Source: Saccharothrix sp. (GTDB lineage: Bacteria; Actinomycetota; Actinomycetes; Mycobacteriales; Pseudonocardiaceae). Taken from it: a stretch of 64,000 nucleotides of DNA. Below the pieces are notes generated by a model, which saw only the letters and a program-made list of their open reading frames with translations, did not search any database and had not been told where the DNA came from. The DNA lies in the NCBI RefSeq assembly GCF_031180885.1, contig NZ_JAPSLK010000003.1, forward strand, positions 263,444 to 327,443, in the 5' to 3' direction. The position numbers and the translations under genes were made by a program. Below, piece by piece: positions 1 through 64,000 of the stretch (the first letter of the stretch is position 1; each line of letters begins with the position of its first letter).

Positions 1-1027
1 GCGTCTCGAACGACGGCGGCTCGACCGCGTCCACCAGGTCCGCCGGCGCCTTGTCCCCGGCGACCTCGGCGAACAGCTTCGGGCTGGTGGTGCGGAACCC
101 GAAGGTCGCGGCCAGCCGACCCAGCTCGGGGTCGGTGGCGAGCAGCCGGCCGACGCGGTCGCCGTTGGGGGACAACGGGACCAGCGTGTGCTTGGAGTAG
201 ACGGTCGGGGCGGTGTAGAGCATGCGCATGTCCGGGCGGATCGAGCCGTCGGCGCGGATCAGGCGGTCGACGTACTGGGACTCGTAGACCAGGACCATCG
301 GGGACTTGCCCATGCCGGCGGACAGGTAGTCCTCGAACGGGCCCTCGGTGCTGTTCTGCGTGTAGCCCTGGTCGAGGAAGAGCTTCGCGATGCGCGGCAG
401 GACCTTCGCCTCCTGCTCGGCGCTGCTGACCACCGCGTTGCCGTTGGCGACGAAGGAGACGATGGACAGGTACATGGCGGCGGAGTTGGACTCGCGCGGG
501 TCGGTGGTGGTGATCAGGACGTTCTTGCGGGCGGGGTAGGCGGTGTTGCCGGGGAGCTGGTCCCAGCGCCGGTCGGCCAGTTCGAGGTACTCGGCGATGT
601 CGAGCACCTGGTAGTCCCCCGCGCCCTTGCGGACCGCGCCGTTGGCTTCGAGCAGCTTGACGATGGGCTCGAAGGTCGCGACGGCCATCGGGGACTGGAA
701 GGGGGTGTGGACCGTGGTGACCTTGCGGTCGCGCTGGATCTTCTGCGCGGCGGGCGAGGAGGAGGGGAAGGCGAACTCGTACTTGCCGAGGTCGACGGTG
801 GTCGCGATCTGCCGCGAACCGGCGGTGTCGACCTCGACCTTGATCTTGTGCTTGGCGAACGCCTCGACCACGCGGGGGTCGGTGAAGAAGGCCTGCTTCT
901 CCGACCCGATGACCCCTCGGACAACGGTGATCTCGCTGTCCGGTTCGTCCTCCCGCCCCCACACCACCACCGCCACGACGGCGAGCAACAACACCACGGC
1001 CAACCCGATGGACAACCGCCGCTTCAC
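1..1027 (-). CDS. Exported solute-binding-type protein, C-terminus beyond window
   Basis: The reading frame starts at GTG 1027 (VKRRLSIGLAVVLLLAVVAV) and is still open at base 1, so the C-terminus is missing. Residues 1-22 form a signal peptide or N-terminal anchor with two Arg after the start. There is no lipobox Cys. The following ~320 residues look like a periplasmic-binding fold: an early beta strand (SEITVVRGVIGSEK) followed by a segment (DPRVVEAFAKHKIKVEVDTA) typical of extracellular solute-binding domains. No ABC permease is visible in the window. The cognate genes, if any, would lie to the left. Ligand unknown. The fold call is moderate and based only on pattern; a substrate-binding domain in a vWA/tellurium-type cluster is an alternative. 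Confidence 0.6.
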   Translation of the reverse strand, partial: MKRRLSIGLAVVLLLAVVAVVVWGREDEPDSEITVVRGVIGSEKQAFFTDPRVVEAFAKHKIKVEVDTAGSRQIATTVDLGKYEFAFPSSSPAAQKIQRDRKVTTVHTPFQSPMAVATFEPIVKLLEANGAVRKGAGDYQVLDIAEYLELADRRWDQLPGNTAYPARKNVLITTTDPRESNSAAMYLSIVSFVANGNAVVSSAEQEAKVLPRIAKLFLDQGYTQNSTEGPFEDYLSAGMGKSPMVLVYESQYVDRLIRADGSIRPDMRMLYTAPTVYSKHTLVPLSPNGDRVGRLLATDPELGRLAATFGFRTTSPKLFAEVAGDKAPADLVDAVEPPSFET

Positions 1028-1529
1028 GGCCCACCCCCTCGTCCCCAGTCGCCCGCGATCTTGCATCCCGTTCGACTCGTTTGACGCTCGAACGGGGTTT
1101 GGCGGGGTGAACCTTGAGTGAACGGAAGAAGTCGACTGGTGTTGGGGTGGTTCCGGTAGCATGATCAAGCGGATAGCGCGGGGTCGTCGCAGTGGCTGTC
1201 GCGGGGTTGGCGCGGTGTCCCCCGATCGTGTGACATGCAGGATCTGCGACTTTTCGGCCGGTCGCGCGTCCCGTGAAGAGGAAGGTGCGGCGCGGGACGG
1301 CCGGTCGGCGGCGACGGGCAGTCCCGCAGCCGCGACCTGCCCGGCATCGACGAGCTGCGCGACCGGCTGGCCGCCACCGTCCCCGACTCGCGCCGGCGGA
1401 AACGGACACCGGGCTCCGGCCGACCACGGCGGGCAATGGCCGGCGGGGGCGGGCACCGGCGGATCGCGGACAGGTCGGGTCCGGAGTCGGATCGGCCGCC
1501 GAATGCCGGTGATCAGGACCGCGTGTCGC
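1028..1529. other. Non-coding or fully decayed stretch
   Basis: No convincing gene. Short open frames on both strands are Arg/Pro/Ala-rich and lack family motifs. One plus-strand stretch near 1330-1400 reads LPGIDELRDRLAATVPDS, which has a protein-like pattern, but it is interrupted on both sides and I cannot assign it. The start-proximal part (1028-1160) should contain the promoter of the leftward solute-binding gene. Confidence 0.4.
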
Positions 1530-2262
1530 GACTCGAGGATCCCGTGCTCCGCAGGAACATCAGCGTCGCCAGGGTCGGGTCGCCGAGACCGCTGCTGAGC
1601 CTGTGCTGCAACGCCGCCGGGTCGGCGAATCCCGCGTAGTCGCGATGGACGTCCCACCAGCAGGTTGACCAGCACTTCCGGGGCGAGTTCGCGCAGCACC
1701 CAGCGCACCAGGTACAGCAGGGGGATCATCACGATCACCGCGATGGTGAACAACCAGGCCAGGGTCGTCTTGACCGCGAACGGCGTGGGCACCACGGTCG
1801 CCACCGCCTCGGCGATCTTGAACGTGGCCGCGGCGACGATCCCGATCCACACCGGGCCGGTCGGCCGGCGGTGGATCTTCGCGGTCCTCATCCACCGCCA
1901 CAGCACGATGCCGATCGCGCTGATCGCCATGAAGGCGCCCAGCGCGCTGCCGAACGTGCCCCAGAATGTGACCGGCTTCGGGATGCCGATCCCCAGGGCG
2001 GCGTCGTGTCGTCGACGAAGTAGCGCGCGACCTGGGTGCCGATCGAGGTGACGTACGAGGCGGCCACGTAGATCCGGTCGACCGGGCCCTTGAGGCGCCC
2101 GGTCGGCCACGTCATCAGGATGTGCGCGGCGACACCCGCCCACGCGTACGCCAGGCAGAAGCCGATGGCGAACAGCAGGCCGTCGGTGGAACGCAGTACT
2201 GGAGGTAGTAGACGGCGGCGCCGAGGACCAGCAGCGCGCCGATGCGCGGGGTCGGCAACCGG
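1530..2262 (-). pseudogene. Sensor histidine kinase remnant (membrane domain only)
   Basis: Several frames on the minus strand join into the membrane sensor part of an actinobacterial histidine kinase. The pieces are GALLVLGAAVYYLQY (~2230-2190), then LLFAIGFCLAYAWAGVAAHI with the family-typical LMTWPTGRL and DRIYVAASYV (~2175-2000), then FWGTFGSALGAFMAISAIGI and WLFTIAVIVMIPLLYLVRWV (~1960-1690), then a short ALQHRLSSGLGDPTLATLMF piece (~1620-1550). At least three frame changes separate them, near 2190, 2005 and 1650. The dimerisation H-box and the ATPase domain are absent. This is a dead gene truncated at its 3' end. The family assignment comes from the PSGRL-like loop and the ALGDPTL-like linker seen in such kinases. 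Confidence 0.6.
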
Positions 2263-2714
2263 ATCCATCGTCGACGGCCCGTTCGCCGACCAGACCCGCA
2301 AGATCTGGGCCGACTAAGGCCACGCCAACTGGTACTGGACCGAGATGAGCAAGCTGGTCGCCTCGGGCAACTACGACGGGGCGCGCGAGCGCTTCAAGAC
2401 CTACGAGAAGTACGACGACTCGGCGCTGCTGCGGGCCAACGAGCTGGGCTACAGCAGCTGCAACCACGCCTGGCCCCGCCCGACTTCCTGGTAGCCCACG
2501 GCAAGGAGGTTCCGCCGTCATGCCCCTGTTACGACGAGAACGCCTTCGGCTGCTCGGCCTTGAACACCCCGATTGCGGGCTCCCGGGGCAACCGTCCTGC
2601 GCGCCCCTGGTCAACCGCCTGATGTTCCCCAACTCCCACTCCCTGTCGAAGCCGGTCCCGGAGATCAGCTCGACCGAGAAGGTGATCTTGTACCGCTCAC
2701 CGCTCACCCGCTGA
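2263..2714 (+). pseudogene. Broken unknown gene
   Basis: A plus-strand frame reads GSIVDGPFADQTRKIWAD, a TAA at about 2316, then in the same frame HANWYWTEMSKLVASG and KTYEKYDDSALLRANELGYS up to about 2470. After a shift, further pieces follow to 2714, such as FPNSHSLSKPVPEISSTEKV. The residue pattern (Trp/Tyr-rich, few Arg/Pro runs) looks like real protein sequence, so the stop and the later frame changes mark it as a pseudogene. I do not recognise the family. It abuts the histidine-kinase remnant, which suggests one decayed block from about 1.5 to 2.7 kb. Confidence 0.45.
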
Positions 2715-2722
2715 CCTTGGAA

Positions 2723-2750
2723 CGGCCTGGCGGCGTGGGCCGCCAGGCCG
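2723..2750. terminator. Bidirectional hairpin terminator
   Basis: A perfect 12-bp stem (CGGCCTGGCGGC / GCCGCCAGGCCG) closes a 4-base GTGG loop, 8 bp beyond the stop codon of the leftward fucosidase gene. There is no U-tract, as is usual for actinomycete terminators. Confidence 0.7.
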
Positions 2751-2757
2751 CGGGGGG

Positions 2758-4527
2758 TCAGGGGTGGAGTTGGGAGGTGGGGATCAGTTGTTGGGGGGTG
2801 TTGGGGCTGGTCCACAGGAGTTTCATGGTGGCCTCGCCGCCGTTTTCGGTGTGTTCCAACGTGATCGCGTAGCGGCGGCCGGCCTCCAGGGTGACGGTGC
2901 CCTTGTCGACGGTCGGGCCGTGCGGGGTGGTGTTGGTGATCACGGGTTTGCCGTCGATCCACAGGCGAACGGTGTCGTCCGAGATCGTGGTGAACGTGTG
3001 GGGCTCGGTGTAGCGGGGCTCCAGCCAGCCGGTCCAGCGGGCGGAGAAGTTGTCGGTGGGGATGGTGGGGGCCGGCGAGCCGGTGATGCCCCAGTTGTAG
3101 TTCACCGTCGGGTCCCGGCGGGTGACGGCGGGGGTGCCGGTGAAGGTGTTGTTGGGCCAGAACCTCGCGGTCAGGCCGGTGCCGGTGCCGCGTTCGGCCG
3201 GGGTTCGGGGGACGATGTCCAAGGCGATCACGGATGCGATCGGGTCTGGCGCGTTGCCGGGTGGGTACAGGTCGTAGCCGTCGCCCGAGGGCTGGACGGG
3301 GACGTCCGCGCCGGTGGCCAGGACGGTGGCTTTGGTTATCTGGAACCAACTCGTCGCGGTGAGGTGTAGCGGGGTGTTGGGGGCCGGCCAGGAGTAGACG
3401 GAGGCGTGGAGGCGGTTGGCGTTGCGGCTCACCTTGCCCCAGGACGGCTGGGTGACGATGCCGGGAACGCCTGCGCCGTGCACGGCGGGACCGTTGACCG
3501 CCAGCCAGGAACCCATGCCGCGCAAGCGTTCTGCGGACGTCGCCGGGATCGCGCCCTTGTCGTCGGGGCCGACGTTGAGCAGGTAGTTGCCGCCGCTCGC
3601 GGCGATCCCGATCAGGTTGCGGGTCAGCGTGGACACCGACTTGAAGTTGGTGTCCCACTGCGCGAAGCCCCACGTGCCGTTGATCGTCATGCACGACTCC
3701 CACAGCTGCCCGTCCACCGGCCCGCCGGGGATCTCCTGCTCGGGAGTCCCGTAATCGCCGTCCACCACCCGCCGGTGACCGACCCGGTTGTTCACGACCG
3801 TGTTCGGGGACAGACCTCGGACGTATCGGGCCAGGTCCTCACCGCGCTGGGTGGTCCACTGGCCGTCCCACTCGCCGTCGAACCACAGCACCGCCACGTC
3901 GCCGTAGTTGGTCACCAGCTCGCGCAACTGCGCCTTCATCCGGCCCACGTACGCGTCGTAGTTCGCGGCGGACTGGGCGTCGGGGTCGTGCCAGTCCCAG
4001 ATCGAGTAGTAGAAGCCCAGCTTGATGCCCTGCGCCCGGGCCTCGTCGGCCAGCTCGCGCAGGATGTCCCGCTTGAACGGCGTCCGGCTGGTGATGCTCC
4101 AGTCGTTGACCGCCGTCGGCCACATCGCGAAGCCGTCGTGGTGCTTGGACGTGATCACGACGTACTTCTGGCCTGCGGCTTTCGCTGTCCCGACGACTGC
4201 CTTCGCGTCGAACGACGTCGGGTTGAACTGCGCGGCCTTCGCCTCGTACTCCGGCCACGGGATCGCGCAGTTGCGCTTGATCCACTCCGCGTCCCGGCAC
4301 ACCGTGCCGTCGGCCCGCCGGTACTCGCCGCGGAACGCGCTGTAGAGGCCGAAGTGGATGAACATGCCGAACCGGTCCGCCCGGAAACCGCTGGTCCGCG
4401 GCGAGGTGAACACGTCGTCCACGGCCAGGTTGTCGCCCGGCGCCGCGTGCGCGGGGGTGAGCACGGTCAGCGTGCCGGCCACCGTCACCACCACGGCGAG
4501 GAGGGCTTTCGCCGCCGATAAGCGCAT
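2758..4527 (-). CDS. Secreted alpha-L-fucosidase (GH29) with PA14 domain
   Basis: A 589-residue exported glycoside hydrolase predicted to release alpha-L-fucose from glycans. Residues 1-28 are a signal peptide ending AHA. The GH29 catalytic barrel spans about 40-400. It includes RFGMFIHFGLYS, the substrate-binding KHHDGFAMW (128-136), GFYYSIWDW, and AVLWFDGEWDG, whose D217 fits the nucleophile. The C-terminal ~150 residues form a PA14-type module (LTARFWPNNTFTG, ISDDTVRLWIDGK), which usually binds carbohydrate. The start at 4527 has an AAGGAG ribosome site 10 bases upstream. The gene lies downstream of, and in the same direction as, a LacI-type gene with a 145-bp gap holding inverted repeats, so local sugar-responsive repression is likely. 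Family and secretion are firm; exact linkage specificity is not visible. Confidence 0.9.
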   Translation of the reverse strand: MRLSAAKALLAVVVTVAGTLTVLTPAHAAPGDNLAVDDVFTSPRTSGFRADRFGMFIHFGLYSAFRGEYRRADGTVCRDAEWIKRNCAIPWPEYEAKAAQFNPTSFDAKAVVGTAKAAGQKYVVITSKHHDGFAMWPTAVNDWSITSRTPFKRDILRELADEARAQGIKLGFYYSIWDWHDPDAQSAANYDAYVGRMKAQLRELVTNYGDVAVLWFDGEWDGQWTTQRGEDLARYVRGLSPNTVVNNRVGHRRVVDGDYGTPEQEIPGGPVDGQLWESCMTINGTWGFAQWDTNFKSVSTLTRNLIGIAASGGNYLLNVGPDDKGAIPATSAERLRGMGSWLAVNGPAVHGAGVPGIVTQPSWGKVSRNANRLHASVYSWPAPNTPLHLTATSWFQITKATVLATGADVPVQPSGDGYDLYPPGNAPDPIASVIALDIVPRTPAERGTGTGLTARFWPNNTFTGTPAVTRRDPTVNYNWGITGSPAPTIPTDNFSARWTGWLEPRYTEPHTFTTISDDTVRLWIDGKPVITNTTPHGPTVDKGTVTLEAGRRYAITLEHTENGGEATMKLLWTSPNTPQQLIPTSQLHP

Positions 4528-4540
4528 CGAACCTCAACTC

Positions 4541-4554
4541 CTTCAGCGTTGAAG
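4541..4554. promoter_or_regulatory. Inverted repeat in fucosidase leader
   Basis: CTTCA-gcgt-TGAAG lies 14 bp upstream of the fucosidase start and overlaps its Shine-Dalgarno region. It is a candidate LacI-family operator or mRNA structure; the binding role is inference. Confidence 0.35.
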
Positions 4555-4629
4555 CGAGCCAGACATCGGAGGTATCGGCTCGTTCTTACCGAAGGCGCGT
4601 GCGGAGCCGCAAGAGATGAGCGAGTGGTG

Positions 4630-4645
4630 TCTGATATAGGTCAGA
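4630..4645. promoter_or_regulatory. TCTGA-N6-TCAGA palindrome between lacI-type gene and fucosidase
   Basis: Perfect 5-bp arms separated by TATAGG, about 100 bp upstream of the fucosidase start and 28 bp past the regulator's stop. It could be the LacI-type operator or part of the fucosidase promoter region. Confidence 0.4.
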
Positions 4646-4672
4646 GGTCCGAGCAATCAGACAGGCAGATGA

Positions 4673-5677
4673 TCAGAGTGAGCGGCGGCTGGACTCTCGG
4701 ATGATCAGTTCGGGGCGGAACTGGACGTGGCGGTGCTCGTGCTCGCCGGGCGACATCGTCTCCTCGATCACCAGCGACGCGGCGGTGCGGCCGATCAGTT
4801 CGCGTGGCTGGCGCACCGACGTCAGCGGCACGGCGGCCGCGGCGGCGAAGTCGATGTCGTCGTAGCCGACCACGGCCATGTCCGCGGGGACTCGAACGCC
4901 CTCGCGCACGAGGACCTGGAGGAGGCCCAACGCGACCAGGTCGTTGGCGCAGAACACCGCGTCCGGCCGGACGTCCCGGTCCAGCAACGCCCGTGCCACC
5001 CGTTGCCCGGTGGCGACGTTCAACGCAGGCACCCGGATCTCCTCGACCTCCCGACCGGCCGTCTGCGCGGCGTCCTGCGCGCCCCGCCACCGCTCCCGGG
5101 CCTGGTGCAGGCTCTCCGGCCCGTTGATCATCACGATCCGCCGGTAGCCCTCGGTGATCAGGTGGCTCAGTGCGAGCCGCCCGCCCGCGCGGTCGTCCAC
5201 GGCGACCGAGCACAGGTCGGGGTTGTCGGTCGGGTGGTCGAGCAGCACGACCGACAGGCCACGTGAGCGCAGCCGGCGGACCGGGGCGTCGGTGTCCACC
5301 GGCGTGATCAGCACGCCGTGCACCCGCTGCTCGGCCAGCAGTTCGACGTGCCGGGCCTCGCGCTGGGCGGAGTCGTCGCTGTTGCACAGGATCACCGCGT
5401 GGCCCGCGTCGCTGGCGGTGTCCTCCACGCCGCGCGCGACGTCGGTGAAGAACGGGTTGCCCACGTCGAGCACGACCAGGCCGATGGCGCGGGGCGTGCC
5501 CGACCGGAGTTGGCGGGCGGCGTCGTTGCGCACGAAACCCAACTCGCTGATCGCGCCCAGGACCCGCTCCCGGGTCGCGGGCGCGACGAGGTCGGGCCGG
5601 TTCAGGACGTTCGACACCGTGCCGACCGACACCCGCGCCCGCGTCGCCACGTCCCGGATGCTCACCGGTGCGCCCAC
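4673..5677 (-). CDS. LacI-family sugar-responsive repressor
   Basis: About 334 residues with the usual LacI layout. The N-terminal helix-turn-helix and hinge helix are VSIRDVATRARVSVGTVSNV followed by LNRPDLVAPATRERVL. A periplasmic-binding-like effector domain follows, with IGLVVLDVGNPFFTDVARG, VHGVLITPV, RPDAVFCANDLVALGLL and the C-terminal VVGYDDIDFA and LTSVRQP signatures. I take GTG 5677 as the start because AAGGAG sits 8 bases upstream. A GTG at 5686 is too close to that site. The next gene in the same direction is the secreted fucosidase, so this probably controls fucoside use and may also regulate itself. Effector unknown. Confidence 0.88.
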   Translation of the reverse strand: MGAPVSIRDVATRARVSVGTVSNVLNRPDLVAPATRERVLGAISELGFVRNDAARQLRSGTPRAIGLVVLDVGNPFFTDVARGVEDTASDAGHAVILCNSDDSAQREARHVELLAEQRVHGVLITPVDTDAPVRRLRSRGLSVVLLDHPTDNPDLCSVAVDDRAGGRLALSHLITEGYRRIVMINGPESLHQARERWRGAQDAAQTAGREVEEIRVPALNVATGQRVARALLDRDVRPDAVFCANDLVALGLLQVLVREGVRVPADMAVVGYDDIDFAAAAAVPLTSVRQPRELIGRTAASLVIEETMSPGEHEHRHVQFRPELIIRESSRRSL

Positions 5678-5859
5678 CGCGCCCACTCCTTCTCCCGTTC
5701 GGGCAAAGCGGGGAGTGTACCCATCGGCATCGCTCCCACATGCGCCTTTGCCGGATCGGGTGCACAGCCGTGCAATTCGGTCGTGTTCTCGCGCGCGGCG
5801 CGGTGGTGGCGTCGGTCGGGGCGTCGCGCGCCTCGCGTCGACCTGATTGCATCTCGGGC

Positions 5860-6633
5860 ATGGGCGATGTGGCGGTGGTGACCGGGGCGGCGCGCGGGTT
5901 CGGGCTCGGGATCGCGCGGCGGTTGGCCGAGCGCGGGTACGCCGTGGTGGCGGCCGACGTCGATCCGGTGGTCGGGGAGGTCGCGTCGCGGTTCGGGGCG
6001 ACCGGAGTGGTGGCGGACGTGCGGGATCCCGCCGCGCATCGGGCGGTGGCCGAGGTGGCTCGGCACCAAGGCCGGGTCGCGGTGTGGGTCAACAACGCCG
6101 GGGTGCTGGCCACCGGGCCGGTGTGGGAGCAGGACGACGACGTGGTCCGGCGGCTCGTCGAGGTCAACGTGCTGGGCGTGGTGCACGGGTCACGAATGGC
6201 CGTCGGGGTCATGCGCGCGAGCGGCGGGCGCATCCTGAACATCGCCTCGATGTCGGCGTACGGGCCGGTGCCGGGGCTCGCGGTGTACGCGGCGACCAAG
6301 GCCGCGGTGCTGAACTTCTCCACCAGTCTCCAGGGCGACCTGGACGTCGCCGGCGTCCCCGTCCGCGTGCACGTGCTGTGCCCGGACGCCGCCGACACCG
6401 CGATGGTCGACGGGGTCCGGCACGACGCCGACTCGGCGATCCTGTTCTCCGGCGGCGGGTTGCTGCCGCCCGACGAGGTGGCCGACCGGGCGGTGGCGAT
6501 GCTGGACGGGCGGCGGCTGGTGCGGGCGATCCCGGCGCACCGGGCGGGCATGGCGCGGCTCGGGGCGTTGGCGCCGTCCCTGGGCCTGAAAGTGTTGCGG
6601 CTGCTGCGTCGCCAGGGTGAGCGGCGGCGCTGA
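5860..6633 (+). CDS. Short-chain dehydrogenase/reductase
   Basis: A 257-residue classical SDR. The cofactor motif TGAARGFG lies at 9-16, and an acidic residue after strand 2 (ADVDP) suggests NAD(H) preference. NNAG is in WVNNAGVLATG. The catalytic Ser (IASMSAYG) and YAATK (Tyr-x-x-x-Lys) follow. The ATG at 5860 places the Rossmann strand at residue 4, as expected; the frame is open further upstream but without SDR sequence. It is divergent from the LacI-type gene. The substrate cannot be told from sequence. The 3' end is followed within 2 bp by a strong hairpin. Confidence 0.88.
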   Translation: MGDVAVVTGAARGFGLGIARRLAERGYAVVAADVDPVVGEVASRFGATGVVADVRDPAAHRAVAEVARHQGRVAVWVNNAGVLATGPVWEQDDDVVRRLVEVNVLGVVHGSRMAVGVMRASGGRILNIASMSAYGPVPGLAVYAATKAAVLNFSTSLQGDLDVAGVPVRVHVLCPDAADTAMVDGVRHDADSAILFSGGGLLPPDEVADRAVAMLDGRRLVRAIPAHRAGMARLGALAPSLGLKVLRLLRRQGERRR

Positions 6634-6634
6634 A

Positions 6635-6666
6635 AATGCGGTGGCACGCCCTCGTGCCACCGCATT
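6635..6666. terminator. Bidirectional terminator between convergent genes
   Basis: A 14-bp perfect stem (AATGCGGTGGCACG and its complement) has a 4-base CCCT loop. It sits exactly between the SDR stop (6633) and the protease stop (6681), so it serves both strands. Confidence 0.85.
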
Positions 6667-6680
6667 CCCGGGGTTTCGGC

Positions 6681-7814
6681 TCAGGAGGTCAGCAGGGAGA
6701 CGCCGTAGTAGTTCGCGGCGTCCACCACCGGCTGGTAGTAGGAATAGGAGCCGGTCGCGCCGGAACCCTGGTTCCAGCCGCAGTCGTGGCCGTCGGCCGG
6801 GCCGCCGGAGGTCATGCCCTGGGCGGTGTTGCCGGCGATGTACGCGCCGCCGCTGTCGCCGCCCTCGGTGCACACCGTGGAGCGGGCCAGGCCGCGGGTC
6901 GAGGTGCTCTCACCCGAGTAGCGGACGGTGTAGTTGTAGCCGGAGATCGTGCCGCAGGTCCACCCGGTCGTGTTGCCCGCCTTGCACAGCGAGGTGCCCA
7001 CCGGGGCCTTGGACATGCCGCGCACGGCGACCGTGGTGCCCTTGCGGGTGTCGACGTACGCGCGCTGGGTGTCCTCGGCGTCCACCGACATCAGACCCAT
7101 GTCGTAGGACGGGAACCGGGTGGCGATGCCCTTGCCGATGTGGTTGCCGTTGGCGTCGTAGATGTCGGGGTTGCCCTCGACGCAGTGACCGGCGGTGAGC
7201 AGGACCTTCTGGCCGTTGCGGGTGCCGTTGAAGCCCAGCGAGCAGTTCGTGCCGGGCACCAGGTCCATGATCCGGCCGGGGACGACGTCGGCCTGCGGGG
7301 TCAGGCGCGCCGCGCCCCGCTCGACGGCCACGCCGTCGATCTTCGACAGCTTCGCGACCAGCGCGGACGTGGCGTCCGGCTCGACGGTCACGACGACCCG
7401 GTCGGCCACCAGGTCCGGCCCGAAGGCCTGCACCTGGGCGATGTCCGAACCGATGGCCTGCTCGACGCGGGCGGTGAGGGCGTCCAGCGCCTTCTCGCCG
7501 CGCACACCGGTGCGCGGGGTCAGGCCCGCCTTCGTGACGGCGGCGGCGTCGGTGGTGTTGACCACCAGCTTGCCGTTCCGGTCGAAGTAGGCGCCGTCCA
7601 CGGACACGCCGCGGTCGCGCAGGTCGACCAGGGTGGCGGCCTGGGCCTGCTCCCGGTCCAGTCGCTCGGCGGCCTGGGCGGGCGAGGTGCCCAGTTCGGC
7701 GGCCAGGGCGGAGAGCATCGCCGGGTCGTAGTCCGGCGCGGCGGATGCGGTGGGGGTCAGCAGGGCGGCCCCGACCGCGACGCCCACGAGGGCGCCGAGG
7801 GTGCGGATCTTCAT
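6681..7814 (-). CDS. Secreted S1-family (streptogrisin/alpha-lytic type) serine protease
   Basis: A 377-residue secreted pro-protease. Residues 1-26 are a signal peptide (ending TASA). An alpha-lytic-type prodomain follows, with segments such as GKLVVNTTDAAAVTKAGL. The mature catalytic domain begins around IMDLVPGTNCSLGF. The triad is visible as TAGHC (His), SYDMGLM (Asp) and EGGDSGGAY (Ser), and several Cys pairs are present. I take ATG 7814, which has GAAAG upstream; an in-frame ATG at 7829 would add five residues (MKADK). Extracellular protein degradation is the likely role. The prodomain would act as folding chaperone, as established for the family. Confidence 0.9.
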   Translation of the reverse strand: MKIRTLGALVGVAVGAALLTPTASAAPDYDPAMLSALAAELGTSPAQAAERLDREQAQAATLVDLRDRGVSVDGAYFDRNGKLVVNTTDAAAVTKAGLTPRTGVRGEKALDALTARVEQAIGSDIAQVQAFGPDLVADRVVVTVEPDATSALVAKLSKIDGVAVERGAARLTPQADVVPGRIMDLVPGTNCSLGFNGTRNGQKVLLTAGHCVEGNPDIYDANGNHIGKGIATRFPSYDMGLMSVDAEDTQRAYVDTRKGTTVAVRGMSKAPVGTSLCKAGNTTGWTCGTISGYNYTVRYSGESTSTRGLARSTVCTEGGDSGGAYIAGNTAQGMTSGGPADGHDCGWNQGSGATGSYSYYQPVVDAANYYGVSLLTS

Positions 7815-8121
7815 TTTGTCAGCTTTCATCGCAGGGTTCGACAAAACTGGCACCGGTAATGCGCGGAAATCACCACGGAATGACGTGAAGACATTCCGCC
7901 GGCGATCGGGCCGGCGCTTTCACCGGACCGGCGCAACGTTAACCCGGCCAAACCGCCGGCAGACACCTACGAAAGTAGGCGGATGACTCCCGACCGTGAT
8001 CGTCCCCTCGCCCTCCGGCGGGCGCCGGCCCCGGCGGCGCGGTGGGCGGCGGGGCGACCGGGTCCGAGCGATTTGCATGAACTCGGGGTTTCTGCTCGCA
8101 AGGAGGCGTGCGCGAGTTCAC
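7815..8121. other. Intergenic region upstream of protease
   Basis: No gene supported. It should hold the protease promoter. A small CCTAC-gaaa-GTAGG hairpin lies near 7967-7980. Open frames across it on both strands are compositional artefacts. Confidence 0.4.
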
Positions 8122-8424
8122 ATGAGGAAAAACGTTCCGCCTGGTCGCGCGAATAGTCGCCGCCACCGCGGCGGCGGTGTTGCCGGCAGCACTGGTGCTC
8201 GTGGGGGGCGCCGGCGTTGGGGCAGCGGGTCGACCAGGGCTGGAACGCGGATGATCCGGGTAAGGGTCGGACAAGACGATCCTGGGCGCGTCCTGGGTGA
8301 CCATCAGCGGGTGCGGCCTGACGTTGAGCGGGTCGAGGAACGCCATCGTGCGGAACCTGGCGTTCACCGGGTGGAACGATGACGCGATCAACGTCGAGTC
8401 GGGGATCTCGTTGCCGCGCAAGGC
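8122..8424 (+). pseudogene. Pectate lyase (PL1) remnant
   Basis: ATG 8122 begins MRKN..., but removing one A from the run of five at 8128-8132 gives MRKTFRLVARIVAATAAAVL, a good signal peptide. After a deleted middle, a frame near 8267-8400 reads SDKTILGASWVTISGCGLTL, SGSRNAIVRNLAFTGW and NDDAINVE. This is the conserved repeat core of family 1 pectate lyases. The calcium-binding and catalytic part that should follow is absent; the frame runs into an Ala/Arg low-complexity tract. The gene is clearly non-functional and belonged with the other extracellular polysaccharide hydrolases nearby. Confidence 0.65.
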
Positions 8425-8644
<220 letters not shown>

Positions 8645-10648
8645 TCAGGTCACTGTGAACGGGCGGGTGGCGCCGGTGAACGGGGTGATGGCGCCGGTCC
8701 AGCCGCTCTTCCAGTCGCCGTGGTGGACCAGGCGGTAGGTGCCGGGCGGCGCGCCGGTGGGGATCGTCCACGTCACCGTCGCCTCGGAGTTCGCGATGCC
8801 TTGCCGCTGCCAGCGGTACCGGGTGGACCAGTCGCCGTCGTCGGCCACGCGGGTCCAGGTGCCGTCGACCAGGCGTTGCACCTCCAGGTACGTGCCGTTG
8901 CGACGCAGGTTGTTCTTCGGGTGGCCGGTGACGAACACCGCCGTGGCGGTTTGGCCGCGGGTGTAGGACGCCTCGGGTTCGGTCAGGACCTGGCCGAAGG
9001 TGTGCCACGGGGCCTTGTCGTCGAAGACCACGCCGGTCTGGAGGTTGAGGTCGGTGAACGGGGGCTTGCCGGGGGTCGGGCCGGGTGGCAGAGCGGTTCC
9101 GGTGCGGAGGGACGCCGCCAACTTGCCGAACTCCTGCTGGTACGCGGGCGTGGTGTTGCGGCCGAACAGGGTCGAGCCGCCCTCGTACTGCTGGAGGTCG
9201 TACTCCTCGGGCGTGGTGACGTACTGGCTGTAGTCGTTGGCGTAGCCCTGGATCAGGACGTGCTCCAGCGGGACGCCCAGTTCGGCGGCGACCGAGCGGC
9301 GGATGCGCAGGCCGGCCACGATAGTCACCTCGCCGGGAACGGCCACCAAGTGCAGTTGCCCGATTTTGACGATCTGCAACGGCAGGACGTCCGGTGTCGC
9401 CTGCACCAGACCGGTCGGCACCAACGACGCCTTGGGGTACTGGCAGTCCTTGAGCCACTGCGGGACCTCGATGTTCAGCGGCTCCAGCAAGGTCTTGATC
9501 GGGCTCTGCATGCCCTCGGTGAAGCCGGGGATCGCCGGGCCGTCCTCGATGCTGCCCGCGAAGGTGGACGCGCCGACGACACCGGAGCACGTCCGGCCCG
9601 CGCGGCCGTCGGTGGTGTAGCGGCCCTCGACGGTCACCGCGCCCATGTCCACGAAGCGCATCCGGTAGTCGACGCTGCCGGTCACCGGGGTCTGCGGGCC
9701 GCGGTAAACCCGTTGTGCGGCACGGTTTTGGCGTTCGCCGATGATGCGCGTGTTCTCCACCTCGTCCTCGGTCGGACCGGAACCGGGGCGCAGGTTGAGG
9801 TTGGGCGACATGTCGCCGGCGTTGGTGTTGGGGAACGCGGCGACGAAGCCGGGCCGGTCGTCGAGGTAGCGCACGCCGGCGTCGTCGTGCTCCCACTGGT
9901 AGGACGCGTAGCCCTTGTTGTCGGGGCTGATCAGCGTGTTCGCGTTGGTCATGGACGTGTTGTGGGTGGCGAACCACGAGATCGCGCCGACGTCCGTGGT
10001 GCCCTGGCGCAGCCGCAGCACGGTCATGGCCGGGTCGATGGCGTTCGGGAAGTGGCCCTTGTCGGGGTTGCGCTCGAACGCGACCCGGGAGCGGTTGACG
10101 CTGGCGTCGGTCAGCTCGCCTCGGCCCAGGGACAGCGAGCCGGGCTTGAGGTCCTCGTGCGCCTCGACCACGGACTCCACGATGCCGTCGGTGATGGCGG
10201 TCAGGGTCTGGGGCTGCATGCCGAGGATGGACAGGTTGTAGGCGAGGTTGTGCGAGTAGCCGCCGGGGCCGGCGTGCGTGTGGGTGGCCGACAGCAGGAG
10301 GTTCTCGCGGGTGTAGAGGGTGCCGTAGCGGGCCTGGAGCTTGGCCAGCACGTCCTCCTGGACGGCGCGGAAGATCATGGCGAGGTCGGCGTTGACGTAC
10401 GCGACGCGTTTGTCGGACGACCGGTCGACCACCACGTAGGCGCGGGACCGTTGGCGCTGGTGGATGCCGGTGGTCTTCTGGTCGAACTTGGAGTAGCCCA
10501 TCATGCCGTTCTCGGCGGCGGGGCCGGTGACGTCGGAGATGCCGCGGCCGACCAGGTAAGGCTCGGGCGCGGCCTGCGCGGCGGGCAGGCCGGAGAGCAC
10601 CAGCACGCCCGCCAGGCCGGCGAGCACGGACGTGACGGTCGACCTCAT
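8645..10648 (-). CDS. Secreted neutral/alkaline ceramidase
   Basis: A 667-residue secreted hydrolase expected to split ceramide into sphingosine and fatty acid. ATG 10648 opens a signal peptide (MRSTVTSVLAGLAGVLVLSG, ending AQA). The N-terminal catalytic domain has GRGISDVTGPAAENGMMGY, the zinc-ligand region SATHTHAGPGGYSH, and NTNAGDMSPN, which contains the family's nucleophilic Ser in GD-x-SPN. The C-terminal immunoglobulin-like domain (~500-667) is present, so the length is normal for the family. Bacterial ceramidases of this kind act outside the cell. The gene stands alone, with its promoter in 10649-10798. Family confidence is high. Confidence 0.92.
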   Translation of the reverse strand: MRSTVTSVLAGLAGVLVLSGLPAAQAAPEPYLVGRGISDVTGPAAENGMMGYSKFDQKTTGIHQRQRSRAYVVVDRSSDKRVAYVNADLAMIFRAVQEDVLAKLQARYGTLYTRENLLLSATHTHAGPGGYSHNLAYNLSILGMQPQTLTAITDGIVESVVEAHEDLKPGSLSLGRGELTDASVNRSRVAFERNPDKGHFPNAIDPAMTVLRLRQGTTDVGAISWFATHNTSMTNANTLISPDNKGYASYQWEHDDAGVRYLDDRPGFVAAFPNTNAGDMSPNLNLRPGSGPTEDEVENTRIIGERQNRAAQRVYRGPQTPVTGSVDYRMRFVDMGAVTVEGRYTTDGRAGRTCSGVVGASTFAGSIEDGPAIPGFTEGMQSPIKTLLEPLNIEVPQWLKDCQYPKASLVPTGLVQATPDVLPLQIVKIGQLHLVAVPGEVTIVAGLRIRRSVAAELGVPLEHVLIQGYANDYSQYVTTPEEYDLQQYEGGSTLFGRNTTPAYQQEFGKLAASLRTGTALPPGPTPGKPPFTDLNLQTGVVFDDKAPWHTFGQVLTEPEASYTRGQTATAVFVTGHPKNNLRRNGTYLEVQRLVDGTWTRVADDGDWSTRYRWQRQGIANSEATVTWTIPTGAPPGTYRLVHHGDWKSGWTGAITPFTGATRPFTVT

Positions 10649-10798
10649 GCGCCGCTCCTCGGTACGCGAATCCGATTCACCTTTACTCGACGGTAGGTGA
10701 TCGGGGCCACAGGCGGCAAGGCCTTCTCCGTCAGCCGACCGATCTATCGGGCGCGGCGAGGGCGGACCGTGGTGCGCACTTTCGAGGGAGGTCCGCCC

Positions 10799-11088
10799 AT
10801 GGTCACCACGGTCACGACCCGGACCCACGCGCTGGCCGTTGTGACGGTGGCTGCCGGGACCAGTGCGCATGTGGTCGCGGCGGTGGTGGGCGAGGTCGCG
10901 GACGGGTTCGGGGTGTCGCTCGGGGTGGCTGGGCAGGTGATCACGGCGTTCGCGTTGGCGTATGGGTCGGGACGCCGGTGTTGGCGGTGGTGACTGCCGG
11001 GGTTGAGCGGCGGGTGTTGTTGGTGGTGGCGCTGGTGGTGATGGCGCTGGGGGCGCTCCTCGTCGCCCTCCGCGCCACGGGGCGCTGA
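10799..11088 (+). pseudogene. MFS transporter remnant
   Basis: ATG 10799 with a GGGAGGT ribosome site gives VVTVAAGTSAHVVAAVVGEV, GVSLGVAGQVITAFALAYG and then a one-base frame change at about 10970. The other frame continues TPVLAVVTAGVERRVLLVVA and ends ALGALLVALRATGR at TGA 11088. These match the first two membrane helices of a drug-efflux MFS protein joined to one later helix. Only ~97 codons remain of an expected ~400, so it is an internally deleted, frameshifted remnant. Confidence 0.6.
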
Positions 11089-11197
11089 CCACCCGGGGCC
11101 GGCGACGTGCCTACCCACGCCGCCGGCCCCGCCTCGCACCCGCCCCACCCCGAGCCGAACCGCTGTGCACCCGGCCGTTTCGGGTTACGTTCGGGGT

Positions 11198-12142
11198 ATG
11201 GGCCAGTCGCCTGCCGTCGAGTTGGAGGTCGGGGATCGTGTTGTGCGGATCTCCAACCCCGATCGCGTCTACTTCCCCACCCGCGGCGAGACCAAGCTCG
11301 ACCTGGCCAACTACTACCTCTCCGTCGGCGACGGGATCGTGCGCGCCCTCCGCGAGCGGCCGTGCATGTTGCATCGGTTTCCGTCCGGCGTGAGTGGTGA
11401 GAAGGTGCACCAGAAGCGCCTGCCCTCCGGTGCGCCGCCCTGGGTGCAGACCGTGCGGGTGCACTTCCCCCGCTACAACCGGCACGCCGACGAGCTGTGC
11501 GTCACCGACGTGGCCGACGTGGTCTGGGCGGTGCAGATGTCGACCGTGGAGTTCCACCCGTGGAACTCGCGGCGCGCCGACACCGAGAAGCCCGACGAGT
11601 GGCGCATCGACCTCGACCCCATGCCGGACTGCCCGTTCTCCCGCGTCCAACGCGTCGCGCACGTCGCCCGCGAAGTGCTCGACGAACTGGGCGCGGTCGG
11701 GTGGCCGAAGACCTCCGGGGGCCGCGGGTTGCACATCTACGTGCGGATCAAGCCGGAGTGGGGGTTCACCGAGGTGCGGCGGGCGGCGCTGGCATTCGCG
11801 CGGGAGGTCGAGCGGCGAGCCCCCGACGACGTCACCACGACGTGGTGGCGACGCGACCGGGACCCGAAGGACCTGTTCATCGACTACAACCAGAACGCGC
11901 GCGACCACACGATCGCCGCCGCGTACTCGGTGCGCGGCAACCCGGAGGCGACGGTGTCCGCGCCGGTCCGGTGGGACGAGATCGACGACGTCGACCCGCG
12001 CGACTTCACCATCGCCACCGTCCCCGCCCGTTTCGCCGAACTGGGCGACCTGCACGCGGGCATCGACGACACCGCCTTCTCCCTGGAACCGCTGCTGAAG
12101 TGGGCCGACCGGGACGGCGAGGAGCCACCGGACGAGACGTGA
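11198..12142 (+). CDS. LigD-type NHEJ polymerase-domain protein
   Basis: A 314-residue stand-alone homologue of the polymerase/primase module of bacterial LigD. The order is typical: RISNPDRVYFPTRGETKLDL, then the 5'-phosphate/DNA-binding region with SGEKVHQKRLPSG, then EWRIDLDPMP, whose Asp residues fit the metal-binding DLD pair. SGGRGLHIYVRI supplies the conserved nucleotide site (normally SGGKGLH). The C-terminal half ends near LEPLLKWADRDG. No ligase or nuclease domain is attached, and no Ku gene is in the window. Such proteins fill or extend ends during non-homologous end joining. ATG 11198 lacks a clear ribosome site, so leaderless translation is possible. Confidence 0.85.
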   Translation: MGQSPAVELEVGDRVVRISNPDRVYFPTRGETKLDLANYYLSVGDGIVRALRERPCMLHRFPSGVSGEKVHQKRLPSGAPPWVQTVRVHFPRYNRHADELCVTDVADVVWAVQMSTVEFHPWNSRRADTEKPDEWRIDLDPMPDCPFSRVQRVAHVAREVLDELGAVGWPKTSGGRGLHIYVRIKPEWGFTEVRRAALAFAREVERRAPDDVTTTWWRRDRDPKDLFIDYNQNARDHTIAAAYSVRGNPEATVSAPVRWDEIDDVDPRDFTIATVPARFAELGDLHAGIDDTAFSLEPLLKWADRDGEEPPDET

Positions 12143-12227
12143 GTCACGCTCGGGCTACTCCGGATGCGCACCGAATCCCCTCATTGGCCCGCACCCCCGG
12201 CCCAGGCCGCCGGAGGAGACTGCGGGC

Positions 12228-13436
12228 ATGAGCGATTCAGCCATCGCGCCCGGCCTGTTCACCCCCGACCTCCTGGCCGACCCCCACCCGGTGCTGCACC
12301 AGCTCCGCGCCCACAGTCCCGTCATCTGGGTGGAACCCCTCCAGGGCTACCTGCTGACCCGCCACGCCGACATCGTCGCCGCCCTCAAGGACCGCAGGCT
12401 GGTCCCCGCCAACATGGGACAGGGCCTGGACCGGCTGAGCCGGGAAGAACGCGACGAACTCGCCCCCGTCCTGCAGTCCGTCCGGCTGTGGATGGGCCAC
12501 ACGAACGAGACCGACCACCTGCGCTTCCAGCAGCTGCTCAAGCGCTACTTCACCCCGTCCACGGTCAACAAGCTGCGCCCCCGCGTCCGGGAGCTGGCGG
12601 AGGAACTGGTGGCCGCGGTGAAGGACCAGGGCGGCATGGACGTCGTCCGCGACCTCGCCTACCCGTTGCCCGCCAACGTGATCGCCGAAATGCTCGGCAT
12701 GCCGACCGACGAGCGCGAGAAGCTCCAGGCGTGGTCCAAGGACATCCTGGCCCTGTTCGCACCCGCCGACATGGACGCGCTTCGCCGCTGCCGGCAGAGC
12801 GTGCTGGAGATGCAGGACTACGTGCGCGGCCTGGTCGCGGCCCGGCGGGCGGACCCCCGGGACGACCTGCTCAGCATGTTCGTCGCGGCCGAGGCCGAGG
12901 GCGTGGTGAACGAGGACGAGATCGTCGCCAACTGCGTCCTGCTGCTGTTCGCGGGCCACGAGACCACCGCGAACCTCATCGCCAACGGCCTGGTGCTGCT
13001 GTTCGAGAACCCGGACCAGTTCGCGCTGCTCAAGGAGAAGCCCGAGCTGATGGCGAACGCGGTCGAGGAGATGCTGCGCTGCGACGGACCGGCGAGCGTG
13101 ATCATCCGGGTCACCGCGGAGCCGGTCGAGGTGGCCGGGCAGGCGTTGCCGGCGGGCAAGAACGTGTACCTGGCGATGCTGGCCGGCAACCGCGACCCGG
13201 AGGTGTTCGAGGATCCGGACAAGTTCGACATCACCCGCACGCCCAACCGGCACACCGCGTTCGGGCTGGGCGCGTTCTACTGCCTCGGTGCGGCGCTGGC
13301 GCGGATGGAGGCGGACGTGTGCTTCACCGTGTTGCAGGAGCAGGTGCCGGGGCTGCGCCCGGACTACGAGCGGGTGGACTGGGTGCCGACCCAGGTCGCG
13401 TCCCGCCGACTCGGCTCGCTGAAGGTCGCTTTCTGA
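12228..13436 (+). CDS. Cytochrome P450
   Basis: A 402-residue soluble bacterial P450. GGAGGAG lies just upstream of ATG 12228. The oxygen-binding I-helix is LLFAGHETTANL. The K-helix ExxR is in VEEMLRCDG. The haem loop is FGLGAFYCLG with Cys352 as axial ligand, and the residue two before it is Phe350 where most bacterial P450s have His. The WxxHTNETDH-like segment (LWMGHTNETDHLRFQQ) is the C-helix equivalent. No ferredoxin or reductase is adjacent, so the redox partner must be elsewhere. The substrate is unknown. The family resembles CYP107/CYP105-like oxidases of secondary metabolism or xenobiotics, which is inference only. Confidence 0.93.
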   Translation: MSDSAIAPGLFTPDLLADPHPVLHQLRAHSPVIWVEPLQGYLLTRHADIVAALKDRRLVPANMGQGLDRLSREERDELAPVLQSVRLWMGHTNETDHLRFQQLLKRYFTPSTVNKLRPRVRELAEELVAAVKDQGGMDVVRDLAYPLPANVIAEMLGMPTDEREKLQAWSKDILALFAPADMDALRRCRQSVLEMQDYVRGLVAARRADPRDDLLSMFVAAEAEGVVNEDEIVANCVLLLFAGHETTANLIANGLVLLFENPDQFALLKEKPELMANAVEEMLRCDGPASVIIRVTAEPVEVAGQALPAGKNVYLAMLAGNRDPEVFEDPDKFDITRTPNRHTAFGLGAFYCLGAALARMEADVCFTVLQEQVPGLRPDYERVDWVPTQVASRRLGSLKVAF

Positions 13437-13638
13437 GTCCTACCCCACGTCGTCGGGTCCGGCGGGGACGAGCGGTTCGCGGACCTGGGGTCGACGGTGT
13501 TGACGCCGGCTGCGGGACGACGCGCGGCGGCAGTCCGCGGTCCGGGTGCCCGAGCACGTCGGCAGCAATTGAGTGGACCGGCGGGTGCGGACGTGGCTAG
13601 CGTGCGCCGACGTCCGACCACCCCGGGGAGCTTCGACT

Positions 13639-14386
13639 TTGGACCTGCACCGCAGTTTCACCATCCGCGAGAGCAGCCACCGCATCCACAACCCGTTCGA
13701 CGACGTCAAGCTCGCCACCCTCGGCGCGGCGTTGCGACTTCCCGCCGGCGCCTCGGTGCTGGACCTGGCGTGCGGCAGCGGCGAGATGCTGTGCACGTGG
13801 GCGCGTGACCACGGGGTGACCGGGGTCGGCGTGGACATCAGCACCGTGTTCCTGGCTTCCGCGCGGGAGCGGGCCTTCGAGTTGGGGGTCGCGGAGCGGG
13901 TGTCGTTCGTGCACGGCGACGCCGCCGGGTACGTCTCGGACGAGCCGGTCGACGTGGCCGCGTGCGTGGGTGCGGCGTGGATCGGTGACGGTGTGCCCGG
14001 CACGGTGGAGTTGTTGCGCCGCAGCCTGCGGCCCGGCGGGCTGGTGCTGCTGGGCCACCCGTACTGGCGGCGGCTGCCCGTGGACGAGGAGACCGCGCGG
14101 GCGTGCCACGTGTCCTCCCCCGACGAGCTGCTGCCGCTGCCCGAGCTGGTCGAGCAGTTCGGGGACCTGGGCTGCGACGTCGTGGAGATGGTGCTGGCCG
14201 ACCAGGACGGCTGGGACCGCTACGTCGCCGCGCAGTGGCTCAACACCCGGCAGTGGCTCGAACGCCAACCCGGACGACGAGCTGGCGCCGGCGATGCGCG
14301 CCGAGCTGCGCACGGCGGCCGTTCGGCACGTCCGGTACCAGCGGGAGTACCTGGGCTGGGGTGTGTTCGCCCTGATGGACCGCTAG
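13639..14386 (+). pseudogene. SAM-dependent methyltransferase with a single-base frameshift
   Basis: TTG 13639 opens DLHRSFTIRESSHRIHNP. Motif I follows (VLDLACGSGEMLCTW), then VTGVGVDISTVFLASARERA, VSFVHGDAAGY and RPGGLVLLGHPYWR, a standard class I methyltransferase. The good frame runs to RQWLE at about 14260. The natural C-terminus then continues one base later, as NPDDELAPAMRAELRTAAV and YLGWGVFALMDR, and stops at 14386. One extra base in the CTCGAACGCC context explains this. Without correction the protein reads through the next gene. It may be a recent mutation or an assembly error, because the rest of the sequence is intact. Confidence 0.7.
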
Positions 14387-14397
14387 CTTGCCCACGG

Positions 14398-14414
14398 CTT
14401 GCCGGTTCGGCAAG
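14398..14414. promoter_or_regulatory. CTTGCCG-GTT-CGGCAAG operator candidate
   Basis: A perfect 7-bp-arm palindrome ends 9 bp before the cupin-XRE start codon. A near copy precedes the methyltransferase gene at 15627, so it is a good candidate binding site for the XRE protein, including self-regulation. The role is inference from position and repetition. Confidence 0.6.
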
Positions 14415-14423
14415 CTGGGCGGT

Positions 14424-14999
14424 GTGGACGACTTCGACGACGTGCTCAAGGCGGTCGGGCCCCGGTTGCGGGCGATCCGCAAGCAGCGCGAGGTGACGCT
14501 GGCCGACCTGTCCGCCGAGACCGGGATCTCGGAGAGCACGCTGTCCCGGCTGGAGAGCGGGCAGCGGCGGGCGAACCTGGAGCTGCTGCTGCCGCTGGCC
14601 CGCGCGCACGGCGTGCCGCTGGACGAACTGGTCGGCGCGCCCGCGACCGGCGACCCCCGGGTGCACCTCAAGCCGGTGCGGCGCGGTGGGCGGACGATCA
14701 TCCCGCTGACCCGGCGGGCGGGCGGGTTGCAGGCGTTCAAGATGATCATCCCGGGGGCGCGGGCCCACGTCGAGCCGGAGTTGCGGGTGCACGAGGGCTA
14801 CGAGTGGATGTACGTGCTGGACGGCAAGCTCCGGCTCTACCTGGGTGAGCAGAACCTCGTGCTCAAGCCGGGCGAGGCGGCCGAGTTCGACACGCACGTG
14901 CCGCACTTCTTCGACTCGGCCGACGCCAACCCGGTGGAGTTGCTGACGTTGTTCGGCCAGCAGGGCGAGCGTGCACACCTGCGCGCCCGCTCGCGCTGA
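14424..14999 (+). CDS. XRE-family regulator with C-terminal cupin
   Basis: A 191-residue two-domain regulator. Residues ~10-65 form a helix-turn-helix (VTLADLSAETGISESTLSRL, ESGQRRANLELLLPLARAHG). Residues ~105-185 are a cupin (HEGYEWMYVLDGKLRLYLGE, LKPGEAAEFDTHVPHFF), a small-molecule sensor fold. GTG 14424 is preferred because it starts just ahead of the DNA-binding domain and follows a palindrome by 9 bp. The same palindrome precedes the divergently oriented methyltransferase gene, suggesting a small regulon. The upstream methyltransferase frame ends 37 bp before. Effector unknown. Confidence 0.88.
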   Translation: MDDFDDVLKAVGPRLRAIRKQREVTLADLSAETGISESTLSRLESGQRRANLELLLPLARAHGVPLDELVGAPATGDPRVHLKPVRRGGRTIIPLTRRAGGLQAFKMIIPGARAHVEPELRVHEGYEWMYVLDGKLRLYLGEQNLVLKPGEAAEFDTHVPHFFDSADANPVELLTLFGQQGERAHLRARSR

Positions 15000-15006
15000 G
15001 GCGCTT

Positions 15007-15627
15007 CTAGCGGAGGCGGCGGACGCGGACGACGTTGTCGGTGCGGGTGCCGGGTTCGCCGTCGGGGCTGTTGTGCTCGCGTTCGACCACCTCGTCGGTC
15101 TCGACCACCCAGTCCTCGTCCAGGTCGAGCGCGTCGAGGACGTCGGCGGTGGTCGGGAAGCGGTAGTCCTGGTGCGGGTGGTCGTGCTGCCACGACGGCC
15201 ACCCGAAGTGCCCGCCGACCACCAGCACCCCGCCCGGCGCGACGGCGTCCTTGGCGCGCTTGAGCACGGCGGCGCGTTCGCCCTCCCGTTCGACGGGCGA
15301 GTGCAGGAACTGGGCGGACACCAGGTCGAACTCGCCCTCGGGGAAGGTCTCGGCGAGGTCGTGGCGCTCCCAGGTGATCTCGACCCCGGCCTGCTCGGCG
15401 CGGGCGGCGGCTCTGGCCAGGGCGGTGGCGGAGATGTCGACGCCGGTGACCCGCCAGCCGCGCTCGGCGAGCCAGATGGCGTCCCCGCCCTCGGCGCACC
15501 CGAGGTCCAGCGCGGTGCCGGGTTCGAGGTCGCGGACCTCGCGCTCCAGCAACGGGTTCACCTTGCCGCTCCACACCTGGTCGCGGTCGTTGTAGAAGGT
15601 TTCCCAGAACTCTTCGGCGGTCGTCAT
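15007..15627 (-). CDS. Class I SAM-dependent methyltransferase
   Basis: A 206-residue enzyme with motif I ALDLGCAEGGDAIWLAERGW, then VTGVDISATALARAAARA, LVSAQFLHSP and VAPGGVLVVGGH. The order and length fit small-molecule methyltransferases of the thiopurine/tellurite-resistance-like group. It is convergent with the cupin-XRE gene (8-bp gap between stops), and its start at 15627 is preceded by a copy of the TTGCCG-N3-CGGCAA palindrome found at that regulator. The substrate is unknown. Confidence 0.85.
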   Translation of the reverse strand: MTTAEEFWETFYNDRDQVWSGKVNPLLEREVRDLEPGTALDLGCAEGGDAIWLAERGWRVTGVDISATALARAAARAEQAGVEITWERHDLAETFPEGEFDLVSAQFLHSPVEREGERAAVLKRAKDAVAPGGVLVVGGHFGWPSWQHDHPHQDYRFPTTADVLDALDLDEDWVVETDEVVEREHNSPDGEPGTRTDNVVRVRRLR

Positions 15628-15668
15628 GACCGCACTGTGCACCGGGGTCGCGGCGGAGTGCCACACTT

Positions 15669-15685
15669 CTTGCCGTTCCGGCAAA
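15669..15685. promoter_or_regulatory. Second CTTGCCG-N3-CGGCAA palindrome
   Basis: CTTGCCG-TTC-CGGCAAA lies 42-58 bp upstream of the methyltransferase ATG (minus strand). It matches the palindrome at 14398-14414 in nearly every position, in the right place for a promoter operator. Confidence 0.6.
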
Positions 15686-15689
15686 GCGG

Positions 15690-16211
15690 TCACGGGCGCG
15701 GGGTGCGCACGGCGAGCTTCGCGACGTCCTTCAGCAGCTCCGGGGTGGGTTGGCCCTTCACCGGTTCCGACTCGGCGACGACGACGGTGGTGTCGAGTTG
15801 CTGCGAGTCGTAGTGGTGGGCGGTGAAGGTGATCGGGTCCATTTGGAGCAGGGACGGGTTCAGCGGGGTGATGTCGCCGGTGCCGTGGATGTCCTCCACG
15901 CGCTTCCACTCGGCCGCGATCTCCGGCCGCTCGAACTGCACCCACGCGACCGACACCGCGATCAACGTGCCCTGGTCGTCGCGGACGGTCATCAGCAGGC
16001 GGGTCAGCGAGACGCACGGGGTGGCCGTCAGCAGGTCGCGGACCTGGCCGAACGAGTGGGACACGCACTCGGTGTCGTCCTGGGTGACCCGGTCGACCAC
16101 CTCCAGCCCCAACGCCTGCCACGGCTCGTCGTCGGGCGCGGACAGGCCACCGGCACCGGCCGCCACCACGCCCGCCAGCGCCGCCGCGGCCACCACGCCA
16201 CCGGATCCCAC
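15690..16211 (-). CDS. Small exported protein of unknown function
   Basis: A 173-residue protein starting at GTG 16211. The N-terminus GSGGVVAAAALAGVVAAGAG is a weak signal peptide or membrane anchor without preceding basic residues. The mature part has two Cys (DDTECVSHSF and ATPCVSLTRL) that could form a disulfide, and a C-terminal region with AESEPVKGQPTPELLKDVAK, which recalls PknH-like extracellular sensor domains. That resemblance is loose. It lies between a methyltransferase and a D-amino-acid oxidase gene, all on the minus strand but with gaps. No function assigned. Confidence 0.6.
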   Translation of the reverse strand: MGSGGVVAAAALAGVVAAGAGGLSAPDDEPWQALGLEVVDRVTQDDTECVSHSFGQVRDLLTATPCVSLTRLLMTVRDDQGTLIAVSVAWVQFERPEIAAEWKRVEDIHGTGDITPLNPSLLQMDPITFTAHHYDSQQLDTTVVVAESEPVKGQPTPELLKDVAKLAVRTPRP

Positions 16212-16275
16212 GTCCGCTCACCCTCTCTCCCGCGCGGAAGAACGGTAACCCACGAGTTGCCCGCCCCGACCCGCG

Positions 16276-16316
16276 CACAAACCGGCGCAGTCACAAACCG
16301 GCGCAGTCACAAACCG
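16276..16316. repeat. 16-bp tandem repeat, 2.6 copies
   Basis: The unit CACAAACCGGCGCAGT occurs at 16276-16291 and 16292-16307, with a partial third copy at 16308-16316. The last copies supply the stop codon and final codons of the D-amino-acid oxidase gene, so the duplication arose at that gene's 3' end. Confidence 0.85.
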
Positions 16317-17236
16317 ACCAGCCGCACGACGTCCGCGGCGCAGCCCCAGGACAGGGTGACGCCCGACCCGCCGTGGCCGTAGCACGAGACGACCGCCTTG
16401 CCGCCCCGCTCGACCCGGTCCACCCGCACGACGGGCCGCACCGGCCGCAACCCCACCGCGCGCGACACCACCGGCGCGTCCCGCAGCTCCGGGACCAGGG
16501 CACGGACCCGGTCGAGGATCCCGCGTTCGACCTCGGGAGACGGGGTGAGGTCGGTCGCGCCCTCGTCCGCGGTGCCGCCGCACACCACGTGGTCGCCGCG
16601 CGGGATCAGGTACGCCATGCCGGCGGGGTTGTCGTCGTCCACCAGCCAACGGGTCAGGCCGGGGTTGGCCACCCGGACCACCTGACCGCGCACGGGAACC
16701 AGCGTGTCGTCGTCGAGCAGGGAGCCCGAGCGCAGACCGGCCGCCACGACCACGGTGTCCTGCCGCAGCGAGTCAAGACGGTGGATCTCCTGCCGGCGGA
16801 ACGACACCCCGGCCGCCGCGCACCGCTCGGCCAGCCACGGCAGGTAGGTGGGCATCGAGGCGACGGGCAAAGTGCACACGACACCGGAGTGCACGCCGTC
16901 GGGCAGGTGGTCGGCCGGGCGGTGGTCGGGGACGGCGGCGGTCCAGGACAGGTCGGGGTCGGGCGTCCGGTGAAGGACCACGCCGGAACGCCAGGTCACG
17001 CCGGTCGCCGGGTCGCGCGCGAGTTCCGCGAAGTGCCGCAGGGAGACCTGTCCCCAGCGCAACACGGCGTCGGCGGGCGCGGCCCGGTACGGGAACCACA
17101 GGCCGCCCGCCACCGCCGACACGGTGTCCTCGGGCGGGGACGCCGTCACCACCTCGACCCGGTGGCCCTCCGCCGCGAGCCGCAGCGCGCAGGTCAGGCC
17201 GATCACCCCGCCCCCGACGACCGCGATGTCACCCAT
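16307..17236 (-). CDS. FAD-dependent D-amino-acid oxidase
   Basis: A 309-residue flavoprotein with the DAO-family layout. The dinucleotide fold is IAVVGGGVIGLTCALRLAAE (residues 4-23). SAVAGGLWFPYRA matches the FAD/substrate loop, and a second strand set (VVVAAGLRSGSLL) follows. The C-terminal VSRAVGLRPVRPVVRVDR carries the substrate-carboxylate Arg, and CYGHGGSGVTLSWG is the end signature of DAO enzymes. It would oxidise neutral D-amino acids to 2-oxo acids with hydrogen peroxide. Length is slightly short but complete. The final codons lie in a tandem repeat and replace the SKL-type tail of eukaryotic forms, which bacteria do not need. Confidence 0.88.
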   Translation of the reverse strand: MGDIAVVGGGVIGLTCALRLAAEGHRVEVVTASPPEDTVSAVAGGLWFPYRAAPADAVLRWGQVSLRHFAELARDPATGVTWRSGVVLHRTPDPDLSWTAAVPDHRPADHLPDGVHSGVVCTLPVASMPTYLPWLAERCAAAGVSFRRQEIHRLDSLRQDTVVVAAGLRSGSLLDDDTLVPVRGQVVRVANPGLTRWLVDDDNPAGMAYLIPRGDHVVCGGTADEGATDLTPSPEVERGILDRVRALVPELRDAPVVSRAVGLRPVRPVVRVDRVERGGKAVVSCYGHGGSGVTLSWGCAADVVRLVGL

Positions 17237-17513
17237 GCCCGCCGTCCTACCAGAGGTTCCGCCGTTCGTCGGGTTGTGGCGCGTTCGAACCGCCTGCTTC
17301 CATGAAATTTGACGACAGATCACTTCTGGCGGCGCAAACCGGCGGCACACCCGCGCCGGGGGCCAGTGAGCGGAAAACCCGGCGGTTGGCGTTGCGCTGC
17401 CCAGGACTCCCCTGTGCGCGGCCGGCTCGTGCGGCCCTGTCACCGCCCCGCCGACGGACCCTCGCCAGGACACGACTCCGGCGGGACGCCCCTGCGGACG
17501 CGGCCGGCCGGGA
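17237..17513. other. Region without a supported gene
   Basis: It contains the upstream side of the oxidase promoter and the boundary where the chitinase remnant begins. No chitinase N-terminal sequence could be found in any frame. Confidence 0.35.
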
Positions 17514-17885
17514 TTGGAGTCGAAGTACGCCGACAACGGCCGCCTGTGGTGGCTCGACATGCATTATTACGACGGTTCCCTGTACGGCTGCTCGGGCGAC
17601 TCGTACCAGGCGGGCACCGTGCAGGGCTTCACCGCGCAGACCAACTGCCTGGACAAGGGCCTGGTCGTGCAGGGCACCACGATCCGGGTGCCGTTGGACA
17701 AGCAGGCGCCGGGTCTGCCCGCGCAGCCGGGCGCGGGCGGCGGGTACATGTCGACCGGGACGGTCGCGCAGGCGTGGAACACCTACGGCGGTCGGCTCAA
17801 GGGCCTGATGACGTGGTCGGTCAACTGGGACGGGTCGAAGGGCTGGACGTTCGGGCGCAACGTGAAGTCGTTGCAGGGCAGGTGA
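17514..17885 (+). pseudogene. GH18 chitinase, C-terminal remnant
   Basis: A frame from about 17514 to TGA 17885 matches the last ~120 residues of a Streptomyces-type secreted GH18 chitinase. Recognisable pieces are LWWLDMHYYDGSLYGCSGD, VQGTTIRVPLDKQAPGLPA, GAGGGYMSTGTVAQAWN and GLMTWSVNWDGSKGWTFG. The catalytic DxxDxDxE strand, signal peptide and any chitin-binding domain are missing upstream, so the protein cannot be active. This is another decayed polysaccharide hydrolase, like the pectate lyase at 8.1 kb. A strong hairpin follows its stop. Confidence 0.75.
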
Positions 17886-17891
17886 TGCGCT

Positions 17892-17917
17892 GACCGGCGC
17901 ACGGTGTTGCGCCGGTC
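17892..17917. terminator. Hairpin terminator after chitinase remnant
   Basis: A perfect 10-bp stem (GACCGGCGCA / TGCGCCGGTC) with a 6-base loop lies 7 bp after the remnant's stop codon. The original gene's terminator has survived. Confidence 0.7.
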
Positions 17918-17967
17918 GGGGCCGTTAGGCGGGTTCCCGGGACGCGGGTACCTCACCGGAGAAGCCG

Positions 17968-18744
17968 TTGGAGGTGCCCGCGTCCCGGATTGCCGTCCTG
18001 GTGCTGCTGTTGGTGGCCGGGTGCGCGTTCGCGCCCGGTGCGAGCACGCCGATCGACATGGTCCCGGAGGGCACGGTCGACACCGCGATCGCGCGCGTGC
18101 AGCTGGCGGCGCTGGCGGTCGCGGAGCCCGGCGGGATGGACGGGTACGTGCGGGACTGCGACAACGGGGCGGCGTGCGTGTTCGGCCGGCCGTGGTCCGA
18201 TGTGGACGGTGACGGGTGCGACCAGCGCAGCCAGGTGCCGGCGCGGGACCTGGTCGGTGTGGTGCGCAAGGACGGGCGGTGCGCGGTGAAGGAGGGGACG
18301 CTGCACGACCCGTACACCGGGCAGACCATGACCAGCGTGTCGAAGGTGCAGATAGACCACGTGGTGCCGTTGGCGGAGATGTGGCGCAGCGGCGCGTCGG
18401 GGTGGCCGCCGGAGCGGCGCGTGCAAGGCGGCCAACGACCTGCGCAACCTGGTCGCCGTGCAGGGGAAGGTCAACCAGGACAAGGGTGATCGCACACCCG
18501 ACGAGTGGCTGCCGCCCAACGCGGGGTACGCGTGCCCGTACGCTGACGCACGCGGCTCGGCGGGGGTCGACGTTCGCGTCGGCCCCCGCCGAGCCGCGTG
18601 CGCGCGCGGGTCGCGGCGCAGTCACCCGAGGACGGCGTCCACGCCCCGGTGCGGATCTACGTGGGGGTGAAGGCGGCGTACGGGTTGAGCGTGAAGGCTT
18701 CGGAGCGGGCGGCGCTGGAGCGGGTGCCGGCGGGCTGCCCTTGA
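17968..18744 (+). pseudogene. HNH (DUF1524-type) nuclease lipoprotein, interrupted
   Basis: TTG 17968 begins a lipoprotein signal (IAVLVLLLVAGC, lipobox VAGC). A GmrSD-C/DUF1524-like HNH domain follows: YVRDCDNGAACVFG, VQIDHVVPLAEMWRSGAS with the catalytic IDHVVP, then a one-base shift near 18420. The other frame reads KAANDLRNLVAVQGKVNQDK and GDRTPDEWLPPNAGYACPY to about 18543. The expected end (RIYVGVKAAYGLSVKASERA...) resumes only at about 18652 in yet another frame and stops at 18744. About 105 bp carrying a 52-bp hairpin separate these two parts. The gene therefore has both a frameshift and an insertion. Confidence 0.7.
18549..18600. repeat. 52-bp hairpin element inside the HNH gene
   Basis: Two 23-nt arms (18549-18571 and 18578-18600) pair with a single mismatch around a GTTCGC loop. 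The element splits the end of the HNH domain from its C-terminal piece. It may be a small palindromic repeat that inserted, or a terminator brought in by rearrangement. Confidence 0.65.
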
Positions 18745-18872
18745 CAGGCAGCGGGGCCGCAAATCCGTGCGCGCACGGCCAAATGGCGTACACATTCACA
18801 CAACCGGACCCGGCTTGTTGTGCCTAGGCTCGACGCACCGACCAACCCCTGCCTTGGTCAGGAGGCGCAGCC

Positions 18873-20333
18873 ATGACCATCCACCGCACCCTGCTGATCG
18901 GCGGCGAGGAGATCCCCGCCGCGTCCGGCCGCACCGTCGACGACGTCGCCCCGTTCACCGGCGAGGTGTACGCGACCGTCGCGGCGGCCGGTGTCGAGGA
19001 CGTGTCCCGGGCCGTGGACGCGGCGGACCGGGCGTTCCCGTCGTGGGCCGCGCTGGGGCCGTTCGCGCGGCGGCGGGTGCTGCTGGACGCGGCGGAGCTG
19101 TTGGAGTCGCGGGCGGACGCGGCGGTGGAGCTGATGGCGTCCGAGGTGGGCGGGACGCAGCCGTGGGCGCGGTTCAACGTGTTCCTGGCGGCGAACATCC
19201 TGCGCGAGGCGGCGTCGTCGGTGACCGCGCCGCGTGGTGACGTGTTGAGCGCGGAGGAGCCGGGCGCGCTGGGGCTGGCGGTGCGGGAGCCGGTGGGGGT
19301 GGTGGCGGCGTTCGCGCCGTGGAACGCGCCGCTGATCCTGGGGACGCGGGCGTTCGCGGCGCCGTTGGCGGCGGGCAACACGGTGGTGCTCAAGCCGAGC
19401 GAGGAGGCGCCGTTGGCGTCCGGGCTGTTCCTGGCCGACGTGATGCACGAGGCGGGTCTGCCGCCGGGGGTGCTCAACGTGGTGACCAACGCGCCGGAGG
19501 ACGCGGCCGAGGTCGGCGAGGCGCTGATCTGCGACCGCCGGGTGCGGGCGGTGAACTTCACCGGGTCGACCGGGGTGGGACGGGTGGTCGGGGCGCTCGC
19601 GGCGTCGTGCCTGAAGCCGGCGGTGCTGGAGTTGGGCGGGAAGAACGCGATCATCGTGCTGGACGACGCGGACCTGGGGCACGCGGTGGACGCGGCGGTG
19701 TTCGGGGTGTTCATGAACTCGGGGCAGATCTGCATGTCCGGGGACCGGGTGCTGGTGCACTCGTCGGTGGCGGCGGAGTTCACGTCGCGGTTCGTGGAGC
19801 GGGTGGCGGCGCTGCCCCACGGTGATCCTCGCTCGCCGGAGACGGTGATCGGGCCGTTGGTGAACGCGGCGGCGGCGTCTCGGGTGGCGGCGTTGGTGGC
19901 GGATGCGCGGGCGAAGGGCGCGTCGGTGCTGGTCGGGGGTGGGGCGCCGGAGGGCGCGGTGCACCCGGCGACGGTGTTGACCGGGGTGACGCCGGAGATG
20001 GAGGTGTACGGCGGGGAGGCGTTCGGGCCGGTGTGCGCGGTGGAGGTGTTCGGGTCGGACGACGAGGCGGTGGCGTTGGCGAACGACACCGAGCACGGGT
20101 TGACGTGCGGGATCTTGACGGAGAACGCGACGCGGGGGTTGGTGCTGGCACGGCGGGTGCGGACGGGGATCGTGCACGTGAACGACCAGTCGGTGGGCGA
20201 TGAGCCGCAGGCGCCGTTCGGTGGGGTGGGGGCCAGCGGGTACGGGCGGTTCGGGGGGCGGTGGGGGGTGGAGGCGTTCACGACGACGCGGTGGATCACG
20301 CTGGCCACGCAGCACGCCCACTACCCGTTCTGA
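18873..20333 (+). CDS. Aldehyde dehydrogenase (aromatic-aldehyde type)
   Basis: A 486-residue NAD(P)-dependent aldehyde dehydrogenase. Visible features: FAPWNAPLILGTRAFAAPLA, NTVVLKPSEEAPL, the nucleotide-binding NFTGSTGVGRVVG, the general-base Glu in LELGGKNAIIVLDDAD, and the catalytic Cys in NSGQICMSGDRVLV. The C-terminal FGGVGASGYGRFGG is standard. The closest pattern I recall is benzaldehyde/vanillin/salicylaldehyde dehydrogenases. An MFS exporter and a tannase/feruloyl esterase-type gene converge on it, and a salicylate/gentisate locus is 34 kb away. The ATG 18873 follows a CAGGAGG ribosome site. Upstream a CACAAC-N12-GTTGTG inverted repeat near 18797-18820 may regulate it. Confidence 0.9.
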   Translation: MTIHRTLLIGGEEIPAASGRTVDDVAPFTGEVYATVAAAGVEDVSRAVDAADRAFPSWAALGPFARRRVLLDAAELLESRADAAVELMASEVGGTQPWARFNVFLAANILREAASSVTAPRGDVLSAEEPGALGLAVREPVGVVAAFAPWNAPLILGTRAFAAPLAAGNTVVLKPSEEAPLASGLFLADVMHEAGLPPGVLNVVTNAPEDAAEVGEALICDRRVRAVNFTGSTGVGRVVGALAASCLKPAVLELGGKNAIIVLDDADLGHAVDAAVFGVFMNSGQICMSGDRVLVHSSVAAEFTSRFVERVAALPHGDPRSPETVIGPLVNAAAASRVAALVADARAKGASVLVGGGAPEGAVHPATVLTGVTPEMEVYGGEAFGPVCAVEVFGSDDEAVALANDTEHGLTCGILTENATRGLVLARRVRTGIVHVNDQSVGDEPQAPFGGVGASGYGRFGGRWGVEAFTTTRWITLATQHAHYPF

Positions 20334-20354
20334 GGACGTGCCGTGGCCTCGTAG

Positions 20355-21479
20355 TCAGCGCGATTTCGGGAGGGTGATGGTCAGGGCGGCCGCGGCCAAG
20401 ACCGCGGTCAGGGCTAGGAGGCCGCCGCTCAAGCTCGTCGCGGTGGCGATCGCGCCTACCAGTAGCGGGCCGCCGGCGTCGCCTACCTCTCGGCCCACCT
20501 CGGCGCTGCCCATGGTTTGGCCCAGCCGTTCCGGCGGGGTGGCGGCGGCCAAGGCGGCGAACCCGAGAGGGGTGGCGGCGCCGACGCCTGCGCCGATGGA
20601 CAGAGCGGCGAGGAACAGGGCCGGAAGACCGGGGAGGGTCGCGGCGATCGTGTAGCCGGCTGCGGCCAGGAGCAGGCCGGTGGCCATGCCGGGGACGTCT
20701 TTGATGCGACCGGTGTCCCGGAGTTTGCCCACGAGCGGTTGGACCAGGGCGGCTGCGGCGGCCATTGTGGACACTGCCAGGCCGGAGGTCAGCGGACCCG
20801 ACGACGCCGCCTGCACGGGGAGGAAGCCGACACCCACCGCGAGTGCGGCTGTGGTGGCGGCCAAGGCGGCGGTGGGGCGGAGGAAGCCGGGGTTGGTCAG
20901 GCGGCGAGCGAGGTCGCGGAGGGTTTGGCGGGTGCGTGGGAGGGGCGGGACCGCGGGGACCACCAGAGCGGCCCAGATGGCGACGATCAAGGCCAGGGCG
21001 GCGAGGGCGGCGAACAGGGCCGGGTAGCCGCCGAAGTGGATGAGGACGCCGCCCAGCACCGGACCCAGGGTGTAGCCGAGGCCCTTCCACGCGCCGTAAC
21101 CGCCGAAAGCCCGGCCGTGGTGGGACGTCGGGGTCAGGCGGGCGACCAAAGCACTGGCCGCGGGTGAGAAGGCTGCGGCGGCGGCACCTTGAGCGAGGCG
21201 TGCCACGCCGACGGCGGCCGGGTTGCCGGCGATCACGAAAGCGGCGGAGGCCAGGGTGAAGGCGATCAGGCCACCCAGCAGGACCGGACGTGGGCCGATG
21301 CGGTCGGCCAACGAACCGAACACGGGCTTGAGGACGATCTCCGCGCCGTCGTACACCGCGAGCAGCAAGCCCAGCGTGATCAGGGAAGCGTGGGTGTAGT
21401 TGCCCAGACCGGCGGCGATGCCGTGCGCCCCGAAGGCGGTGACGAAACCTGCTGCGTAGAGAGGGGCGCGGCTGAGCAC
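20355..21479 (-). CDS. MFS efflux-type transporter
   Basis: About 374 residues with 10-12 hydrophobic helices. The loop between helices 2 and 3 has the MFS signature FGSLADRIGPRPVLLGG. A motif typical of drug:H+ antiporters is seen in GAWKGLGYTLGPVLGGVL. GTG 21479 is the most upstream start compatible with the 11-bp gap after the esterase gene, which ends at 21491 on the same strand, so the two form an operon. The protein seems slightly short for 12 helices. Export of an aromatic acid or esterase product is plausible but not shown. Confidence 0.82.
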   Translation of the reverse strand: MLSRAPLYAAGFVTAFGAHGIAAGLGNYTHASLITLGLLLAVYDGAEIVLKPVFGSLADRIGPRPVLLGGLIAFTLASAAFVIAGNPAAVGVARLAQGAAAAAFSPAASALVARLTPTSHHGRAFGGYGAWKGLGYTLGPVLGGVLIHFGGYPALFAALAALALIVAIWAALVVPAVPPLPRTRQTLRDLARRLTNPGFLRPTAALAATTAALAVGVGFLPVQAASSGPLTSGLAVSTMAAAAALVQPLVGKLRDTGRIKDVPGMATGLLLAAAGYTIAATLPGLPALFLAALSIGAGVGAATPLGFAALAAATPPERLGQTMGSAEVGREVGDAGGPLLVGAIATATSLSGGLLALTAVLAAAALTITLPKSR

Positions 21480-21490
21480 GTGCCGGAACC

Positions 21491-23050
21491 CTATCCCACG
21501 GGGCCGGGCAGTCCGTGCAGGTGGGTGCCGAGCCAGTCCACCGCGTCCTTGCGCGGGACGGGCGGCGGGACCGGGGTGAAGTTGGCGGCGTCGTCGGTGC
21601 TGCCGGTGCCGTCGTACTTCGCGCGCAGCGGGTAGGGGAAGACGGGGCGGGTGCGCGGGGTGCCGTCGGGGGCGTGGCCGTGGGCGGTGATGCGGTCGGG
21701 GGCGGTGCCGTGTTCGGTCCAGCGGATCAGGTCCGGGAGGGGGTCGAACGACGTGAGGGTGTCGCCCCGGCCGCAGTGGTGCAGGGACGGCACCATGAAG
21801 ACCCTCACCCAATCAGCCAGCCCCTGCGGGTGCCGGGCGGCCAGGCGGGCGTGGTAGTCGAGCAGGCCGGCGGCGGGGATGGCCTCGTCGCCCCACCCGT
21901 GCCACATCAGCAGCTTGCCGCCGGCGCGGTGGAAACCGGTCAGGTCCAGGCTCATCGCGTTGCCGCGCACGCCTTCCGCGGACAGGCGGTGGAACTCGGC
22001 GGCGGTGAAGCGGAAGTCGGCCAGGGTGGTGGGCCGAGCGCCGGCGAAGTGGCGCAGGTAGTTGTCCGCGAGCCGGGCGGCGAGCGCGCCGTCGTCGGTG
22101 GGGACGATCCAGCGGTTCCAGGCCAGTTCGGAGCCGCGCGGCTGGCCCGCCGGGTAGAGGCGGCGACCCTCGGGGGTGCGGGGGCCGTCGTAGAGCTTGC
22201 GGACGGTGTCGACCTGCGCCGGGGTCAGGCACGCCTTGCCGCCCGCCGGGCACAGCAGTGCCGCAGGGTCGAAGTCGCAGTCGCGCGGGTCGTCGAGTTG
22301 GCCGTCCACCAGGCCGTCGAGGTGGTCGCAGCGGGCCAGGACGGCGGCGTGCAGGCCGGGCAGCTTGTCCGCGGTGAGGATCGGGTCGCCGTGGACGTCG
22401 GTGTTGGCGCGCGCCAGCCACGCCTGGTGCACGATCAGCGCCGAGAGCTGGTTGGCGGGCGCGCCGGCGGCGATGCCGTCGAAGTCGTCCGGGTACCGCT
22501 GGGCCAGCAGCAGCGCTTCCCGGCCGCCGTTGGAGCAGCCGGAGAAGTACGAGTAGGTGGGCGGCGCGCCGTAGTAGCGGGCGATGACGTCCTTGGCGGC
22601 GCGGGACACGACGTGCGGGGCGCGGAACTGCCAGTCGTCGCGGGCCGCGCGGTCGTCCCGCGCCCAGTCGGCGTCGACCGATGGCACGTCCCCGGTGCCG
22701 GTGTGGCCGTCGTCGGTGGTGGCCACGGCCATGTCCCCCGGCGCGGTCACGCACGGGCGCAGCGTGGGCTCGACCAGTTCGCCGCAGAACCCGCCGCAGC
22801 CCAGTTGCAGGTAGCGGCCGGAGTAGTCGGTGGGCAGCTTGAGGTGGAACCGGACGTTCGGCGCGACGAGACCCCGCACGTCGCAGTGCTCCCCCTCGGT
22901 GTCGGAGGCGTCGACCAGCGTGGCGTCGGTGACCACAGCGGCCATCCCGACGAGACCAGCGCACCGGGACCGCGTGGACGCCGCGCCCGTCAGCAACGAC
23001 GACGCCACCAAGGCGATCACGACGAGCACCACACGCGCACGAACCGACAA
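21491..23050 (-). CDS. Secreted tannase/feruloyl esterase family hydrolase
   Basis: A 519-residue secreted enzyme. Residues 1-24 form a signal peptide (MSVRARVVLVVIALVASSLL). The alpha/beta-hydrolase core has the nucleophile elbow YFSGCSNGGREAL, the acid in HGWGDEAIPAAG and the catalytic His in PSLHHCGRG, preceded by the Cys characteristic of this family. FDGIAAGAPANQLSAL and a calcium-loop-like region with paired Cys are also typical. Family members split gallate, ferulate or related esters from plant polymers. It is the first gene of an operon with an MFS transporter and is divergent from the J-domain gene at 23132, with 81 bp between them. Confidence 0.9.
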   Translation of the reverse strand: MSVRARVVLVVIALVASSLLTGAASTRSRCAGLVGMAAVVTDATLVDASDTEGEHCDVRGLVAPNVRFHLKLPTDYSGRYLQLGCGGFCGELVEPTLRPCVTAPGDMAVATTDDGHTGTGDVPSVDADWARDDRAARDDWQFRAPHVVSRAAKDVIARYYGAPPTYSYFSGCSNGGREALLLAQRYPDDFDGIAAGAPANQLSALIVHQAWLARANTDVHGDPILTADKLPGLHAAVLARCDHLDGLVDGQLDDPRDCDFDPAALLCPAGGKACLTPAQVDTVRKLYDGPRTPEGRRLYPAGQPRGSELAWNRWIVPTDDGALAARLADNYLRHFAGARPTTLADFRFTAAEFHRLSAEGVRGNAMSLDLTGFHRAGGKLLMWHGWGDEAIPAAGLLDYHARLAARHPQGLADWVRVFMVPSLHHCGRGDTLTSFDPLPDLIRWTEHGTAPDRITAHGHAPDGTPRTRPVFPYPLRAKYDGTGSTDDAANFTPVPPPVPRKDAVDWLGTHLHGLPGPVG

Positions 23051-23107
23051 GACCTTCCCTCCCTCCGATCAGCAAATCACAGATCACCCGAACGCATTGC
23101 GCCACCA

Positions 23108-23130
23108 GTTTGAGTCAGTTAGACTCAAAC
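23108..23130. promoter_or_regulatory. Perfect palindrome at the head of the J-domain/vWA operon
   Basis: GTTTGAGTC-AGTTA-GACTCAAAC has 9-bp perfect arms and ends one base before the ATG at 23132. It therefore covers the leader or start of a short-leader transcript. The AT-rich arms stand out in this genome. It is the best candidate operator for the NrtR-type regulator encoded in the same operon. The binding assignment is inference. Confidence 0.75.
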
Positions 23131-23131
23131 C

Positions 23132-24127
23132 ATGTTCACGAGGGAAGAGGCGCTCCGCAGGGTCGAAGGAGCAAGCCCCGCCCGCCTCTTCGGACCACCC
23201 ACCCCCGACCGCCGCGACCAGGCCAAACGCCTCTACCGCGCCCTCGCCGGCGCCCTGCACCCCGACCGGGTCGCCCCCGACGACACCCGCGCCCACCGCG
23301 CCTCGGCCGACCTCACCCGCCTCTACCACGACTGGCGACACGCCGAACCCGTCACCCTGCGCACCACCCGGGGCACCTACCGCCTCACCGACCTGCACGC
23401 CGTGGGCAGCGTCGCCAACCTCTACCGCACCGACGGCCCTCACGTCGTCAAACTCGTCCGCAACCCCAAGCTCAACCCGTTGCTGCACGCCGAATGGCAC
23501 GCCCTGCGCACGCTCGACGAGTTCACCGACGAGCACCGCCGGCTCAAGCCCTACTACCCCACCCTCCACGACACCGGCGACGTCCAACGCGGCCACCGCG
23601 CCTTCACCGTCCTCGAACCCCTCGTGGACGGTTTCGTCACCCTGACCGACGTCAAAGCCGCCCACCCGCACGGGCTCGACGGCCGCGACTACGCCTGGAT
23701 GCACCGCCGACTCCTGCGCGCCCTCGCCGGCGCCCACCGGGCCGGACTCGTCCACGGCGCCGTGACCAGCGACAACGTCCTGGTCCACCCGCGCCGGCAC
23801 GGCATCGTCCTCACCGGCTGGACCTTCGCCGTCGAAACCGGCCAACCCCCGCTCGCCACCGACAACACCACCACCTACCCGCCCGAAGTCACCGCCAAAG
23901 CACCCCTCTCCCCCGCCACCGACGTCCACATGGCACACCAGCTCATGCTGGACCTGTTGGCGCACAACGAAAAACGGCAACGCACGTTCGCCCGGGGCTG
24001 CATGCAGCGCGACCCGGCGGCCCGCCCCGACGCCGCCGACCTGCTCGACGAGTACGACCAACTCCTGGAAGACCTCTACGGCGCAAGGGTGTTCCGGCCC
24101 TTCGCCCTCCCCCGACGAGGAGCCTGA
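23132..24127 (+). CDS. J-domain plus protein-kinase-like (pseudokinase) protein
   Basis: A 331-residue fusion. Residues ~24-70 form a J-like domain (KRLYRALAGALHPDRVAPDD) with the HPD motif at 43-45, which in DnaJ proteins contacts Hsp70. Residues ~85-320 look like a protein kinase fold: a glycine-poor first strand (VGSVANLYRTDG), the ATP-anchoring Lys in HVVKLVR (Lys107) and a helix-C Glu in AEWHAL. The catalytic loop AGLVHGAVTSDNVLV has HGA (208-210) instead of HRD, although Asn215 is kept. The DFG position reads TGW (228-230). It is therefore probably a pseudokinase or a highly unusual kinase. The stop is 2 bp before the next gene's start; it is first gene of a five-gene operon. Confidence 0.75.
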   Translation: MFTREEALRRVEGASPARLFGPPTPDRRDQAKRLYRALAGALHPDRVAPDDTRAHRASADLTRLYHDWRHAEPVTLRTTRGTYRLTDLHAVGSVANLYRTDGPHVVKLVRNPKLNPLLHAEWHALRTLDEFTDEHRRLKPYYPTLHDTGDVQRGHRAFTVLEPLVDGFVTLTDVKAAHPHGLDGRDYAWMHRRLLRALAGAHRAGLVHGAVTSDNVLVHPRRHGIVLTGWTFAVETGQPPLATDNTTTYPPEVTAKAPLSPATDVHMAHQLMLDLLAHNEKRQRTFARGCMQRDPAARPDAADLLDEYDQLLEDLYGARVFRPFALPRRGA

Positions 24128-24129
24128 CC

Positions 24130-25110
24130 ATGGGACACGGACGCTGGGACGACAACGCCTACGCCGCCGCCCGCACCTTCCGCGCCGCCAAGGGCCTGGA
24201 CGACTTCGGCTACACCGCCAAGCTCAAGAACGGCCCCCGCGACCAGTGGAAGGCCGACCACACCCTCGACCCGCTCGGCGTCACCGCCCGCGAGTGCCGC
24301 GACTCGGCCGACCACGCCGACTCCACCCCGATCGCCGTCCTGTTCGACGTCACCGGCTCCATGGGGTACGTCCCGCAGATCATGCAGCGCAAGCTCGGCA
24401 AGCTGCACGGACTGTTGCAGCGCAAGGGATACCTCACCGACCCGCAGATCCTCTTCGGCGGCATCGGCGACGCCGACAGCGACCGCGTCCCCCTCCAGAT
24501 CGGCCAGTTCGAGTCCGACAACCGCATGGACGAGCAGCTGCGCACCATCTTCCTGGAGGGCAACGGCGGCGGGCAGAAGAGCGAGTCCTACGAACTCGCC
24601 GCCTACTTCATCGCCCGCCACGTCGTCACCGACGCCTGGGAGAAGCGCGGCCGCAAGGGCTACCTGTTCCTCATCGGCGACGAACTCAACAAGCCCAGGC
24701 TGGAGGCCCGCCACATCCGCCGGATCATCGGCGACGACGTCCACCAGGACATCGATCCCGCCTCCGTCTACCGCGAACTGGCCCGCAAGTGGCACGTCTA
24801 CTTCGTGCTGCCCGACCAGTCCCACTACTACGACGACCCGGAGATCGCCGACCACTGGCGCGGCCTGCTCGGCCAGCACTTCCTCAAGCTCGACGACCCC
24901 GGTGCCGTGTGCGAGCTGATCGCCGCCACCATCGGCCTGGAGGAACGCGTCGTCGACCTCGACCAGGCCATGGTCGACCTCGCCGAGGTCGGCTCGGCCG
25001 ACGAGAGCCGCGCCGTGGGCAAGGCCCTGGTCCAGGTCGGGTCACGCGCCGTCGCCACCTCCGGCACGCCGGACGACCTCGACGGCCCCGACGACGTCAC
25101 CCTGGCATGA
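24130..25110 (+). CDS. von Willebrand factor A domain protein
   Basis: A 326-residue cytoplasmic vWA protein. A charged N-terminal region (~1-65, HGRWDDNAYAAARTFRAAKG) precedes the vWA core, which begins STPIAVLFDVTGSMGYVPQI. The metal-ion-dependent adhesion site reads DVTGS at 73-77, a DxTxS variant. Later pieces include ILFGGIGDADSDRVPLQIGQ, GNGGGQKSESYELAAYF, and GYLFLIGDELNKPRLE. There is no signal peptide or membrane helix, so it acts inside the cell, as TerY-type vWA proteins do. Neighbours are the pseudokinase upstream (2-bp gap) and the PurA-like enzyme downstream (ATGA overlap). A scaffold or chelator role in a kinase-vWA-phosphatase set is inference. Confidence 0.82.
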   Translation: MGHGRWDDNAYAAARTFRAAKGLDDFGYTAKLKNGPRDQWKADHTLDPLGVTARECRDSADHADSTPIAVLFDVTGSMGYVPQIMQRKLGKLHGLLQRKGYLTDPQILFGGIGDADSDRVPLQIGQFESDNRMDEQLRTIFLEGNGGGQKSESYELAAYFIARHVVTDAWEKRGRKGYLFLIGDELNKPRLEARHIRRIIGDDVHQDIDPASVYRELARKWHVYFVLPDQSHYYDDPEIADHWRGLLGQHFLKLDDPGAVCELIAATIGLEERVVDLDQAMVDLAEVGSADESRAVGKALVQVGSRAVATSGTPDDLDGPDDVTLA

Positions 25111-26336
25111 CACCGCACGTGATCGTCGTCGGCCTGGGCTTCGGCGACGAGGGGAAGGGGGCGGTGGTCGACGCGCTGTGCGCTCGGGGCCCGGTCACCG
25201 CCGTCGTCCGCTTCAACGGCGGCGCCCAGGCCGCGCACAACGTGGTCGTCGACGGCCGGCACCACACGTTCAGCCAGTACGGGTCCGGCACGCTCGCGGG
25301 CGTGCCGACCCACCTCTCCCAGCACGTCCTGGTGGAGCCCATCGCCCTGGCCACCGAAACCCGAGCCTTGGCCGCTCTGGGCGTCCCGGATCCTCTGACC
25401 CTCCTCACCGCCCACGCCGACGCCCTGCTCACCACTCCCCTGCACATCGCCGCCAACCGCGCCCGCGAGGACGCCCGCGGCGCTGACCGGCACGGCTCGT
25501 GCGGCAAGGGCATCGGCGAGACCGCCTGGTACTCCCTGCTGGCCGGCGCTCGTCCCGGCTCGGTGGTGGAACACCAGGAGGTCCTGGGCGTCCCTGGTTC
25601 TGCTCCCACCGTCGGCGACTGCCTCCGCCCTCGGCTTCTGCGCCAGAAACTCGACACCCTCGCCCGCTTCTACGAGCCCTTGATCGGCGACGGCACCCAC
25701 GTGGACGACCTGATCCACCTGTACACCGCTTTCGCCGACGCGGTCCGCATCGTCGACGGCGACCACGTGGGCCTTTTGGCCGACACCGGCCGCCTGGTCT
25801 TCGAAGGCGCACAGGGCGTGCTGCTGGACGAAACCCACGGCTTCCACCCCCACACCACGTGGTCCACCACCACCCCGCGCAACGCCCTGACCCTCCTTTC
25901 CGGCCGCCCCTCCCGCGTCGTAGGCGTCACCCGCACCTACCACACCCGCCACGGCGCCGGCCCCTTCCCGACCGAGGATCCGGCCCTGGACCGCCCCGAA
26001 CTCCACAACGACACCGGTCCGTACCAGGGCGCTTGGCGCACCGGCCACTTCGACGCCGTCCTGTTCCGCCACGCCCTCGCCCGCGCCCGCCCCGACGCCC
26101 TAGCCGTAACCCACCGAGACGGCCCCGCAGGCATGGTCGCCACCGCCTACAAGACCTCCACCGGCCGCATCACCACCCTGCCTTTGGGCACTGACACCAC
26201 GTTCCTCAACCAGTGCACCCCCGAACTCGAACCCCTATCCCCCGACTGGTTCGACCGCCTGGACCTCCCCATCGACATCGAAGGCCACGGCCCCAACCGC
26301 ACCTCCTACACCGTCCGCACCCCAGCGTCCGCTTAG
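25107..26336 (+). CDS. Adenylosuccinate synthetase-like enzyme (PurA paralogue)
   Basis: 409 residues, against ~430 for PurA. The P-loop reads GLGFGDEGKG with Asp14 in the catalytic-Asp position (W of the usual QWGDEGKG is F). The second catalytic residue is kept as His44 in NGGAQAAHN. LVFEGAQGVLLDETHGFHPH and TYHTRHGAGPFPTEDP match PurA closely. Differences are concentrated in specificity sites: the aspartate-binding loop (TTGRRRRTG in E. coli) reads NDTGPYQGAWRTG from residue 301, and the guanine-recognition TKxD reads THRD (335-338). It thus likely joins a nucleotide-like substrate with something other than, or bound differently from, aspartate. Start overlaps the vWA stop (ATGA). It is unlikely to be the housekeeping purA. 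Confidence 0.8.
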   Translation: MTPHVIVVGLGFGDEGKGAVVDALCARGPVTAVVRFNGGAQAAHNVVVDGRHHTFSQYGSGTLAGVPTHLSQHVLVEPIALATETRALAALGVPDPLTLLTAHADALLTTPLHIAANRAREDARGADRHGSCGKGIGETAWYSLLAGARPGSVVEHQEVLGVPGSAPTVGDCLRPRLLRQKLDTLARFYEPLIGDGTHVDDLIHLYTAFADAVRIVDGDHVGLLADTGRLVFEGAQGVLLDETHGFHPHTTWSTTTPRNALTLLSGRPSRVVGVTRTYHTRHGAGPFPTEDPALDRPELHNDTGPYQGAWRTGHFDAVLFRHALARARPDALAVTHRDGPAGMVATAYKTSTGRITTLPLGTDTTFLNQCTPELEPLSPDWFDRLDLPIDIEGHGPNRTSYTVRTPASA

Positions 26337-26347
26337 GCTGGGCAACC

Positions 26348-26989
26348 ATGAACGCGCCGCGCATCGAATCGACCCTGGTGTCGGTGGACGTCCTCACCCT
26401 GCGCTTCGACGTCGAGGCGCACGCCGTCCTGCTCGCGATCGCCCCGCGTGCGTTCGACCCGTTCGCCGGTGCGCTCGCCCTGCCCGGTGTGCTGCTGGGC
26501 AAGGGGGAACGGCTCCGGGACGCCGCCCTGCGCGCGGTCACCACCAAGCTCGGACTGCCCGAGGTCACCGCCGCCGGGCAGCTCGCCACCTTCGACGAAC
26601 CCTCCCGCGACCCCCGCGGCCCCACCCTGTCGGTCGCGCTCTGGGCCACCCTCGACCCCGCCGCCTCCGCCGCCGGGCCCACCTGGACCCGCCTCGACGA
26701 CGTCCCCGAACTCGCCTTCGACCACAACCGCATCGTCACCGACTGCCGCCCCATCCTCGCCGACAAGCTGTGGCGCGACACCACCTTCACCGCCGGCCTC
26801 CTCGGCCGCGAGTTCACCACCGCCCAAGCCCTCGACGTCACCGAATCCCTCACCGGCGACCGCCCCTACCCCGCCAACCTCGGCCGCACCATGGACCGCG
26901 TCCCCGGCCTCGAACGCACCACCCAACACGCCGCCGCCCTCCCCCAGGGCGGCCGACCACCCCTCGTCTGGCGCTGGACCACCCCGTGA
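26348..26989 (+). CDS. NrtR-type regulator (degenerate Nudix plus winged helix)
   Basis: 213 residues in the NrtR arrangement. Residues ~1-135 form a Nudix fold, but the Nudix box region GVLLGKGERLRDAALRAVTT (47-66) has RA and TK where REUxEE is required, so pyrophosphatase activity is unlikely. Residues ~140-213 form a winged helix (EFTTAQALDVTESLTGDRPY, PPLVWRW). NrtR proteins are established repressors of NAD-related genes that respond to ADP-ribose or NAD. Here the gene is 11 bp behind the PurA-like gene, and the operon begins with a large palindrome at 23108-23130. Its likely role is to link the cassette to NAD/ADP-ribose status, which is inference. A plain Nudix hydrolase is the alternative. 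Confidence 0.72.
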   Translation: MNAPRIESTLVSVDVLTLRFDVEAHAVLLAIAPRAFDPFAGALALPGVLLGKGERLRDAALRAVTTKLGLPEVTAAGQLATFDEPSRDPRGPTLSVALWATLDPAASAAGPTWTRLDDVPELAFDHNRIVTDCRPILADKLWRDTTFTAGLLGREFTTAQALDVTESLTGDRPYPANLGRTMDRVPGLERTTQHAAALPQGGRPPLVWRWTTP

Positions 26990-27429
26990 ACTGGCTCACC
27001 ACCGCACTCGACAGCCCCGAGTTCCGCACCCTGGGCGCAACGTCGATCCACATCGACGACTACACCGAGGACGACGCGGTCCCCACCGCCTTCCGCCTCC
27101 TCGACGAACTCGTCACCGCCATCCACGACACCGACCTCATGGCGATGCTCGTCATCGTCACCGGACTCCACGACGACATCGCCCTCGCCGCCCCGCCCGC
27201 CGAGACCCTCGAAGCCGCCTGGGACCACTGGACCCCGCCCGAGCTGTACCTGATCCGACGCGCCCCGCTGCTCTCCCCCTACGTCGTCGAGGAGTACAAG
27301 AAGCCCTACCCGCCAGGCACCTTCACCGCACCCCACGGCGTCTACCACGCCTACTACCGCTGCCACCGCCAAGGCGACACAACGGAATTCACCAGCGGGG
27401 TCTACATCGAGCACTACCCCGGCAAGTAG
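26986..27429 (+). CDS. Small conserved-looking protein of unknown function
   Basis: A 147-residue protein starting at GTG 26986, overlapping the NrtR-type stop (GTGA). It is acidic and soluble, with no signal or membrane segments. Stretches such as ATSIHIDDYTEDDAVPTAFR, LMAMLVIVTGLHDDIALAAP and PYVVEEYKKPYPPGTFTAPH, plus a C-terminal HAYYRCHRQGD and TSGVYIEHYPGK, give a compact alpha/beta pattern. I do not recognise it. Being translationally coupled, it belongs to the cassette. Its last 16 bp overlap the end of the convergent amidase gene. Confidence 0.7.
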   Translation: MNWLTTALDSPEFRTLGATSIHIDDYTEDDAVPTAFRLLDELVTAIHDTDLMAMLVIVTGLHDDIALAAPPAETLEAAWDHWTPPELYLIRRAPLLSPYVVEEYKKPYPPGTFTAPHGVYHAYYRCHRQGDTTEFTSGVYIEHYPGK

Positions 27430-28889
27430 CGCGGCGGTCGTCGGGCACCCGCCACCGACTCGAAGGCCGCGGCGAAGCCCAGCACCTTCACGTCCTCCCC
27501 GTGCCCGGCCATGAACGACAACCCCACCGGCAGCTCACCCGCGAACCCCGCCGGCACCGTCACGTTCGGGTACCCCGACACCGCCGCCGGCGACGACGAC
27601 CCCAGCACGAAAGCATCCCCGGCCGCGTAGTCCGTCCGCCACGCCGGAGAGTTCGTCGGCGACACGATCACGTCCAACCCGTGCGCCGCCACCACCTCGT
27701 CGATCGACCGCTTCGCCAACGACGTCGCCGTCCGCCGCTGCTCCCGATACCCCGGATCGGTCACCGGCGGCGCATCCCGGGCCATCAGGAAGATCTCCTG
27801 GCCGAACCGGCTCAGCTCCACCGGATCCCGCTCGTTGAACGCGATCAGCTCCCCCAACGTCCGCGGCGCGCCCGGCCGCGACGCCAGGTACCGCTCCAGC
27901 TCGTGCCGGAACTCGGTCAGCAGCGCCGGCCACTCCGCCGCGAAGATCTCCTCCTGGTACGGCAACTCCACCTCGACCACCACCGCACCGGCCCGCCGCA
28001 GCACCTCCACCGCGGAAGCCACCACCCGGTCCGTCCCGGCACTCTTCCCCGCCTGCCGCCACACCCCGACCCGCGCACCCCGCAACGCACCGGGCGCCAG
28101 CTCGTAGGACACCCGCCGCCGGTCCAGCACCGACATCAGGATCACCGCGTCCACCACGTGCCGCGCCATCGGACCGGCGGTGTCCTGGTGCGACGAGATC
28201 GGCACGATCCCGTCCCCGCTCACCGACCCCAGCGTCGGCTTGAGCCCCACGATCCCGTTCGCCCCCGACGGGCACACGATCGACCCGTCCGTCTCCGTCC
28301 CCACGGCCACCTGCGCCAACGACGCCGCCACCGCCGCACCCGACCCCGACGACGACCCGCACGGGTTGCGGTCCAGCACGTACGGGTTGTTGGTCTGGCC
28401 GCCCACCGCCGACCAACCGGACGTCGACCGCGTCGAGCGGAAGTTCGCCCACTCCGACAGGTTCGTCTTGCCCAGCACCACCGCGCCCGCCTCGCGCAAC
28501 CGGGTCACCAGCTCGGCGTCGTCGCGCGGCGGGACCCGCAGCGCCCGGGAACCGGCCGTGGTCGCCAGACCGCGCGTGTCGATGTTGTCCTTGATCAGCA
28601 CGGGGATGCCGTCCAGCGGACCACGCGCACGACCGGCACGCCGGCGCTGATCGCTCTCGGCGGCCTGGCGCAGCGCGGTCGGGTCGACGGCGACGACCGA
28701 GCGGACCTTGCGGTCGACGGTGTCGATGCGGCGCAGGTAGGCGCGGGTCAGGTCGACCGCGGTCAAGGTGCCCGCGTCGAGCCGGCGGACGAGCTGCGGG
28801 ATGGTCGCCGCGTCCAGGTCCAAGCCGTGGGCGTGCGCGGGAGGAGCGACGAGCAGCACGGTCATCGCCGCCGCGAGCAGGGATCGCAT
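27414..28889 (-). CDS. Secreted amidase (amidase-signature family)
   Basis: A 491-residue amidase with a signal peptide (MRSLLAAAMTVLLVAPPAHA). The Ser-cisSer-Lys triad is readable: Lys in GIPVLIKDNIDT, and both serines in NPCGSSSGSGAAVAAS with the downstream GTETDGSIVCPSG. The remaining family regions (VGLKPTLGSVSGDGIVP, AGPMARHVVDAVILMSVL) are intact. It would hydrolyse an extracellular amide; the substrate is unknown. It lies between the vWA/PurA-like operon and the PP2C gene, but faces the other way and has its own promoter, so it may be an unrelated insertion into that locus. Confidence 0.9.
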   Translation of the reverse strand: MRSLLAAAMTVLLVAPPAHAHGLDLDAATIPQLVRRLDAGTLTAVDLTRAYLRRIDTVDRKVRSVVAVDPTALRQAAESDQRRRAGRARGPLDGIPVLIKDNIDTRGLATTAGSRALRVPPRDDAELVTRLREAGAVVLGKTNLSEWANFRSTRSTSGWSAVGGQTNNPYVLDRNPCGSSSGSGAAVAASLAQVAVGTETDGSIVCPSGANGIVGLKPTLGSVSGDGIVPISSHQDTAGPMARHVVDAVILMSVLDRRRVSYELAPGALRGARVGVWRQAGKSAGTDRVVASAVEVLRRAGAVVVEVELPYQEEIFAAEWPALLTEFRHELERYLASRPGAPRTLGELIAFNERDPVELSRFGQEIFLMARDAPPVTDPGYREQRRTATSLAKRSIDEVVAAHGLDVIVSPTNSPAWRTDYAAGDAFVLGSSSPAAVSGYPNVTVPAGFAGELPVGLSFMAGHGEDVKVLGFAAAFESVAGARRPPRYLPG

Positions 28890-28942
28890 GTCCCCAGCCG
28901 TAGTGGTCCGGCGCGCGCGGGGTCAAGCCGCCGATGGTCGGG

Positions 28943-28976
28943 GACTTATTTTAGTCAACACTGAAGTTATCATGCC
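28943..28976. promoter_or_regulatory. AT-rich promoter/operator region between amidase and PP2C genes
   Basis: An AT-rich patch in a GC-rich genome contains TTTTAGTCAAC, which matches the left arm of the 23108-23130 palindrome (TTTGAGTC) at 7 of 8 positions, though no matching right arm follows. On the minus strand the same bases give TTGACT, a -35-like box suited to the amidase gene. It could be a weak operator half-site or simply the divergent promoter. Confidence 0.35.
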
Positions 28977-29062
28977 TACTGAGCGGGAATTCTCACGCCA
29001 CACTCAGGCAGCGCGCGGATCATCGGTGGTGGACACCCGTCTCTGGACTCCGGAGGCCCGCC

Positions 29063-29839
29063 ATGACCGTCCTGCCCAACACCGCCCTCCCGACCGCCGG
29101 CTGGGCCACCGCCCGCGGCGCGCGGCGCGTGGCCGCCGACGCCGCCGCCGTCCGCACCTCCCCCACCGCGTTCGCCGCCGCCGTCGCGGACGGCATCGGC
29201 GACACCGGGGCCGCCGCGTCCGCCGCCCGCTTCGCGGTGGCCGAAGCGGTGGACGCGGCGTGGCGCGCCGGGGTGCTCGAAGCTGCCGGGGTGTCCGAGG
29301 CCATGGAGGACGTCCGCCGCGGCCTGCACGAGTCCGGCCTGTCCACCCACCCCCTCGACGTCCCCCTCCCCCGCCCGGCCGGCGAAAGCCTCCCACAGCC
29401 ACCCGCACCCGACGTTCGGCGGGCGCACGCAACCGGGTCGGGTGACACGACGCTCGTGGTCGCGGCGGGTGGCGTGCCGCAGTGGTTCGTGGCCTGGGTC
29501 GGGGACTGCCGGGCCTACTTCCTGCCCGAGAACGGCCCCGCGACCCTGCTCACCACCGACCACACCGTCGGCCGCTACCTGCGCGACCGCGGTGTCGACG
29601 CCAACCCGCGCCTCGACCTCGTCGTCACCACCACCGCCCGCAAGGGCGGCCACGGCGTGGCCCGCGGGGCCGGTCCGGGCCGGCTGGTCCTGCTCACCAA
29701 CGGCGTCCACCGCGCCACCGACGAGGCCACCGTCACCCGCCTGGCCCGCTCCGCCACCGACCCGGCCGAAGCCGCCCGCGCCCTGGTCGACGTCGCCGTC
29801 GAGGACAACGCCGCCGCGGTCGTGGTCGACCTGCGTTGA
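29063..29839 (+). CDS. PP2C-like protein phosphatase with a lost metal ligand
   Basis: 258 residues with the motif order of PP2C phosphatases. AFAAAVADGIGDTGAAASAA (D43-G44) is the first metal site. GSGDTTLVVAA, WVGDCRAYFL and LLTTDHTVGRYL follow, then the final VEDNAAAVVVDL (Asp248-Asn249). The motif normally reading SDG is LLTNGVHR (Asn213), so one metal-coordinating Asp is gone and activity may be weak or absent. ATG 29063 follows CGGAGG. The nearby J-pseudokinase and vWA genes make this the third member of a kinase/vWA/PP2C set, though split from them by the amidase gene. The CtpE-type ATPase gene begins 47 bp downstream and may be cotranscribed. Confidence 0.72.
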   Translation: MTVLPNTALPTAGWATARGARRVAADAAAVRTSPTAFAAAVADGIGDTGAAASAARFAVAEAVDAAWRAGVLEAAGVSEAMEDVRRGLHESGLSTHPLDVPLPRPAGESLPQPPAPDVRRAHATGSGDTTLVVAAGGVPQWFVAWVGDCRAYFLPENGPATLLTTDHTVGRYLRDRGVDANPRLDLVVTTTARKGGHGVARGAGPGRLVLLTNGVHRATDEATVTRLARSATDPAEAARALVDVAVEDNAAAVVVDLR

Positions 29840-29886
29840 TCGGGCGGCCGCGGCGGACTCGGGGCACGATGGCGGCGGAGGTGGGG

Positions 29887-32265
29887 ATGTCCGACACGCT
29901 GGTCAGCGCCGATGGCCTGACCCTGGCCCAGGTCGCCGAAAGGGTGGCCGCCGGCCGCACGAACGCCGTCGGCGCGCGCACCAGCCGCAGCGCGGCGCAG
30001 ATCGTCCGGGCCAACGTCATCACCCCGTTCAACGGCCTGCTGGCCACCCTCTTCGTGCTCGTGCTGCTCACCGGGCACTGGCAGAACGGCCTGTTCGGCC
30101 TGGTCATCGTGGCCAACACGGCCATCGGCGTGGTCCAGGAGCTGCGCGCCAAACGCACCCTGGACCGCCTGGCCGTCCTCAACGCCCCGCACGCCCGCGT
30201 GGTCCGCGAGGGGCGGGTGGCCGAGGTCGAGGTGGCCGAAGTCGTCGCCGACGACCTGATCGAGCTGCGCACCGGGGACCAGGTGGTCGCCGACGGCGCG
30301 CTGACCGCGTCGGCCGGCCTGGAGATCGACGAGTCGCTGCTGACCGGCGAGTCCGACCCGGTCGCCAAGGACCGGGGCGACGAGGTCCGGTCCGGGTCGA
30401 TCGTGGTCGCGGGCAGCGGGCGGTTCGTGGCCACCGGGGTCGGCGCGGACGCCTACGCCACCCGGCTGGCCGCCGAGGCGCGCCGGTTCACGGTGGTGCC
30501 CTCGGAACTGGTGCAGGGCACGAACAAGCTGCTCAAGTGGATCTCGCTGCTGATGCTGGTGGTCGGGCCGCTGCTGCTGTGGAGCCAGTTCGAGACGCCC
30601 GACACCGACACCTGGCAGGAGGCGGTGACCGGCGCGGTCGCGGGCCTGGTCGGGATGGTGCCCGAGGGCCTGGTCCTGTTGACCAGCCTGGCGTTCATGC
30701 TCGCGGCGGTGTCGCTGGCCCGCAAGCAGACGCTGGTGCAGGAACTCCCGGCGGTCGAGGTGCTGGCCCGCGTGGACACCGTGTGCCTGGACAAGACCGG
30801 CACCCTGACCCACGGCGACATCGTCTTCGACCACCTGATCACCGACGATCCCGAGGAGGTGCGGGAGGCGCTGGCCCTGTGCGCGTCCGCGCCGGACGCC
30901 AACGCGACCTCCGCCGCGCTGGCCGAGGAGTTCACCGGCGGCACGTGGCGGCGGACCGGCGGGGTGCCGTTCTCCTCCGCCCGCAAGTGGTCGGCGGTGT
31001 GCGCGGACGGCCACGGCACCTGGGTCCTGGGCGCGCCCGAGATGGTCTTCCCGGACACCACCGACGATCCCCTGGTGCGCCAGGCCGCGGAGATCGCGGG
31101 CGGCGGCAAGCGGGTGCTGGTGCTCGCCTCGACACCGGGCCGGCACACCGACACCGCTCTGCCCGCCGACCTCACGCCCCGCGCGCTGGTCGTGCTCGCC
31201 GAACGCATCCGCGACGACGCCGCCGACACGCTGCGGTACTTCGCCGAGCAGGGCGTGGCGTTGAAGGTGATCTCGGGCGACAACCCGCGCACGGTCGGCG
31301 CGGTGGCCGTGTCCGTCGGCGTGCCGGGCATCGAGCACGCGACCGAAGCGGTGGACGCCCGCACCCTGCCCGAAGACCCCGACGCGCTGGCCGAGGTGCT
31401 GGAGCACAAGGTGGTCTTCGGCCGGGTCACGCCCCAGCAGAAACGGGCCATCGTCGGTGCGCTGCAACGCAAAGGCCACGTCGTGGCGATGACCGGCGAC
31501 GGCGTGAACGACGCGATGGCGTTGAAGGACGCCGACATCGGCGTCGCGATGGGCAACGGCGCGCCGGCGACCCGGGCGGTGGCCCAGTTGGTGCTGCTGG
31601 ACAGCCGGTTCGCGCACCTGCCGGACGTCGTCGCCGAGGGCCGGCGGGTGATCGCCAACATCGAGCGGGCCGCGAACCTGTTCCTGGTCAAGAACGTCTA
31701 CTCGCTGGTCCTGGCCCTGGTCGTGGTGGCGACCGCGTTGGCCTACCCGTTGGCGCCGATCCAGCTGACCCTGATCTCGGCCACCACCATCGGCATCCCC
31801 GGCTTCGTGCTGGCGCTCGCCCCGAACCGCCGCCGTTACGTGCCGGGTTTCCTGCGCCGGGTGCTGCGGCTGGCCATCCCGACCGGTGCGGTCATCGGTC
31901 TCGCGGCCTATGCGGGTGACCTGGTGATTCGCGGCTTGGAACCGGACGGCGGGCGAGGCGCGGGTCAGACCGTGGCGACGGTGGTCGTGCTGATCGCCTC
32001 GCTGTGGACGCTGTCGCTCCTCGCCCGCCCGTTCACCCGGTGGAAGTTCGCCCTACTCGCCGCCCTGGCCGGGTTCGCCGCGCTGGTCCTCGCCGTGCCC
32101 GCGCTGGGCACCGGCATCTTCCTGCTCGCCGTGACACCGCAACGCCTCCTGGTCGGCGTGGCGATCGGGCTGGTGGCGGGGTTGCTCGTCGAGGTCGTGG
32201 GCCGGGTGGTGCTGCGCCCGGTGCAGACCGCCGAAAGTGAGGCTCGCTCGACTGAATCCTTTTAA
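29887..32265 (+). CDS. CtpE-type P-type cation ATPase
   Basis: A 792-residue P-type ATPase. The actuator TGES lies in DESLLTGESDPVAKDRG. A membrane segment with VGMVPEGLVLLTSLAFML carries PEGL, the motif of CtpE and SERCA-like pumps. The phosphorylated Asp302 is in CLDKTGTLTHGD. The hinge is TGDGVNDAMALKDADIGVAM. About ten membrane helices are expected, including four to six after the hinge. I use ATG 29887, which has GGAGG five bases upstream; an in-frame ATG at 29869 is possible. Mycobacterial CtpE has been linked to calcium uptake, so Ca2+ is the likeliest ion here by family. It follows the PP2C gene closely. Confidence 0.88.
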   Translation: MSDTLVSADGLTLAQVAERVAAGRTNAVGARTSRSAAQIVRANVITPFNGLLATLFVLVLLTGHWQNGLFGLVIVANTAIGVVQELRAKRTLDRLAVLNAPHARVVREGRVAEVEVAEVVADDLIELRTGDQVVADGALTASAGLEIDESLLTGESDPVAKDRGDEVRSGSIVVAGSGRFVATGVGADAYATRLAAEARRFTVVPSELVQGTNKLLKWISLLMLVVGPLLLWSQFETPDTDTWQEAVTGAVAGLVGMVPEGLVLLTSLAFMLAAVSLARKQTLVQELPAVEVLARVDTVCLDKTGTLTHGDIVFDHLITDDPEEVREALALCASAPDANATSAALAEEFTGGTWRRTGGVPFSSARKWSAVCADGHGTWVLGAPEMVFPDTTDDPLVRQAAEIAGGGKRVLVLASTPGRHTDTALPADLTPRALVVLAERIRDDAADTLRYFAEQGVALKVISGDNPRTVGAVAVSVGVPGIEHATEAVDARTLPEDPDALAEVLEHKVVFGRVTPQQKRAIVGALQRKGHVVAMTGDGVNDAMALKDADIGVAMGNGAPATRAVAQLVLLDSRFAHLPDVVAEGRRVIANIERAANLFLVKNVYSLVLALVVVATALAYPLAPIQLTLISATTIGIPGFVLALAPNRRRYVPGFLRRVLRLAIPTGAVIGLAAYAGDLVIRGLEPDGGRGAGQTVATVVVLIASLWTLSLLARPFTRWKFALLAALAGFAALVLAVPALGTGIFLLAVTPQRLLVGVAIGLVAGLLVEVVGRVVLRPVQTAESEARSTESF

Positions 32266-32392
32266 CACCAATGGAGCACCGGTCCGGGTTTCCCGCCTCG
32301 CGACGGGTGCGGCATGATCGGGTTCCGGTGGACACCGCTGCCGCAGACCGGAGGCCCACCCCACACGCAGGCGACACCGCGGAGTTCACATA

Positions 32393-34459
32393 ATGAGTGC
32401 GCACGGCCCCCGCCCGCTCTCGGGCCGGGCCTGGCTGGGCTACCTCGCGGTCGGGCTGGCCGCGATCACCGCGTACTACCTGATCCCGCGCGCGGGCGCG
32501 GGCGTCGCCGCGCGGGTCGTCGTGTACTGCCTGACCAGCACGTCGGCGGCGGTGGTCGTGCTGTGGGCGGCGGTGCGCAACCGGGCGGGCGCGCGGGTGC
32601 CGTGGCTGCTGCTGGGGTTGAGCCAGGTGGTGTACTCGCTGGCCGACTGCACCTTCTACGTCAACCACTACCTGTTGGGGCTGACCGGTTTCCCGTCCCC
32701 GGCCGACGTGTTCTACCTCGGCCACTACCCGCTGGTCGTGGTCGCGCTGGTGCTGCTGATCCGGCGCCGCAGCCCCGGCCGCGACCTGCCCGGCCTGCTG
32801 GACGCCTCGGTGCTCGCGGTCGTCGCGGCGATGCTGTCGTGGCTGTACCTGATCGGCCCGCGCGCCCGCCTGGACCAGCCGATGCTCGTGACGCTGGCGT
32901 CGGTGGGCTACCCGGTGATGGACCTGGCGATGTTCGTCGTGGCGCTGCGGCTGTTCCTGGGCACCGGCCGGCGGACGGGGTCGTTCGCGCTGCTGTCGGC
33001 GAACCTGCTGGCCATCCTCACCGCCGACACGCTCTACGTGCTCCAGCAGCTCAACGGGACCTACCAGGCGGGCAACTTCCTCGACGCCATCTGGCTGGGC
33101 GGCAACCTGGCCCTGGGCGCGGCCGCGCTGCACCCGACCATGGCCCGGCTGGCCGAGCCGACCGCCGCGCGGGACAACGTGCTGGGGTGGGGCCGGATCG
33201 CCGCGCTGTGCGGGGCCGCGCTGATCGCGCCCGCGATGCTGGTGCTGCAACACGCGACCGGGCGGTTCCGGGACATCCCGGTGATCGCGGCGGCGTGCGC
33301 GATGCTGTTCGCGCTGGTGATCGCGCGGCTCGCGGCGATGGTCGCCGACCAGCGGCGGCTGGCCATCACCGACGCGCTGACCGGCCTGCACACCCGGCGG
33401 TTCTTCGTCGCGCAACTGCCCATCGAGGTCGAGCGGGCGCGGCGGGGCAACGGGTCGGTGGCGGTGTTCATCGCCGACGTCGACCGGTTCAAGTCCATCA
33501 ACGACGGCCACGGCCACCCGGCGGGCGACCGCGTGCTGGTGGAGGTGGCGGACCGGCTGCGGCGCGCGGCGCGGGCCGGTGACGTGATCGCCAGGTACGG
33601 CGGCGAGGAGTTCGCCCTGCTGGCGCCGGGCGTGCGGCCCGACGAGCTGGCGTCGATCGCCCAGCGGCTGCGGCAGAGCGTCGCGGGCAGCCCGATCGCG
33701 GCGACGGACACGGCGCTGCTGGCCGTGACGGTGTCGGTGGGCGCGGCGTGCTACCCCCAGCACGGCGGCGACCCGGCGGCGGTGATCGCGGCGGCGGACC
33801 GGTCGCTGTACGCGGCGAAGGTGTCCGGGCGGGACCGGGCCGTGGTGGGCGCGGTGGGCGTGGACGCCGAACAGGGCGTGGTGGAGCACCTGTGCCGCAT
33901 CGCCGACCAGGTGGACCTGCGCATGGGGTCCCGGCACGACAGCCGCGCGGTGGGCCGGTGGGCCCGGCTGCTGGCCGCCGAACTGGGCCACGACGAGCAC
34001 GGCATCCGGGTCGCGGGGCTGGCGGCGCGGCTGCGGGACGTGGGCAAGGTCGTCATCCCGGACGCGGTGCTGCTCAAACCGTCCGCGCTGGACGCCGAGG
34101 AGTGGCGGGTGGTGCGCCGGCACGCCGACCACGGCTTCCGCCTGGTGGACACGGTGCCGGGCCTGTTCCCGGTGGCCCAGGCGGTCCGCCAGCACCACGA
34201 GCACTACGACGGCTCCGGCTACCCCCAGGGCCTGGCGGGCACCGCGATCCGCTGGGAGGCGCGCCTGGTGGCCGTGTGCGACGTGTGGGCGGCCCTGCTG
34301 GCGGACCGCCCACACCGTCCCGCGTGGTCGGTGGACGAGGCCCGGACCGTGTTGCGGACCGGGCGCGGCACCTTGTTCGACCCGGACGTGGTGGACCTGT
34401 TCCTGGACCTGCACGCCGAGGGCCGCATCGACGCGCCCGACCTGGGCCGCGTCGGCTAG
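32393..34459 (+). CDS. Membrane GGDEF/HD-GYP protein with altered HD motif
   Basis: 688 residues. The N-terminal ~310 hold nine or so hydrophobic helices, a membrane sensor. A diguanylate cyclase domain follows: LAITDALTGLHTRRFF, FIADVDRFKSINDGHGHPAG and RYGGEEFALL with an intact active GGEEF at ~403-407. The C-terminal ~170 residues are HD-GYP-like: HDSRAVGRWARLLA, RHADHGFRLVD and QHHEHYDGSGYPQG. The HD dyad itself reads LRDVGKVVIPD, with Arg548 in place of the metal-binding His, so phosphodiesterase activity is doubtful. The protein may make cyclic-di-GMP and use the second domain to sense it. The stop overlaps the end of the convergent DHFR-like gene by 4 bp. Confidence 0.88.
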   Translation: MSAHGPRPLSGRAWLGYLAVGLAAITAYYLIPRAGAGVAARVVVYCLTSTSAAVVVLWAAVRNRAGARVPWLLLGLSQVVYSLADCTFYVNHYLLGLTGFPSPADVFYLGHYPLVVVALVLLIRRRSPGRDLPGLLDASVLAVVAAMLSWLYLIGPRARLDQPMLVTLASVGYPVMDLAMFVVALRLFLGTGRRTGSFALLSANLLAILTADTLYVLQQLNGTYQAGNFLDAIWLGGNLALGAAALHPTMARLAEPTAARDNVLGWGRIAALCGAALIAPAMLVLQHATGRFRDIPVIAAACAMLFALVIARLAAMVADQRRLAITDALTGLHTRRFFVAQLPIEVERARRGNGSVAVFIADVDRFKSINDGHGHPAGDRVLVEVADRLRRAARAGDVIARYGGEEFALLAPGVRPDELASIAQRLRQSVAGSPIAATDTALLAVTVSVGAACYPQHGGDPAAVIAAADRSLYAAKVSGRDRAVVGAVGVDAEQGVVEHLCRIADQVDLRMGSRHDSRAVGRWARLLAAELGHDEHGIRVAGLAARLRDVGKVVIPDAVLLKPSALDAEEWRVVRRHADHGFRLVDTVPGLFPVAQAVRQHHEHYDGSGYPQGLAGTAIRWEARLVAVCDVWAALLADRPHRPAWSVDEARTVLRTGRGTLFDPDVVDLFLDLHAEGRIDAPDLGRVG

Positions 34460-35064
34460 AGCTTCGTCATGTCGCCGGTCGCGGGTGTGCCGTCGGCGAG
34501 CCCGTAGCGCAGGAACACGGTGCCCTTCGCGCCGGCCGAGGGTGGTTCGAGCAGGGTCAGGTTCGTCGGGACCGCGCCGCCGTCGAACACCTTCTTCCCC
34601 TCGCCCAGCACGATCGGGTGAAGCCAGAGGTCGAGGCGGTCGAACAGCTTCTCCCGCAGCAGGGTCTGCACCAGGTTCAGGCTCCCGACGACCTTCACGT
34701 GCTCGTGCCGCTCCCGGACCTCGCCCACCGCCGCGCGCAGGTCCCGGCCCAGCAGCGTCGACCCGGCCCACGACAGGTCGGGCCGGCCGCGCGAGGCCAC
34801 GTACTTGGGGATGCGGTTGAACAGGCGGCCGAACTCGTCGTCCTGGTGGGGCCAGTAGGCGGCGAAGATGTCGTAGGTCCGGCGGCCGAGCAGGAGGGCG
34901 TCCGTGCCCTCGTACGCGGCGATGACCTGCGCCCCGGACACCTCGTCCAGCAGCGGCGCCTGCCAGCCGCCGAACGAGAACCCCACCGGGTCTTCCTCGG
35001 GGGCACCGGGCGACTGCCCGACGAGGTCCAGGGTGGCGAACAGCTCGATGTGGATCAGGCCCAT
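34456..35064 (-). CDS. Dihydrofolate reductase-family (RibD C-terminal type) protein
   Basis: A 202-residue soluble protein of the RibD-C/DHFR fold. It begins with the strand IHIELFATLDLVGQSPGAP. DALLLGRRTYDIFAAYWPH is the typical NADPH-side helix, and VKVVGSLNLVQTLLREKLFD and LHPIVLGEGKKVFDGG are the family's central and C-terminal signatures. These stand-alone paralogues are common in actinomycetes and are probably reductases of unknown substrates rather than true DHFR. The next minus-strand gene starts 678 bp upstream and stops 30 bp before this start, so cotranscription is possible. Confidence 0.85.
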   Translation of the reverse strand: MGLIHIELFATLDLVGQSPGAPEEDPVGFSFGGWQAPLLDEVSGAQVIAAYEGTDALLLGRRTYDIFAAYWPHQDDEFGRLFNRIPKYVASRGRPDLSWAGSTLLGRDLRAAVGEVRERHEHVKVVGSLNLVQTLLREKLFDRLDLWLHPIVLGEGKKVFDGGAVPTNLTLLEPPSAGAKGTVFLRYGLADGTPATGDMTKL

Positions 35065-35094
35065 GTCCGTGCTCCCGATGCGTCGGTGTGCTGC

Positions 35095-35742
35095 CTAGAC
35101 GGTGTCCGCCAGGGTGTTCCAGAACATCAGTTCGTAGCCTTGCAGCAGGCGGACGTGCTCGACCGCGTCGTCGAACGACACACCCGCGTCCAGCCCCGCC
35201 TGCACCGCGTCCAGCCCCTGCTGCTCCAACTCCGGCACGGGCGTGGCGAAGAAGTCGAAGAAGGCGGTGTCCTCGGGTTCGAACCCGTAGTGGGCGCGCA
35301 GGCCCGCCGAGATCTGGCCGCAGTACTGCCCCCACGCAGCGAAGTTGGTCAACATCGCCACCGCCGCCACCGCGGCCTCGACGTTGAGCGCCAGCCACGC
35401 CACGTACGACGCATACGCCTGACAGCCCGGCTGGTAGCGATACCCCTTGAGGTCCACCCCGGCCTTGCGCGCCAACGGTTCCAACAGGGGCAGCACAAGG
35501 CCCTCCCCGTGCGCGAGGCTCGTGAAGAACCCGCGCCCGGCGGGCTCGGGCGACTTGGCGGCGAGGGTGAGGAAGCTGCGCCAGTCCCCCGGCACGATCC
35601 GGCTCTCCTCGGCGGCCAGCGCGCCGATCGCGGTCAGGGGCGCCTCGCCCGCCGCGACCAGCGGCACGAACCGGTTCTCCCCGTGCTCGCCCGCGACCTC
35701 GTCCCTGATCCTGTCCAGCAGTTGCTTCGCCGACTGGGCCAT
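35095..35742 (-). CDS. TenA/haem-oxygenase-fold family protein
   Basis: A 215-residue all-alpha protein. Segments such as RFVPLVAAGEAPLTAIGALA, EESRIVPGDWRSFLTLAAKS, YVAWLALNVEAAVAAVAML, FAAWGQYCGQIS and the C-terminal LLQGYELMFWNTLADTV fit the helical bundle of the TenA/PqqC-like group. TenA enzymes salvage thiamine pyrimidines, but the catalytic Cys/Glu pattern of true TenA is not obvious, so the reaction is uncertain. ATG 35742 has GAGGAAAC upstream. It is probably cotranscribed with the DHFR-family gene. Confidence 0.7.
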   Translation of the reverse strand: MAQSAKQLLDRIRDEVAGEHGENRFVPLVAAGEAPLTAIGALAAEESRIVPGDWRSFLTLAAKSPEPAGRGFFTSLAHGEGLVLPLLEPLARKAGVDLKGYRYQPGCQAYASYVAWLALNVEAAVAAVAMLTNFAAWGQYCGQISAGLRAHYGFEPEDTAFFDFFATPVPELEQQGLDAVQAGLDAGVSFDDAVEHVRLLQGYELMFWNTLADTV

Positions 35743-35796
35743 CGTTTCCTCCGCGTTGGGTCCGGGATGGCAGCCTAGCCCCGTAGGGTGTCGCGC

Positions 35797-36231
35797 ATGA
35801 TCACCCTGGGGCCACTCCTGCCGGCCGACCGCGCGGCCTGGGAGGAACTCTTCGTCGGCTACAACGCCTTCTACGGCCGGGACCTCCCCGACCTGCTGCT
35901 CGACCGCGCGTGGCGCGAGTTCCAGCGCGACGTCCGCATGCACGCCCTCGGCGCACGGCACGACGACCGCCTGGTCGGCATCGCCCACTTCCTCGTCCAC
36001 GCCAGCACCACCGCCCCGGACGTCTGCTACCTCCAGGACCTGTTCACCGCCCCGGACGCCCGCGGTCTGGGCGTGGGCCGGGCGCTGATCGAGGGGGTGG
36101 TCGAGTGGGCGCGCGAACGCGAGTGCTCCCGGGTCTACTGGCACACCCACGAATCCAACGACACCGCGCGCCGGTTGTACGACAAGCTCGCCGAAAACCA
36201 GGGCTTCATCTCCTACGTGGTCCCCCTGTGA
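35797..36231 (+). CDS. GNAT N-acetyltransferase
   Basis: A 144-residue single-domain GNAT. The acetyl-CoA-binding motif A is CYLQDLFTAPDARGLGVGRA, with the pyrophosphate loop RGLGVG, followed by LIEGVVEWARERECSRVYWH and the C-terminal NDTARRLYDKLAENQGF. I take ATG 35797; GTG 35788 would add three residues. It is divergent from the TenA-like gene (54-bp gap). The acceptor (amine, antibiotic or protein) cannot be told. Confidence 0.85.
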   Translation: MITLGPLLPADRAAWEELFVGYNAFYGRDLPDLLLDRAWREFQRDVRMHALGARHDDRLVGIAHFLVHASTTAPDVCYLQDLFTAPDARGLGVGRALIEGVVEWARERECSRVYWHTHESNDTARRLYDKLAENQGFISYVVPL

Positions 36232-36375
36232 CAGGAGGAAGGCACGCCGGGCACGGGTCCTGGACGCCGGCGACCCGCGCGACATCCCCTCGTCGCCGAC
36301 GCGATGGGCCGGGCGCAATTGGCGTGCGGGCTGCCGCCGTCGTGGGCCATGATGTCGAGGCGTCGCCTCGAACGC

Positions 36376-37065
36376 TCACGATGAAGGGGTACCCGGATCG
36401 GCACTCGGATCCCGGTCCAGACCGCGCAGCAGCGGCAGGTACACCTCGTCGACCAGTTCCCCGATCACGTGCGAGTCGACCGCTCCCCCGCAGGTGATGA
36501 ACTCGTTGCGCACCAGGTCCAACGGCGCCCGGGCCACCCGGTGCGGCAGCCGCACGGGCGGCAGCTCACCGCGTGCCACGGCCCGCGACACGACCTCCCC
36601 GACCGCCTCGGTCAGCGACGACGGCTCCATCAGCCGCTGCCGCAGCACCTGGACGATCTCGGGGTGCCGGAACGCGTCCCCCATCACCCCGGCGATCATC
36701 TCGCTGACCATCACCCCGGTCCGCCGGGCCACCCGCTCGAACAGCGCGACCAGGTCGGCGCGCAGCGAACCCGTGTCGGGCACGTCGGGGTCGACGGGCA
36801 CGCGGCTGTCCCACGCGGCCAGCGCCAGCTCCGCCCGGCTCGACCACCGCCGGTACAGCACGGGTTTGCTGGTGCCGGCACGCGCGGCGACGCCCTCCAT
36901 GGTGAACCGGCCGTAGCCGTGCTCGCTCAACTCGGCCCAGGCGGCGTCGAGGATCGCCGCTTCCAGCTCCGCTCCTCGGCGGCGCGTCTTGGGATCGGGC
37001 GCGCGGGAACCCGCACCGGAGTCCGCCGTGTCCGATACGTCCGCAGTGTCCGCCGAGTTCGCCAC
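36376..37065 (-). CDS. TetR-family repressor of the ABC exporter
   Basis: A 229-residue TetR regulator with a ~30-residue polar N-terminal extension. The helix-turn-helix is ILDAAWAELSEHGYGRFTME, VAARAGTSKPVLYRRWSSRA. The C-terminal ligand domain (SLRADLVALFERVARRTGVM and beyond) matches the TetR_C group common next to drug exporters. It is divergent from a two-gene ABC exporter, and the 84-bp intergenic region holds two copies of a 21-bp palindrome, so it very likely represses both itself and the exporter. The inducer is unknown but is probably an exported compound. Confidence 0.88.
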   Translation of the reverse strand: MANSADTADVSDTADSGAGSRAPDPKTRRRGAELEAAILDAAWAELSEHGYGRFTMEGVAARAGTSKPVLYRRWSSRAELALAAWDSRVPVDPDVPDTGSLRADLVALFERVARRTGVMVSEMIAGVMGDAFRHPEIVQVLRQRLMEPSSLTEAVGEVVSRAVARGELPPVRLPHRVARAPLDLVRNEFITCGGAVDSHVIGELVDEVYLPLLRGLDRDPSADPGTPSS

Positions 37066-37073
37066 CCTGCCCC

Positions 37074-37094
37074 TAAGATACGTTGCGTTTCTTA
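37074..37094. promoter_or_regulatory. TetR operator copy 1
   Basis: TAAGATACG-TTG-CGTTTCTTA has 8 of 9 arm positions matched. It lies 9 bp upstream of the TetR gene start, within the divergent promoter region. Confidence 0.65.
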
Positions 37095-37118
37095 TCCAAC
37101 CGGTCTACCGTGCTCTTA

Positions 37119-37139
37119 TTAGACACGATCGGTTTCTTA
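37119..37139. promoter_or_regulatory. TetR operator copy 2
   Basis: TTAGACACG-ATC-GGTTTCTTA agrees with copy 1 at 16 of 21 positions. It starts 45 bp after copy 1 and ends 10 bp before the ABC gene's TTG start, in position to block exporter transcription. Confidence 0.6.
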
Positions 37140-37149
37140 TGGGGGAAAC

Positions 37150-38880
37150 TTGCTCACCCGCCTGCTCCGCACCTTCCTGCGGCCGTATAGGCGAGAGCTG
37201 ACCTACGTGTTGGCGCTCCAACTCGTCGGCACCGTCGCCTCGCTCTACCTGCCCAGCCTCAACGCCGACATCATCGACTTCGGCATCGCCACCGGCAACA
37301 CCGACTACATCCTGTCCACCGGCGGCTGGATGCTGCTGGTCACCGCCGTGCAGATCGTGTGCTCGGTCGGCGCGGTCTACTACAGCGCGCGCACGGCCAT
37401 GGGGTTCGGCCGCGACGTGCGCTCGGCCCTGTTCCACCGGGTCGGCGAGCTGTCCGCGCGCGAGGTCGCCGCGTTCGGGCCGTCCTCGCTGATCACCCGC
37501 AACACCAACGACGTGCAGCAGGTCCAACTCCTCGTGGTCATGGTGTGCACGATGCTGGTCACCGCGCCGATCATGTGCGCGGCGGGCATCGTGATGGCCC
37601 TGCAGGAGGACGTGGGCCTGTCCTGGTTGCTGGTCGCGTTCGTGCCCGCGATGGTGATCGCGGTCGGCCTGATCGTGGTCCGGATGGTCCCGCTGTTCCG
37701 GGGCGTGCAGGAGCGCATCGACGAGGTCAACCGCGTGCTGCGGGAACAGCTGTCCGGCATCCGCGTGGTGCGGGCGTTCGTGCGGGAACGCGCCGAGACC
37801 AAGCGGTTCGCCGACGCCAACACCGCGCTCACCGAGACCGCGCTGAAAGTCGGCCGGTTGCAGGCGTTGACCTTCCCGGTGGTGATGCTGCTGTTCAACG
37901 GTTCCAGCGTGGCCGTGCTGTGGTTCGGCGCGCTGCGGCTGGACACCGGCGAGATGCAGATCGGGGCGCTGACCGCGTTCCTGAGCTACCTCATGCAGAT
38001 CCTCATGTCGGTGACCATGGCGACCTTCATCTCGATGATGGTGCCGCGCGCCGCCGTGTGCGCCGAGCGGATCAACCAGGTCCTGGACGCCGAGCCGTCC
38101 GTGACCCCGCCGCTCAAGCCCGTCACCGAGCTGCCGGCCCGAGCCGAGGTGGAGTTCCGGGACGTCGAGTTCCGCTACCCCGGCGCGGCCGACCCCGTGC
38201 TGCGCGGGGTGAGCTTCCGGGCCGAGCAGGGCAAGACCACCGCCGTCATCGGCAGCACGGGCGCGGGCAAGACCACCCTGCTCAACCTGGTGCCCCGGCT
38301 GATCGACGTCACCGCGGGAGCGGTGCTGGTCGACGGCGTGGACGTCCGCGAAGCCGACCCCGAGGTGCTGCGCGGCAAGCTGGGCCTGGTGCCGCAGAAG
38401 CCGTATTTGTTCACCGGCACGGTCGCGAGCAACCTGCGCTACGGCAACCCCGACGCCACCGACGACGACCTGTGGCAGGCGCTGGACATCGCGCAGGCCC
38501 GTGACTTCGTCGAGGCCATGGGCGGGTTGGACGCGGCCATCGCCCAAGGCGGCACCAACGTCTCCGGCGGCCAGCGGCAACGGCTGTCCATCGCCAGGGC
38601 GCTGGTGCGCCGGCCGGAGGTGTACCTGTTCGACGACGCCTTCTCCGCGCTGGACGTGGCCACCGACGCCCGCCTGCGCGCCGCGCTCAAGCCGCACACC
38701 GCGCACGCCGCGGTCGTCGTGGTCGCGCAGCGCGTGTCGACCATCCTCGACGCCGACCGGATCGTGGTGCTGGACAACGGCTCCGTGGTCGGCGTCGGCA
38801 CCCACCGCGACCTGCTCGACACCTGCCCCACCTACGTCGAGATCGTCCAGTCCCAGCTGACCGTGGAGCAGGCCGCATGA
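37150..38880 (+). CDS. ABC exporter half-transporter, degenerate catalytic site
   Basis: A 576-residue permease-ATPase fusion. Six membrane helices occupy ~20-300 and the nucleotide-binding domain ~330-576. Walker A is GSTGAGKTTL, the signature is NVSGGQRQRLS, and Walker B is VYLFDDAFSALD, in which the catalytic Glu is replaced by Asp. The H-loop region VVVVAQRVSTIL lacks the usual His (HRLST), giving QRVST. These losses mark it as the regulatory half of a heterodimeric exporter of the TM287/288 or LmrCD kind. The TTG start follows GGGGGAAAC. The next gene overlaps by ATGA and supplies the active half. Substrate: probably a drug or metabolite, controlled by the divergent TetR. Confidence 0.88.
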   Translation: MLTRLLRTFLRPYRRELTYVLALQLVGTVASLYLPSLNADIIDFGIATGNTDYILSTGGWMLLVTAVQIVCSVGAVYYSARTAMGFGRDVRSALFHRVGELSAREVAAFGPSSLITRNTNDVQQVQLLVVMVCTMLVTAPIMCAAGIVMALQEDVGLSWLLVAFVPAMVIAVGLIVVRMVPLFRGVQERIDEVNRVLREQLSGIRVVRAFVRERAETKRFADANTALTETALKVGRLQALTFPVVMLLFNGSSVAVLWFGALRLDTGEMQIGALTAFLSYLMQILMSVTMATFISMMVPRAAVCAERINQVLDAEPSVTPPLKPVTELPARAEVEFRDVEFRYPGAADPVLRGVSFRAEQGKTTAVIGSTGAGKTTLLNLVPRLIDVTAGAVLVDGVDVREADPEVLRGKLGLVPQKPYLFTGTVASNLRYGNPDATDDDLWQALDIAQARDFVEAMGGLDAAIAQGGTNVSGGQRQRLSIARALVRRPEVYLFDDAFSALDVATDARLRAALKPHTAHAAVVVVAQRVSTILDADRIVVLDNGSVVGVGTHRDLLDTCPTYVEIVQSQLTVEQAA

Positions 38881-40730
38881 GCGCCCCGACCACCACCCGG
38901 CCGCCCGCGCGCGTGGGCGGCGGCCCGTTCCCCGGCATGGGGATGCCCGTCGGGAAGGCGCAGAACTTCGGGCCTTCCGCGCGGCGGCTGGCCAACCGGA
39001 TGCGCGGCGAGCGCAACGTCCTGCTCGCCGTGCTCGCGCTGGCCGTCGCCAGCGTCGGGCTCGGCGTCGCGGGGCCGAAGATCCTCGGCCACGCCACCGA
39101 CATCGTGTTCAACGGCGTCCTCGCGCAGGCCCGCGGCGGCCCCGGCGTCGACTTCGCCGCGCTGGGCGAGGTGCTGGCCTGGGTCTCCGCGCTCTACCTC
39201 GCGTCGTCGCTGTTCGCCTGGGTGCAGGGCCGCGTCCTCAACGACGTGGTCCAGCGGTTCGTGTTCCGGTTGCGCGAGGAGGTCGAGGAGAAGCTGCACC
39301 GGCTGCCGCTGCGCTACTTCGACGCCCAGCCGCGCGGCGAGCTGCTGTCCCGGGTCACCAACGACATCGACAACGTGGCCACCACGTTGCAGCAGACGCT
39401 GAGCCAGCTCCTGGTGTCCGGGCTGACCGTGATCGGCGTGCTGGTGATGATGGTGACGATCTCGCCGCTGCTGGCGCTGATCGCGTTGGCCGTGGTGCCC
39501 GCGTCGGTGGTGCTCACCGGGCGCATCCGCAAGCGGTCGCAGAAGCTGTTCATCGCGCAGTGGAAGCAGACCGGCGCGCTCAACGCGCACATCGAGGAGG
39601 CGTTCACCGGGCACCAGCTGGTGAAGGTGTTCGGGCGGCAGCAGGAGTCCGAGGCGGAGTTCCGGCGGCGCAACGACGAGCTGGTGGAGTCCTCCACCGG
39701 GGCGCAGTTCGTGTCCGGCCTGATCATGCCGTCGATGATGTTCCTGTCCAACCTCAGCTACGTGGCCATCGCGGTGGTCGGCGGGCTGCGGATCACCTCC
39801 GGGGCGATGACGCTGGGCGAGGTGCAGGCGTTCATCCAGTACGCCCGCCAGTTCACCCAGCCGCTGACCCAGGTCGCGTCGATGGCCAACCTGATGCAGT
39901 CCGGCGTGGCGTCGGCCGAGCGGGTCTTCGAACTGCTCGACGCCGAGGAGCAGACGCCCGACCCGGTGGACGCGGTGAAGCCTGCGCAGCGGCGCGGCCG
40001 GGTGGAGTTCCACGACGTGGCCTTCTCCTACACCCCCGACCAGCCGCTGATCCGGGACCTGTCGCTGGTCGCCGAACCGGGCCAGACCGTGGCCATCGTC
40101 GGACCGACCGGCGCGGGCAAGACCACCCTGGTCAACCTCATCATGCGGTTCTACGAGCTGGACGGCGGGCGGATCACGCTCGACGGCGTGGACGTGACCG
40201 CGATGCGCCGGGAGGACCTGCGGTCGCGGACCGGCATGGTGCTCCAGGACACGTGGCTGTTCGGCGGGACGATCCGGGACAACATCGCCTACGGCCGGCC
40301 CGGCGCGACCGACGAGGAGGTCGTCGCGGCGGCGCGGGCGGCGTTCGTGGACCGGTTCGTGCGGACCCTGCCCGACGGGTACGACACCGTGATCGACGAG
40401 GAGGGCGGCAACGTCAGCGCGGGCGAGAAGCAGCTGATCACGATCGCGCGGGCGTTCCTGGCCGACCCGGCGCTGCTGATCCTGGACGAGGCGACCAGCT
40501 CGGTGGACACCCGCACCGAGTCGCTGGTCCAGCACGCGATGGCGGCGCTGCGGTCGTCGCGCACCAGCTTCGTCATCGCGCACCGGCTGTCCACCATCCG
40601 CGACGCCGACCTGATCCTGGTCATGGCGGCGGGGCGGATCGTCGAGCAGGGCACGCACGAGCAGCTGATCGCCGCGGAGGGCGCGTACCACCGGCTGTAC
40701 GCGGCGCAGTTCGCCGAGGGCGCACCGTAG
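38877..40730 (+). CDS. ABC exporter half-transporter, catalytic partner
   Basis: A 617-residue partner. An N-terminal extension of ~35 residues (rich in Pro/Gly) precedes six membrane helices. The ATPase domain has GPTGAGKTTL (Walker A), LLILDEATSSVD (Walker B with the catalytic Glu), and FVIAHRLSTI (intact H-loop His). The signature motif is altered to NVSAGEKQLITIAR, so the composite site built from this signature and the other subunit's Walker motifs is the degenerate one, as in known asymmetric exporters. ATG 38877 overlaps the partner's stop codon, giving coupled translation and equal amounts. A hairpin follows the stop. Confidence 0.9.
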   Translation: MSAPTTTRPPARVGGGPFPGMGMPVGKAQNFGPSARRLANRMRGERNVLLAVLALAVASVGLGVAGPKILGHATDIVFNGVLAQARGGPGVDFAALGEVLAWVSALYLASSLFAWVQGRVLNDVVQRFVFRLREEVEEKLHRLPLRYFDAQPRGELLSRVTNDIDNVATTLQQTLSQLLVSGLTVIGVLVMMVTISPLLALIALAVVPASVVLTGRIRKRSQKLFIAQWKQTGALNAHIEEAFTGHQLVKVFGRQQESEAEFRRRNDELVESSTGAQFVSGLIMPSMMFLSNLSYVAIAVVGGLRITSGAMTLGEVQAFIQYARQFTQPLTQVASMANLMQSGVASAERVFELLDAEEQTPDPVDAVKPAQRRGRVEFHDVAFSYTPDQPLIRDLSLVAEPGQTVAIVGPTGAGKTTLVNLIMRFYELDGGRITLDGVDVTAMRREDLRSRTGMVLQDTWLFGGTIRDNIAYGRPGATDEEVVAAARAAFVDRFVRTLPDGYDTVIDEEGGNVSAGEKQLITIARAFLADPALLILDEATSSVDTRTESLVQHAMAALRSSRTSFVIAHRLSTIRDADLILVMAAGRIVEQGTHEQLIAAEGAYHRLYAAQFAEGAP

Positions 40731-40750
40731 AACCCTTCCGCGTCGGCCGG

Positions 40751-40782
40751 CCCAGGTCCACGCTGGACGGTGTGGACCTGGG
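40751..40782 (+). terminator. Hairpin followed by TTTT, overlapping next start codon
   Basis: CCCAGGTCCAC (40751-40761) pairs perfectly with GTGGACCTGGG (40772-40782) around a 10-base loop, and TTTT follows directly. It looks like the exporter operon's terminator, yet its right arm contains the GTG start of the methyltransferase gene. Confidence 0.6.
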
Positions 40783-41539
40783 TTTTCGCGGTGACGTGGT
40801 CGAGTTCTACCAGCGCTACCGGCGCGGCTACCCCGACGAGGCGGTGGACGCGGTGGTGGCCGAGTTCGGGCTGGGCGGCGAGGACGTCGTGGTCGACCTG
40901 GGCTGCGGCACGGGGCAGTTGACCGTGCCGTTCGCCCGGCGGGTGCGGGCGGCGGTCGGGGTGGACCCGGAACCGGACATGCTGGCCGCCGCGCGCCGAG
41001 CGGCTTCCGCGGACAACGTGAGCTGGGTGGTCGGGGCGGACACCGACGTGCCGGCGCTGGGTCTGGCGCTGGGCACGGTCGGCGCGGTGACCATCGGTCA
41101 GGCCCTGCACTGGATGGACCACGAACGGCTGTTCCGGGCCGTTCACTCGATGGTGCGATCGGGTGGCGGGGTCGCGGTGTTCACCAACGGCACTCCCCTG
41201 TGGTTGCAGGACACCGGCTGGTCGCGGGCGTTGCGCGCGTTCATGGAGAACTACCTGGGCACACGGTTGACGTTGACGTGCGGGGCCGACGAGCACACCC
41301 AGCAGCGGTACGCCGACGCCCTGAGCGCCCACTTCACCGTCCGTCGCCACCTGTTCGAGTACGACGATCACCTTCACGTGGAACACATCGTGGGTGGGGT
41401 GCTGTCCGCGCTGCCCGTCGACAAGCTGCCCGCCGACCGTTCGGCATTCGCCCACGCCCTGAACGACGTCCTCGCGCCCCACGCACCCTTCGTCGAGCGC
41501 GTGGACGTCCGCATCCTCACCGGCCGCCGCTCAGGCTAG
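40772..41539 (+). CDS. Class I SAM-dependent methyltransferase
   Basis: A 255-residue enzyme. Motif I is VVVDLGCGTGQLTVPFARRV, followed by VGVDPEPDMLAAARRA, NVSWVVGADTD, a motif with QALHWMDHERLFRAVHSMVR and SGGGVAVFTNG. This matches UbiE/trans-aconitate-type small-molecule methyltransferases. The GTG start lies within the right arm of a strong hairpin, so initiation may be occluded in some transcripts; no better start is visible in frame. It follows the exporter operon by 41 bp, so it could modify the exported compound, which is speculative. The last 9 bp overlap the end of the convergent remnant. Confidence 0.8.
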   Translation: MDLGFRGDVVEFYQRYRRGYPDEAVDAVVAEFGLGGEDVVVDLGCGTGQLTVPFARRVRAAVGVDPEPDMLAAARRAASADNVSWVVGADTDVPALGLALGTVGAVTIGQALHWMDHERLFRAVHSMVRSGGGVAVFTNGTPLWLQDTGWSRALRAFMENYLGTRLTLTCGADEHTQQRYADALSAHFTVRRHLFEYDDHLHVEHIVGGVLSALPVDKLPADRSAFAHALNDVLAPHAPFVERVDVRILTGRRSG

Positions 41540-42078
41540 TGCCAAGAACTGCCTGGTCGTCGCCACCGCCGCCGTCACCGCCCCTTCGACCACGAACGCG
41601 GCGTCCACGACGCCGAGGTCGAACATCGCCCCCGTCCGCCCGGTGAGGACGTCGAGCGGGGCCGCGTCCGGCGGGTAGCCGCTGTTCGCGAGTATCCGGG
41701 CGCAGGGAGCCGCCAGCCCGCTCAGCAACACCGACTTCGGAACACCTCGTTCAGGGTCGCGTCCGCGGTGGCGGTGCGCACGACCGCGGCGACCTGCTCC
41801 TTGAACTCGACGTCCACTGCGGAATGGCGCAACGCCGAGGTCACCGTCTCGGCGAACGTCGCCAGTTCGGCGCTCAAGCGGGCGGGATTCGTGCCGGCGG
41901 CAACGGAATCCGCGGCGCTCGACATCATGGCGTCGGCCATCACCGCGGCGGTGGCCGCGCCGTCGGACCACTCGTCCCGCATCCGCCCGACCAACGAGCG
42001 CACGAGGTTCGCCCCCAGCGTCGCCCAGTGCCCGTCGACGGGGAGCCCTTCGCGAATCCGCTTCGGCAAGTCGTACAC
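41531..42078 (-). pseudogene. Frameshifted TetR-like C-terminal domain
   Basis: The minus-strand frame from 42078 reads MYDLPKRIREGLPVDGHWAT, LVRSLVGRMRDEWSDGAATA and AVVRTATADATLNEVF and then stops at 41722. One base later the other frame continues KSVLLSGLAAPCARILANSG and VVDAAFVVEGAVTAAVATTR to a stop at 41531. Joined, this is a ~180-residue alpha-helical effector domain like TetR C-terminal domains, with no DNA-binding part ahead of it. It is broken by a single-base deletion near 41735 and probably N-terminally truncated. The family call is tentative. Confidence 0.5.
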
Positions 42079-42127
42079 CGCAAGGCCGCTTCAGGCAGTC
42101 CCTTCACGAACCTCCGCGCCGGCCCCG

Positions 42128-42452
42128 TCAGGAGGCTTGCCGGTCGTGCCGCTCGCGGGCGGCCAGGACCTCGGGCGTGTGGTCGCCCACCCAGACCAGC
42201 AGGCCGTGGACGCGGGCCGCCAACTGTGCGCCCAAAGCAGTGAGCGAGTACGTGACCCGCGGTGGCCGGGTCGGCTCCACGGCCCGGTCGACCAAGCCGT
42301 CCCGCACGAGTTCACGCAGGTTCTGCGCCAGCACCCTTCTCGCTGATCCCCGGCAACGCGTCGCGCAACCGGTGGAACCGCAACGGCCCCGCCCACAGCT
42401 CCAGCACGATCAGCCCCGCCCACCGGCTCGCCACGTGCCGGTACAGCACCCG
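42128..42452 (-). pseudogene. HxlR-family regulator, frameshifted and 5'-truncated
   Basis: The minus-strand pieces RVLYRHVASRWAGLIVLELW and FHRLRDALPGISEK, then after one extra base near 42340 VLAQNLRELVRDGLVDRAV and TYSLTALGAQLAARVHGLLV, reproduce the winged-helix domain of HxlR regulators. The usual N-terminal ~15-25 residues and any start codon are lost where the sequence passes directly into the neighbouring NmrA-like gene at about 42450. It once would have been transcribed away from that gene and probably regulated it. Confidence 0.72.
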
Positions 42453-42454
42453 CG

Positions 42455-43186
42455 GGCGTGGAGGCCGTCGAAGGCGACCAGTTCGACCCGGACACGGTGG
42501 CGCGGGCCGCGAAGGGCACCGACGCCGCGTTCCTGGTGTGGCCGGCGCTCACCGCCGCCGGCGCGCCCGAGGTGGTGGCCGCGCTGGCCGCGCACACGCC
42601 CCGCATCGTGTTCCTGTCCAGCGGGGCGGTGGACGACTCGGTCGTGGAGCAGTCCAACATCATCGGCCGGTTCCACGCCGAGGTCGAACGGGCGGTCGCG
42701 GACAGCGGCGTGGAGTGGACGTTCCTGCGCCCGCTCGCCTTCGCCACCAACACCCGCACGTGGCTGCCCGACATCCTCGCCGGCGACGAGGTCCGCGGCG
42801 GGTTCGGCCAGGCCTCCTACACGCTGGTGCACGAGGACGACATCGCCGCCGTCGGGGTCGAAGCGCTGTTGACCGACGGCCACCACAAAGCGAAGTACGT
42901 GCTCACCGGCCCCGAACTGCTGACCCGCGCGGAGCAGGTGCGGCTGATCGGCGAGGCCCTGCGCCGGCCGCTGCGCTGGGTCGAGGCGTCGCCCGAGGAG
43001 GAACGCGCGGCCGCGCGGAAGTGGCTGCCCGACGAGGTCGCGGACGCCTTCGTCACCGGCCTGACCCACTCCCTGGAGCACCCCGTGCCACCCACCACCA
43101 CGATCGAGGACGTCACCGGCACCCCGGCCCGCACGTTCCCTGACTGGCTGGCCGACCACGCCGACGACTTCCGCCGTTCGGTGTAA
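42455..43186 (+). pseudogene. NmrA-like NAD(P)-binding protein, N-terminus deleted
   Basis: The frame reads GVEAVEGDQFDPDTVARAAK at 42455 onward, which is residue ~45-50 of a normal NmrA/SDR-type protein. The first strand and the GxxGxxG dinucleotide motif are missing. The rest is intact (VEWTFLRPLAFATNTRTWLP, HKAKYVLTGPELLTRAEQVR, to VRRSV-like end at 43186). A GTG at 42458 could start a 242-residue product, but it could not bind NAD(P) normally. The truncation coincides with the lost 5' end of the divergent HxlR gene. Confidence 0.75.
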
Positions 43187-43192
43187 CCGCTA

Positions 43193-43204
43193 GCCCGATC
43201 GGGC
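43193..43204. promoter_or_regulatory. GCCCGATCGGGC palindrome
   Basis: A perfect 12-bp palindrome 25 bp upstream of the intact NmrA-like gene and 6 bp after the truncated one. It is a candidate operator for that gene. Confidence 0.4.
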
Positions 43205-43229
43205 GATACACCACTAGAGGAGGTCCGCG

Positions 43230-44078
43230 ATGGATCTGGTGGTGGTGACCGGAGCGACGGGCAGGCAGGGTGGCGCGGTCGCCCGGCACCTCCTGGAGGA
43301 CGGCCGGCGGGTCCGCGCGCTGACCCGCAACCCCGCCTCGCCCGCCGCCCGGCGGCTCGCCGACCTCGGCGCGGAGGTCGTCAAGGGCGACATGGCCGAC
43401 CCGGACTCGCTGCGCCCGGTGTTCCGCGGCGCGCACGGCGTGTTCAGCGTCCAGAACTCCATGATCAGCGGCCTGGACGGCGAGGTCCACCAGGGCCGCA
43501 CCGTGGGCGACGTGGCCGCGGAAGCGGGCGTGGCGCACGTCGTCTACGGGTCGGCGGGCACCGGGCAGCCCGGCACGGGCGTCGGCTCCTGGGAGTCGAA
43601 ACTCCGGGTGCAGGCGCACCTGGAAGCGCTCGGGCTGCCGCTGACCGTGCTGCGGCCGATGGCGTTCATGGAACTCATGACCGACAAGGACTTCTACCCG
43701 CCGGTCTCGGCCTGGCACCTCATGCCCAAGCTGGTGGGTGAGGACCGGCCGCTGCCGTGGCTGACCGCGCAGGACCTCGGCGCCATCGCCGCGCGGGCGT
43801 TCGCCGAACCGGAGCGGTTCGTGGGCGCGAACATCGCGCTGGCCTCCGACATCCGGACCCTGGCCGAGTGCCGAGCGCTGTGGGCGGAGAGGTTCGGCCG
43901 GCGGCCGCGAGGGTTCCCCATGCCGGTGTGGCTGTTCGAGAAGTTCGTCGGCAAGGACCTGACGACGATGTGGCGGTGGCTGCACGACAACCCCACCGAC
44001 GTCGACCCGGCGCGCACGTACGAGATCCTGCCCGGCGCGCGCACGGTGCGTCAGTGGCTGGCGGAGCGGCGGGCGTAG
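43230..44078 (+). CDS. NmrA-family NAD(P)-binding protein
   Basis: A 282-residue atypical SDR. The cofactor motif LVVVTGATGRQGGAVARHLL (3-22) is complete. RALTRNPASPAARRLADLGA and VVKGDMADPDSLRPVFRGAH follow, as in NmrA/HSCARG-like proteins. There is no YxxxK active site in the classical place, so it may be a redox sensor or a reductase. GAGGAGG precedes ATG 43230. The adjacent truncated gene is a paralogue, so this may be a duplicate that took over. The last 28 bp overlap the end of the convergent RidA gene. Confidence 0.85.
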   Translation: MDLVVVTGATGRQGGAVARHLLEDGRRVRALTRNPASPAARRLADLGAEVVKGDMADPDSLRPVFRGAHGVFSVQNSMISGLDGEVHQGRTVGDVAAEAGVAHVVYGSAGTGQPGTGVGSWESKLRVQAHLEALGLPLTVLRPMAFMELMTDKDFYPPVSAWHLMPKLVGEDRPLPWLTAQDLGAIAARAFAEPERFVGANIALASDIRTLAECRALWAERFGRRPRGFPMPVWLFEKFVGKDLTTMWRWLHDNPTDVDPARTYEILPGARTVRQWLAERRA

Positions 44079-44443
44079 ACCTCGACCTCGATCTTCATGC
44101 GCGGGTCGGCGAGGCCGCACACGAGCATGGTCGCGGCGGGGCGGACGTCGCCGAACGCCGCGCGCAGCACCGGCCAGCACGGCTCGAAGTCCTCGCGCTC
44201 GGGCAGCATGTACCGGACCCGGACGACGTCGGCGAACGTGCAACCCGCCTCGGCCAGGGCCTGCCCGATGTTGGTCAAGCACTGCTCGGCCTGCTTCACG
44301 ACCTCGTCGGAGATGGTCATGGTGGCGTAGTCGAAGCCGGTCGTGCCGGACACGTGCACCCAGTCCCCGTCCACGACCGCGCGGGCATAGCCGATCTGCT
44401 CTTCGAAGGTCGAACCACTGAGGATGGCGCGTCGTTCAATCAT
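44051..44443 (-). CDS. RidA-family enamine/imine deaminase-like protein
   Basis: A 130-residue protein with the RidA layout: ILSGSTFEEQIGYARAVVDG, WVHVSGTTGFDYATM, EVVKQAEQCLTNIGQALAEA, GCTFADVVRVRYMLPE with the conserved Arg, and MLVCGLADPRMKIEVEVYA. RidA proteins are trimers that hydrolyse reactive 2-aminoacrylate-type enamines; paralogues of this form (RutC/YjgH-like) also work in catabolic routes. It is divergent from a LysR gene, with 72 bp between starts, so that regulator may control it. Confidence 0.87.
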   Translation of the reverse strand: MIERRAILSGSTFEEQIGYARAVVDGDWVHVSGTTGFDYATMTISDEVVKQAEQCLTNIGQALAEAGCTFADVVRVRYMLPEREDFEPCWPVLRAAFGDVRPAATMLVCGLADPRMKIEVEVYARRSASH

Positions 44444-44515
44444 GCCGCACAAGCTAGGTGACCAGCACGGATACGTCCAATACACCGAAAGGCATGGCGT
44501 GATATCTCTAAACGT

Positions 44516-45424
44516 ATGACGCGACCGGAATTGTCTCTCGCCCCGCTGCACGCCTTCGTCGTGCTCGCCGAGGAACTGCACTTCGGTCGCGCCGCCGCCC
44601 GCCTGGGCATCGCGCAGCCGCCGCTGAGCCAGCAGATCCGCCGCCTGGAGGACAAGGTCGGCCACCCCTTGTTCACCCGCACCCCGGGCCACACCGCCCT
44701 CACCCCCGCCGGCCGCGAACTCCTGCCGGCCGCCCGCCGCGCCTTGGAGGACCTGGCCGACGGACTGGCCGCCGCCCGCGCCGTCGGCGGTGGCTCGGCC
44801 GGCCGGTTGCGCGTCGCGTTCGCCGCGTCCCTGGCCCTGACCGTCCTGCCGCCCCTGCTGCGCGCCTACCGCGACCGCTTCCCGGACGTCCACCTCGACC
44901 TGCACGAACTGACCACCGCGCCGCAGGTGGCGGCCCTGCACGACCGGACCGTCGACCTGGGCCTGCTCCGCGAACCCCCGGGCGAGGCGGACCTCGACAC
45001 CACCACCGTCCACACCGAGCGGTTCGTCGCGGTGCTGCCGTCCACCCACCCATTGGCCACCCGCCGAACCGTCCCGCTGGCCCTGCTCGCCGACGACCCG
45101 TTCGTCCTGCTCCCCCGCGCCGCCGGCCCCCGCTTCCACGACCGGATCATCGAAGCCTGCGCGGCCGCCGGGTTCACGCCACGGGTCGCCCAACGCGCCG
45201 TCGAGTGGCAGACCGTGTGCGCGCTGGTGGGCGCCGGCCTGGGCGTTTCCCTTGCCCCGGAGGGCATCCGACACCTCCGCCTCCGGGGCGTCGCCTTCCG
45301 CGCCACCACGCCCGACACCGTCCGCACGGAGGTCGTGGCCGCATGGCACAAAGACGATCCCAACCCCTTGGTGGCCCATTTCCGAGCCGTGATCGACGAC
45401 CTTCGACCATCATGGACACCATGA
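44516..45424 (+). CDS. LysR-family regulator
   Basis: 302 residues. The N-terminal winged helix LHAFVVLAEELHFGRAAARL, GIAQPPLSQQIRRLEDKVGH is canonical, and the effector domain runs from about 90 (GRLRVAFAASLALTVLPPLL). The ATYPICAL feature is none; length and motifs are normal. It is divergent from the RidA gene, and the shared intergenic region has ATACG and CGTAT arms about 40 bp apart that could form a LysR site. Its stop overlaps the next start (ATGA), so the methyltransferase gene behind it is cotranscribed. Confidence 0.9.
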   Translation: MTRPELSLAPLHAFVVLAEELHFGRAAARLGIAQPPLSQQIRRLEDKVGHPLFTRTPGHTALTPAGRELLPAARRALEDLADGLAAARAVGGGSAGRLRVAFAASLALTVLPPLLRAYRDRFPDVHLDLHELTTAPQVAALHDRTVDLGLLREPPGEADLDTTTVHTERFVAVLPSTHPLATRRTVPLALLADDPFVLLPRAAGPRFHDRIIEACAAAGFTPRVAQRAVEWQTVCALVGAGLGVSLAPEGIRHLRLRGVAFRATTPDTVRTEVVAAWHKDDPNPLVAHFRAVIDDLRPSWTP

Positions 45425-46230
45425 CCGACTCGCAGGCCACCGCCCAGACGATCGACGCCTTCGACCAGGGCGGCGCCCTCTTCGCCGCCTGGACGCCGCT
45501 GCTGTGGGACCCGATCGGCGCCGCCACCGTCGCCCTGGCCCCGCCGAAGCCCGGCGAGCACGTGCTGGACGTCTGCTGCGGCACCGGTTCATCGGCGATC
45601 CCGGCGGCCCACGCGGTCGGCCCGACGGGTTCGGTGGACGCGATCGACCTCTCCACCGCCCTGCTCGACCACGGCCGGAGCCGGGCGCGGTCCCTGCCGA
45701 ACCTGCGCTTCCACCACGCCGACGCCACCGAGTGGACCGGCGGCCCGTACGACCGGTTGCAGTGCGTCTTCGGCGTGTTCTTCCTGCCGGACATGGACGC
45801 CGACACCCGGCGCCTGGTCGGGCTGGTGCGCCCCGGCGGCGCGGTGACCGTGACGACGTGGCGGGAGGGCGGCGTGCAGGACGTGGTCGGCCCGTTCTTC
45901 CAGGCCATCGCCGACGTCACCGGTGTGGCGGTGCAGCCCAGGCAGTCCCACAACGCCGCCGCCCGCGTCGACTCGGCGGAGAAGGTGGCGGCGTGGCTGG
46001 AGAGCCTGGGCCTGCGTGACGTCACGGTCCACCCGGTGGACCACGACGCCCCGGTCACCCCCGAGTCGGCCTGGCAGTTCCTGATGGGCTCCGCGGCCCG
46101 CGTGTTCCTGGCGGACAAGGACCCCGCCACCGTCACCGCCATCCGCGACCGCTACACCGAGCTGATGGCAACCACCACCACCTTCCACGCCCGCGCCCTG
46201 GTCGGCACCGGCACGACGCCCAGCGCCTGA
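45421..46230 (+). CDS. UbiE-like SAM-dependent methyltransferase
   Basis: A 269-residue enzyme with motif I EHVLDVCCGTGSSAIPAAHA, VDAIDLSTALLDHGRSRARS, LRFHHADATEW, LQCVFGVFFLPDMDADTRRL and VRPGGAVTVTTWREGG. The fold and the FGVFFLPD-type motif suit methyltransferases of antibiotic or quinone-like substrates. The chosen ATG 45421 overlaps the LysR stop; an in-frame ATG at 45412 is possible. Translational coupling to the regulator is unusual and suggests they form one small unit. Confidence 0.86.
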   Translation: MTDSQATAQTIDAFDQGGALFAAWTPLLWDPIGAATVALAPPKPGEHVLDVCCGTGSSAIPAAHAVGPTGSVDAIDLSTALLDHGRSRARSLPNLRFHHADATEWTGGPYDRLQCVFGVFFLPDMDADTRRLVGLVRPGGAVTVTTWREGGVQDVVGPFFQAIADVTGVAVQPRQSHNAAARVDSAEKVAAWLESLGLRDVTVHPVDHDAPVTPESAWQFLMGSAARVFLADKDPATVTAIRDRYTELMATTTTFHARALVGTGTTPSA

Positions 46231-46237
46231 TCGCCGT

Positions 46238-46445
46238 TCACGGCTTCATGCGGAAGTCATAGCGGGCGGGTAGAGGTTCGTCGGGACAGGCCTGGTCCCA
46301 CAAGGCGTCCAGGCTTACCTCGCCCTCCCGCAGGTCGTCCACGTCGAAGCCCGCGCGCAGCGCCGCCGCCGCCCGCTCCGACGAACCCGCCGCCAACGAC
46401 GCCCGCACCTCGGCCAACCTGACCCGCCCACGCCACCGCACCGCC
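46238..46445 (-). pseudogene. DUF5107/TPR protein, C-terminal remnant
   Basis: The minus strand reads RVRLAEVRASLAAGSSERAA, AALRAGFDVDDLREGEVSLD and ends PLPARYDFRM near 46260. This is the closing segment of the large DUF5107-TPR proteins of actinomycetes, normally ~1000 residues. Only ~65 residues remain, and no start is possible. The rest was deleted on the side of the peptidase gene. Confidence 0.55.
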
Positions 46446-46526
46446 GGTTCGCCCGTTCTCCCCGCGCACCCCGCGCCCGAAGCGAGTACGACGGGGATGA
46501 CCGACCACGAACGGGAGGTGCCCCCG

Positions 46527-47597
46527 ATGACCGTCGCCACCGGTTCCCCGGAGCACGAGGCCCACGTGGACGACCTGGCCCGCCGCCTGACCGCCGCCGG
46601 TGCACGGGTCCGCCGGGACCCCATCCCGATGCGCCGCTGGACACCCCGCCACGCCGAACTGCACCCCGTGGGGGCCGCGGTGCCCGTGGCGTACACGGCG
46701 CGCACCGGCCCCGAAGGCGTGACCGGCCTCCTGTCGACACGACCCCGGGCCGGGGTCATCGGCCTGGCCCGCATCCACCCGACCACCCGGGACATCCTCG
46801 ACTGGGCCGGCGACCCGGTCCCTTCACCGGACCACGAGTCCATCCGGGAAGCCTTGGCGCGCTTCGAAAGCGCGGGCGCGGTGGGGGCGGTCCTGGTGGT
46901 CGACGAGCCCGACACCCACCTCCTGCGCGACGGCCGCCACCGCCGCATCCCGGCCGTGTTCGCCCGCCCCGACCAACCGATACGAGAGGGCGACACGGCG
47001 ACCCTGGTGGTGGAGGCCGACATCGACGTCGTGGCGACGCACAACGTCCTCGGCGTCCTCCCCGGCTCCTCCCCCGACCTCGTCGTGCTCCAAACCCACA
47101 CCGACGGCCCGAACGCCTTGGCGCACAACGATTCCGTCATGTCCGTGGTGGAAGACCTCGCGCAAACCGACCTGCCCGCCTGCGTGCTGGTCCTGCTCAC
47201 CACCGGCCACCTCGCGACCGAGGAGGTGTGGGGCGTGCCGGCGTTCCTGGCCGAGCACCGCGACGACCTCGTCCCCCGCGTCAAGGCCGCGCTGAGCGTC
47301 GGCACGGGGTCGTGCTTCGCCACCGGGCACCCGGCGGTGCTCGACTGCGCCCGCCGCGCCCTGGTCCGCGCCGGCGACGAACCCCGGGTGTGCCGGCCGT
47401 TCCTGCCGCACGACCTGGCCCCGGACGGGGTGACCTGGCCCGGTGACGGCGGCCCCTTCTGGCAGGCGGGCGTGCCGACGCTGGAACTGGCCTGCACGCA
47501 CCGGACCGCGCTCACCCGGGCGGTGCTGGAGCTGTGCGCGACACCCCGCGAAGCCTTGTCGCGTCGAACGGTCCTCGAAACGCACGTTGATCGGTAA
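46527..47597 (+). CDS. M28/PA-domain peptidase-like protein
   Basis: About 356 residues. A mid-protein PA-like insert (RFESAGAVGAVLVVDEPDTH) is followed by an M28-like core. LVVLQTHTDGPNALAHNDSV places His and Asp ligands, although the ND motif is modified from GANDNGSG. LVLLTTGHLATEEVWGVPAF replaces the usual GEE base region with ATEE. Two metal ligands are therefore altered and activity is uncertain. There is no signal peptide, so the protein is cytoplasmic. I prefer ATG 46527, with GGAGG 9 bases upstream, over ATG 46497. The FAD-protein gene follows by 45 bp on the same strand. Confidence 0.62.
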   Translation: MTVATGSPEHEAHVDDLARRLTAAGARVRRDPIPMRRWTPRHAELHPVGAAVPVAYTARTGPEGVTGLLSTRPRAGVIGLARIHPTTRDILDWAGDPVPSPDHESIREALARFESAGAVGAVLVVDEPDTHLLRDGRHRRIPAVFARPDQPIREGDTATLVVEADIDVVATHNVLGVLPGSSPDLVVLQTHTDGPNALAHNDSVMSVVEDLAQTDLPACVLVLLTTGHLATEEVWGVPAFLAEHRDDLVPRVKAALSVGTGSCFATGHPAVLDCARRALVRAGDEPRVCRPFLPHDLAPDGVTWPGDGGPFWQAGVPTLELACTHRTALTRAVLELCATPREALSRRTVLETHVDR

Positions 47598-47642
47598 CAT
47601 CGTCACGGATCGTCCGGTGTGCACTCGAAACGGGGTCGAGCA

Positions 47643-49454
47643 GTGGAATCCTCCGACCGCACGGTCGTGATCGTCGGCGCGGGCCTGGGCGGGACCGCCA
47701 CCGCGATCCGCCTGCTGCAGTTCGCCCGCGAGCCGCTGCGGGTGGTGCTGGTCGAACGCCGCCCCGAGTACCGGAACGCGGGCGTCGCGTACCACCGGGC
47801 GGGCAACCACTGGCACCACGTGTTCAACATCCAGGCCGGCCGCATGGCGGTGTTCCGCGAGGACGTGGACGACTTCATCGGCTGGGCCAACCACGAGGCC
47901 GACCGCACCGACTGGCCCGACCCGTGGCGCGACCACGTGTTCACCGAGTCCGGGCCCGCGCCGCGCCGGATCTACCCGGACTACCTGGCTGACCGGCTCG
48001 CCGCGGCCGCCCGCGAGGCGACACCCGGCGCGACCCTGGTGCCGGCCGACGGCGAAGTGGTCGACGTCGAACCGGCGGGCGCCCGATTACGAGTCGTCGT
48101 CGAAGGACCCGAACGCACCGTCCTGACCGCCGACCACGTCGTCATCGCCACCGGTCTGGAGAAGCGGCACCCGGTGTTCGCCGATGCCGTGCTCGACCAC
48201 CCCGCATTCGTGCGGGATCCCTACTCCGACAACGGGATCGAACGGATCCTGGCGCTCCCGCCGGACGCCGGGGTCGCCGTGGTGGGCACCCTGCTCAGCG
48301 CCTACGACTCCGCCGCCCTCCTGTTGCGCAGTGGCCACACCGGACGCATCCACATGATCTCCCGCTCCGGCCTCACCCTGCGCACCTACCCCACCGACCA
48401 CCGCCACCGCGTCCTCACCCTGCCGCCGCCCGAACTGCGCGCCGACCGCTACGAGGGCCGCGACGCGCTCGTCCAGCGCTTCCAGGCCGAATGGGCACGC
48501 GCCTGCGCCGCCGTCGCCCGCGACCACCCCGACGTGTCGCCGGTGGTGGTGACCGAGCGGGTGTCCAAGTCCTGGGAGCCGTACCTTCCGGAGATCCTGC
48601 GCCGCGTCCCGTCCGCCGATCTGCGGGCGCTGCTGGACAGCTACGGCAGCCTGCTGGCCACCCTGCGCGTCAGCGCCGTCGCCTACACCACCGAGATCGT
48701 GGACGCGGCGATGCGCGAAGGCCAGATCGCGTTGACCACGGGCAAGGTCGAGCACATCGCGGACGCAGGCGACGGCCGCTTGGCGGTCTCGGTGTCGGGT
48801 GCGACCCCGAAGACCATCGAGGCGGACCTGGTCATTTCCAACTTCGGGCGCGAATCGGACTACGCGCGGGTTTCCTCCACGCTGTGGTCGAGCCTGCTGG
48901 CCAAGGGCATGGCCGTGCCGCACCGGCGCACCGGGCGCGGGGTCGAGGTGGACGAGTTCGGCGCCCTGCTCGGCGCGGACGACCGCCCCGCCGGTCCGCT
49001 GTCGGTCATCGGCAGCCCGCGCGAGGGTGACGAGATCGTGCGCAACGGCCGCACGGGCGCGTTCACGTTCAACCTGGCCGCGATCAAGAACCACTCGGTA
49101 GGCGTAGCCGCGGCAGTCCTCCGCCGGCTGGAGACGTGCTACGACCAAGCCGACGTCGACATCCCCGACCGGGAGGCGTTCGACCGTTCCGTCCGGCTCG
49201 AAGTCCGCCGCATGGCCGCCCGCACCCGCCGTGAGCGCGAGGCCCTGATCAGGCAACTCGAGACGTGCATGGAGGCACTGCGGCGGGCCGGCGTGCCCGA
49301 ACGCGCCCTGCGCCGCGCGGTGAACGCCGCCGCCACCGACAAGCTCAACGACCTGTCCGTGACCCCGAGGGAACTGCGCGCGCTGCTCGGATTGGCGGGT
49401 GAACCATCGGGCACGCCTGAAGATGCGGCCTCTTCCGACCGGCTGCCAGCCTGA
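47643..49454 (+). CDS. FAD/NAD(P)-binding protein (NAD_binding_9 type)
   Basis: About 603 residues. The FAD fold begins DRTVVIVGAGLGGTATAIRL at residue ~6. RAGNHWHHVFNIQAGRMAVF and DDFIGWAN match the large FAD-NAD(P)-binding proteins found in actinomycetes. A second dinucleotide strand is GVAVVGTLLSAYDSAALLL. The last ~120 residues are charged helices (RREREALIRQLETCMEALRR) ending in a disordered tail. These proteins are mostly uncharacterised, although relatives are annotated as monooxygenases. GTG 47643 is chosen because it starts just before the FAD motif. The stop is 37 bp before the PEP-utilising-type gene, suggesting a two-gene operon. Confidence 0.8.
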   Translation: MESSDRTVVIVGAGLGGTATAIRLLQFAREPLRVVLVERRPEYRNAGVAYHRAGNHWHHVFNIQAGRMAVFREDVDDFIGWANHEADRTDWPDPWRDHVFTESGPAPRRIYPDYLADRLAAAAREATPGATLVPADGEVVDVEPAGARLRVVVEGPERTVLTADHVVIATGLEKRHPVFADAVLDHPAFVRDPYSDNGIERILALPPDAGVAVVGTLLSAYDSAALLLRSGHTGRIHMISRSGLTLRTYPTDHRHRVLTLPPPELRADRYEGRDALVQRFQAEWARACAAVARDHPDVSPVVVTERVSKSWEPYLPEILRRVPSADLRALLDSYGSLLATLRVSAVAYTTEIVDAAMREGQIALTTGKVEHIADAGDGRLAVSVSGATPKTIEADLVISNFGRESDYARVSSTLWSSLLAKGMAVPHRRTGRGVEVDEFGALLGADDRPAGPLSVIGSPREGDEIVRNGRTGAFTFNLAAIKNHSVGVAAAVLRRLETCYDQADVDIPDREAFDRSVRLEVRRMAARTRREREALIRQLETCMEALRRAGVPERALRRAVNAAATDKLNDLSVTPRELRALLGLAGEPSGTPEDAASSDRLPA

Positions 49455-49491
49455 TCTTGGCTGGTTCACCGGATCGGATGGGGGACGACAG

Positions 49492-50709
49492 GTGGGTCCA
49501 CGCGAGGTTCCCGGGGTGCTGCTGGTCGGCACGCCCGCGACGAGCGTCCGCGGCACGTGCAACCGCAGCGGGCGGCCCGGCGACGGTTCGGTGCTGGTGG
49601 TCGAGACGCTCGGCCCGGACCTGTACGACACGATCGTCCGGTCGACCGCGGTGATCTGCGCCAGGGGCGGGCGCACCGGTCACATGCAGTCGCTGTGCCG
49701 GTCGCGGGGCATCCCGGTGCTGCGGGTGGCGCCGGAGGAGCTGGCCGGGATCGACGGCGAGGTCACCGTGCGGATCGACCGCCAGTCGGTGGTGCTGGGC
49801 GACGCGGCCGGTCTGGCCGCCCTGCCCGAGCCACCCGCCGTGACGCCCGAGGACCTGGACTCGGTGTGCGTGGTGATCGCGGACGTCACCGACATCCAGT
49901 CCACCAACGCGGTCACCCCGCGGGTCGAGCAGGTGGACACGTTCTTCATCCGCGAGGAGTTCGTGTGCCTGTCCGCGGGCCTGAGCCCGCTGGACGCGCT
50001 GCGCGCCGGCGCCGACGAAGCCGAGCGGTACGGAGCGGCCATCGCGGCGGAGTTGTGCGGGATGGTCAAGGAACTGCTCCCGGGCCAACGCCTGGTGATG
50101 CGCCTGCTCGACCTGCGCTCCGACGACGCCGCCCGGATCACCACGGGCGTGGCGGTCGACGACGAACCCAACCCCGAACTCGGCATGCACGGCGCCCGCT
50201 GGCTGGTCGAGGAGCCGCTGTACCCGCACGCGTTCCGCGCCCTGCGCGCCCACGTTGCCGAACGCCTGGGCCAGGACGTCGCGGCGCTGAGCTTCGCGGT
50301 GCCGTTCATCAACGACCCGGACGAGTTCCTGCGCCTGCGCCGCCACCTGGACCTGACCGAGGACACCCCGCTGTCGGTGTTCGTCGAGACACCCGCCGCC
50401 GTGCACCACACGGGCGAGTTCTGCGCGGTCGGGGCCAGCGAGATCTTCGTGGGCACCAAGGACCTGATCCAGTTCTACCTGGCCGCCGACCGGGGCAACC
50501 ACCTGGTCGCGTCGGTCTACCAGACCCGGCACCCGGCGGTGCTGGCCGGCCTGCGGCACGCCGTGGAGTCGGGCTTGGAGACCGGAACCCCGGTCCACGT
50601 CTTCGCCCTGGGCGCCGACCTGAGCCACTACGTCCAGCACCTGCCGACCGGCCGTTTCATGATGTGCACCGCCGAGCTGCAACAACTCGCCCACGCCGGC
50701 CGCCGCTGA
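49492..50709 (+). CDS. PEP-utilising-type protein: phosphohistidine domain plus PtsI-like barrel
   Basis: About 405 residues from GTG 49492. Residues ~35-75 are the swivelling PEP-utilising mobile domain, CARGGRTGHMQSLCRSRGIP, with His64 as the phosphocarrier (normally GGxTSH). Residues ~130-400 resemble the PEP-binding barrel of Enzyme I/PEP synthase: LVMRLLDLRSDDA, NPELGMHGARWLVEEP, LSFAVPFINDPDEFLRL, and VFVETPAAVHHTGEF, then FVGTKDLIQFYLAADRGN. The end lacks the catalytic CGE segment, reading HVFALGADLSHYVQ. Neither an ATP-grasp domain nor an HPr-binding domain is present. So it may move phosphate without PEP synthesis, or be a sensor. Function unknown. Confidence 0.68.
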   Translation: MGPREVPGVLLVGTPATSVRGTCNRSGRPGDGSVLVVETLGPDLYDTIVRSTAVICARGGRTGHMQSLCRSRGIPVLRVAPEELAGIDGEVTVRIDRQSVVLGDAAGLAALPEPPAVTPEDLDSVCVVIADVTDIQSTNAVTPRVEQVDTFFIREEFVCLSAGLSPLDALRAGADEAERYGAAIAAELCGMVKELLPGQRLVMRLLDLRSDDAARITTGVAVDDEPNPELGMHGARWLVEEPLYPHAFRALRAHVAERLGQDVAALSFAVPFINDPDEFLRLRRHLDLTEDTPLSVFVETPAAVHHTGEFCAVGASEIFVGTKDLIQFYLAADRGNHLVASVYQTRHPAVLAGLRHAVESGLETGTPVHVFALGADLSHYVQHLPTGRFMMCTAELQQLAHAGRR

Positions 50710-50715
50710 CCAGCC

Positions 50716-50887
50716 TCACGCCTGCGGCCGGAGCATGACCTTGCCGAGGTTGCGGCGGTCTTCGAGGTGGCGGTGGGTTTCGGGGGCCTGTTCCAGCGGG
50801 TACTCGGCGTCGACCGGCACGGTGAACACCAGGTGCACCGCGTCACGGGCCACAGTGGACAGCACGGCCTCGACCACCTTTCGCGGC
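50716..50887 (-). pseudogene. Zinc-type alcohol dehydrogenase/quinone reductase, C-terminal fragment
   Basis: The minus strand reads VEAVLSTVARDAVHLVFTVP, EYPLEQAPETHRHLEDRRNL and GKVMLRPQA. This is the end of an MDR-family quinone reductase. The N-terminal ~270 residues are missing. Upstream the sequence runs straight into a CGNR-type remnant. Confidence 0.7.
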
Positions 50888-50904
50888 CCCACCGTCTCAA
50901 ACCA

Positions 50905-51224
50905 CGCCCTGGACGAGCTGCGGCACCAGGTCCGGGTGCGCGGCGGCCTCGTTCACCACCTCGACGTCCTCGTTTGGGAACGGCACACCGGACATCCGCG
51001 CGCACCAGGCGGTAGACCGCCTCACGCACCTCGCGCACTCGGGCCAGTTGCGCGGCGGTGGCGAGGCGCGGGTCGACCAGGAGGCCCGCGGCGACCAGCC
51101 ACCGCGCGAAGGCCGCGCCGTCGGGGATCCGCTCGACGGGTTCGGCGTGCCGCCGACCGAGGGTGGCGACGAGGTTCAGGGACACCCGTCCGCCGTGCGG
51201 CGGGAACTCGGCAGACTCGCTCAT
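50905..51224 (-). pseudogene. ABATE/CGNR-type protein, frameshifted N-terminal part
   Basis: ATG 51224 opens FPPHGGRVSLNLVATLGRRH, then GAAFARWLVAAGLLVDPRLA and LARVREVREAVYRLVRA. After a one-base change near 51000 the domain continues PFPNEDVEVVNEAAAHPDLV up to a stop near 50910. This is the stress-linked ABATE domain of CGNR zinc-finger regulators. The CGNR zinc finger itself is lost at the junction with the quinone-reductase fragment. Confidence 0.62.
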
Positions 51225-51301
51225 GGTGCGGCACGCTACCGCGCCTCACCCCAGCAGCCGGGCTGTGCCGCGCCCCACCGCAGCACAGCCGGGCACGCGA
51301 C

Positions 51302-51712
51302 TCACGCCAGCAGCCGGGCGCGGAGTTGGCGGGCCTGCTTGGGCATGTTCCAGCCGAGCACACCCACGGGCACACCGCCCCGACGATGCACCGTCACGAA
51401 CCGACGCGCCTCGACATCCCCGTCCACCACCTCCATCTCACCGGCCGACACGCCGTGCCGGTGGATCCGGGCGTCGAACTGGTCGGTCCAGAAGAACGGC
51501 ACGGGCGCGTACGCGCGCTCCACCCCCAGGATGTTGTCCGCCACCGCAGCCGCCTGGTCGGTGGCGTTGGTGCGGTTCTCCAGCCGGATCGGGCCGAGCC
51601 GGTCGTGGTGCCAGCGGGCGACGTCGCCGACCGCGTAGACCCCCTCGGCGGGCCGGCAGTGGGCGTCGCACACGATCCCGTTGTCCAGCACCAGACCGCT
51701 GTCATCCAATCA
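51302..51712 (-). pseudogene. Ferredoxin reductase-type flavoprotein, C-terminal fragment
   Basis: The frame LVLDNGIVCDAHCRPAEGVY, AVGDVARWHHDRLGPIRLEN and ADNILGVERAYAPVPFFWTD is the last ~135 residues of a BenD/RubB-type NAD(P)H:ferredoxin reductase. The FAD- and NAD-binding parts are missing because the sequence changes at about 51712. It cannot be functional alone. Confidence 0.75.
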
Positions 51713-51795
51713 CTGCCCGACAGTGGTGGCGGGCGCTGTGACTGACCAGAGTTCATGTCGGTCTTGGCGGCGTCCTGACGCGTTAGGGTTCCTCT

Positions 51796-52410
51796 GTGAC
51801 GAGAGGTGAGGGTGTCAGTCTGGGCATGGTGGCCGCGCGTCGTCTGGCTGAGCTGGGTTGCTGCAAGATCGCGCCTGGGTTGACCGATGCGGAGTTCGCC
51901 GACATCGAGGGCGAATACGGTTTCGAGTTCGCCGACGATCATCGGGCGTTCCTCGCGGCGGGGTTGCCACTGAACAGCCCTTTCGAGCCGGAACCGGGGG
52001 TCAGCCATGCCTGGGAGAAGCCGTGGCCCGAGTGGCGTGACGGTGACCCTGAGGAGTTGCGTGAGCAGCTCAACTTTCCGGTTGAGGGCGTGTTGCGGGC
52101 GGTTGAGAGCAGCGGGCACTGGCGTCCGGCCTGGGGTGCGCGACCGGACACCCCTGAGGCTGCGGTGGCGGTGGCTCGACGGCTGCTGGCGGATGTGCCC
52201 AGGATGGTCCCGATCTATGCGCATCGGTTTCTGCCCGCAGGACGCGGCACGACCGGACACCCGGTCCTGTCCATGTGGGGAACGGACATCATCTACTACG
52301 GGGCTGACTTGGTCGACTACGTCAACCAAGAGTTCGAGGAACCTCGGCCCGAGCACCCGGACGACTGGTCGCCGCAGGCCACTGTGTCGTTCTGGCGCGA
52401 CTACCTGTGA
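51796..52410 (+). CDS. SUKH/SMI1-like domain protein
   Basis: A 204-residue soluble protein. The pattern GLTDAEFADIEGEYGFEFAD, DHRAFLAAGLPLNSPFEPEP, GTTGHPVLSMWGTDIIYYGA and VSFWRDYL fits SMI1/KNR4 (SUKH) proteins, in which the start EYGFxFPxDHRAFL and late WGTDIIYYGxDL are diagnostic. SUKH proteins are often immunity proteins for secreted toxins, but no toxin gene is close by. The GTG 51796 start is uncertain; ATG 51826 is possible. It lies in a patch of truncated genes next to a recombinase remnant, so it may be a transferred orphan. Codon use looks slightly less biased than in neighbours. Confidence 0.72.
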   Translation: MTRGEGVSLGMVAARRLAELGCCKIAPGLTDAEFADIEGEYGFEFADDHRAFLAAGLPLNSPFEPEPGVSHAWEKPWPEWRDGDPEELREQLNFPVEGVLRAVESSGHWRPAWGARPDTPEAAVAVARRLLADVPRMVPIYAHRFLPAGRGTTGHPVLSMWGTDIIYYGADLVDYVNQEFEEPRPEHPDDWSPQATVSFWRDYL

Positions 52411-52471
52411 CTGCGATACCGGTTTTGACGAAAGGCCGGACCGCGGCGTCCCTGTTGATGGTGTGATCGGT

Positions 52472-52855
52472 TCAGGCATCGCGGTGTCTCCGGCTCGGCA
52501 TCGTGAGGACGTTGTTGGCCGTGGTGTCGTGGGTGAGTTCGGTGATGACAGCGCAGAGCGTTGTGATCTTGGCTTTGAGTTGTGCCGCGGTGGCTTCCAG
52601 CGTTTGGATGTGTGCGCGGGCGTCGGCCAACTGGTGTTGTAGGGCTTGGATGTCGGTGGTGGTGGGGCCGCCGTTGTGGGCCTTGGCCTTGAACTCGGCA
52701 ACGAGGTCTGCATGGTGTTCGTAGACGCGGTGACGAGGTACGCCCGCTTCAGCAGCCAGTCTGGCGATGGTGAGACTGCCGTTGCTGCGATGCGGGGTGC
52801 CGACCAGCAGCCGTTCGGTGGCGTCGCGGATGAGTTGCTGCTCGGTGGCCAGCCT
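52472..52855 (-). CDS. TnpC-like helix-turn-helix coiled-coil protein
   Basis: About 128 codons. RLATEQQLIRDATERLL, then SLTIARLAAEAGVPRHRVYE (an HTH) and LVAEFKAKAHNGG, then a coiled coil (LQHQLADARAHIQTLEATAA). This matches the small third protein of Tn554-type elements, which aids recombinase orientation. The start is unclear because the frame stays open upstream through recombinase remnants. It may no longer be expressed. Confidence 0.55.
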   Translation of the reverse strand, partial: RLATEQQLIRDATERLLVGTPHRSNGSLTIARLAAEAGVPRHRVYEHHADLVAEFKAKAHNGGPTTTDIQALQHQLADARAHIQTLEATAAQLKAKITTLCAVITELTHDTTANNVLTMPSRRHRDA

Positions 52856-52859
52856 CGGT

Positions 52860-53445
52860 GTTGAACCAGGCGATGAAGGCGGGGATATCGTCGTTGATGC
52901 TGCCGGTGGTGCGGCAGCGAGAGGAGTCCAGCCACTCAGGTGAGCCCACTTGCCTGGCGGGAACAACCTGGTGCTGACCGACAGGTCTTCCAAGACGGCA
53001 TGGCCTTGGTGCTGTGCTCGTTGATGACCCAGGGGACGGTGTTCGGCGATCGTTCCCGCCGGTCTGGGCCGGCCTAGAGTCGCTGTCCGGACATGAAGAT
53101 CAGTCCGAGTTTCGGGTCGCGGGTCACGCAGCCGCGCAGCAGGTTTCGCGCTTCGCCGGTGCGGACGCCGGACAGATAGGCAACGACGAGGGAGCATGCG
53201 GTGGTGATGTGGCGGATTAGCGGCGCGATGCCGGTGACGTCGAGGGGCTGCTGCCGCCGGGAGCGGGTGTCGATCGTGGTGAACTGGGTGACGCGCAACA
53301 GGTCAGGCTCGACGTGCAGGCCGCTGTTGTCGAGCAACTGACAGAAGTGTCCTTTGTGGAGTAGTTCGCTGTCGATGTGTCCGGCGACGGCCGGCCCGGC
53401 CAGGTCGATATCGACACCGCCGGCCCGTCGCGCACACGCCGACAA
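52860..53445 (-). pseudogene. Tyrosine recombinase (TnpB-like) fragments
   Basis: The frame from 53445 gives ITTACSLVVAYLSGVRTGEA followed by RNLLRGCVTRDPKLGLIFMS, the conserved box with the first catalytic Arg in integrases of this group. It stops at 53074. Later pieces in other frames (AVLEDLSVSTRLFPPGK and DDIPAFIAWFNTEA) come from the same protein. No C-terminal HxxR...Y set is continuous. It is inactive. Confidence 0.6.
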
Positions 53446-53744
53446 CCCTGACCGGATACCTGCGCAGGATGCGGGCGGTCACCGAGGAAGGCTTTCACGT
53501 CGTTCGGGAAGCGCTCGACGAGCAGGTCCAAGCCGCGCTGGCCCGCCGCCGCATGAGCGTCGAGCACGGCACGCCGGACACGGACAAGGTCGAGCTGGAC
53601 ACGGTTCTGGGCGTTCACGCTGCTGGTGCGGCTGACCGAGCCGGCCCGTCTGCGGCTCGGCACCGACCGGGCATCCGTCTATGACACCGGTCGCATCGAC
53701 TCGGCCGGCAGGGCGGGTGCGGCTCGGCCTTCAGCACGGTCAAC
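53446..53744. other. Unassigned junction sequence
   Basis: Open frames on both strands (for example a plus-strand MRAVTEEGFHVVREALDEQV) look partly protein-like, but none could be assigned or shown intact. It lies between the recombinase fragments and the maleate isomerase stub. Confidence 0.4.
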
Positions 53745-53867
53745 TCACCGGTGAACCCCTTGCGCCGCCACCGCGAGGTTGTCCGGGATCTCCAAGGCCC
53801 GGTGGTCGACGACCTCCATCGTCACGTTCGAACTCGGCACGATCTGCCCGATCCGGTATGTGCTCAT
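53745..53867 (-). pseudogene. Maleate cis-trans isomerase/Asp-Glu racemase family, N-terminal stub
   Basis: ATG 53867 overlaps the FAH-gene stop (ATGA) and reads MSTYRIGQIVPSSNVTMEV, the start of maleate isomerase/arylmalonate decarboxylase-type proteins. After ~20 residues it diverges (DHRALEIPDNLAVAAQGVHR) and stops at 53745 after 40 codons. A normal protein has ~240. It would have turned maleate into fumarate at the end of the gentisate route. The truncation lies at the edge of the recombinase scar. Confidence 0.68.
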
Positions 53868-54682
53868 CGCGCGTCCACCACCGGGTTGCGCAAGGTCCCG
53901 ATGCCCTGCACCGAAGCCTCCACCACGTCCCCCGGCCACAGGAACTGCTGCGGCGTGAAGCTCGCGCCCACCCCCGCCGGCGACCCGGTCGCGATCACGT
54001 CACCGGGCTCCAGCGTCATGCCGGCGGTGATGTCCGCGATCAGCTCCGGGATCGTGAACAGCATGTACCGCGTGTTGGACTTCTGCTTCACCTCGCCGTT
54101 GACCCGCAACGACAGGTCCAGGTCGTGCGGGTCGGGCACGGCGTCCGCGGTCAGCACGGCCGGGCCGAAGGGCGCGTAGGAGTCCTGGCCCTTGGAGTAG
54201 AACCACTGCCCGGACCGCCGCTGGTCGCGCGCGCTGATGTCGTTGACGATGCTGTACCCGAACACGTGGTCCAGCGCGTCCGCCGCCGACACCCGCCGCG
54301 CGACGCGGCCGATCACCACCGCCAACTCGCACTCCCAGTCCAGCTGGGAGGTCAGCGACGCGTTGTGCAGGATCGGTTCCCCGGGACCGATGACGGCCGT
54401 GGCGGGCTTGCTGAACAGGACCGGGCGCTGGGGCAGTTCGCGCGCGGTGTCCAGGGCGCGGGCGGACTCGGCGACGTGCTCGGTGTAGTTCAGGCCGACG
54501 CCGACGATCTTGCCGGGCCGGAGCGGGGCGTGCAGGGTCACCGCGCTCAGCGGGAGGGTCGGGCCGTCGACCGGGGCGGTGACGTCGAGCACCGAGGAGA
54601 ACCCGGTGGCGACCACGGTGTCGCCGCGCAGTTCCCCGACCCGGCGCGGTCCGCCGCCGGTCGAGTACGTGACCAGGAGCAT
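53864..54682 (-). CDS. FAH-family hydrolase (maleyl/fumarylpyruvate hydrolase type)
   Basis: A 272-residue protein of the fumarylacetoacetate hydrolase family. PGKIVGVGLNYTEHVAESAR, RPVLFSKPATAVIGPGEPIL, LDWECELAVVIGRVARRV with the metal-binding Glu pair, and GYSIVNDISARDQ are the family signature. GDVIATGSPAGVGASF ends the active site. In context it should split the ring-cleavage product of gentisate into pyruvate and maleate or fumarate. It starts 9 bp after the dioxygenase gene and overlaps the isomerase stub, so these three form an operon. Confidence 0.9.
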   Translation of the reverse strand: MLLVTYSTGGGPRRVGELRGDTVVATGFSSVLDVTAPVDGPTLPLSAVTLHAPLRPGKIVGVGLNYTEHVAESARALDTARELPQRPVLFSKPATAVIGPGEPILHNASLTSQLDWECELAVVIGRVARRVSAADALDHVFGYSIVNDISARDQRRSGQWFYSKGQDSYAPFGPAVLTADAVPDPHDLDLSLRVNGEVKQKSNTRYMLFTIPELIADITAGMTLEPGDVIATGSPAGVGASFTPQQFLWPGDVVEASVQGIGTLRNPVVDAR

Positions 54683-54691
54683 TGTTCTCCT

Positions 54692-55801
54692 CTAGACCGG
54701 CTGGTGGCCGTCGTTGTCCGGGTAGGCCTCCTCGCGCCAGAACGCGAGCGACCGCATCACCGGGAAGTCGTTGAACGAGAACAGGCACGCGTCGTCGGAG
54801 TCGCTGCCGTTGGCGTGCTCGTGCCAGGCCCACGACGGCACGCAGAAGATGTCGCCCTGCGTCCAGTCGAACCGCCGGCCGGCGATGATCGAGTACCCGC
54901 TGCCCTTGGCCACGTTGTAGACCACGGACCCGGTGTGCCGGTGCGCCAGGGTCGCCTCGCCGGGGCGCAGCAACTGCATGTGGGCGCTCATGGTCGGCAT
55001 GACCGAACCGCCGGTCAACGGGTTGCTGTACTCCATGATCACGCCGTCGTAGGGCGACCCGTCGATCGCCTTCGCCGCGTTGCGCAGCGCCTCGTAGGTC
55101 GGCTCCCACGGGTAGGCGAGCAGCGGCGAGTACGGCTTGGTCCACGTGTCGCCGAACCCGTAGGGGCGCAACTGGCCCGCGCCGTAGGTCAGCAGCGACC
55201 AGTTCTCCACCTTCCCCGGCTCCTGGTACACGTTCGGGTGGACTTCGTAGAAGTTCGCGTCGAACGCGTTGACCAGCGGGATGTCCAGGCCGTCCTGCCA
55301 GATGCAGGGACCCTCGGCGGACTCGTTGCCGTGCTCGTGCCACGTCCAGTTGGGCGTGATGGCGAAGTCGCCGGGACCGACCTTGAGCTTCTGCCCGTCC
55401 ACGACGGTCCACGCGCCCTGCCCCTCGACCACGAACCGCAGGGCGGAGGCCTGGTGGCGGTGCGCGGTCATGGACTCGCCCGGCCCCATGACCTGGAGTC
55501 CGGTGTAGAGCAGGCCGACGGCGGCGGAGACGTCCCTGCGCTCGGGGTTGGTCAGCATCACCACGCGGCGGCCGGCGTCGTCGCCGGTGACCAGGTCGAG
55601 GGCGCGCAGGACCAGCGGGCGCAGGTCGGCGTAGCGCCACAGGGTCGGCACGGACTTGGGCCGCGGGTACCAGGGCTCGATGTCGTTGGCCACGGTCCAC
55701 AACGCGCCCGCTTCGTGCGTCGCCAGCTCGCGATAGAAGGCTTTCAGCTCCTCGTTGTCGGTGACCCTGGCCCGCCCGAGGACGTCGTCGCTGAGCGTCA
55801 T
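54692..55801 (-). CDS. Gentisate 1,2-dioxygenase
   Basis: A 369-residue bicupin iron enzyme. Cupin 1 has GPGESMTAHRHQASALRFVV and the paired GDFAITPNWTWHEHGN. Cupin 2 has LRPGEATLAHRHTGSVVYNV and GDIFCVPSWAWHEHANG. The first half also carries LWRYADLRPLVLRALDLV, typical of gentisate dioxygenases. It would open gentisate between C1 and C2 to maleylpyruvate. I choose ATG 55801, which has AGGAGC seven bases upstream, over an ATG at 55852. It is first gene of the leftward operon and divergent from the thioesterase/hydroxylase operon. Confidence 0.92.
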   Translation of the reverse strand: MTLSDDVLGRARVTDNEELKAFYRELATHEAGALWTVANDIEPWYPRPKSVPTLWRYADLRPLVLRALDLVTGDDAGRRVVMLTNPERRDVSAAVGLLYTGLQVMGPGESMTAHRHQASALRFVVEGQGAWTVVDGQKLKVGPGDFAITPNWTWHEHGNESAEGPCIWQDGLDIPLVNAFDANFYEVHPNVYQEPGKVENWSLLTYGAGQLRPYGFGDTWTKPYSPLLAYPWEPTYEALRNAAKAIDGSPYDGVIMEYSNPLTGGSVMPTMSAHMQLLRPGEATLAHRHTGSVVYNVAKGSGYSIIAGRRFDWTQGDIFCVPSWAWHEHANGSDSDDACLFSFNDFPVMRSLAFWREEAYPDNDGHQPV

Positions 55802-55907
55802 GGCAGCTCCTGTGTTGAATCGCGCCGCCTCCGGCGTCGCCGTAGTGCTCATTCTTGACGGTCGTCATGGAACCGCTATAGCGTCGGGCCTGTCAAGGGA
55901 GGGGTCC

Positions 55908-56300
55908 ATGGCCGACGCGCCCGAGGTCACGATCGAGCGGGTGGTGGAGTGGCACGACACCGACGCCGCCGGCCACCAGCACCACTCAGCCGTGCTCCGC
56001 TGGGTAGAGGCGGCGGAAGCCGAACTACTGCGCGCACTCGGCCTGGACTGGCTGTTCGGCCGCACGCCCCGAGTCCGCCACGAAGTCGACTACCGCGCCC
56101 GACTGCGGTTCGGCGAGACCGTGCGGACCCGCCTGTGGGTCGCCTCGATCGGCCGGACCTCCCTGCGCTACGCCTTCGAAGTGCACGGTCCGGAAGGACT
56201 GGCAGCACGCGGCCAAGTCGTCATCGCCCATGCCGAGCCGGACTCCGAGCGAGCGACGCCGTGGCCGCAGGACGTGCGGGCCGCCCTGGGGCCGTCATGA
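55908..56300 (+). CDS. Acyl-CoA thioesterase (hotdog, 4HBT-like)
   Basis: A 130-residue hotdog protein: VEWHDTDAAGHQHHSAVLRW has the Asp and the usual D-x-x-G-H pattern of 4-hydroxybenzoyl-CoA thioesterases, and VRHEVDYRARLRFGETVRTR and SLRYAFEVHGPEGL follow. Coupled by ATGA to the salicylyl-CoA 5-hydroxylase gene, it should release gentisate from gentisyl-CoA. ATG 55908 has AGGGAGGGG upstream. It is first gene of the rightward operon. Confidence 0.87.
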   Translation: MADAPEVTIERVVEWHDTDAAGHQHHSAVLRWVEAAEAELLRALGLDWLFGRTPRVRHEVDYRARLRFGETVRTRLWVASIGRTSLRYAFEVHGPEGLAARGQVVIAHAEPDSERATPWPQDVRAALGPS

Positions 56301-58480
56301 AGGTCGCGGTGATCGGCGGCGGACCCGGTGGCCTGTACTTCGCCGCCCTGGCCAAGGAACGAGACCCCGCCCGCCGCATCACGGTCTGGGAGCGCAACGC
56401 CGCCGACGACACGTTCGGCTTCGGCGTGGTCTTCTCCGACGACACCCTCGACGGCATCGCCCGCGCCGACCCCGCCGTGTTCGCCGCCATGGAGGCCGAG
56501 TTCGCCCGCTGGAGCGACATCGACATCCACTACCGGGGCACCGTCCAGACCTCCGGCGGCCACGGGTTCGCCGCCATCTCCCGCAAGCGCCTCCTCGAAA
56601 TCCTCCAGAAGCGCTGCGCCGACCTCGGCGTCGAGGTCCGCCACACCACCACCGCACCCCCGGCCGCCGTACTCGCCACGACGAACGACCTGGTGGTAGC
56701 CGCCGATGGCGTCAACTCCGCCACCCGCACCGCGCACGCCGACGTCTTCAAGCCCACCCTCGACGTCCGCCGCTGCCGGTACATGTGGCTGGCCACCGAC
56801 CACGTCTTCGACGCCTTCACCTTCCTCGTCGCCGAGACCGACTTCGGCCCGATCCAAGTGCACGCCTACCCCTACAGCGCCGACCGCAGCACGTTCATCG
56901 TCGAGGTCCCCGAGGACACCTGGCGCCGCGCCGGGTTCGCCGACCGCGACCTCCCGCCCGGCGCGAGCGACGAGGACAGCGTGGCCCGCTGCGCCGACCT
57001 GCTCGGCTACCGGTTGCTCACCAACAACTCCCGTTGGCTGCGGTTCACCACCGTGCGCAACGAGACCTGGCGGCACGACAACGTCGTCCTGCTCGGCGAC
57101 GCCGCGCATACCGCGCACTTCTCCATCGGCTCGGGCACCAAGCTCGCGATGGAGGACGCCGTCGCGCTCGCCGACTCCCTGCCCGACCTCGACCGCTACG
57201 AACGCGAGCGCCGGCCGGTCGTCGAGTCCACCCAGCGCGCCGCGCAGGCCAGCCTGGAGTGGTTCGAGCGCATCGGCCAGTCGGTCGGCCAGGAGCCCGA
57301 GCAGTTCGCGTTCAACCTGCTCACCCGCAGCCGCCGGGTCACCTACGACAACCTGCGCCGCCGCGACCCGGCCTACACCGCCGCCGCCGACGCCTGGTTC
57401 GCCCGCCACTGCGGCGGCCCCGACACCCGCCCGCCGCTGTTCCAGCCACTGCGGGTGCGCGGGGTCGAACTCGTGAACCGAGTCGTGGCCGCACCCATAG
57501 CCACCGACAGCGCCACGGACGGCATCCCCGGCGAGGCCGAACTGCTGCACCTGACCGGCAAAGCCCTCGGCGGCGCGGGTCTGGTGCTGACCGGCATGAC
57601 CGCCGTCAGCCCGCACGGCCGCACCACACCCTCCTGCCCGGGCCTCTACACCGACGCGCAGGTCGAGGCGTGGCGGCGCATCACCGACACCGTCCACACC
57701 CACACCGACGCGCGGATCGGCGTCCAGCTCAACCACTCCGGCCGCCGGGGCTTGAGCACCGCCGGCCCCTCCCCCATCCCCTACGGCTCACTGCCCGTTC
57801 CCCGCGAACTGACGCCCGAGGACCTGGACGTGATCGCCGGACAGTTCGCCGAAGCCGCCCGGCGGGCCGCGGAAGCCGGGTTCGACGTGGTGGAAGTCCA
57901 AGCCGGTCACGGATTCCTGCTGTCCACGTTCCTGTCCCCGCTCACCAACCACCGCACGGACGCGTTCGGCGGGCCGCTCGCCCACCGCCTGCGGTTCCCG
58001 CTGGCCGTGCTGGACGCCGTGCGCGCGCAGTGGCAAGGCCCGCTGCTGGCCCGGATCTCCGCCGTCGACTGGGCACCCGGCGGAACCACGCTGGAGGACG
58101 CGGTCGAGATCGCCCGGGAGTTCGCCGCGCACGGGGTGGACGTGGTGGACGTGTCCAGCGGCGAGGTCGTGCCCGAGCAGCAACCCGCGTACGGGCGCAG
58201 CTACCAGACCCCGTTCGCCGAACGCATCCGCGCCGAGACCGGCGTCCGGACCCTCGCCGCGGGCGCGATCTCGACGTGGGACGACGCGGCCTCGATCATC
58301 GTGGCCGGTCGGGCGGACCTGGTCGGCATCGGCCGGGCGCACGTGCACGACCCGGCGTGGACCCTGCACGCCGCCGCCGCGCTCGGCTACACCGGACCGG
58401 GCGCGCGCTGGCCCCGCGTCTACGCCGCCGGCGAGGCCGCGCCCCGGTACGAACCCGAACGGTCCGCGAGGAGGGCGTGA
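56297..58480 (+). CDS. Salicylyl-CoA 5-hydroxylase/OYE fusion
   Basis: A 727-residue fusion. Residues 1-~385 form a class A flavin monooxygenase: KVAVIGGGPGGLYFAALAKE, DLVVAADGVNSATR and VVLLGDAAHTAHFSIGSG. Residues ~390-727 form an Old Yellow Enzyme-type barrel, LFQPLRVRGVELVNRVVAAP, GVQLNHSGRRG, EVQAGHGFLLSTFLSP and GRADLVGIGRAHVHDP. The same fusion is known in salicylyl-CoA 5-hydroxylases (Sdg pathway) and 2-aminobenzoyl-CoA monooxygenase/reductase. The gentisate dioxygenase next door favours salicylyl-CoA. Start overlaps the thioesterase stop; stop overlaps the nitrilase start. Confidence 0.88.
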   Translation: MKVAVIGGGPGGLYFAALAKERDPARRITVWERNAADDTFGFGVVFSDDTLDGIARADPAVFAAMEAEFARWSDIDIHYRGTVQTSGGHGFAAISRKRLLEILQKRCADLGVEVRHTTTAPPAAVLATTNDLVVAADGVNSATRTAHADVFKPTLDVRRCRYMWLATDHVFDAFTFLVAETDFGPIQVHAYPYSADRSTFIVEVPEDTWRRAGFADRDLPPGASDEDSVARCADLLGYRLLTNNSRWLRFTTVRNETWRHDNVVLLGDAAHTAHFSIGSGTKLAMEDAVALADSLPDLDRYERERRPVVESTQRAAQASLEWFERIGQSVGQEPEQFAFNLLTRSRRVTYDNLRRRDPAYTAAADAWFARHCGGPDTRPPLFQPLRVRGVELVNRVVAAPIATDSATDGIPGEAELLHLTGKALGGAGLVLTGMTAVSPHGRTTPSCPGLYTDAQVEAWRRITDTVHTHTDARIGVQLNHSGRRGLSTAGPSPIPYGSLPVPRELTPEDLDVIAGQFAEAARRAAEAGFDVVEVQAGHGFLLSTFLSPLTNHRTDAFGGPLAHRLRFPLAVLDAVRAQWQGPLLARISAVDWAPGGTTLEDAVEIAREFAAHGVDVVDVSSGEVVPEQQPAYGRSYQTPFAERIRAETGVRTLAAGAISTWDDAASIIVAGRADLVGIGRAHVHDPAWTLHAAAALGYTGPGARWPRVYAAGEAAPRYEPERSARRA

Positions 58481-59478
58481 TGGACGAGTTCCCGAGGTTC
58501 ACCGCGGCGGCCGTGCAGACCGCACCGGAGTACCTGGACGCGGCGAAGACCGTGCAGAAAGCGGTGTCGCTGATCCGCGAGGCCGCCGGGCACGGGGCGT
58601 CGCTGGTGGCGTTCCCCGAGGTGTTCGTGCCCGGCTACCCGTACTGGAACTGGACGATGAACCCGGTCGCCGGGTCGCCCTGGTACGAGCGGCTCTACCG
58701 GGCCGCGATCGACGTGCCCGGCCCGCACGTGGACACCCTGCGCGCCGCCGCCGCGGCCACCGGCACCACCGTCGTCATCGGCGTGAACGAACGCGGCAAG
58801 CACAGCCTGGGCGTCCTCTACAACACGGTCCTGGTCATCGGCCCGGACGGCGCGGTGCTGGGCGCGCACCGCAAGCTCGTCCCGACGTGGGCGGAGAAGC
58901 TGACCTGGACCGGCGGTGACGGCAGTTCCCTGCGGGTGCACCAGACTCCCGTGGGTCCGCTGGGGGTGCTGGCCTGCGGCGAGAACACCAACACCCTGGC
59001 CCGGTTCGCCCTGCTCGCACAAGGCGAGCTGGTCCACGTGGCGAACTACATCGCCCTGCCGGTCGCGCCGAAGGACTACGACATGGCGGAGGCGATCGCG
59101 ATCCGCACCGCCGCGCACGCGTTCGAGGGCAAGGTCTTCTCGGTGGTGTCCTGCTCCACCATCTCCCCGACCATCGTCGACACCGTCGCCGGTGACGACC
59201 CGGTCGCGCGGGAGCTGCTGGCCCGGCCGCGCAGCGCGTTGTCCGGGATCTTCGGCCCGGACGGGCGGCCGGTGGTCGAGCCGTTGATCGACGACGAGGG
59301 GATCGTCTACGGCGAGGTCGACCTGGCCCGGTGCATCCAGCCCAAGCAGATGCACGACATCATCGGCCACTACAACCGGTTCGACGTGTTCTCCTTGCAC
59401 GTCAACGGATCTGTGCAGCAGCCGCTGGCGCAGGGCCCGGTCGACGGTCAGCCGTTGACCGGGCCGTGGCAGGACTGA
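58480..59478 (+). CDS. Nitrilase
   Basis: A 332-residue enzyme with the Glu-Lys-Cys triad: VAFPEVFVPGYPYWNW (Glu47), AHRKLVPTWAEKLTW (Lys132) and LACGENTNTLARFALLAQGE (Cys166, followed by the E-N-x-N motif of true nitrilases). The YPYWNW motif suits arylacetonitrilase/aromatic nitrilase groups. Its ATG overlaps the hydroxylase stop (TGATG), so it is made with the salicylyl-CoA pathway. It might make salicylate or a related acid from a nitrile. The last 77 bp overlap the convergent CoA ligase gene. Confidence 0.9.
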   Translation: MDEFPRFTAAAVQTAPEYLDAAKTVQKAVSLIREAAGHGASLVAFPEVFVPGYPYWNWTMNPVAGSPWYERLYRAAIDVPGPHVDTLRAAAAATGTTVVIGVNERGKHSLGVLYNTVLVIGPDGAVLGAHRKLVPTWAEKLTWTGGDGSSLRVHQTPVGPLGVLACGENTNTLARFALLAQGELVHVANYIALPVAPKDYDMAEAIAIRTAAHAFEGKVFSVVSCSTISPTIVDTVAGDDPVARELLARPRSALSGIFGPDGRPVVEPLIDDEGIVYGEVDLARCIQPKQMHDIIGHYNRFDVFSLHVNGSVQQPLAQGPVDGQPLTGPWQD

Positions 59479-61066
59479 GCACGTCCGGCGGGGTCCCGTC
59501 CGCCGCCCACTCGCGCAGCCGGAAACGTTGCAGCTTCCCGGTGTCGGTGCGCGGCAGTTCGGTGACGAACTCGACCGCCCGCGGGTACTTGTAGGGCGCG
59601 ATGGTGGCCTTGACGAAGTCCTGGAGGTCGGCCGCCGTCACCCCCTCGGCGATGACGAACGCCTTCACGATCCAGCCGCGCTCCTCGTCCGGCGCCGCGA
59701 CCACACCGCAGTCCACCACGCTCGGGTGCCGGTTGAGGGCGGCCTCGACCTCGGGGCCGGCGATGTTGTAACCCGCGGAGATGATCATGTCGTCGTTGCG
59801 GGCCTGGTACCAGAAGTAGCCCTCGGCGTCGCGGACGTAGGTGTCGCCGGTGATGTTCCAGCCGTCGTGGACGTAGGCCGCCTGGCGGTCGTCGGCCAGG
59901 TAGCGGCAGCCCGTGGGGCCGCGCACGGCCAGCCGACCGGCCACGCCGTCGGGCACCGGCCGGCCCTCTTCGTCCAGCACGGCGGCTTCGAAGCCGGGCA
60001 CCACCTTGCCGGTCGCGCCGGGGCGGACCTCCTCGTCGGCGGCGGAGATGAACACGTGCAGCATCTCGGTGGCGCCGATGCCGTCGATGATCCGGATACC
60101 GGTGGCGGCGTGGAAGTCCTCGGAGACCTGGGCGGGCAGCGCTTCGCCGGCGGACACGCAGCGGCGGACCCCGCGCAGCAGGTCGGCCTTCCCGGCGGCG
60201 AGGATCGCCCGGTAGACGGTCGGCGCGGTGAACAGGACGGTGACCCCGTTGGCGTGCGCGGTTTTTGCGAGTTCCACGGGGGTTTGGCGTTCCAGCAGCA
60301 GGGTGGCCGCGCCGGCGCGCAGCGGGAAGACCAGCAGGCCGCCGAGCCCGAAGGTGAAAGCCAGGGGCGGGGTGCCGGTGAACAGGTCGTCGGGGCGGGG
60401 CCGGACGGTGTGGGCGGAGAAGGTGTCGGCGATGGCCAGGACGTCGCGGTGGAAGTGCATGGTGGCCTTGGGGCGGCCGGTGGTGCCGGAGGTGAAGCCG
60501 AGCAGGACCACGTCGTCGGCGGCGGTGTCGACGGCCGCGTAGTCGGTCGGGGCGGCGGCGCAGAGCTTGTCCAGTTCTTCTTCGCCGACCACGGTCATGG
60601 TGTCCCGCAACGGTTCCAGCGCTTCGGTGAACCGGTCGTCGCACAGCGCCAGGAACGGCTTGGCGGTGTCGCGCACGGTGGCGAGTTCGCCGGTGCGTAA
60701 CAGCGGCATGGTGGCCACCACGACCCCGCCGGCCTTGACCACGGCGAGCCAGCACACCGCCAGCCACGGTGTGTTGGGGCCGCGCAGCAGAACCCGGTTG
60801 CCGGGGATGAGGCCGAAGTGGTCGGTGAGGACGTTCGCGAGCCGGTTCACCCGGTCGCGGACCTCGCCGTAGGTCCAGCGCTTGCCACCGCCGAGCAGGC
60901 ACGGGCGGTCCGGGCCGAACCTGGCGAGGGTCTGGTCGAGCAGGACTTCCGCGCAGTTGAGCCGTTCCGGGTGGTGGTCCAGCGGGCGCAGGTCGGGCCA
61001 GAGGTGCGCGGGCGGCAGGTTGTCCCGGCAGAAGGTGTCCCGGTGGGCGGAGGGTGAGAGCTGCAT
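59402..61066 (-). CDS. Aryl-CoA ligase (salicylate/benzoate-CoA ligase type)
   Basis: A 554-residue adenylate-forming ligase. The AMP-binding signature is LLGFTSGTTGRPKATMHF, with GTPPLAFTFGLGGLLVFPLR, IIDGIGATEMLHVF and GWNITGDTYVRDAEGYFWYQ next. The end has RTDTGKLQRFRLREW with the acylation Lys. This order and the DGIGATEMLHIF-type motif are usual for benzoate- and 2-aminobenzoate-CoA ligases, so salicylate is the natural substrate here. It is divergent from the PaaX-type gene and convergent with the nitrilase gene. Confidence 0.88.
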   Translation of the reverse strand: MQLSPSAHRDTFCRDNLPPAHLWPDLRPLDHHPERLNCAEVLLDQTLARFGPDRPCLLGGGKRWTYGEVRDRVNRLANVLTDHFGLIPGNRVLLRGPNTPWLAVCWLAVVKAGGVVVATMPLLRTGELATVRDTAKPFLALCDDRFTEALEPLRDTMTVVGEEELDKLCAAAPTDYAAVDTAADDVVLLGFTSGTTGRPKATMHFHRDVLAIADTFSAHTVRPRPDDLFTGTPPLAFTFGLGGLLVFPLRAGAATLLLERQTPVELAKTAHANGVTVLFTAPTVYRAILAAGKADLLRGVRRCVSAGEALPAQVSEDFHAATGIRIIDGIGATEMLHVFISAADEEVRPGATGKVVPGFEAAVLDEEGRPVPDGVAGRLAVRGPTGCRYLADDRQAAYVHDGWNITGDTYVRDAEGYFWYQARNDDMIISAGYNIAGPEVEAALNRHPSVVDCGVVAAPDEERGWIVKAFVIAEGVTAADLQDFVKATIAPYKYPRAVEFVTELPRTDTGKLQRFRLREWAADGTPPDVLSPATARSTADRRPGPAPAAAAQIR

Positions 61067-61122
61067 CGCGCTGCACCTCGCTTGGCCGCGGTGGCGGAAG
61101 GTCGGCACATCGTATGGCGGTC

Positions 61123-61146
61123 TCGTGACGGCAGTCAATGACACGA
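61123..61146. promoter_or_regulatory. Inverted repeat between CoA ligase and PaaX-type gene
   Basis: TCGTG-N14-CACGA encloses a small perfect GTCA-a-TGAC palindrome in the shared 110-bp promoter region. It is a candidate PaaX site. Confidence 0.4.
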
Positions 61147-61176
61147 CATGCCACGTGGCCGGGTTAAGGTGTGCGC

Positions 61177-62025
61177 GTGACGATGCTCGACCTGGACGAA
61201 CCGGCCCTCGACTCCCCGTCGGGCCGGGCCACGCAGCCCCGGCAGCTGATCGTGACGCTGTACGGGCTGTACGCGCGGCCCAGCGGCGGGTGGCTCGCGG
61301 TGGGGTCGCTGGTGCGCCTGCTGGCCGAGTTGGGCGTGGACGAGCCCGCGGTCCGGTCGTCGGTGTCGCGGCTCAAGCGGCGCGGCATCCTGCGCCCGCA
61401 CGCGGTGGACGGCATCGCCGGGTACGCGCTGACCGAGCAGGCGCAGGAGATCCTGCGCGAGGGCGACTACCGGATCTTCGAGCGGGTGCGGGCGTCGATG
61501 GCCGACGGGTGGCTGCTCGCGGTGTTCTCGGTGCCGGAGTCGGAGCGGCAGAAGCGGCACGTCCTGCGCACCCAGTTGACCAAGCTGGGGTTCGGCACCG
61601 CCGCGCCCGGGGTGTGGATCGCGCCCGCGCACGTCTACGAGGAGGTCGCCGAGCGGCTGACCCGGTTGGGGCTGCGCGACTACGTCAACCTGTTCCGGGC
61701 GGACTACCTGTCCGCGCTGCCGGACCTGGCGGACAAGGTGCGCCAGTGGTGGGACCTGGACGCGCTGGACCACCTGTACGAGGACTTCTGCGCCGCGTAC
61801 GGGGGCGGCGAGCCCGGTGAGCCGTCCGAACGGGAGGCGTTCGTGGCCTACGTGCGCATCCTCACCGACTGGCGGCGGCTGCCCTACCTGGACCCGGGCC
61901 TGCCGCCGGAGGTGCTGCCGCGCAAGTGGAGCGGCACGCGCGCGGTGGAGCTGTTCGAGTCCGCCCGCGCCCGGCTGGAGGGTCCGGCGCGGCGGCACGC
62001 GATGCGGGTCATCTCACATCGGTGA
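61177..62025 (+). CDS. PaaX-family repressor
   Basis: About 282 residues. The N-terminal winged helix is RQLIVTLYGLYARPSGGWLA and VGSLVRLLAELGVDEPAVRS. The middle domain has DGWLLAVFSVPESERQKRHV, and the C-terminal has APGVWIAPAHVYEEVAERLT and PRKWSGTRAVELFES. PaaX proteins answer aryl-CoA effectors, such as phenylacetyl-CoA. Here the adjacent ligase makes an aryl-CoA, which suggests salicylyl-CoA as inducer (inference). GTG 61177 is the preferred start; 61171 and 61183 are also possible. Confidence 0.87.
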   Translation: MTMLDLDEPALDSPSGRATQPRQLIVTLYGLYARPSGGWLAVGSLVRLLAELGVDEPAVRSSVSRLKRRGILRPHAVDGIAGYALTEQAQEILREGDYRIFERVRASMADGWLLAVFSVPESERQKRHVLRTQLTKLGFGTAAPGVWIAPAHVYEEVAERLTRLGLRDYVNLFRADYLSALPDLADKVRQWWDLDALDHLYEDFCAAYGGGEPGEPSEREAFVAYVRILTDWRRLPYLDPGLPPEVLPRKWSGTRAVELFESARARLEGPARRHAMRVISHR

Positions 62026-62941
62026 CATAGGCGTGGGCGTGCCGGCCGACGCGCAGCAGGTGGTCGCGGACCAGGGGCACGTGCGGGTTGGCCGACGCGC
62101 CGGGGCGCTGGACGAGGAAGCCGGTGTTGATCGGCGGGTCGTCCGGTTCGTGCAGCACCACCAGTTCGCCGGCCGCCAGCTCGCGCTCGCACAGGTAGCG
62201 CGGCAGCACGCTGAACCCGGTGCTGCCGACCACCGCCGCGAGCACCCCGCGCAGGTCGGGCACGGTGACCGCGGGGTGGCCGGTCAGCCGGCGGCCGAAG
62301 ACGTGCCGCCAGTAGCGGCGCACGATCGGCAGGTCCTCGGCGTAGGCGACCAGGGGGACGCCGTTGAGCGCGGCCGGGTCGTCGACCGGGCCGACGCGGC
62401 GGGCCAGGTCCGGCCCGGCGACCAGCACGAACTCCTCGTCGGCCAGCGGGGCTGAAGCGAGGTTGCGGCCGCGCGGGCGGTGGGTGGCGACGACCAGGTC
62501 GTAGCGCCCCGTGGTCACGCCCTCCAGCAGTTGCTCGGTCTGGCCGGCCGTGATCCGCAGCCGGACACCCTGGTCGACCAGCGGGGCGAGGTGGGGCAGC
62601 ACGCAGTGGGTGAGGAACTCGGCCGGTCCGGCGACGTGCACCGGATCGGCCTGACCGCCGTCGTCACCCGCGACCGCGGCCAGCGCGTCCAGCGGTTGGC
62701 CGACGCGGGCGGCGAGATCGTCGGCGGGCGGCGCGGGGACCACACCCCGCGCCTGCCGTTCGAACAGCTCCCGACCCAGTTGGCGTTCCAGCGCGCGGAT
62801 CTGCGTGGTGACGGTGGGCTGGGACAGGCCCAGGAGGCGCGCCGCGGCGGTGAACGAGCCGGACCGGTAGACGGCCAGGAACGTCCGCAGCAGGTTCAGG
62901 TCCAACGACGAGCCATTGGTTTCACTATCCCTCACATGCAC
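62009..62941 (-). CDS. LysR-family regulator
   Basis: 310 residues with a typical N-terminal HTH, LNLLRTFLAVYRSGSFTAAA, LLGLSQPTVTTQIRALERQL, and an effector domain from about 95. The linker between them (ARGVVPAPPADDLAARVGQP) is Pro/Ala-rich. It is divergent from the MDR reductase gene (77-bp gap) and may control it. Its 3' end overlaps the PaaX-type gene by 17 bp. Confidence 0.9.
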   Translation of the reverse strand: MHVRDSETNGSSLDLNLLRTFLAVYRSGSFTAAARLLGLSQPTVTTQIRALERQLGRELFERQARGVVPAPPADDLAARVGQPLDALAAVAGDDGGQADPVHVAGPAEFLTHCVLPHLAPLVDQGVRLRITAGQTEQLLEGVTTGRYDLVVATHRPRGRNLASAPLADEEFVLVAGPDLARRVGPVDDPAALNGVPLVAYAEDLPIVRRYWRHVFGRRLTGHPAVTVPDLRGVLAAVVGSTGFSVLPRYLCERELAAGELVVLHEPDDPPINTGFLVQRPGASANPHVPLVRDHLLRVGRHAHAYVTDVR

Positions 62942-63018
62942 AAGGCTATTGGATGGCTATGGGTCTGCGCGGTTAACGTCGGTCCCGTCCCACTGCTCGA
63001 AACCCCAGGAAGACCGCC

Positions 63019-64000
63019 ATGCCCTTCACCAGCCGCGAGTGGCGCCTCGCCGCTCGCCCCGTCGGCGAGCCCCAGCCCTCTGACTTCACCTTCGCCACCG
63101 CGACCGTGCCCGACCCGGGCCCCGGCCAGGTCGTCGTCCGCAACGACTACCTGTCGGTCGACCCGTACATGCGCGGCCGGATGAACGAGGGCGAGTCCTA
63201 CATCCCGCCGTTCGTGCTGGGCGAGCCCATGACCGGGTCGGCCGTGGGCACCGTGGTGGCGTCCGAGGTGGCCGAACTGCCGATCGGCACCACCGTCACC
63301 CACTTCCTGGGCTGGCGCGAGCACGCGCTGCTCGGCGCCGGTGACGTGCAGGTCGTGGACACCGACCTGGCTCCCGCGACCGCGTACCTGGGTGTGCTGG
63401 GCACCACCGGCCTGACCGCGTGGGCCACGCTGAAGGAGGTCGCGCCGGTCCGCGAGGGCGACGTGGTGTTCGTCTCCGGCGCGGCGGGCGCGGTCGGCTC
63501 GGTCTCCGCCCGCCTGGCGCGCAAGCTCGGCGCGTCCAAGGTCATCGGCTCGGCCGGCGGACCTACCAAAGCGGCCCGGCTGACCGGTGACTTCGGCTAC
63601 GACGTGGCGCTGGACTACCGGGCCGGCGACATCCACGGCCAGTTGGCGGCGGCGGCCCCCGAGGGCGTGGACGTCTACCTCGACAACGTGGGCGGCGACC
63701 ACCTGGACGCGGCGCTGCGGGTGATGAACCGGTTCGGCCGGGTCGGCCTGGTCGGCGCGATCTCGATGTACAACGCGACCTCGCTGCCCGCCGGTCCGCC
63801 GCACCTGCCGCTGGCGATCGGCAAGCGCGTCACGTTGCGCGGCATGAACGTCAGCGACCACTACCACCTGGCGCCCGAGTACGTGCGGCAGGCGGCGGGG
63901 TGGCTGGCCGACGGGTCGCTGGTGACCGACGAGACCGTGGTGGACGGGATCGAGAACGCGGCGGAGGCGTTCCTGGCGATGATGCGCGGCGCGAACACCG
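63019..64000 (+). CDS. NADPH-dependent MDR-family reductase, C-terminus beyond window
   Basis: 327 residues to the window edge, out of an expected ~335-340. The start is LAARPVGEPQPSDFTFATAT, and SVDPYMRGRMNEGESYIPPF is a landmark of zinc-free double-bond reductases (CurA/leukotriene B4 dehydrogenase type). The NADPH site is VFVSGAAGAVGSVSARLARK, followed by VDVYLDNVGGDHLDAALRVM. It would reduce an alpha,beta-unsaturated carbonyl. It is divergent from the LysR gene. AGGAAG precedes ATG 63019. Confidence 0.92.
   Translation, partial: MPFTSREWRLAARPVGEPQPSDFTFATATVPDPGPGQVVVRNDYLSVDPYMRGRMNEGESYIPPFVLGEPMTGSAVGTVVASEVAELPIGTTVTHFLGWREHALLGAGDVQVVDTDLAPATAYLGVLGTTGLTAWATLKEVAPVREGDVVFVSGAAGAVGSVSARLARKLGASKVIGSAGGPTKAARLTGDFGYDVALDYRAGDIHGQLAAAAPEGVDVYLDNVGGDHLDAALRVMNRFGRVGLVGAISMYNATSLPAGPPHLPLAIGKRVTLRGMNVSDHYHLAPEYVRQAAGWLADGSLVTDETVVDGIENAAEAFLAMMRGANT

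Follow-up and report, generated by a model that had tools for sequence, protein, structure and literature searches.

vWA proteins are frequent partners of P-loop NTPases. Jumbo phages carry a MoxR-vWA chaperone pair together with DnaJ proteins (PMC7824862, available part), and two further systems come close to the locus presented here: TerY-P, which the available part of PMC11090510 defines by a PP2C and a kinase with a zinc ribbon, and the ARG-centred systems, in which a Nudix-HTH regulator with predicted ADP-ribose sensing is found together with a vWA protein (PMC9503650, section 3.8). NrtR-family regulators bind ADP-ribose, NAD or arabinose, as stated in an excerpt of PMC4666351. On the enzyme side, the closest described relatives are PurA and phage PurZ, members of PF00709. 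A survey of viral PF00709 proteins counted 481, among them 147 phage PurZ, and its PurA group held 251 sequences, 246 of them prokaryotic (PMC12884076, excerpt); by the arithmetic of that excerpt, about 330 viral proteins thus belong to neither named group.

Here, we analysed a stretch of 64,000 nucleotides from a Saccharothrix genome (the window). A first-pass annotation of its sequence had proposed a cassette of J-domain/kinase, vWA, PurA-like and NrtR-type genes, to which it added a 147-residue protein and a PP2C, and had called the combination not a described system. We found that the cassette is real and that its unit consists of four genes, A, B, C and D, so that its borders differ from those first proposed. 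Full-text searches of open-access papers listed no description linking vWA, PurA-like and J-kinase genes, in keeping with the earlier view of its novelty.

Results and discussion

Gene order and borders of the cassette

The cassette lies on the forward strand. A palindrome at 23109..23129, the putative target of D, is separated by 2 bp from the ATG of gene A (23132..24127, 331 aa), which encodes a J-domain fused to a pseudokinase. After a gap of 2 bp follows gene B (24130..25110, 326 aa), a stand-alone vWA protein, which overlaps by 4 bp with the PurA-like gene C (25107..26336, 409 aa); B and C form the core. Gene D (26348..26989, 213 aa), an NrtR-like regulator, starts 11 bp further downstream and overlaps by 4 bp with gene E (26986..27429, 147 aa), a passenger. 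An amidase gene (27414-28889, reverse strand, PF01425) sits between A-E and the PP2C-like gene (29063..29839, forward strand, PF13672, E 7e-7), which lies outside the system. No riboswitch or other structured RNA reached the gathering score within the window.

That homologues of these genes would be found together, as the first-pass annotation expected, was borne out for the core: B occurred together with C, and before it, in 79 of 80 bacterial and 78 of 80 viral loci, taken as the best 80 of 570 and the best 80 of 290 relatives, both samples thus leaning to closer relatives. These counts cover loci L039-L198; L001-L038 and L199 onward were left out for partial overlap (L005, L039 and L200 are one locus). 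B always precedes C, and A precedes B in 100 of 103 A-bearing loci. The core pair is not always adjacent, as the start of C lies more than 2 kb after that of B in 9 of 157 loci. A Rhodovulum plasmid (L037) carries D, A and B and has no C in a stretch of 16.7 kb, even at a loose threshold, and viral locus L174 shows no C in the 3.4 kb between B and the end of the contig. No gene A was detected in 32 of 80 bacterial loci, mostly from Nocardia, and in 25 of 80 viral loci, including one (L175) with too short an upstream sequence to judge. The grouping is far beyond chance, since Actinomycetota, Pseudomonadota and several groups of phages all have B-C, usually accompanied by A and, in the bacteria, by D. 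A search for second full-size PF00709 genes in 60 genomes of the class, made independently of B and with the window's own pair set aside, returned three, all of the C family and beside a B gene. No credible C-terminal fusion of A-D to another domain was detected; the long C-terminal extensions in L007, L116 and L089 lie in frames of high GC content and resemble open frames that simply read on.

Within the genus of the window, B is present in 24 of 25 genomes, and the A-D order was checked as well, yet the cassette is rare overall, as only 2 of 396 genomes of the phylum, the window's being one, carry it. Such a distribution seems closer to that of a lineage-core trait than to that of a sporadic defence system.

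The neighbourhood counts led us to reject E, the amidase and the PP2C as parts of the unit. Of 59 other genomes, 4 have a homologue of E, always away from the cassette, and none of the 80 bacterial or 80 viral loci contains one. The window's PP2C has a homologue near 2 of the 80 bacterial and none of the 80 viral loci; a PP2C neighbour was seen in 5 of 20 regions, which share one chromosomal context. Among 20 of the 26 other genomes with B, two have a PF13672 match at most 10 kb from the cassette, both in the window's own chromosomal context.

Gene C is a divergent PurA relative

Gene C matches PF00709 (E 4.7e-59) and scores 199.7 bits, compared to 603.5 bits for a canonical purA on another contig of the same genome; C is hence a paralogue, as the first-pass annotation had called it, and not the sole purA of the organism, a case which that annotation had named as refuting the cassette. 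Both of its refutation tests thus came out for a cassette. Adenylosuccinate synthase models match all 42 aligned C members, and the window's C stays far below their equivalog cut-offs (153.2 vs 402 and 127.5 vs 395.55 bits). In a tree of 62 of the 103 C proteins (31 from bacteria and 31 of the 72 from viruses), 20 PurA and two PurZ, the C proteins formed their own clade within PF00709 (UFBoot 100) and lay outside the PurZ branch, whose placement is uncertain with only two PurZ sequences.

Residues, numbered as in E. coli PurA, were counted in 103 of 192 candidates after removal of canonical purA and of sequences more than 75% identical. Kept are D13 (102), K16 (102), H41 (103), Q224 (103), T239 (100) and D333 (102), while N38 is replaced by Q in 99, T129 by C or V in 99 and V273 by H in 103, and R143 is retained in only three. 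The stretch T300-T301-R303-R305, which we take to be the aspartate-binding loop of PurA, is altered almost throughout: T300 became W, Y or F in 94 and T301 became Q in 99, R303 is deleted in all 103 and R305 hydrophobic in all 103. D13, H41 and Q224 are presumably catalytic and D333 presumably belongs to the GTP site; in PurA, the former three serve both GTP and the chemical step at the purine. By this count, the C family keeps the residues of the GTP site and of phosphoryl transfer (D13, K16, H41, Q224, D333), whereas the loop for aspartate and a number of IMP contacts are gone.

Could C simply be an extra adenylosuccinate synthetase that provides more AMP during stress or when phage DNA is made? 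Its fold family, its GTP-site and catalytic residues and the phage annotation 'PurA-like adenylosuccinate synthetase' speak for this reading. However, the nearly family-wide alteration of the aspartate loop, the changes at N38 and R143, the separate clade, the low equivalog scores, the vWA gene nearly always adjoining C and the separate canonical purA of the host set C apart from PurA, and we consider such a role distinctly improbable. A DNA-base substitution pathway like that of PurZ (Z-genome) appears exceedingly improbable. C is likewise a PurA relative carried by phages, and its PHROG 1211 match bears the PurZ-type name '2-aminooxy adenylosuccinate synthetase'; nevertheless, the window's C scores 31.4 against a cut-off of 300 for the PurZ model NF038379, and no partner family is frequent near the viral copies. 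Moreover, position 13 is Ser in the PurZ of S-2L and phiVC8 in the same alignment, as in 100% of the 147 phage PurZ in the excerpt of PMC12884076, whereas C keeps Asp.

Genes A and B: a J-domain pseudokinase and a vWA protein

A Pfam scan of gene B gave no match, and a DUF444 match was seen in one of 58 B homologues. The AlphaFold model of B (pLDDT 92.0) nonetheless predicts a vWA/integrin-I fold, supported by a structure match, and the protein carries a MIDAS-type DVTGS motif and matches phrog_2971 (E 3.1e-72). For gene A (phrog_3043, E 1.7e-28), domain searches and the AlphaFold model (pLDDT 95.1) point to a DnaJ-like N-terminus fused to a kinase fold; the top PDB match of the model was a DnaJ-PKA chimera, followed by VRK3 and STK40. 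The first-pass calls of a vWA protein and of a J-domain joined to a kinase fold thus agree with the predicted folds. In the 77 of 135 A proteins kept at 75%, the residues of the HPD motif are conserved in 69, 70 and 72, and the Asp of HRD is lost in 74, which justifies the label pseudokinase.

A vWA gene adjoining one for a kinase-fold protein is reminiscent of TerY-P, to which the first-pass annotation had linked the locus, and A shows weak matches to defence kinases among the PADLOC models (MkoA 2e-9, PD-T4-6 3e-6, mad6 4e-6). A signalling or defence module of vWA, kinase and phosphatase acting by phosphorylation is nevertheless very improbable: the PP2C is not conserved (2 of 80 loci; PF13672 in 2 of 20 relatives, both with the window's chromosomal context), the J-domain pseudokinase has lost the HRD Asp, A has no zinc ribbon since the window's copy contains a single cysteine, and the main partner of the vWA protein is PurA-like. 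The link to TerY-P is hence not supported.

An alternative which we regard as unlikely, and which still deserves more weight, is that C is no longer a synthetase and acts as a GTP-driven switch or motor, forming with the vWA protein and the J-pseudokinase a chaperone that replaces the MoxR AAA+ ATPase. The habitual pairing of vWA proteins with P-loop NTPases, the near-invariant partnership of B with C, the loss of the aspartate loop and IMP contacts and the retained HPD of A would fit, as would the DnaJ proteins and MoxR-vWA pair of jumbo phages (PMC7824862, available part). Unlike in MoxR-vWA systems, the NTPase of the cassette is PurA-like and of GTP type, not AAA+, and no MoxR AAA+ partner was found among the eight window genes scanned with Pfam or as a frequent neighbour family near viral copies. 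Against a mere motor speak D13, H41 and Q224, the residues of purine chemistry in PurA, kept in 102-103 of 103 proteins, and the affiliation of D with nucleotide sensors.

Gene D and a single putative operator

Profile and structure-sequence matches assign D to Nudix/NrtR-like proteins, as the first-pass annotation had it. An AraR chain aligned to D over residues 14-191, the C-terminal region of D aligning to the DNA-binding part of AraR, and the NtrR model covers residues 5-210 at a score below its NCBIfam cut-off (28 vs 400 bits). In the D proteins, of which 31 of 85 (the window's copy included in the 85) were kept at 80% identity, the Nudix box is degenerate, with the Nudix glutamates replaced, a feature shared with AraR.

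The palindrome ahead of A, TTTGAGTC-AGTTA-GACTCAAA, has zero expected occurrences in shuffled sequence and was found, with up to three mismatches, at a single place in the 9.46-Mb genome (reversed-pattern control: 0); no second site hinting at a wider D regulon was detected there at this threshold. Likewise with up to three mismatches, it occurs upstream of the first gene in 75 of 76 D-bearing bacterial loci and at one of 79 viral loci (L187, too short, is omitted), compared to 0 of 76 for an in-gene control. At their fourth position, which varies, the two arms can still pair in 76 of 78 sites, and T12 and A13 of the unconstrained spacer are kept in 73 and 75 of 78, while A15 and T17 belong to the search motif itself. 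In 44 of 47 loci that begin with A, the palindrome ends 2-3 bp ahead of the start codon. Taken together, it is probably the binding site of D. A sigma-70 consensus scan found nothing; TAGACT inside the palindrome (23120..23125, forward strand) is a possible -10 box, whose position would imply a leaderless transcript.

D thus resembles NrtR, NdnR and AraR in its N-terminal Nudix-like sensor, its C-terminal DNA-binding region and its palindromic operator, and differs from them by the one genomic place of that operator and by its score under the NtrR cut-off. A Nudix-HTH-type regulator next to a vWA protein is also a pairing published for ARG-centred systems (PMC9503650, section 3.8), and such a regulator with a vWA chaperone might serve against ADP-ribosylation. 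We consider this highly improbable: no ADP-ribosylglycohydrolase was detected among eight window genes by Pfam scan, nor a phosphatase belonging to the cassette, the predicted ADP-ribose sensing is a feature of the ARG-centred regulators, PurA is absent from the section cited, and the cassette has a PurA-like enzyme instead and is phage-borne too. On the membership of their components, TerY-P, PurZ, an ordinary PurA duplicate and the ARG-centred systems were rejected or downgraded.

Phage copies

The C family has 206 phage records (189 Mycobacterium, 1 Mycolicibacterium, 10 Rhizobium and 6 Vibrio), which include duplicate RefSeq/GenBank entries of one phage. Counted in the same way, B and C occur in 190 Mycobacterium/Mycolicibacterium phage records and A in 190 phage records, equal in number to the 190 records with a terminase of Bixzunavirus (mycobacteriophage cluster C) at at least 80% identity; B-C also occurs in the Rhizobium and Vibrio phages. 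Phage A-B-C mostly comes without D. Measured against the roughly 330 remaining viral PF00709 proteins in the excerpt of PMC12884076, the 206 records suggest, across two data sets, that the C family is probably the bulk of them. The viral neighbourhood offers no hint at a substrate, since the commonest family outside A-C, with antisense shadow frames left aside, was present in only 8 of 83 loci, followed by 7, 7 and 6. By sequence reading, NAMPT-like and SPFH-like genes lie near viral copies in five loci each.

A proposed mechanism

We put forward, at about even chances, that A-B-C-D is an autorepressed cassette in which C activates a hypoxanthine-type purine with GTP for an acceptor other than aspartate, with B and A as chaperone-adaptor. 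D, by its Nudix-fold sensor and DNA-binding domain, would sit on the palindrome over the likely -10 box and silence the cassette for as long as no nucleotide-like ligand is bound to D. GTP-dependent C would carry out the first step of PurA, phosphorylation of the 6-oxo group of the purine, whose sugar/phosphate part may be other than that of plain IMP, and would pass the activated purine to an acceptor other than free aspartate. B, a Mg2+-dependent adaptor, would work directly with C, and A, dispensable in some lineages, may link DnaK, the chaperone of the host, to the complex of B and C. The A-B-C or B-C of phages, mostly without D, would probably be expressed on the phage schedule. As large phages carry these genes, both virus and host would seem to profit from the activity, most likely in stress or in a contest over purine nucleotides. 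The earlier idea that the cassette makes or senses a modified nucleotide is plausible, given the pattern of retained and missing residues in C and the Nudix-type regulator D.

A bolder version, which we hold to be quite unlikely, sees in C a third chemistry of the PurA family: hypoxanthine nucleotides or inosine in nucleic acids would be activated with GTP and joined to a non-aspartate nitrogen donor, so that deaminated adenines are in effect re-aminated or tagged; a nucleotide-sensing repressor would control this in bacteria and be absent in phages. If true, phages might, for example, undo immunity by ATP-to-ITP deamination (RADAR, Cad1) or make a novel signal molecule.

Biological meaning

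Which product does a PurA form when its aspartate site is gone? The cassette raises this enzymological question in a small system that has a well-defined regulatory site and can be handled in a convenient laboratory host, M. smegmatis. Its genes are annotated in about 190 records of cluster C mycobacteriophages, duplicates included ('PurA-like adenylosuccinate synthetase', 'serine/threonine kinase', 'hypothetical protein'), apparently without being linked to each other. The cassette seems to be common to soil bacteria and many large phages and to be undescribed so far, and 24 of 25 genomes of one actinobacterial genus retain the A-D unit together with its regulator and the one operator.

Results and discussion

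All six genes that the first-pass annotation had combined into one cassette were found where it had placed them. A (J-domain/kinase-fold gene, 23132-24127), B (vWA gene, 24130-25110), C (PurA-like gene, 25107-26336), D (NrtR/AraR/Nudix-like gene, 26348-26989) and E (the gene after D, 26986-27429) lie on the plus strand, overlapping or at most 11 bp apart, and are followed by a minus-strand amidase gene and then the PP2C gene (29063-29839). A GGDEF and HD-domain protein of the cyclic-di-GMP type (PF00990, PF13487) is encoded nearby (32393-34459, plus strand). A selenocysteine tRNA called by ARAGORN (46796-46882, plus strand) lies within a long open frame, found no Rfam match at the gathering score and is probably a false call.

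Which of these genes belong together? B was detected in 24 of 25 same-genus genomes including the window's own (absent from G005), in 1/11 other genomes of the family, in 2/24 from the order's other families and in 2/396 across the phylum, one of these again the window's own. Employing a cassette search, we analysed the best 80 of at least 570 bacterial relatives among named genomes (those listed include Saccharothrix, Lentzea, Actinokineospora, Amycolatopsis, Nocardia, Rhodococcus, Gordonia, Nocardioides and others) and the best 80 of 290 relatives among viral contigs. Gene orders in these bacterial loci were A-B-C-D (45), B-C-D (31), A-B-C (2), B-C (1) and A-B (1; L069, whose stretch stops right after B); in the viral loci they were A-B-C (50), B-C (25), D-B-C-A (3) and A-B (2). 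One viral A-B locus (L193) carries the beginning of a C gene truncated at the contig end (E 8e-22), and the other (L174) runs only 3.4 kb beyond B. B and C starts lie within 1.3 kb in 132/157 loci and more than 2 kb apart in 9/157. Within these best-80 samples, A occurred in 48 bacterial and 55 viral loci, and D in 76 and 3, respectively. The gene orders thus define B-C as the core, with A frequent and D bacterial; of the three viral D matches, L131 and L143 at least retain the glutamates of the Nudix box and probably represent ordinary Nudix proteins. In one same-genus locus (L007), A gives just two separate matches and appears interrupted, while B and C match nearly full length.

The reverse test, a PF00709 search in 60 genomes of the class, gave three full-size second copies outside the window's genome (G482, G497, G498), all C-family and each beside a B gene; A and D were also present at two of them, and the remaining contig stops at B. 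The expectation that homologues occur together elsewhere was thus borne out for B-C, which recurs in nearly all of the 80 bacterial and 80 viral loci. Two proposed members did not hold. No E homologue was found in the other cassette loci of these samples, and the four among 59 other genomes that have one carry it far from the cassette. Homologues of the window's PP2C and of its amidase each lie near the cassette in 2 of the best 80 of at least 570 bacterial loci, and among 20 related B-bearing genomes PF13672 occurs within 10 kb in two (G009, G016), both in the window's own chromosomal context. The suggested link to TerY-P triads was lost as well, as membership fails on the tested features. 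Membership in PurZ, PurA (for C) or ARG-centred systems also fails on the features tested.

The window's A gave only weak Pfam matches (PF14531, 7e-4; PF00226, 0.14), and among 50 aligned family members including this copy, 21 matched DnaJ and 22 Pkinase. Its AlphaFold model (pLDDT 95.1) first matched a DnaJ-PKA chimera, then VRK3 and STK40, both pseudokinases; A is a DnaJ-like N-terminus joined to a kinase fold. A set of 77 non-redundant A proteins retains the HPD motif (H 69, P 70, D 72). The HRD aspartate is absent from 74 of them (A 53, G 16, S 3, H 2; D 3), the residue at the DFG aspartate is G in 43, D in 25, S in 8 and E in 1, and the VAIK lysine persists in 55. The window's copy lacks both aspartates. 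Judged by these residues, A is a pseudokinase, as initially proposed, and its J-motif is conserved. For B, a Pfam search of the window's copy gave no match; its model (pLDDT 92.0) is similar to integrin I/vWA domains (E 2e-6 for the best match), which corroborates the vWA assignment.

C matches PF00709 (E 4.7e-59) and is not the sole purA of its genome, which holds a canonical purA (603.5 bits) besides C (199.7 bits). An IQ-TREE phylogeny of 84 sequences (62 C, 20 PurA, 2 PurZ) set all 62 C proteins apart (UFBoot 100), marking C by sequence as a new PurA-family clade. In PurA, D13, K16, H41, Q224, T239 and D333 serve GTP binding and activation of the IMP 6-oxo group, the IMP 5'-phosphate is bound by N38, T129 and R143 and the ribose by V273 and R303, while the aspartate is bound by T300, T301, R303 and R305. 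Across 103 non-redundant C proteins aligned with E. coli PurA, the first set is kept (D13 102, K16 102, H41 103, Q224 103, T239 100, D333 102), whereas N38 becomes Q (99), T129 C/V (99) and V273 H (103), and R143 is kept in three (26 gaps; the stretch aligns poorly). The PurA aspartate loop is altered almost throughout: Q replaces T301 (99), W/Y/F replaces T300 (94), R305 gives way to a hydrophobic residue (103), and R303 is deleted (103). Given these roles, we read C as sharing the first half-reaction of PurA, with a different second substrate and nucleotide handle. PurZ, a dGMP user, has Ser in place of D13 according to a passage of PMC12884076; C instead keeps Asp (102/103), which favours a ring of the hypoxanthine type over guanine. 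The strongest rival to this enzymatic reading is a chaperone-motor reading of C, and among the cassette's neighbours we found no gene naming its substrate. RADAR makes ITP.

D resembles NrtR/AraR/Nudix proteins, in agreement with the proposed NrtR-type regulator. In 31 non-redundant D proteins the REUxEE glutamates have mostly given way to other residues (Ala at position 63 in 25, Lys at position 67 in 28) and the arginine is kept in all, which recalls the AraR branch, described as enzymatically inactive in a passage of PMC4666351. Directly upstream of the first cassette gene lies the palindrome TTTKAGTC-N5-GACTMAAA, the presumed operator. With up to three mismatches, it was present in 75 of the 76 D-bearing loci among the best 80 of at least 570 bacterial ones (exception L073), in 3/4 scored bacterial loci without D and in 1/79 of the best 80 of 290 viral loci; in-gene controls gave 0/80 and 1/79. 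Its fourth position is occupied by G or T and complemented in the opposite arm in 76/78 sites, as expected for the site of a dimer. The spacer is asymmetric (T12 kept in 73/78, A13 in 75/78), and together with the motif's A15 and T17 it reads TAnAnT, likely a -10 box. Because the operator ends 2-3 bp ahead of the start codon in 44/47 A-first loci, the transcript there would be leaderless if the -10 box is right; the distance to the start codon is mostly greater in the 31 B-first loci. Since the window's genome has a single match to this pattern, which overlaps the likely -10 box, D very probably controls this cassette alone, and would do so by sitting on the operator and covering the promoter.

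Genes of the cassette also occur in phages. By tblastn, B was matched in 208 records, of which 189 are Mycobacterium, 1 Mycolicibacterium, 10 Rhizobium, 6 Vibrio and 2 other; A matched 190, and C matched 189 Mycobacterium, 1 Mycolicibacterium, 10 Rhizobium and 6 Vibrio records plus 17 others, some of which (Salmonella, Listeria fragments) resemble bacterial purA, judged by record name. The Bixzunavirus terminase (at least 80% identity) gave 190 records, a total that agrees in number with A and with the Mycobacterium and Mycolicibacterium records of B and C, RefSeq/GenBank duplicates counted. Phage NoodleTree has the order kinase, vWA, 90-aa gene, PurA-like, and a passage of PMC9476963 names, with no further comment, a PurA-like gene and a kinase gene as two of those that every C1 phage has and that are unique to this group. 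No A was found in the Rhizobium (L031) and Vibrio (L033) phage loci, which share a protein with a GVVWDxMxG motif shortly upstream of B-C (L031:6738-7529, L033:7052-7756), a possible substitute for A. Near B-C, Vibrio phage phiTY18 encodes a protein resembling NADAR/YbiA-type N-glycosidases by eye (L033:6030-6680), and Rhizobium phage Y65 has annotated NMN-adenylyltransferase/Nudix and phosphoribosyltransferase genes.

In the tree, bacterial C proteins interleave with viral ones, so the unit has probably been exchanged repeatedly between cells and phages. Among 21 cassettes (the window and 20 other genomes, one from another genus), left flanks form five groups and right flanks seven, and one of these contexts is the one with PP2C, amidase and aldehyde dehydrogenase genes as neighbours. 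Plasmids of Rhodococcus and Tsukamurella carry the unit as A-B-C-Nudix, and plasmids of Allorhizobium and Acetobacter have it with a divergent D-like gene; on pAtS4e of Allorhizobium ampelinum (L034:10270-16732), AAA ATPase, DUF5682 and DUF4132 genes lie downstream. The clearest exception among the loci is Rhodovulum plasmid pRSMBA (L037:5990-8918), where D-like, A and B genes are present and C was not found, possibly a decayed or alternative form; an IS3 transposase gene lies close by.

The initial impression that this is not a described system agrees with full-text searches of open-access papers, in which, by title or abstract start, no paper joining vWA, PurA-like and J-kinase genes was found. 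The cassette is real, shared with viruses and apparently undescribed; its core is well defined, C represents a new clade of the PurA family, and the regulatory site is clean.
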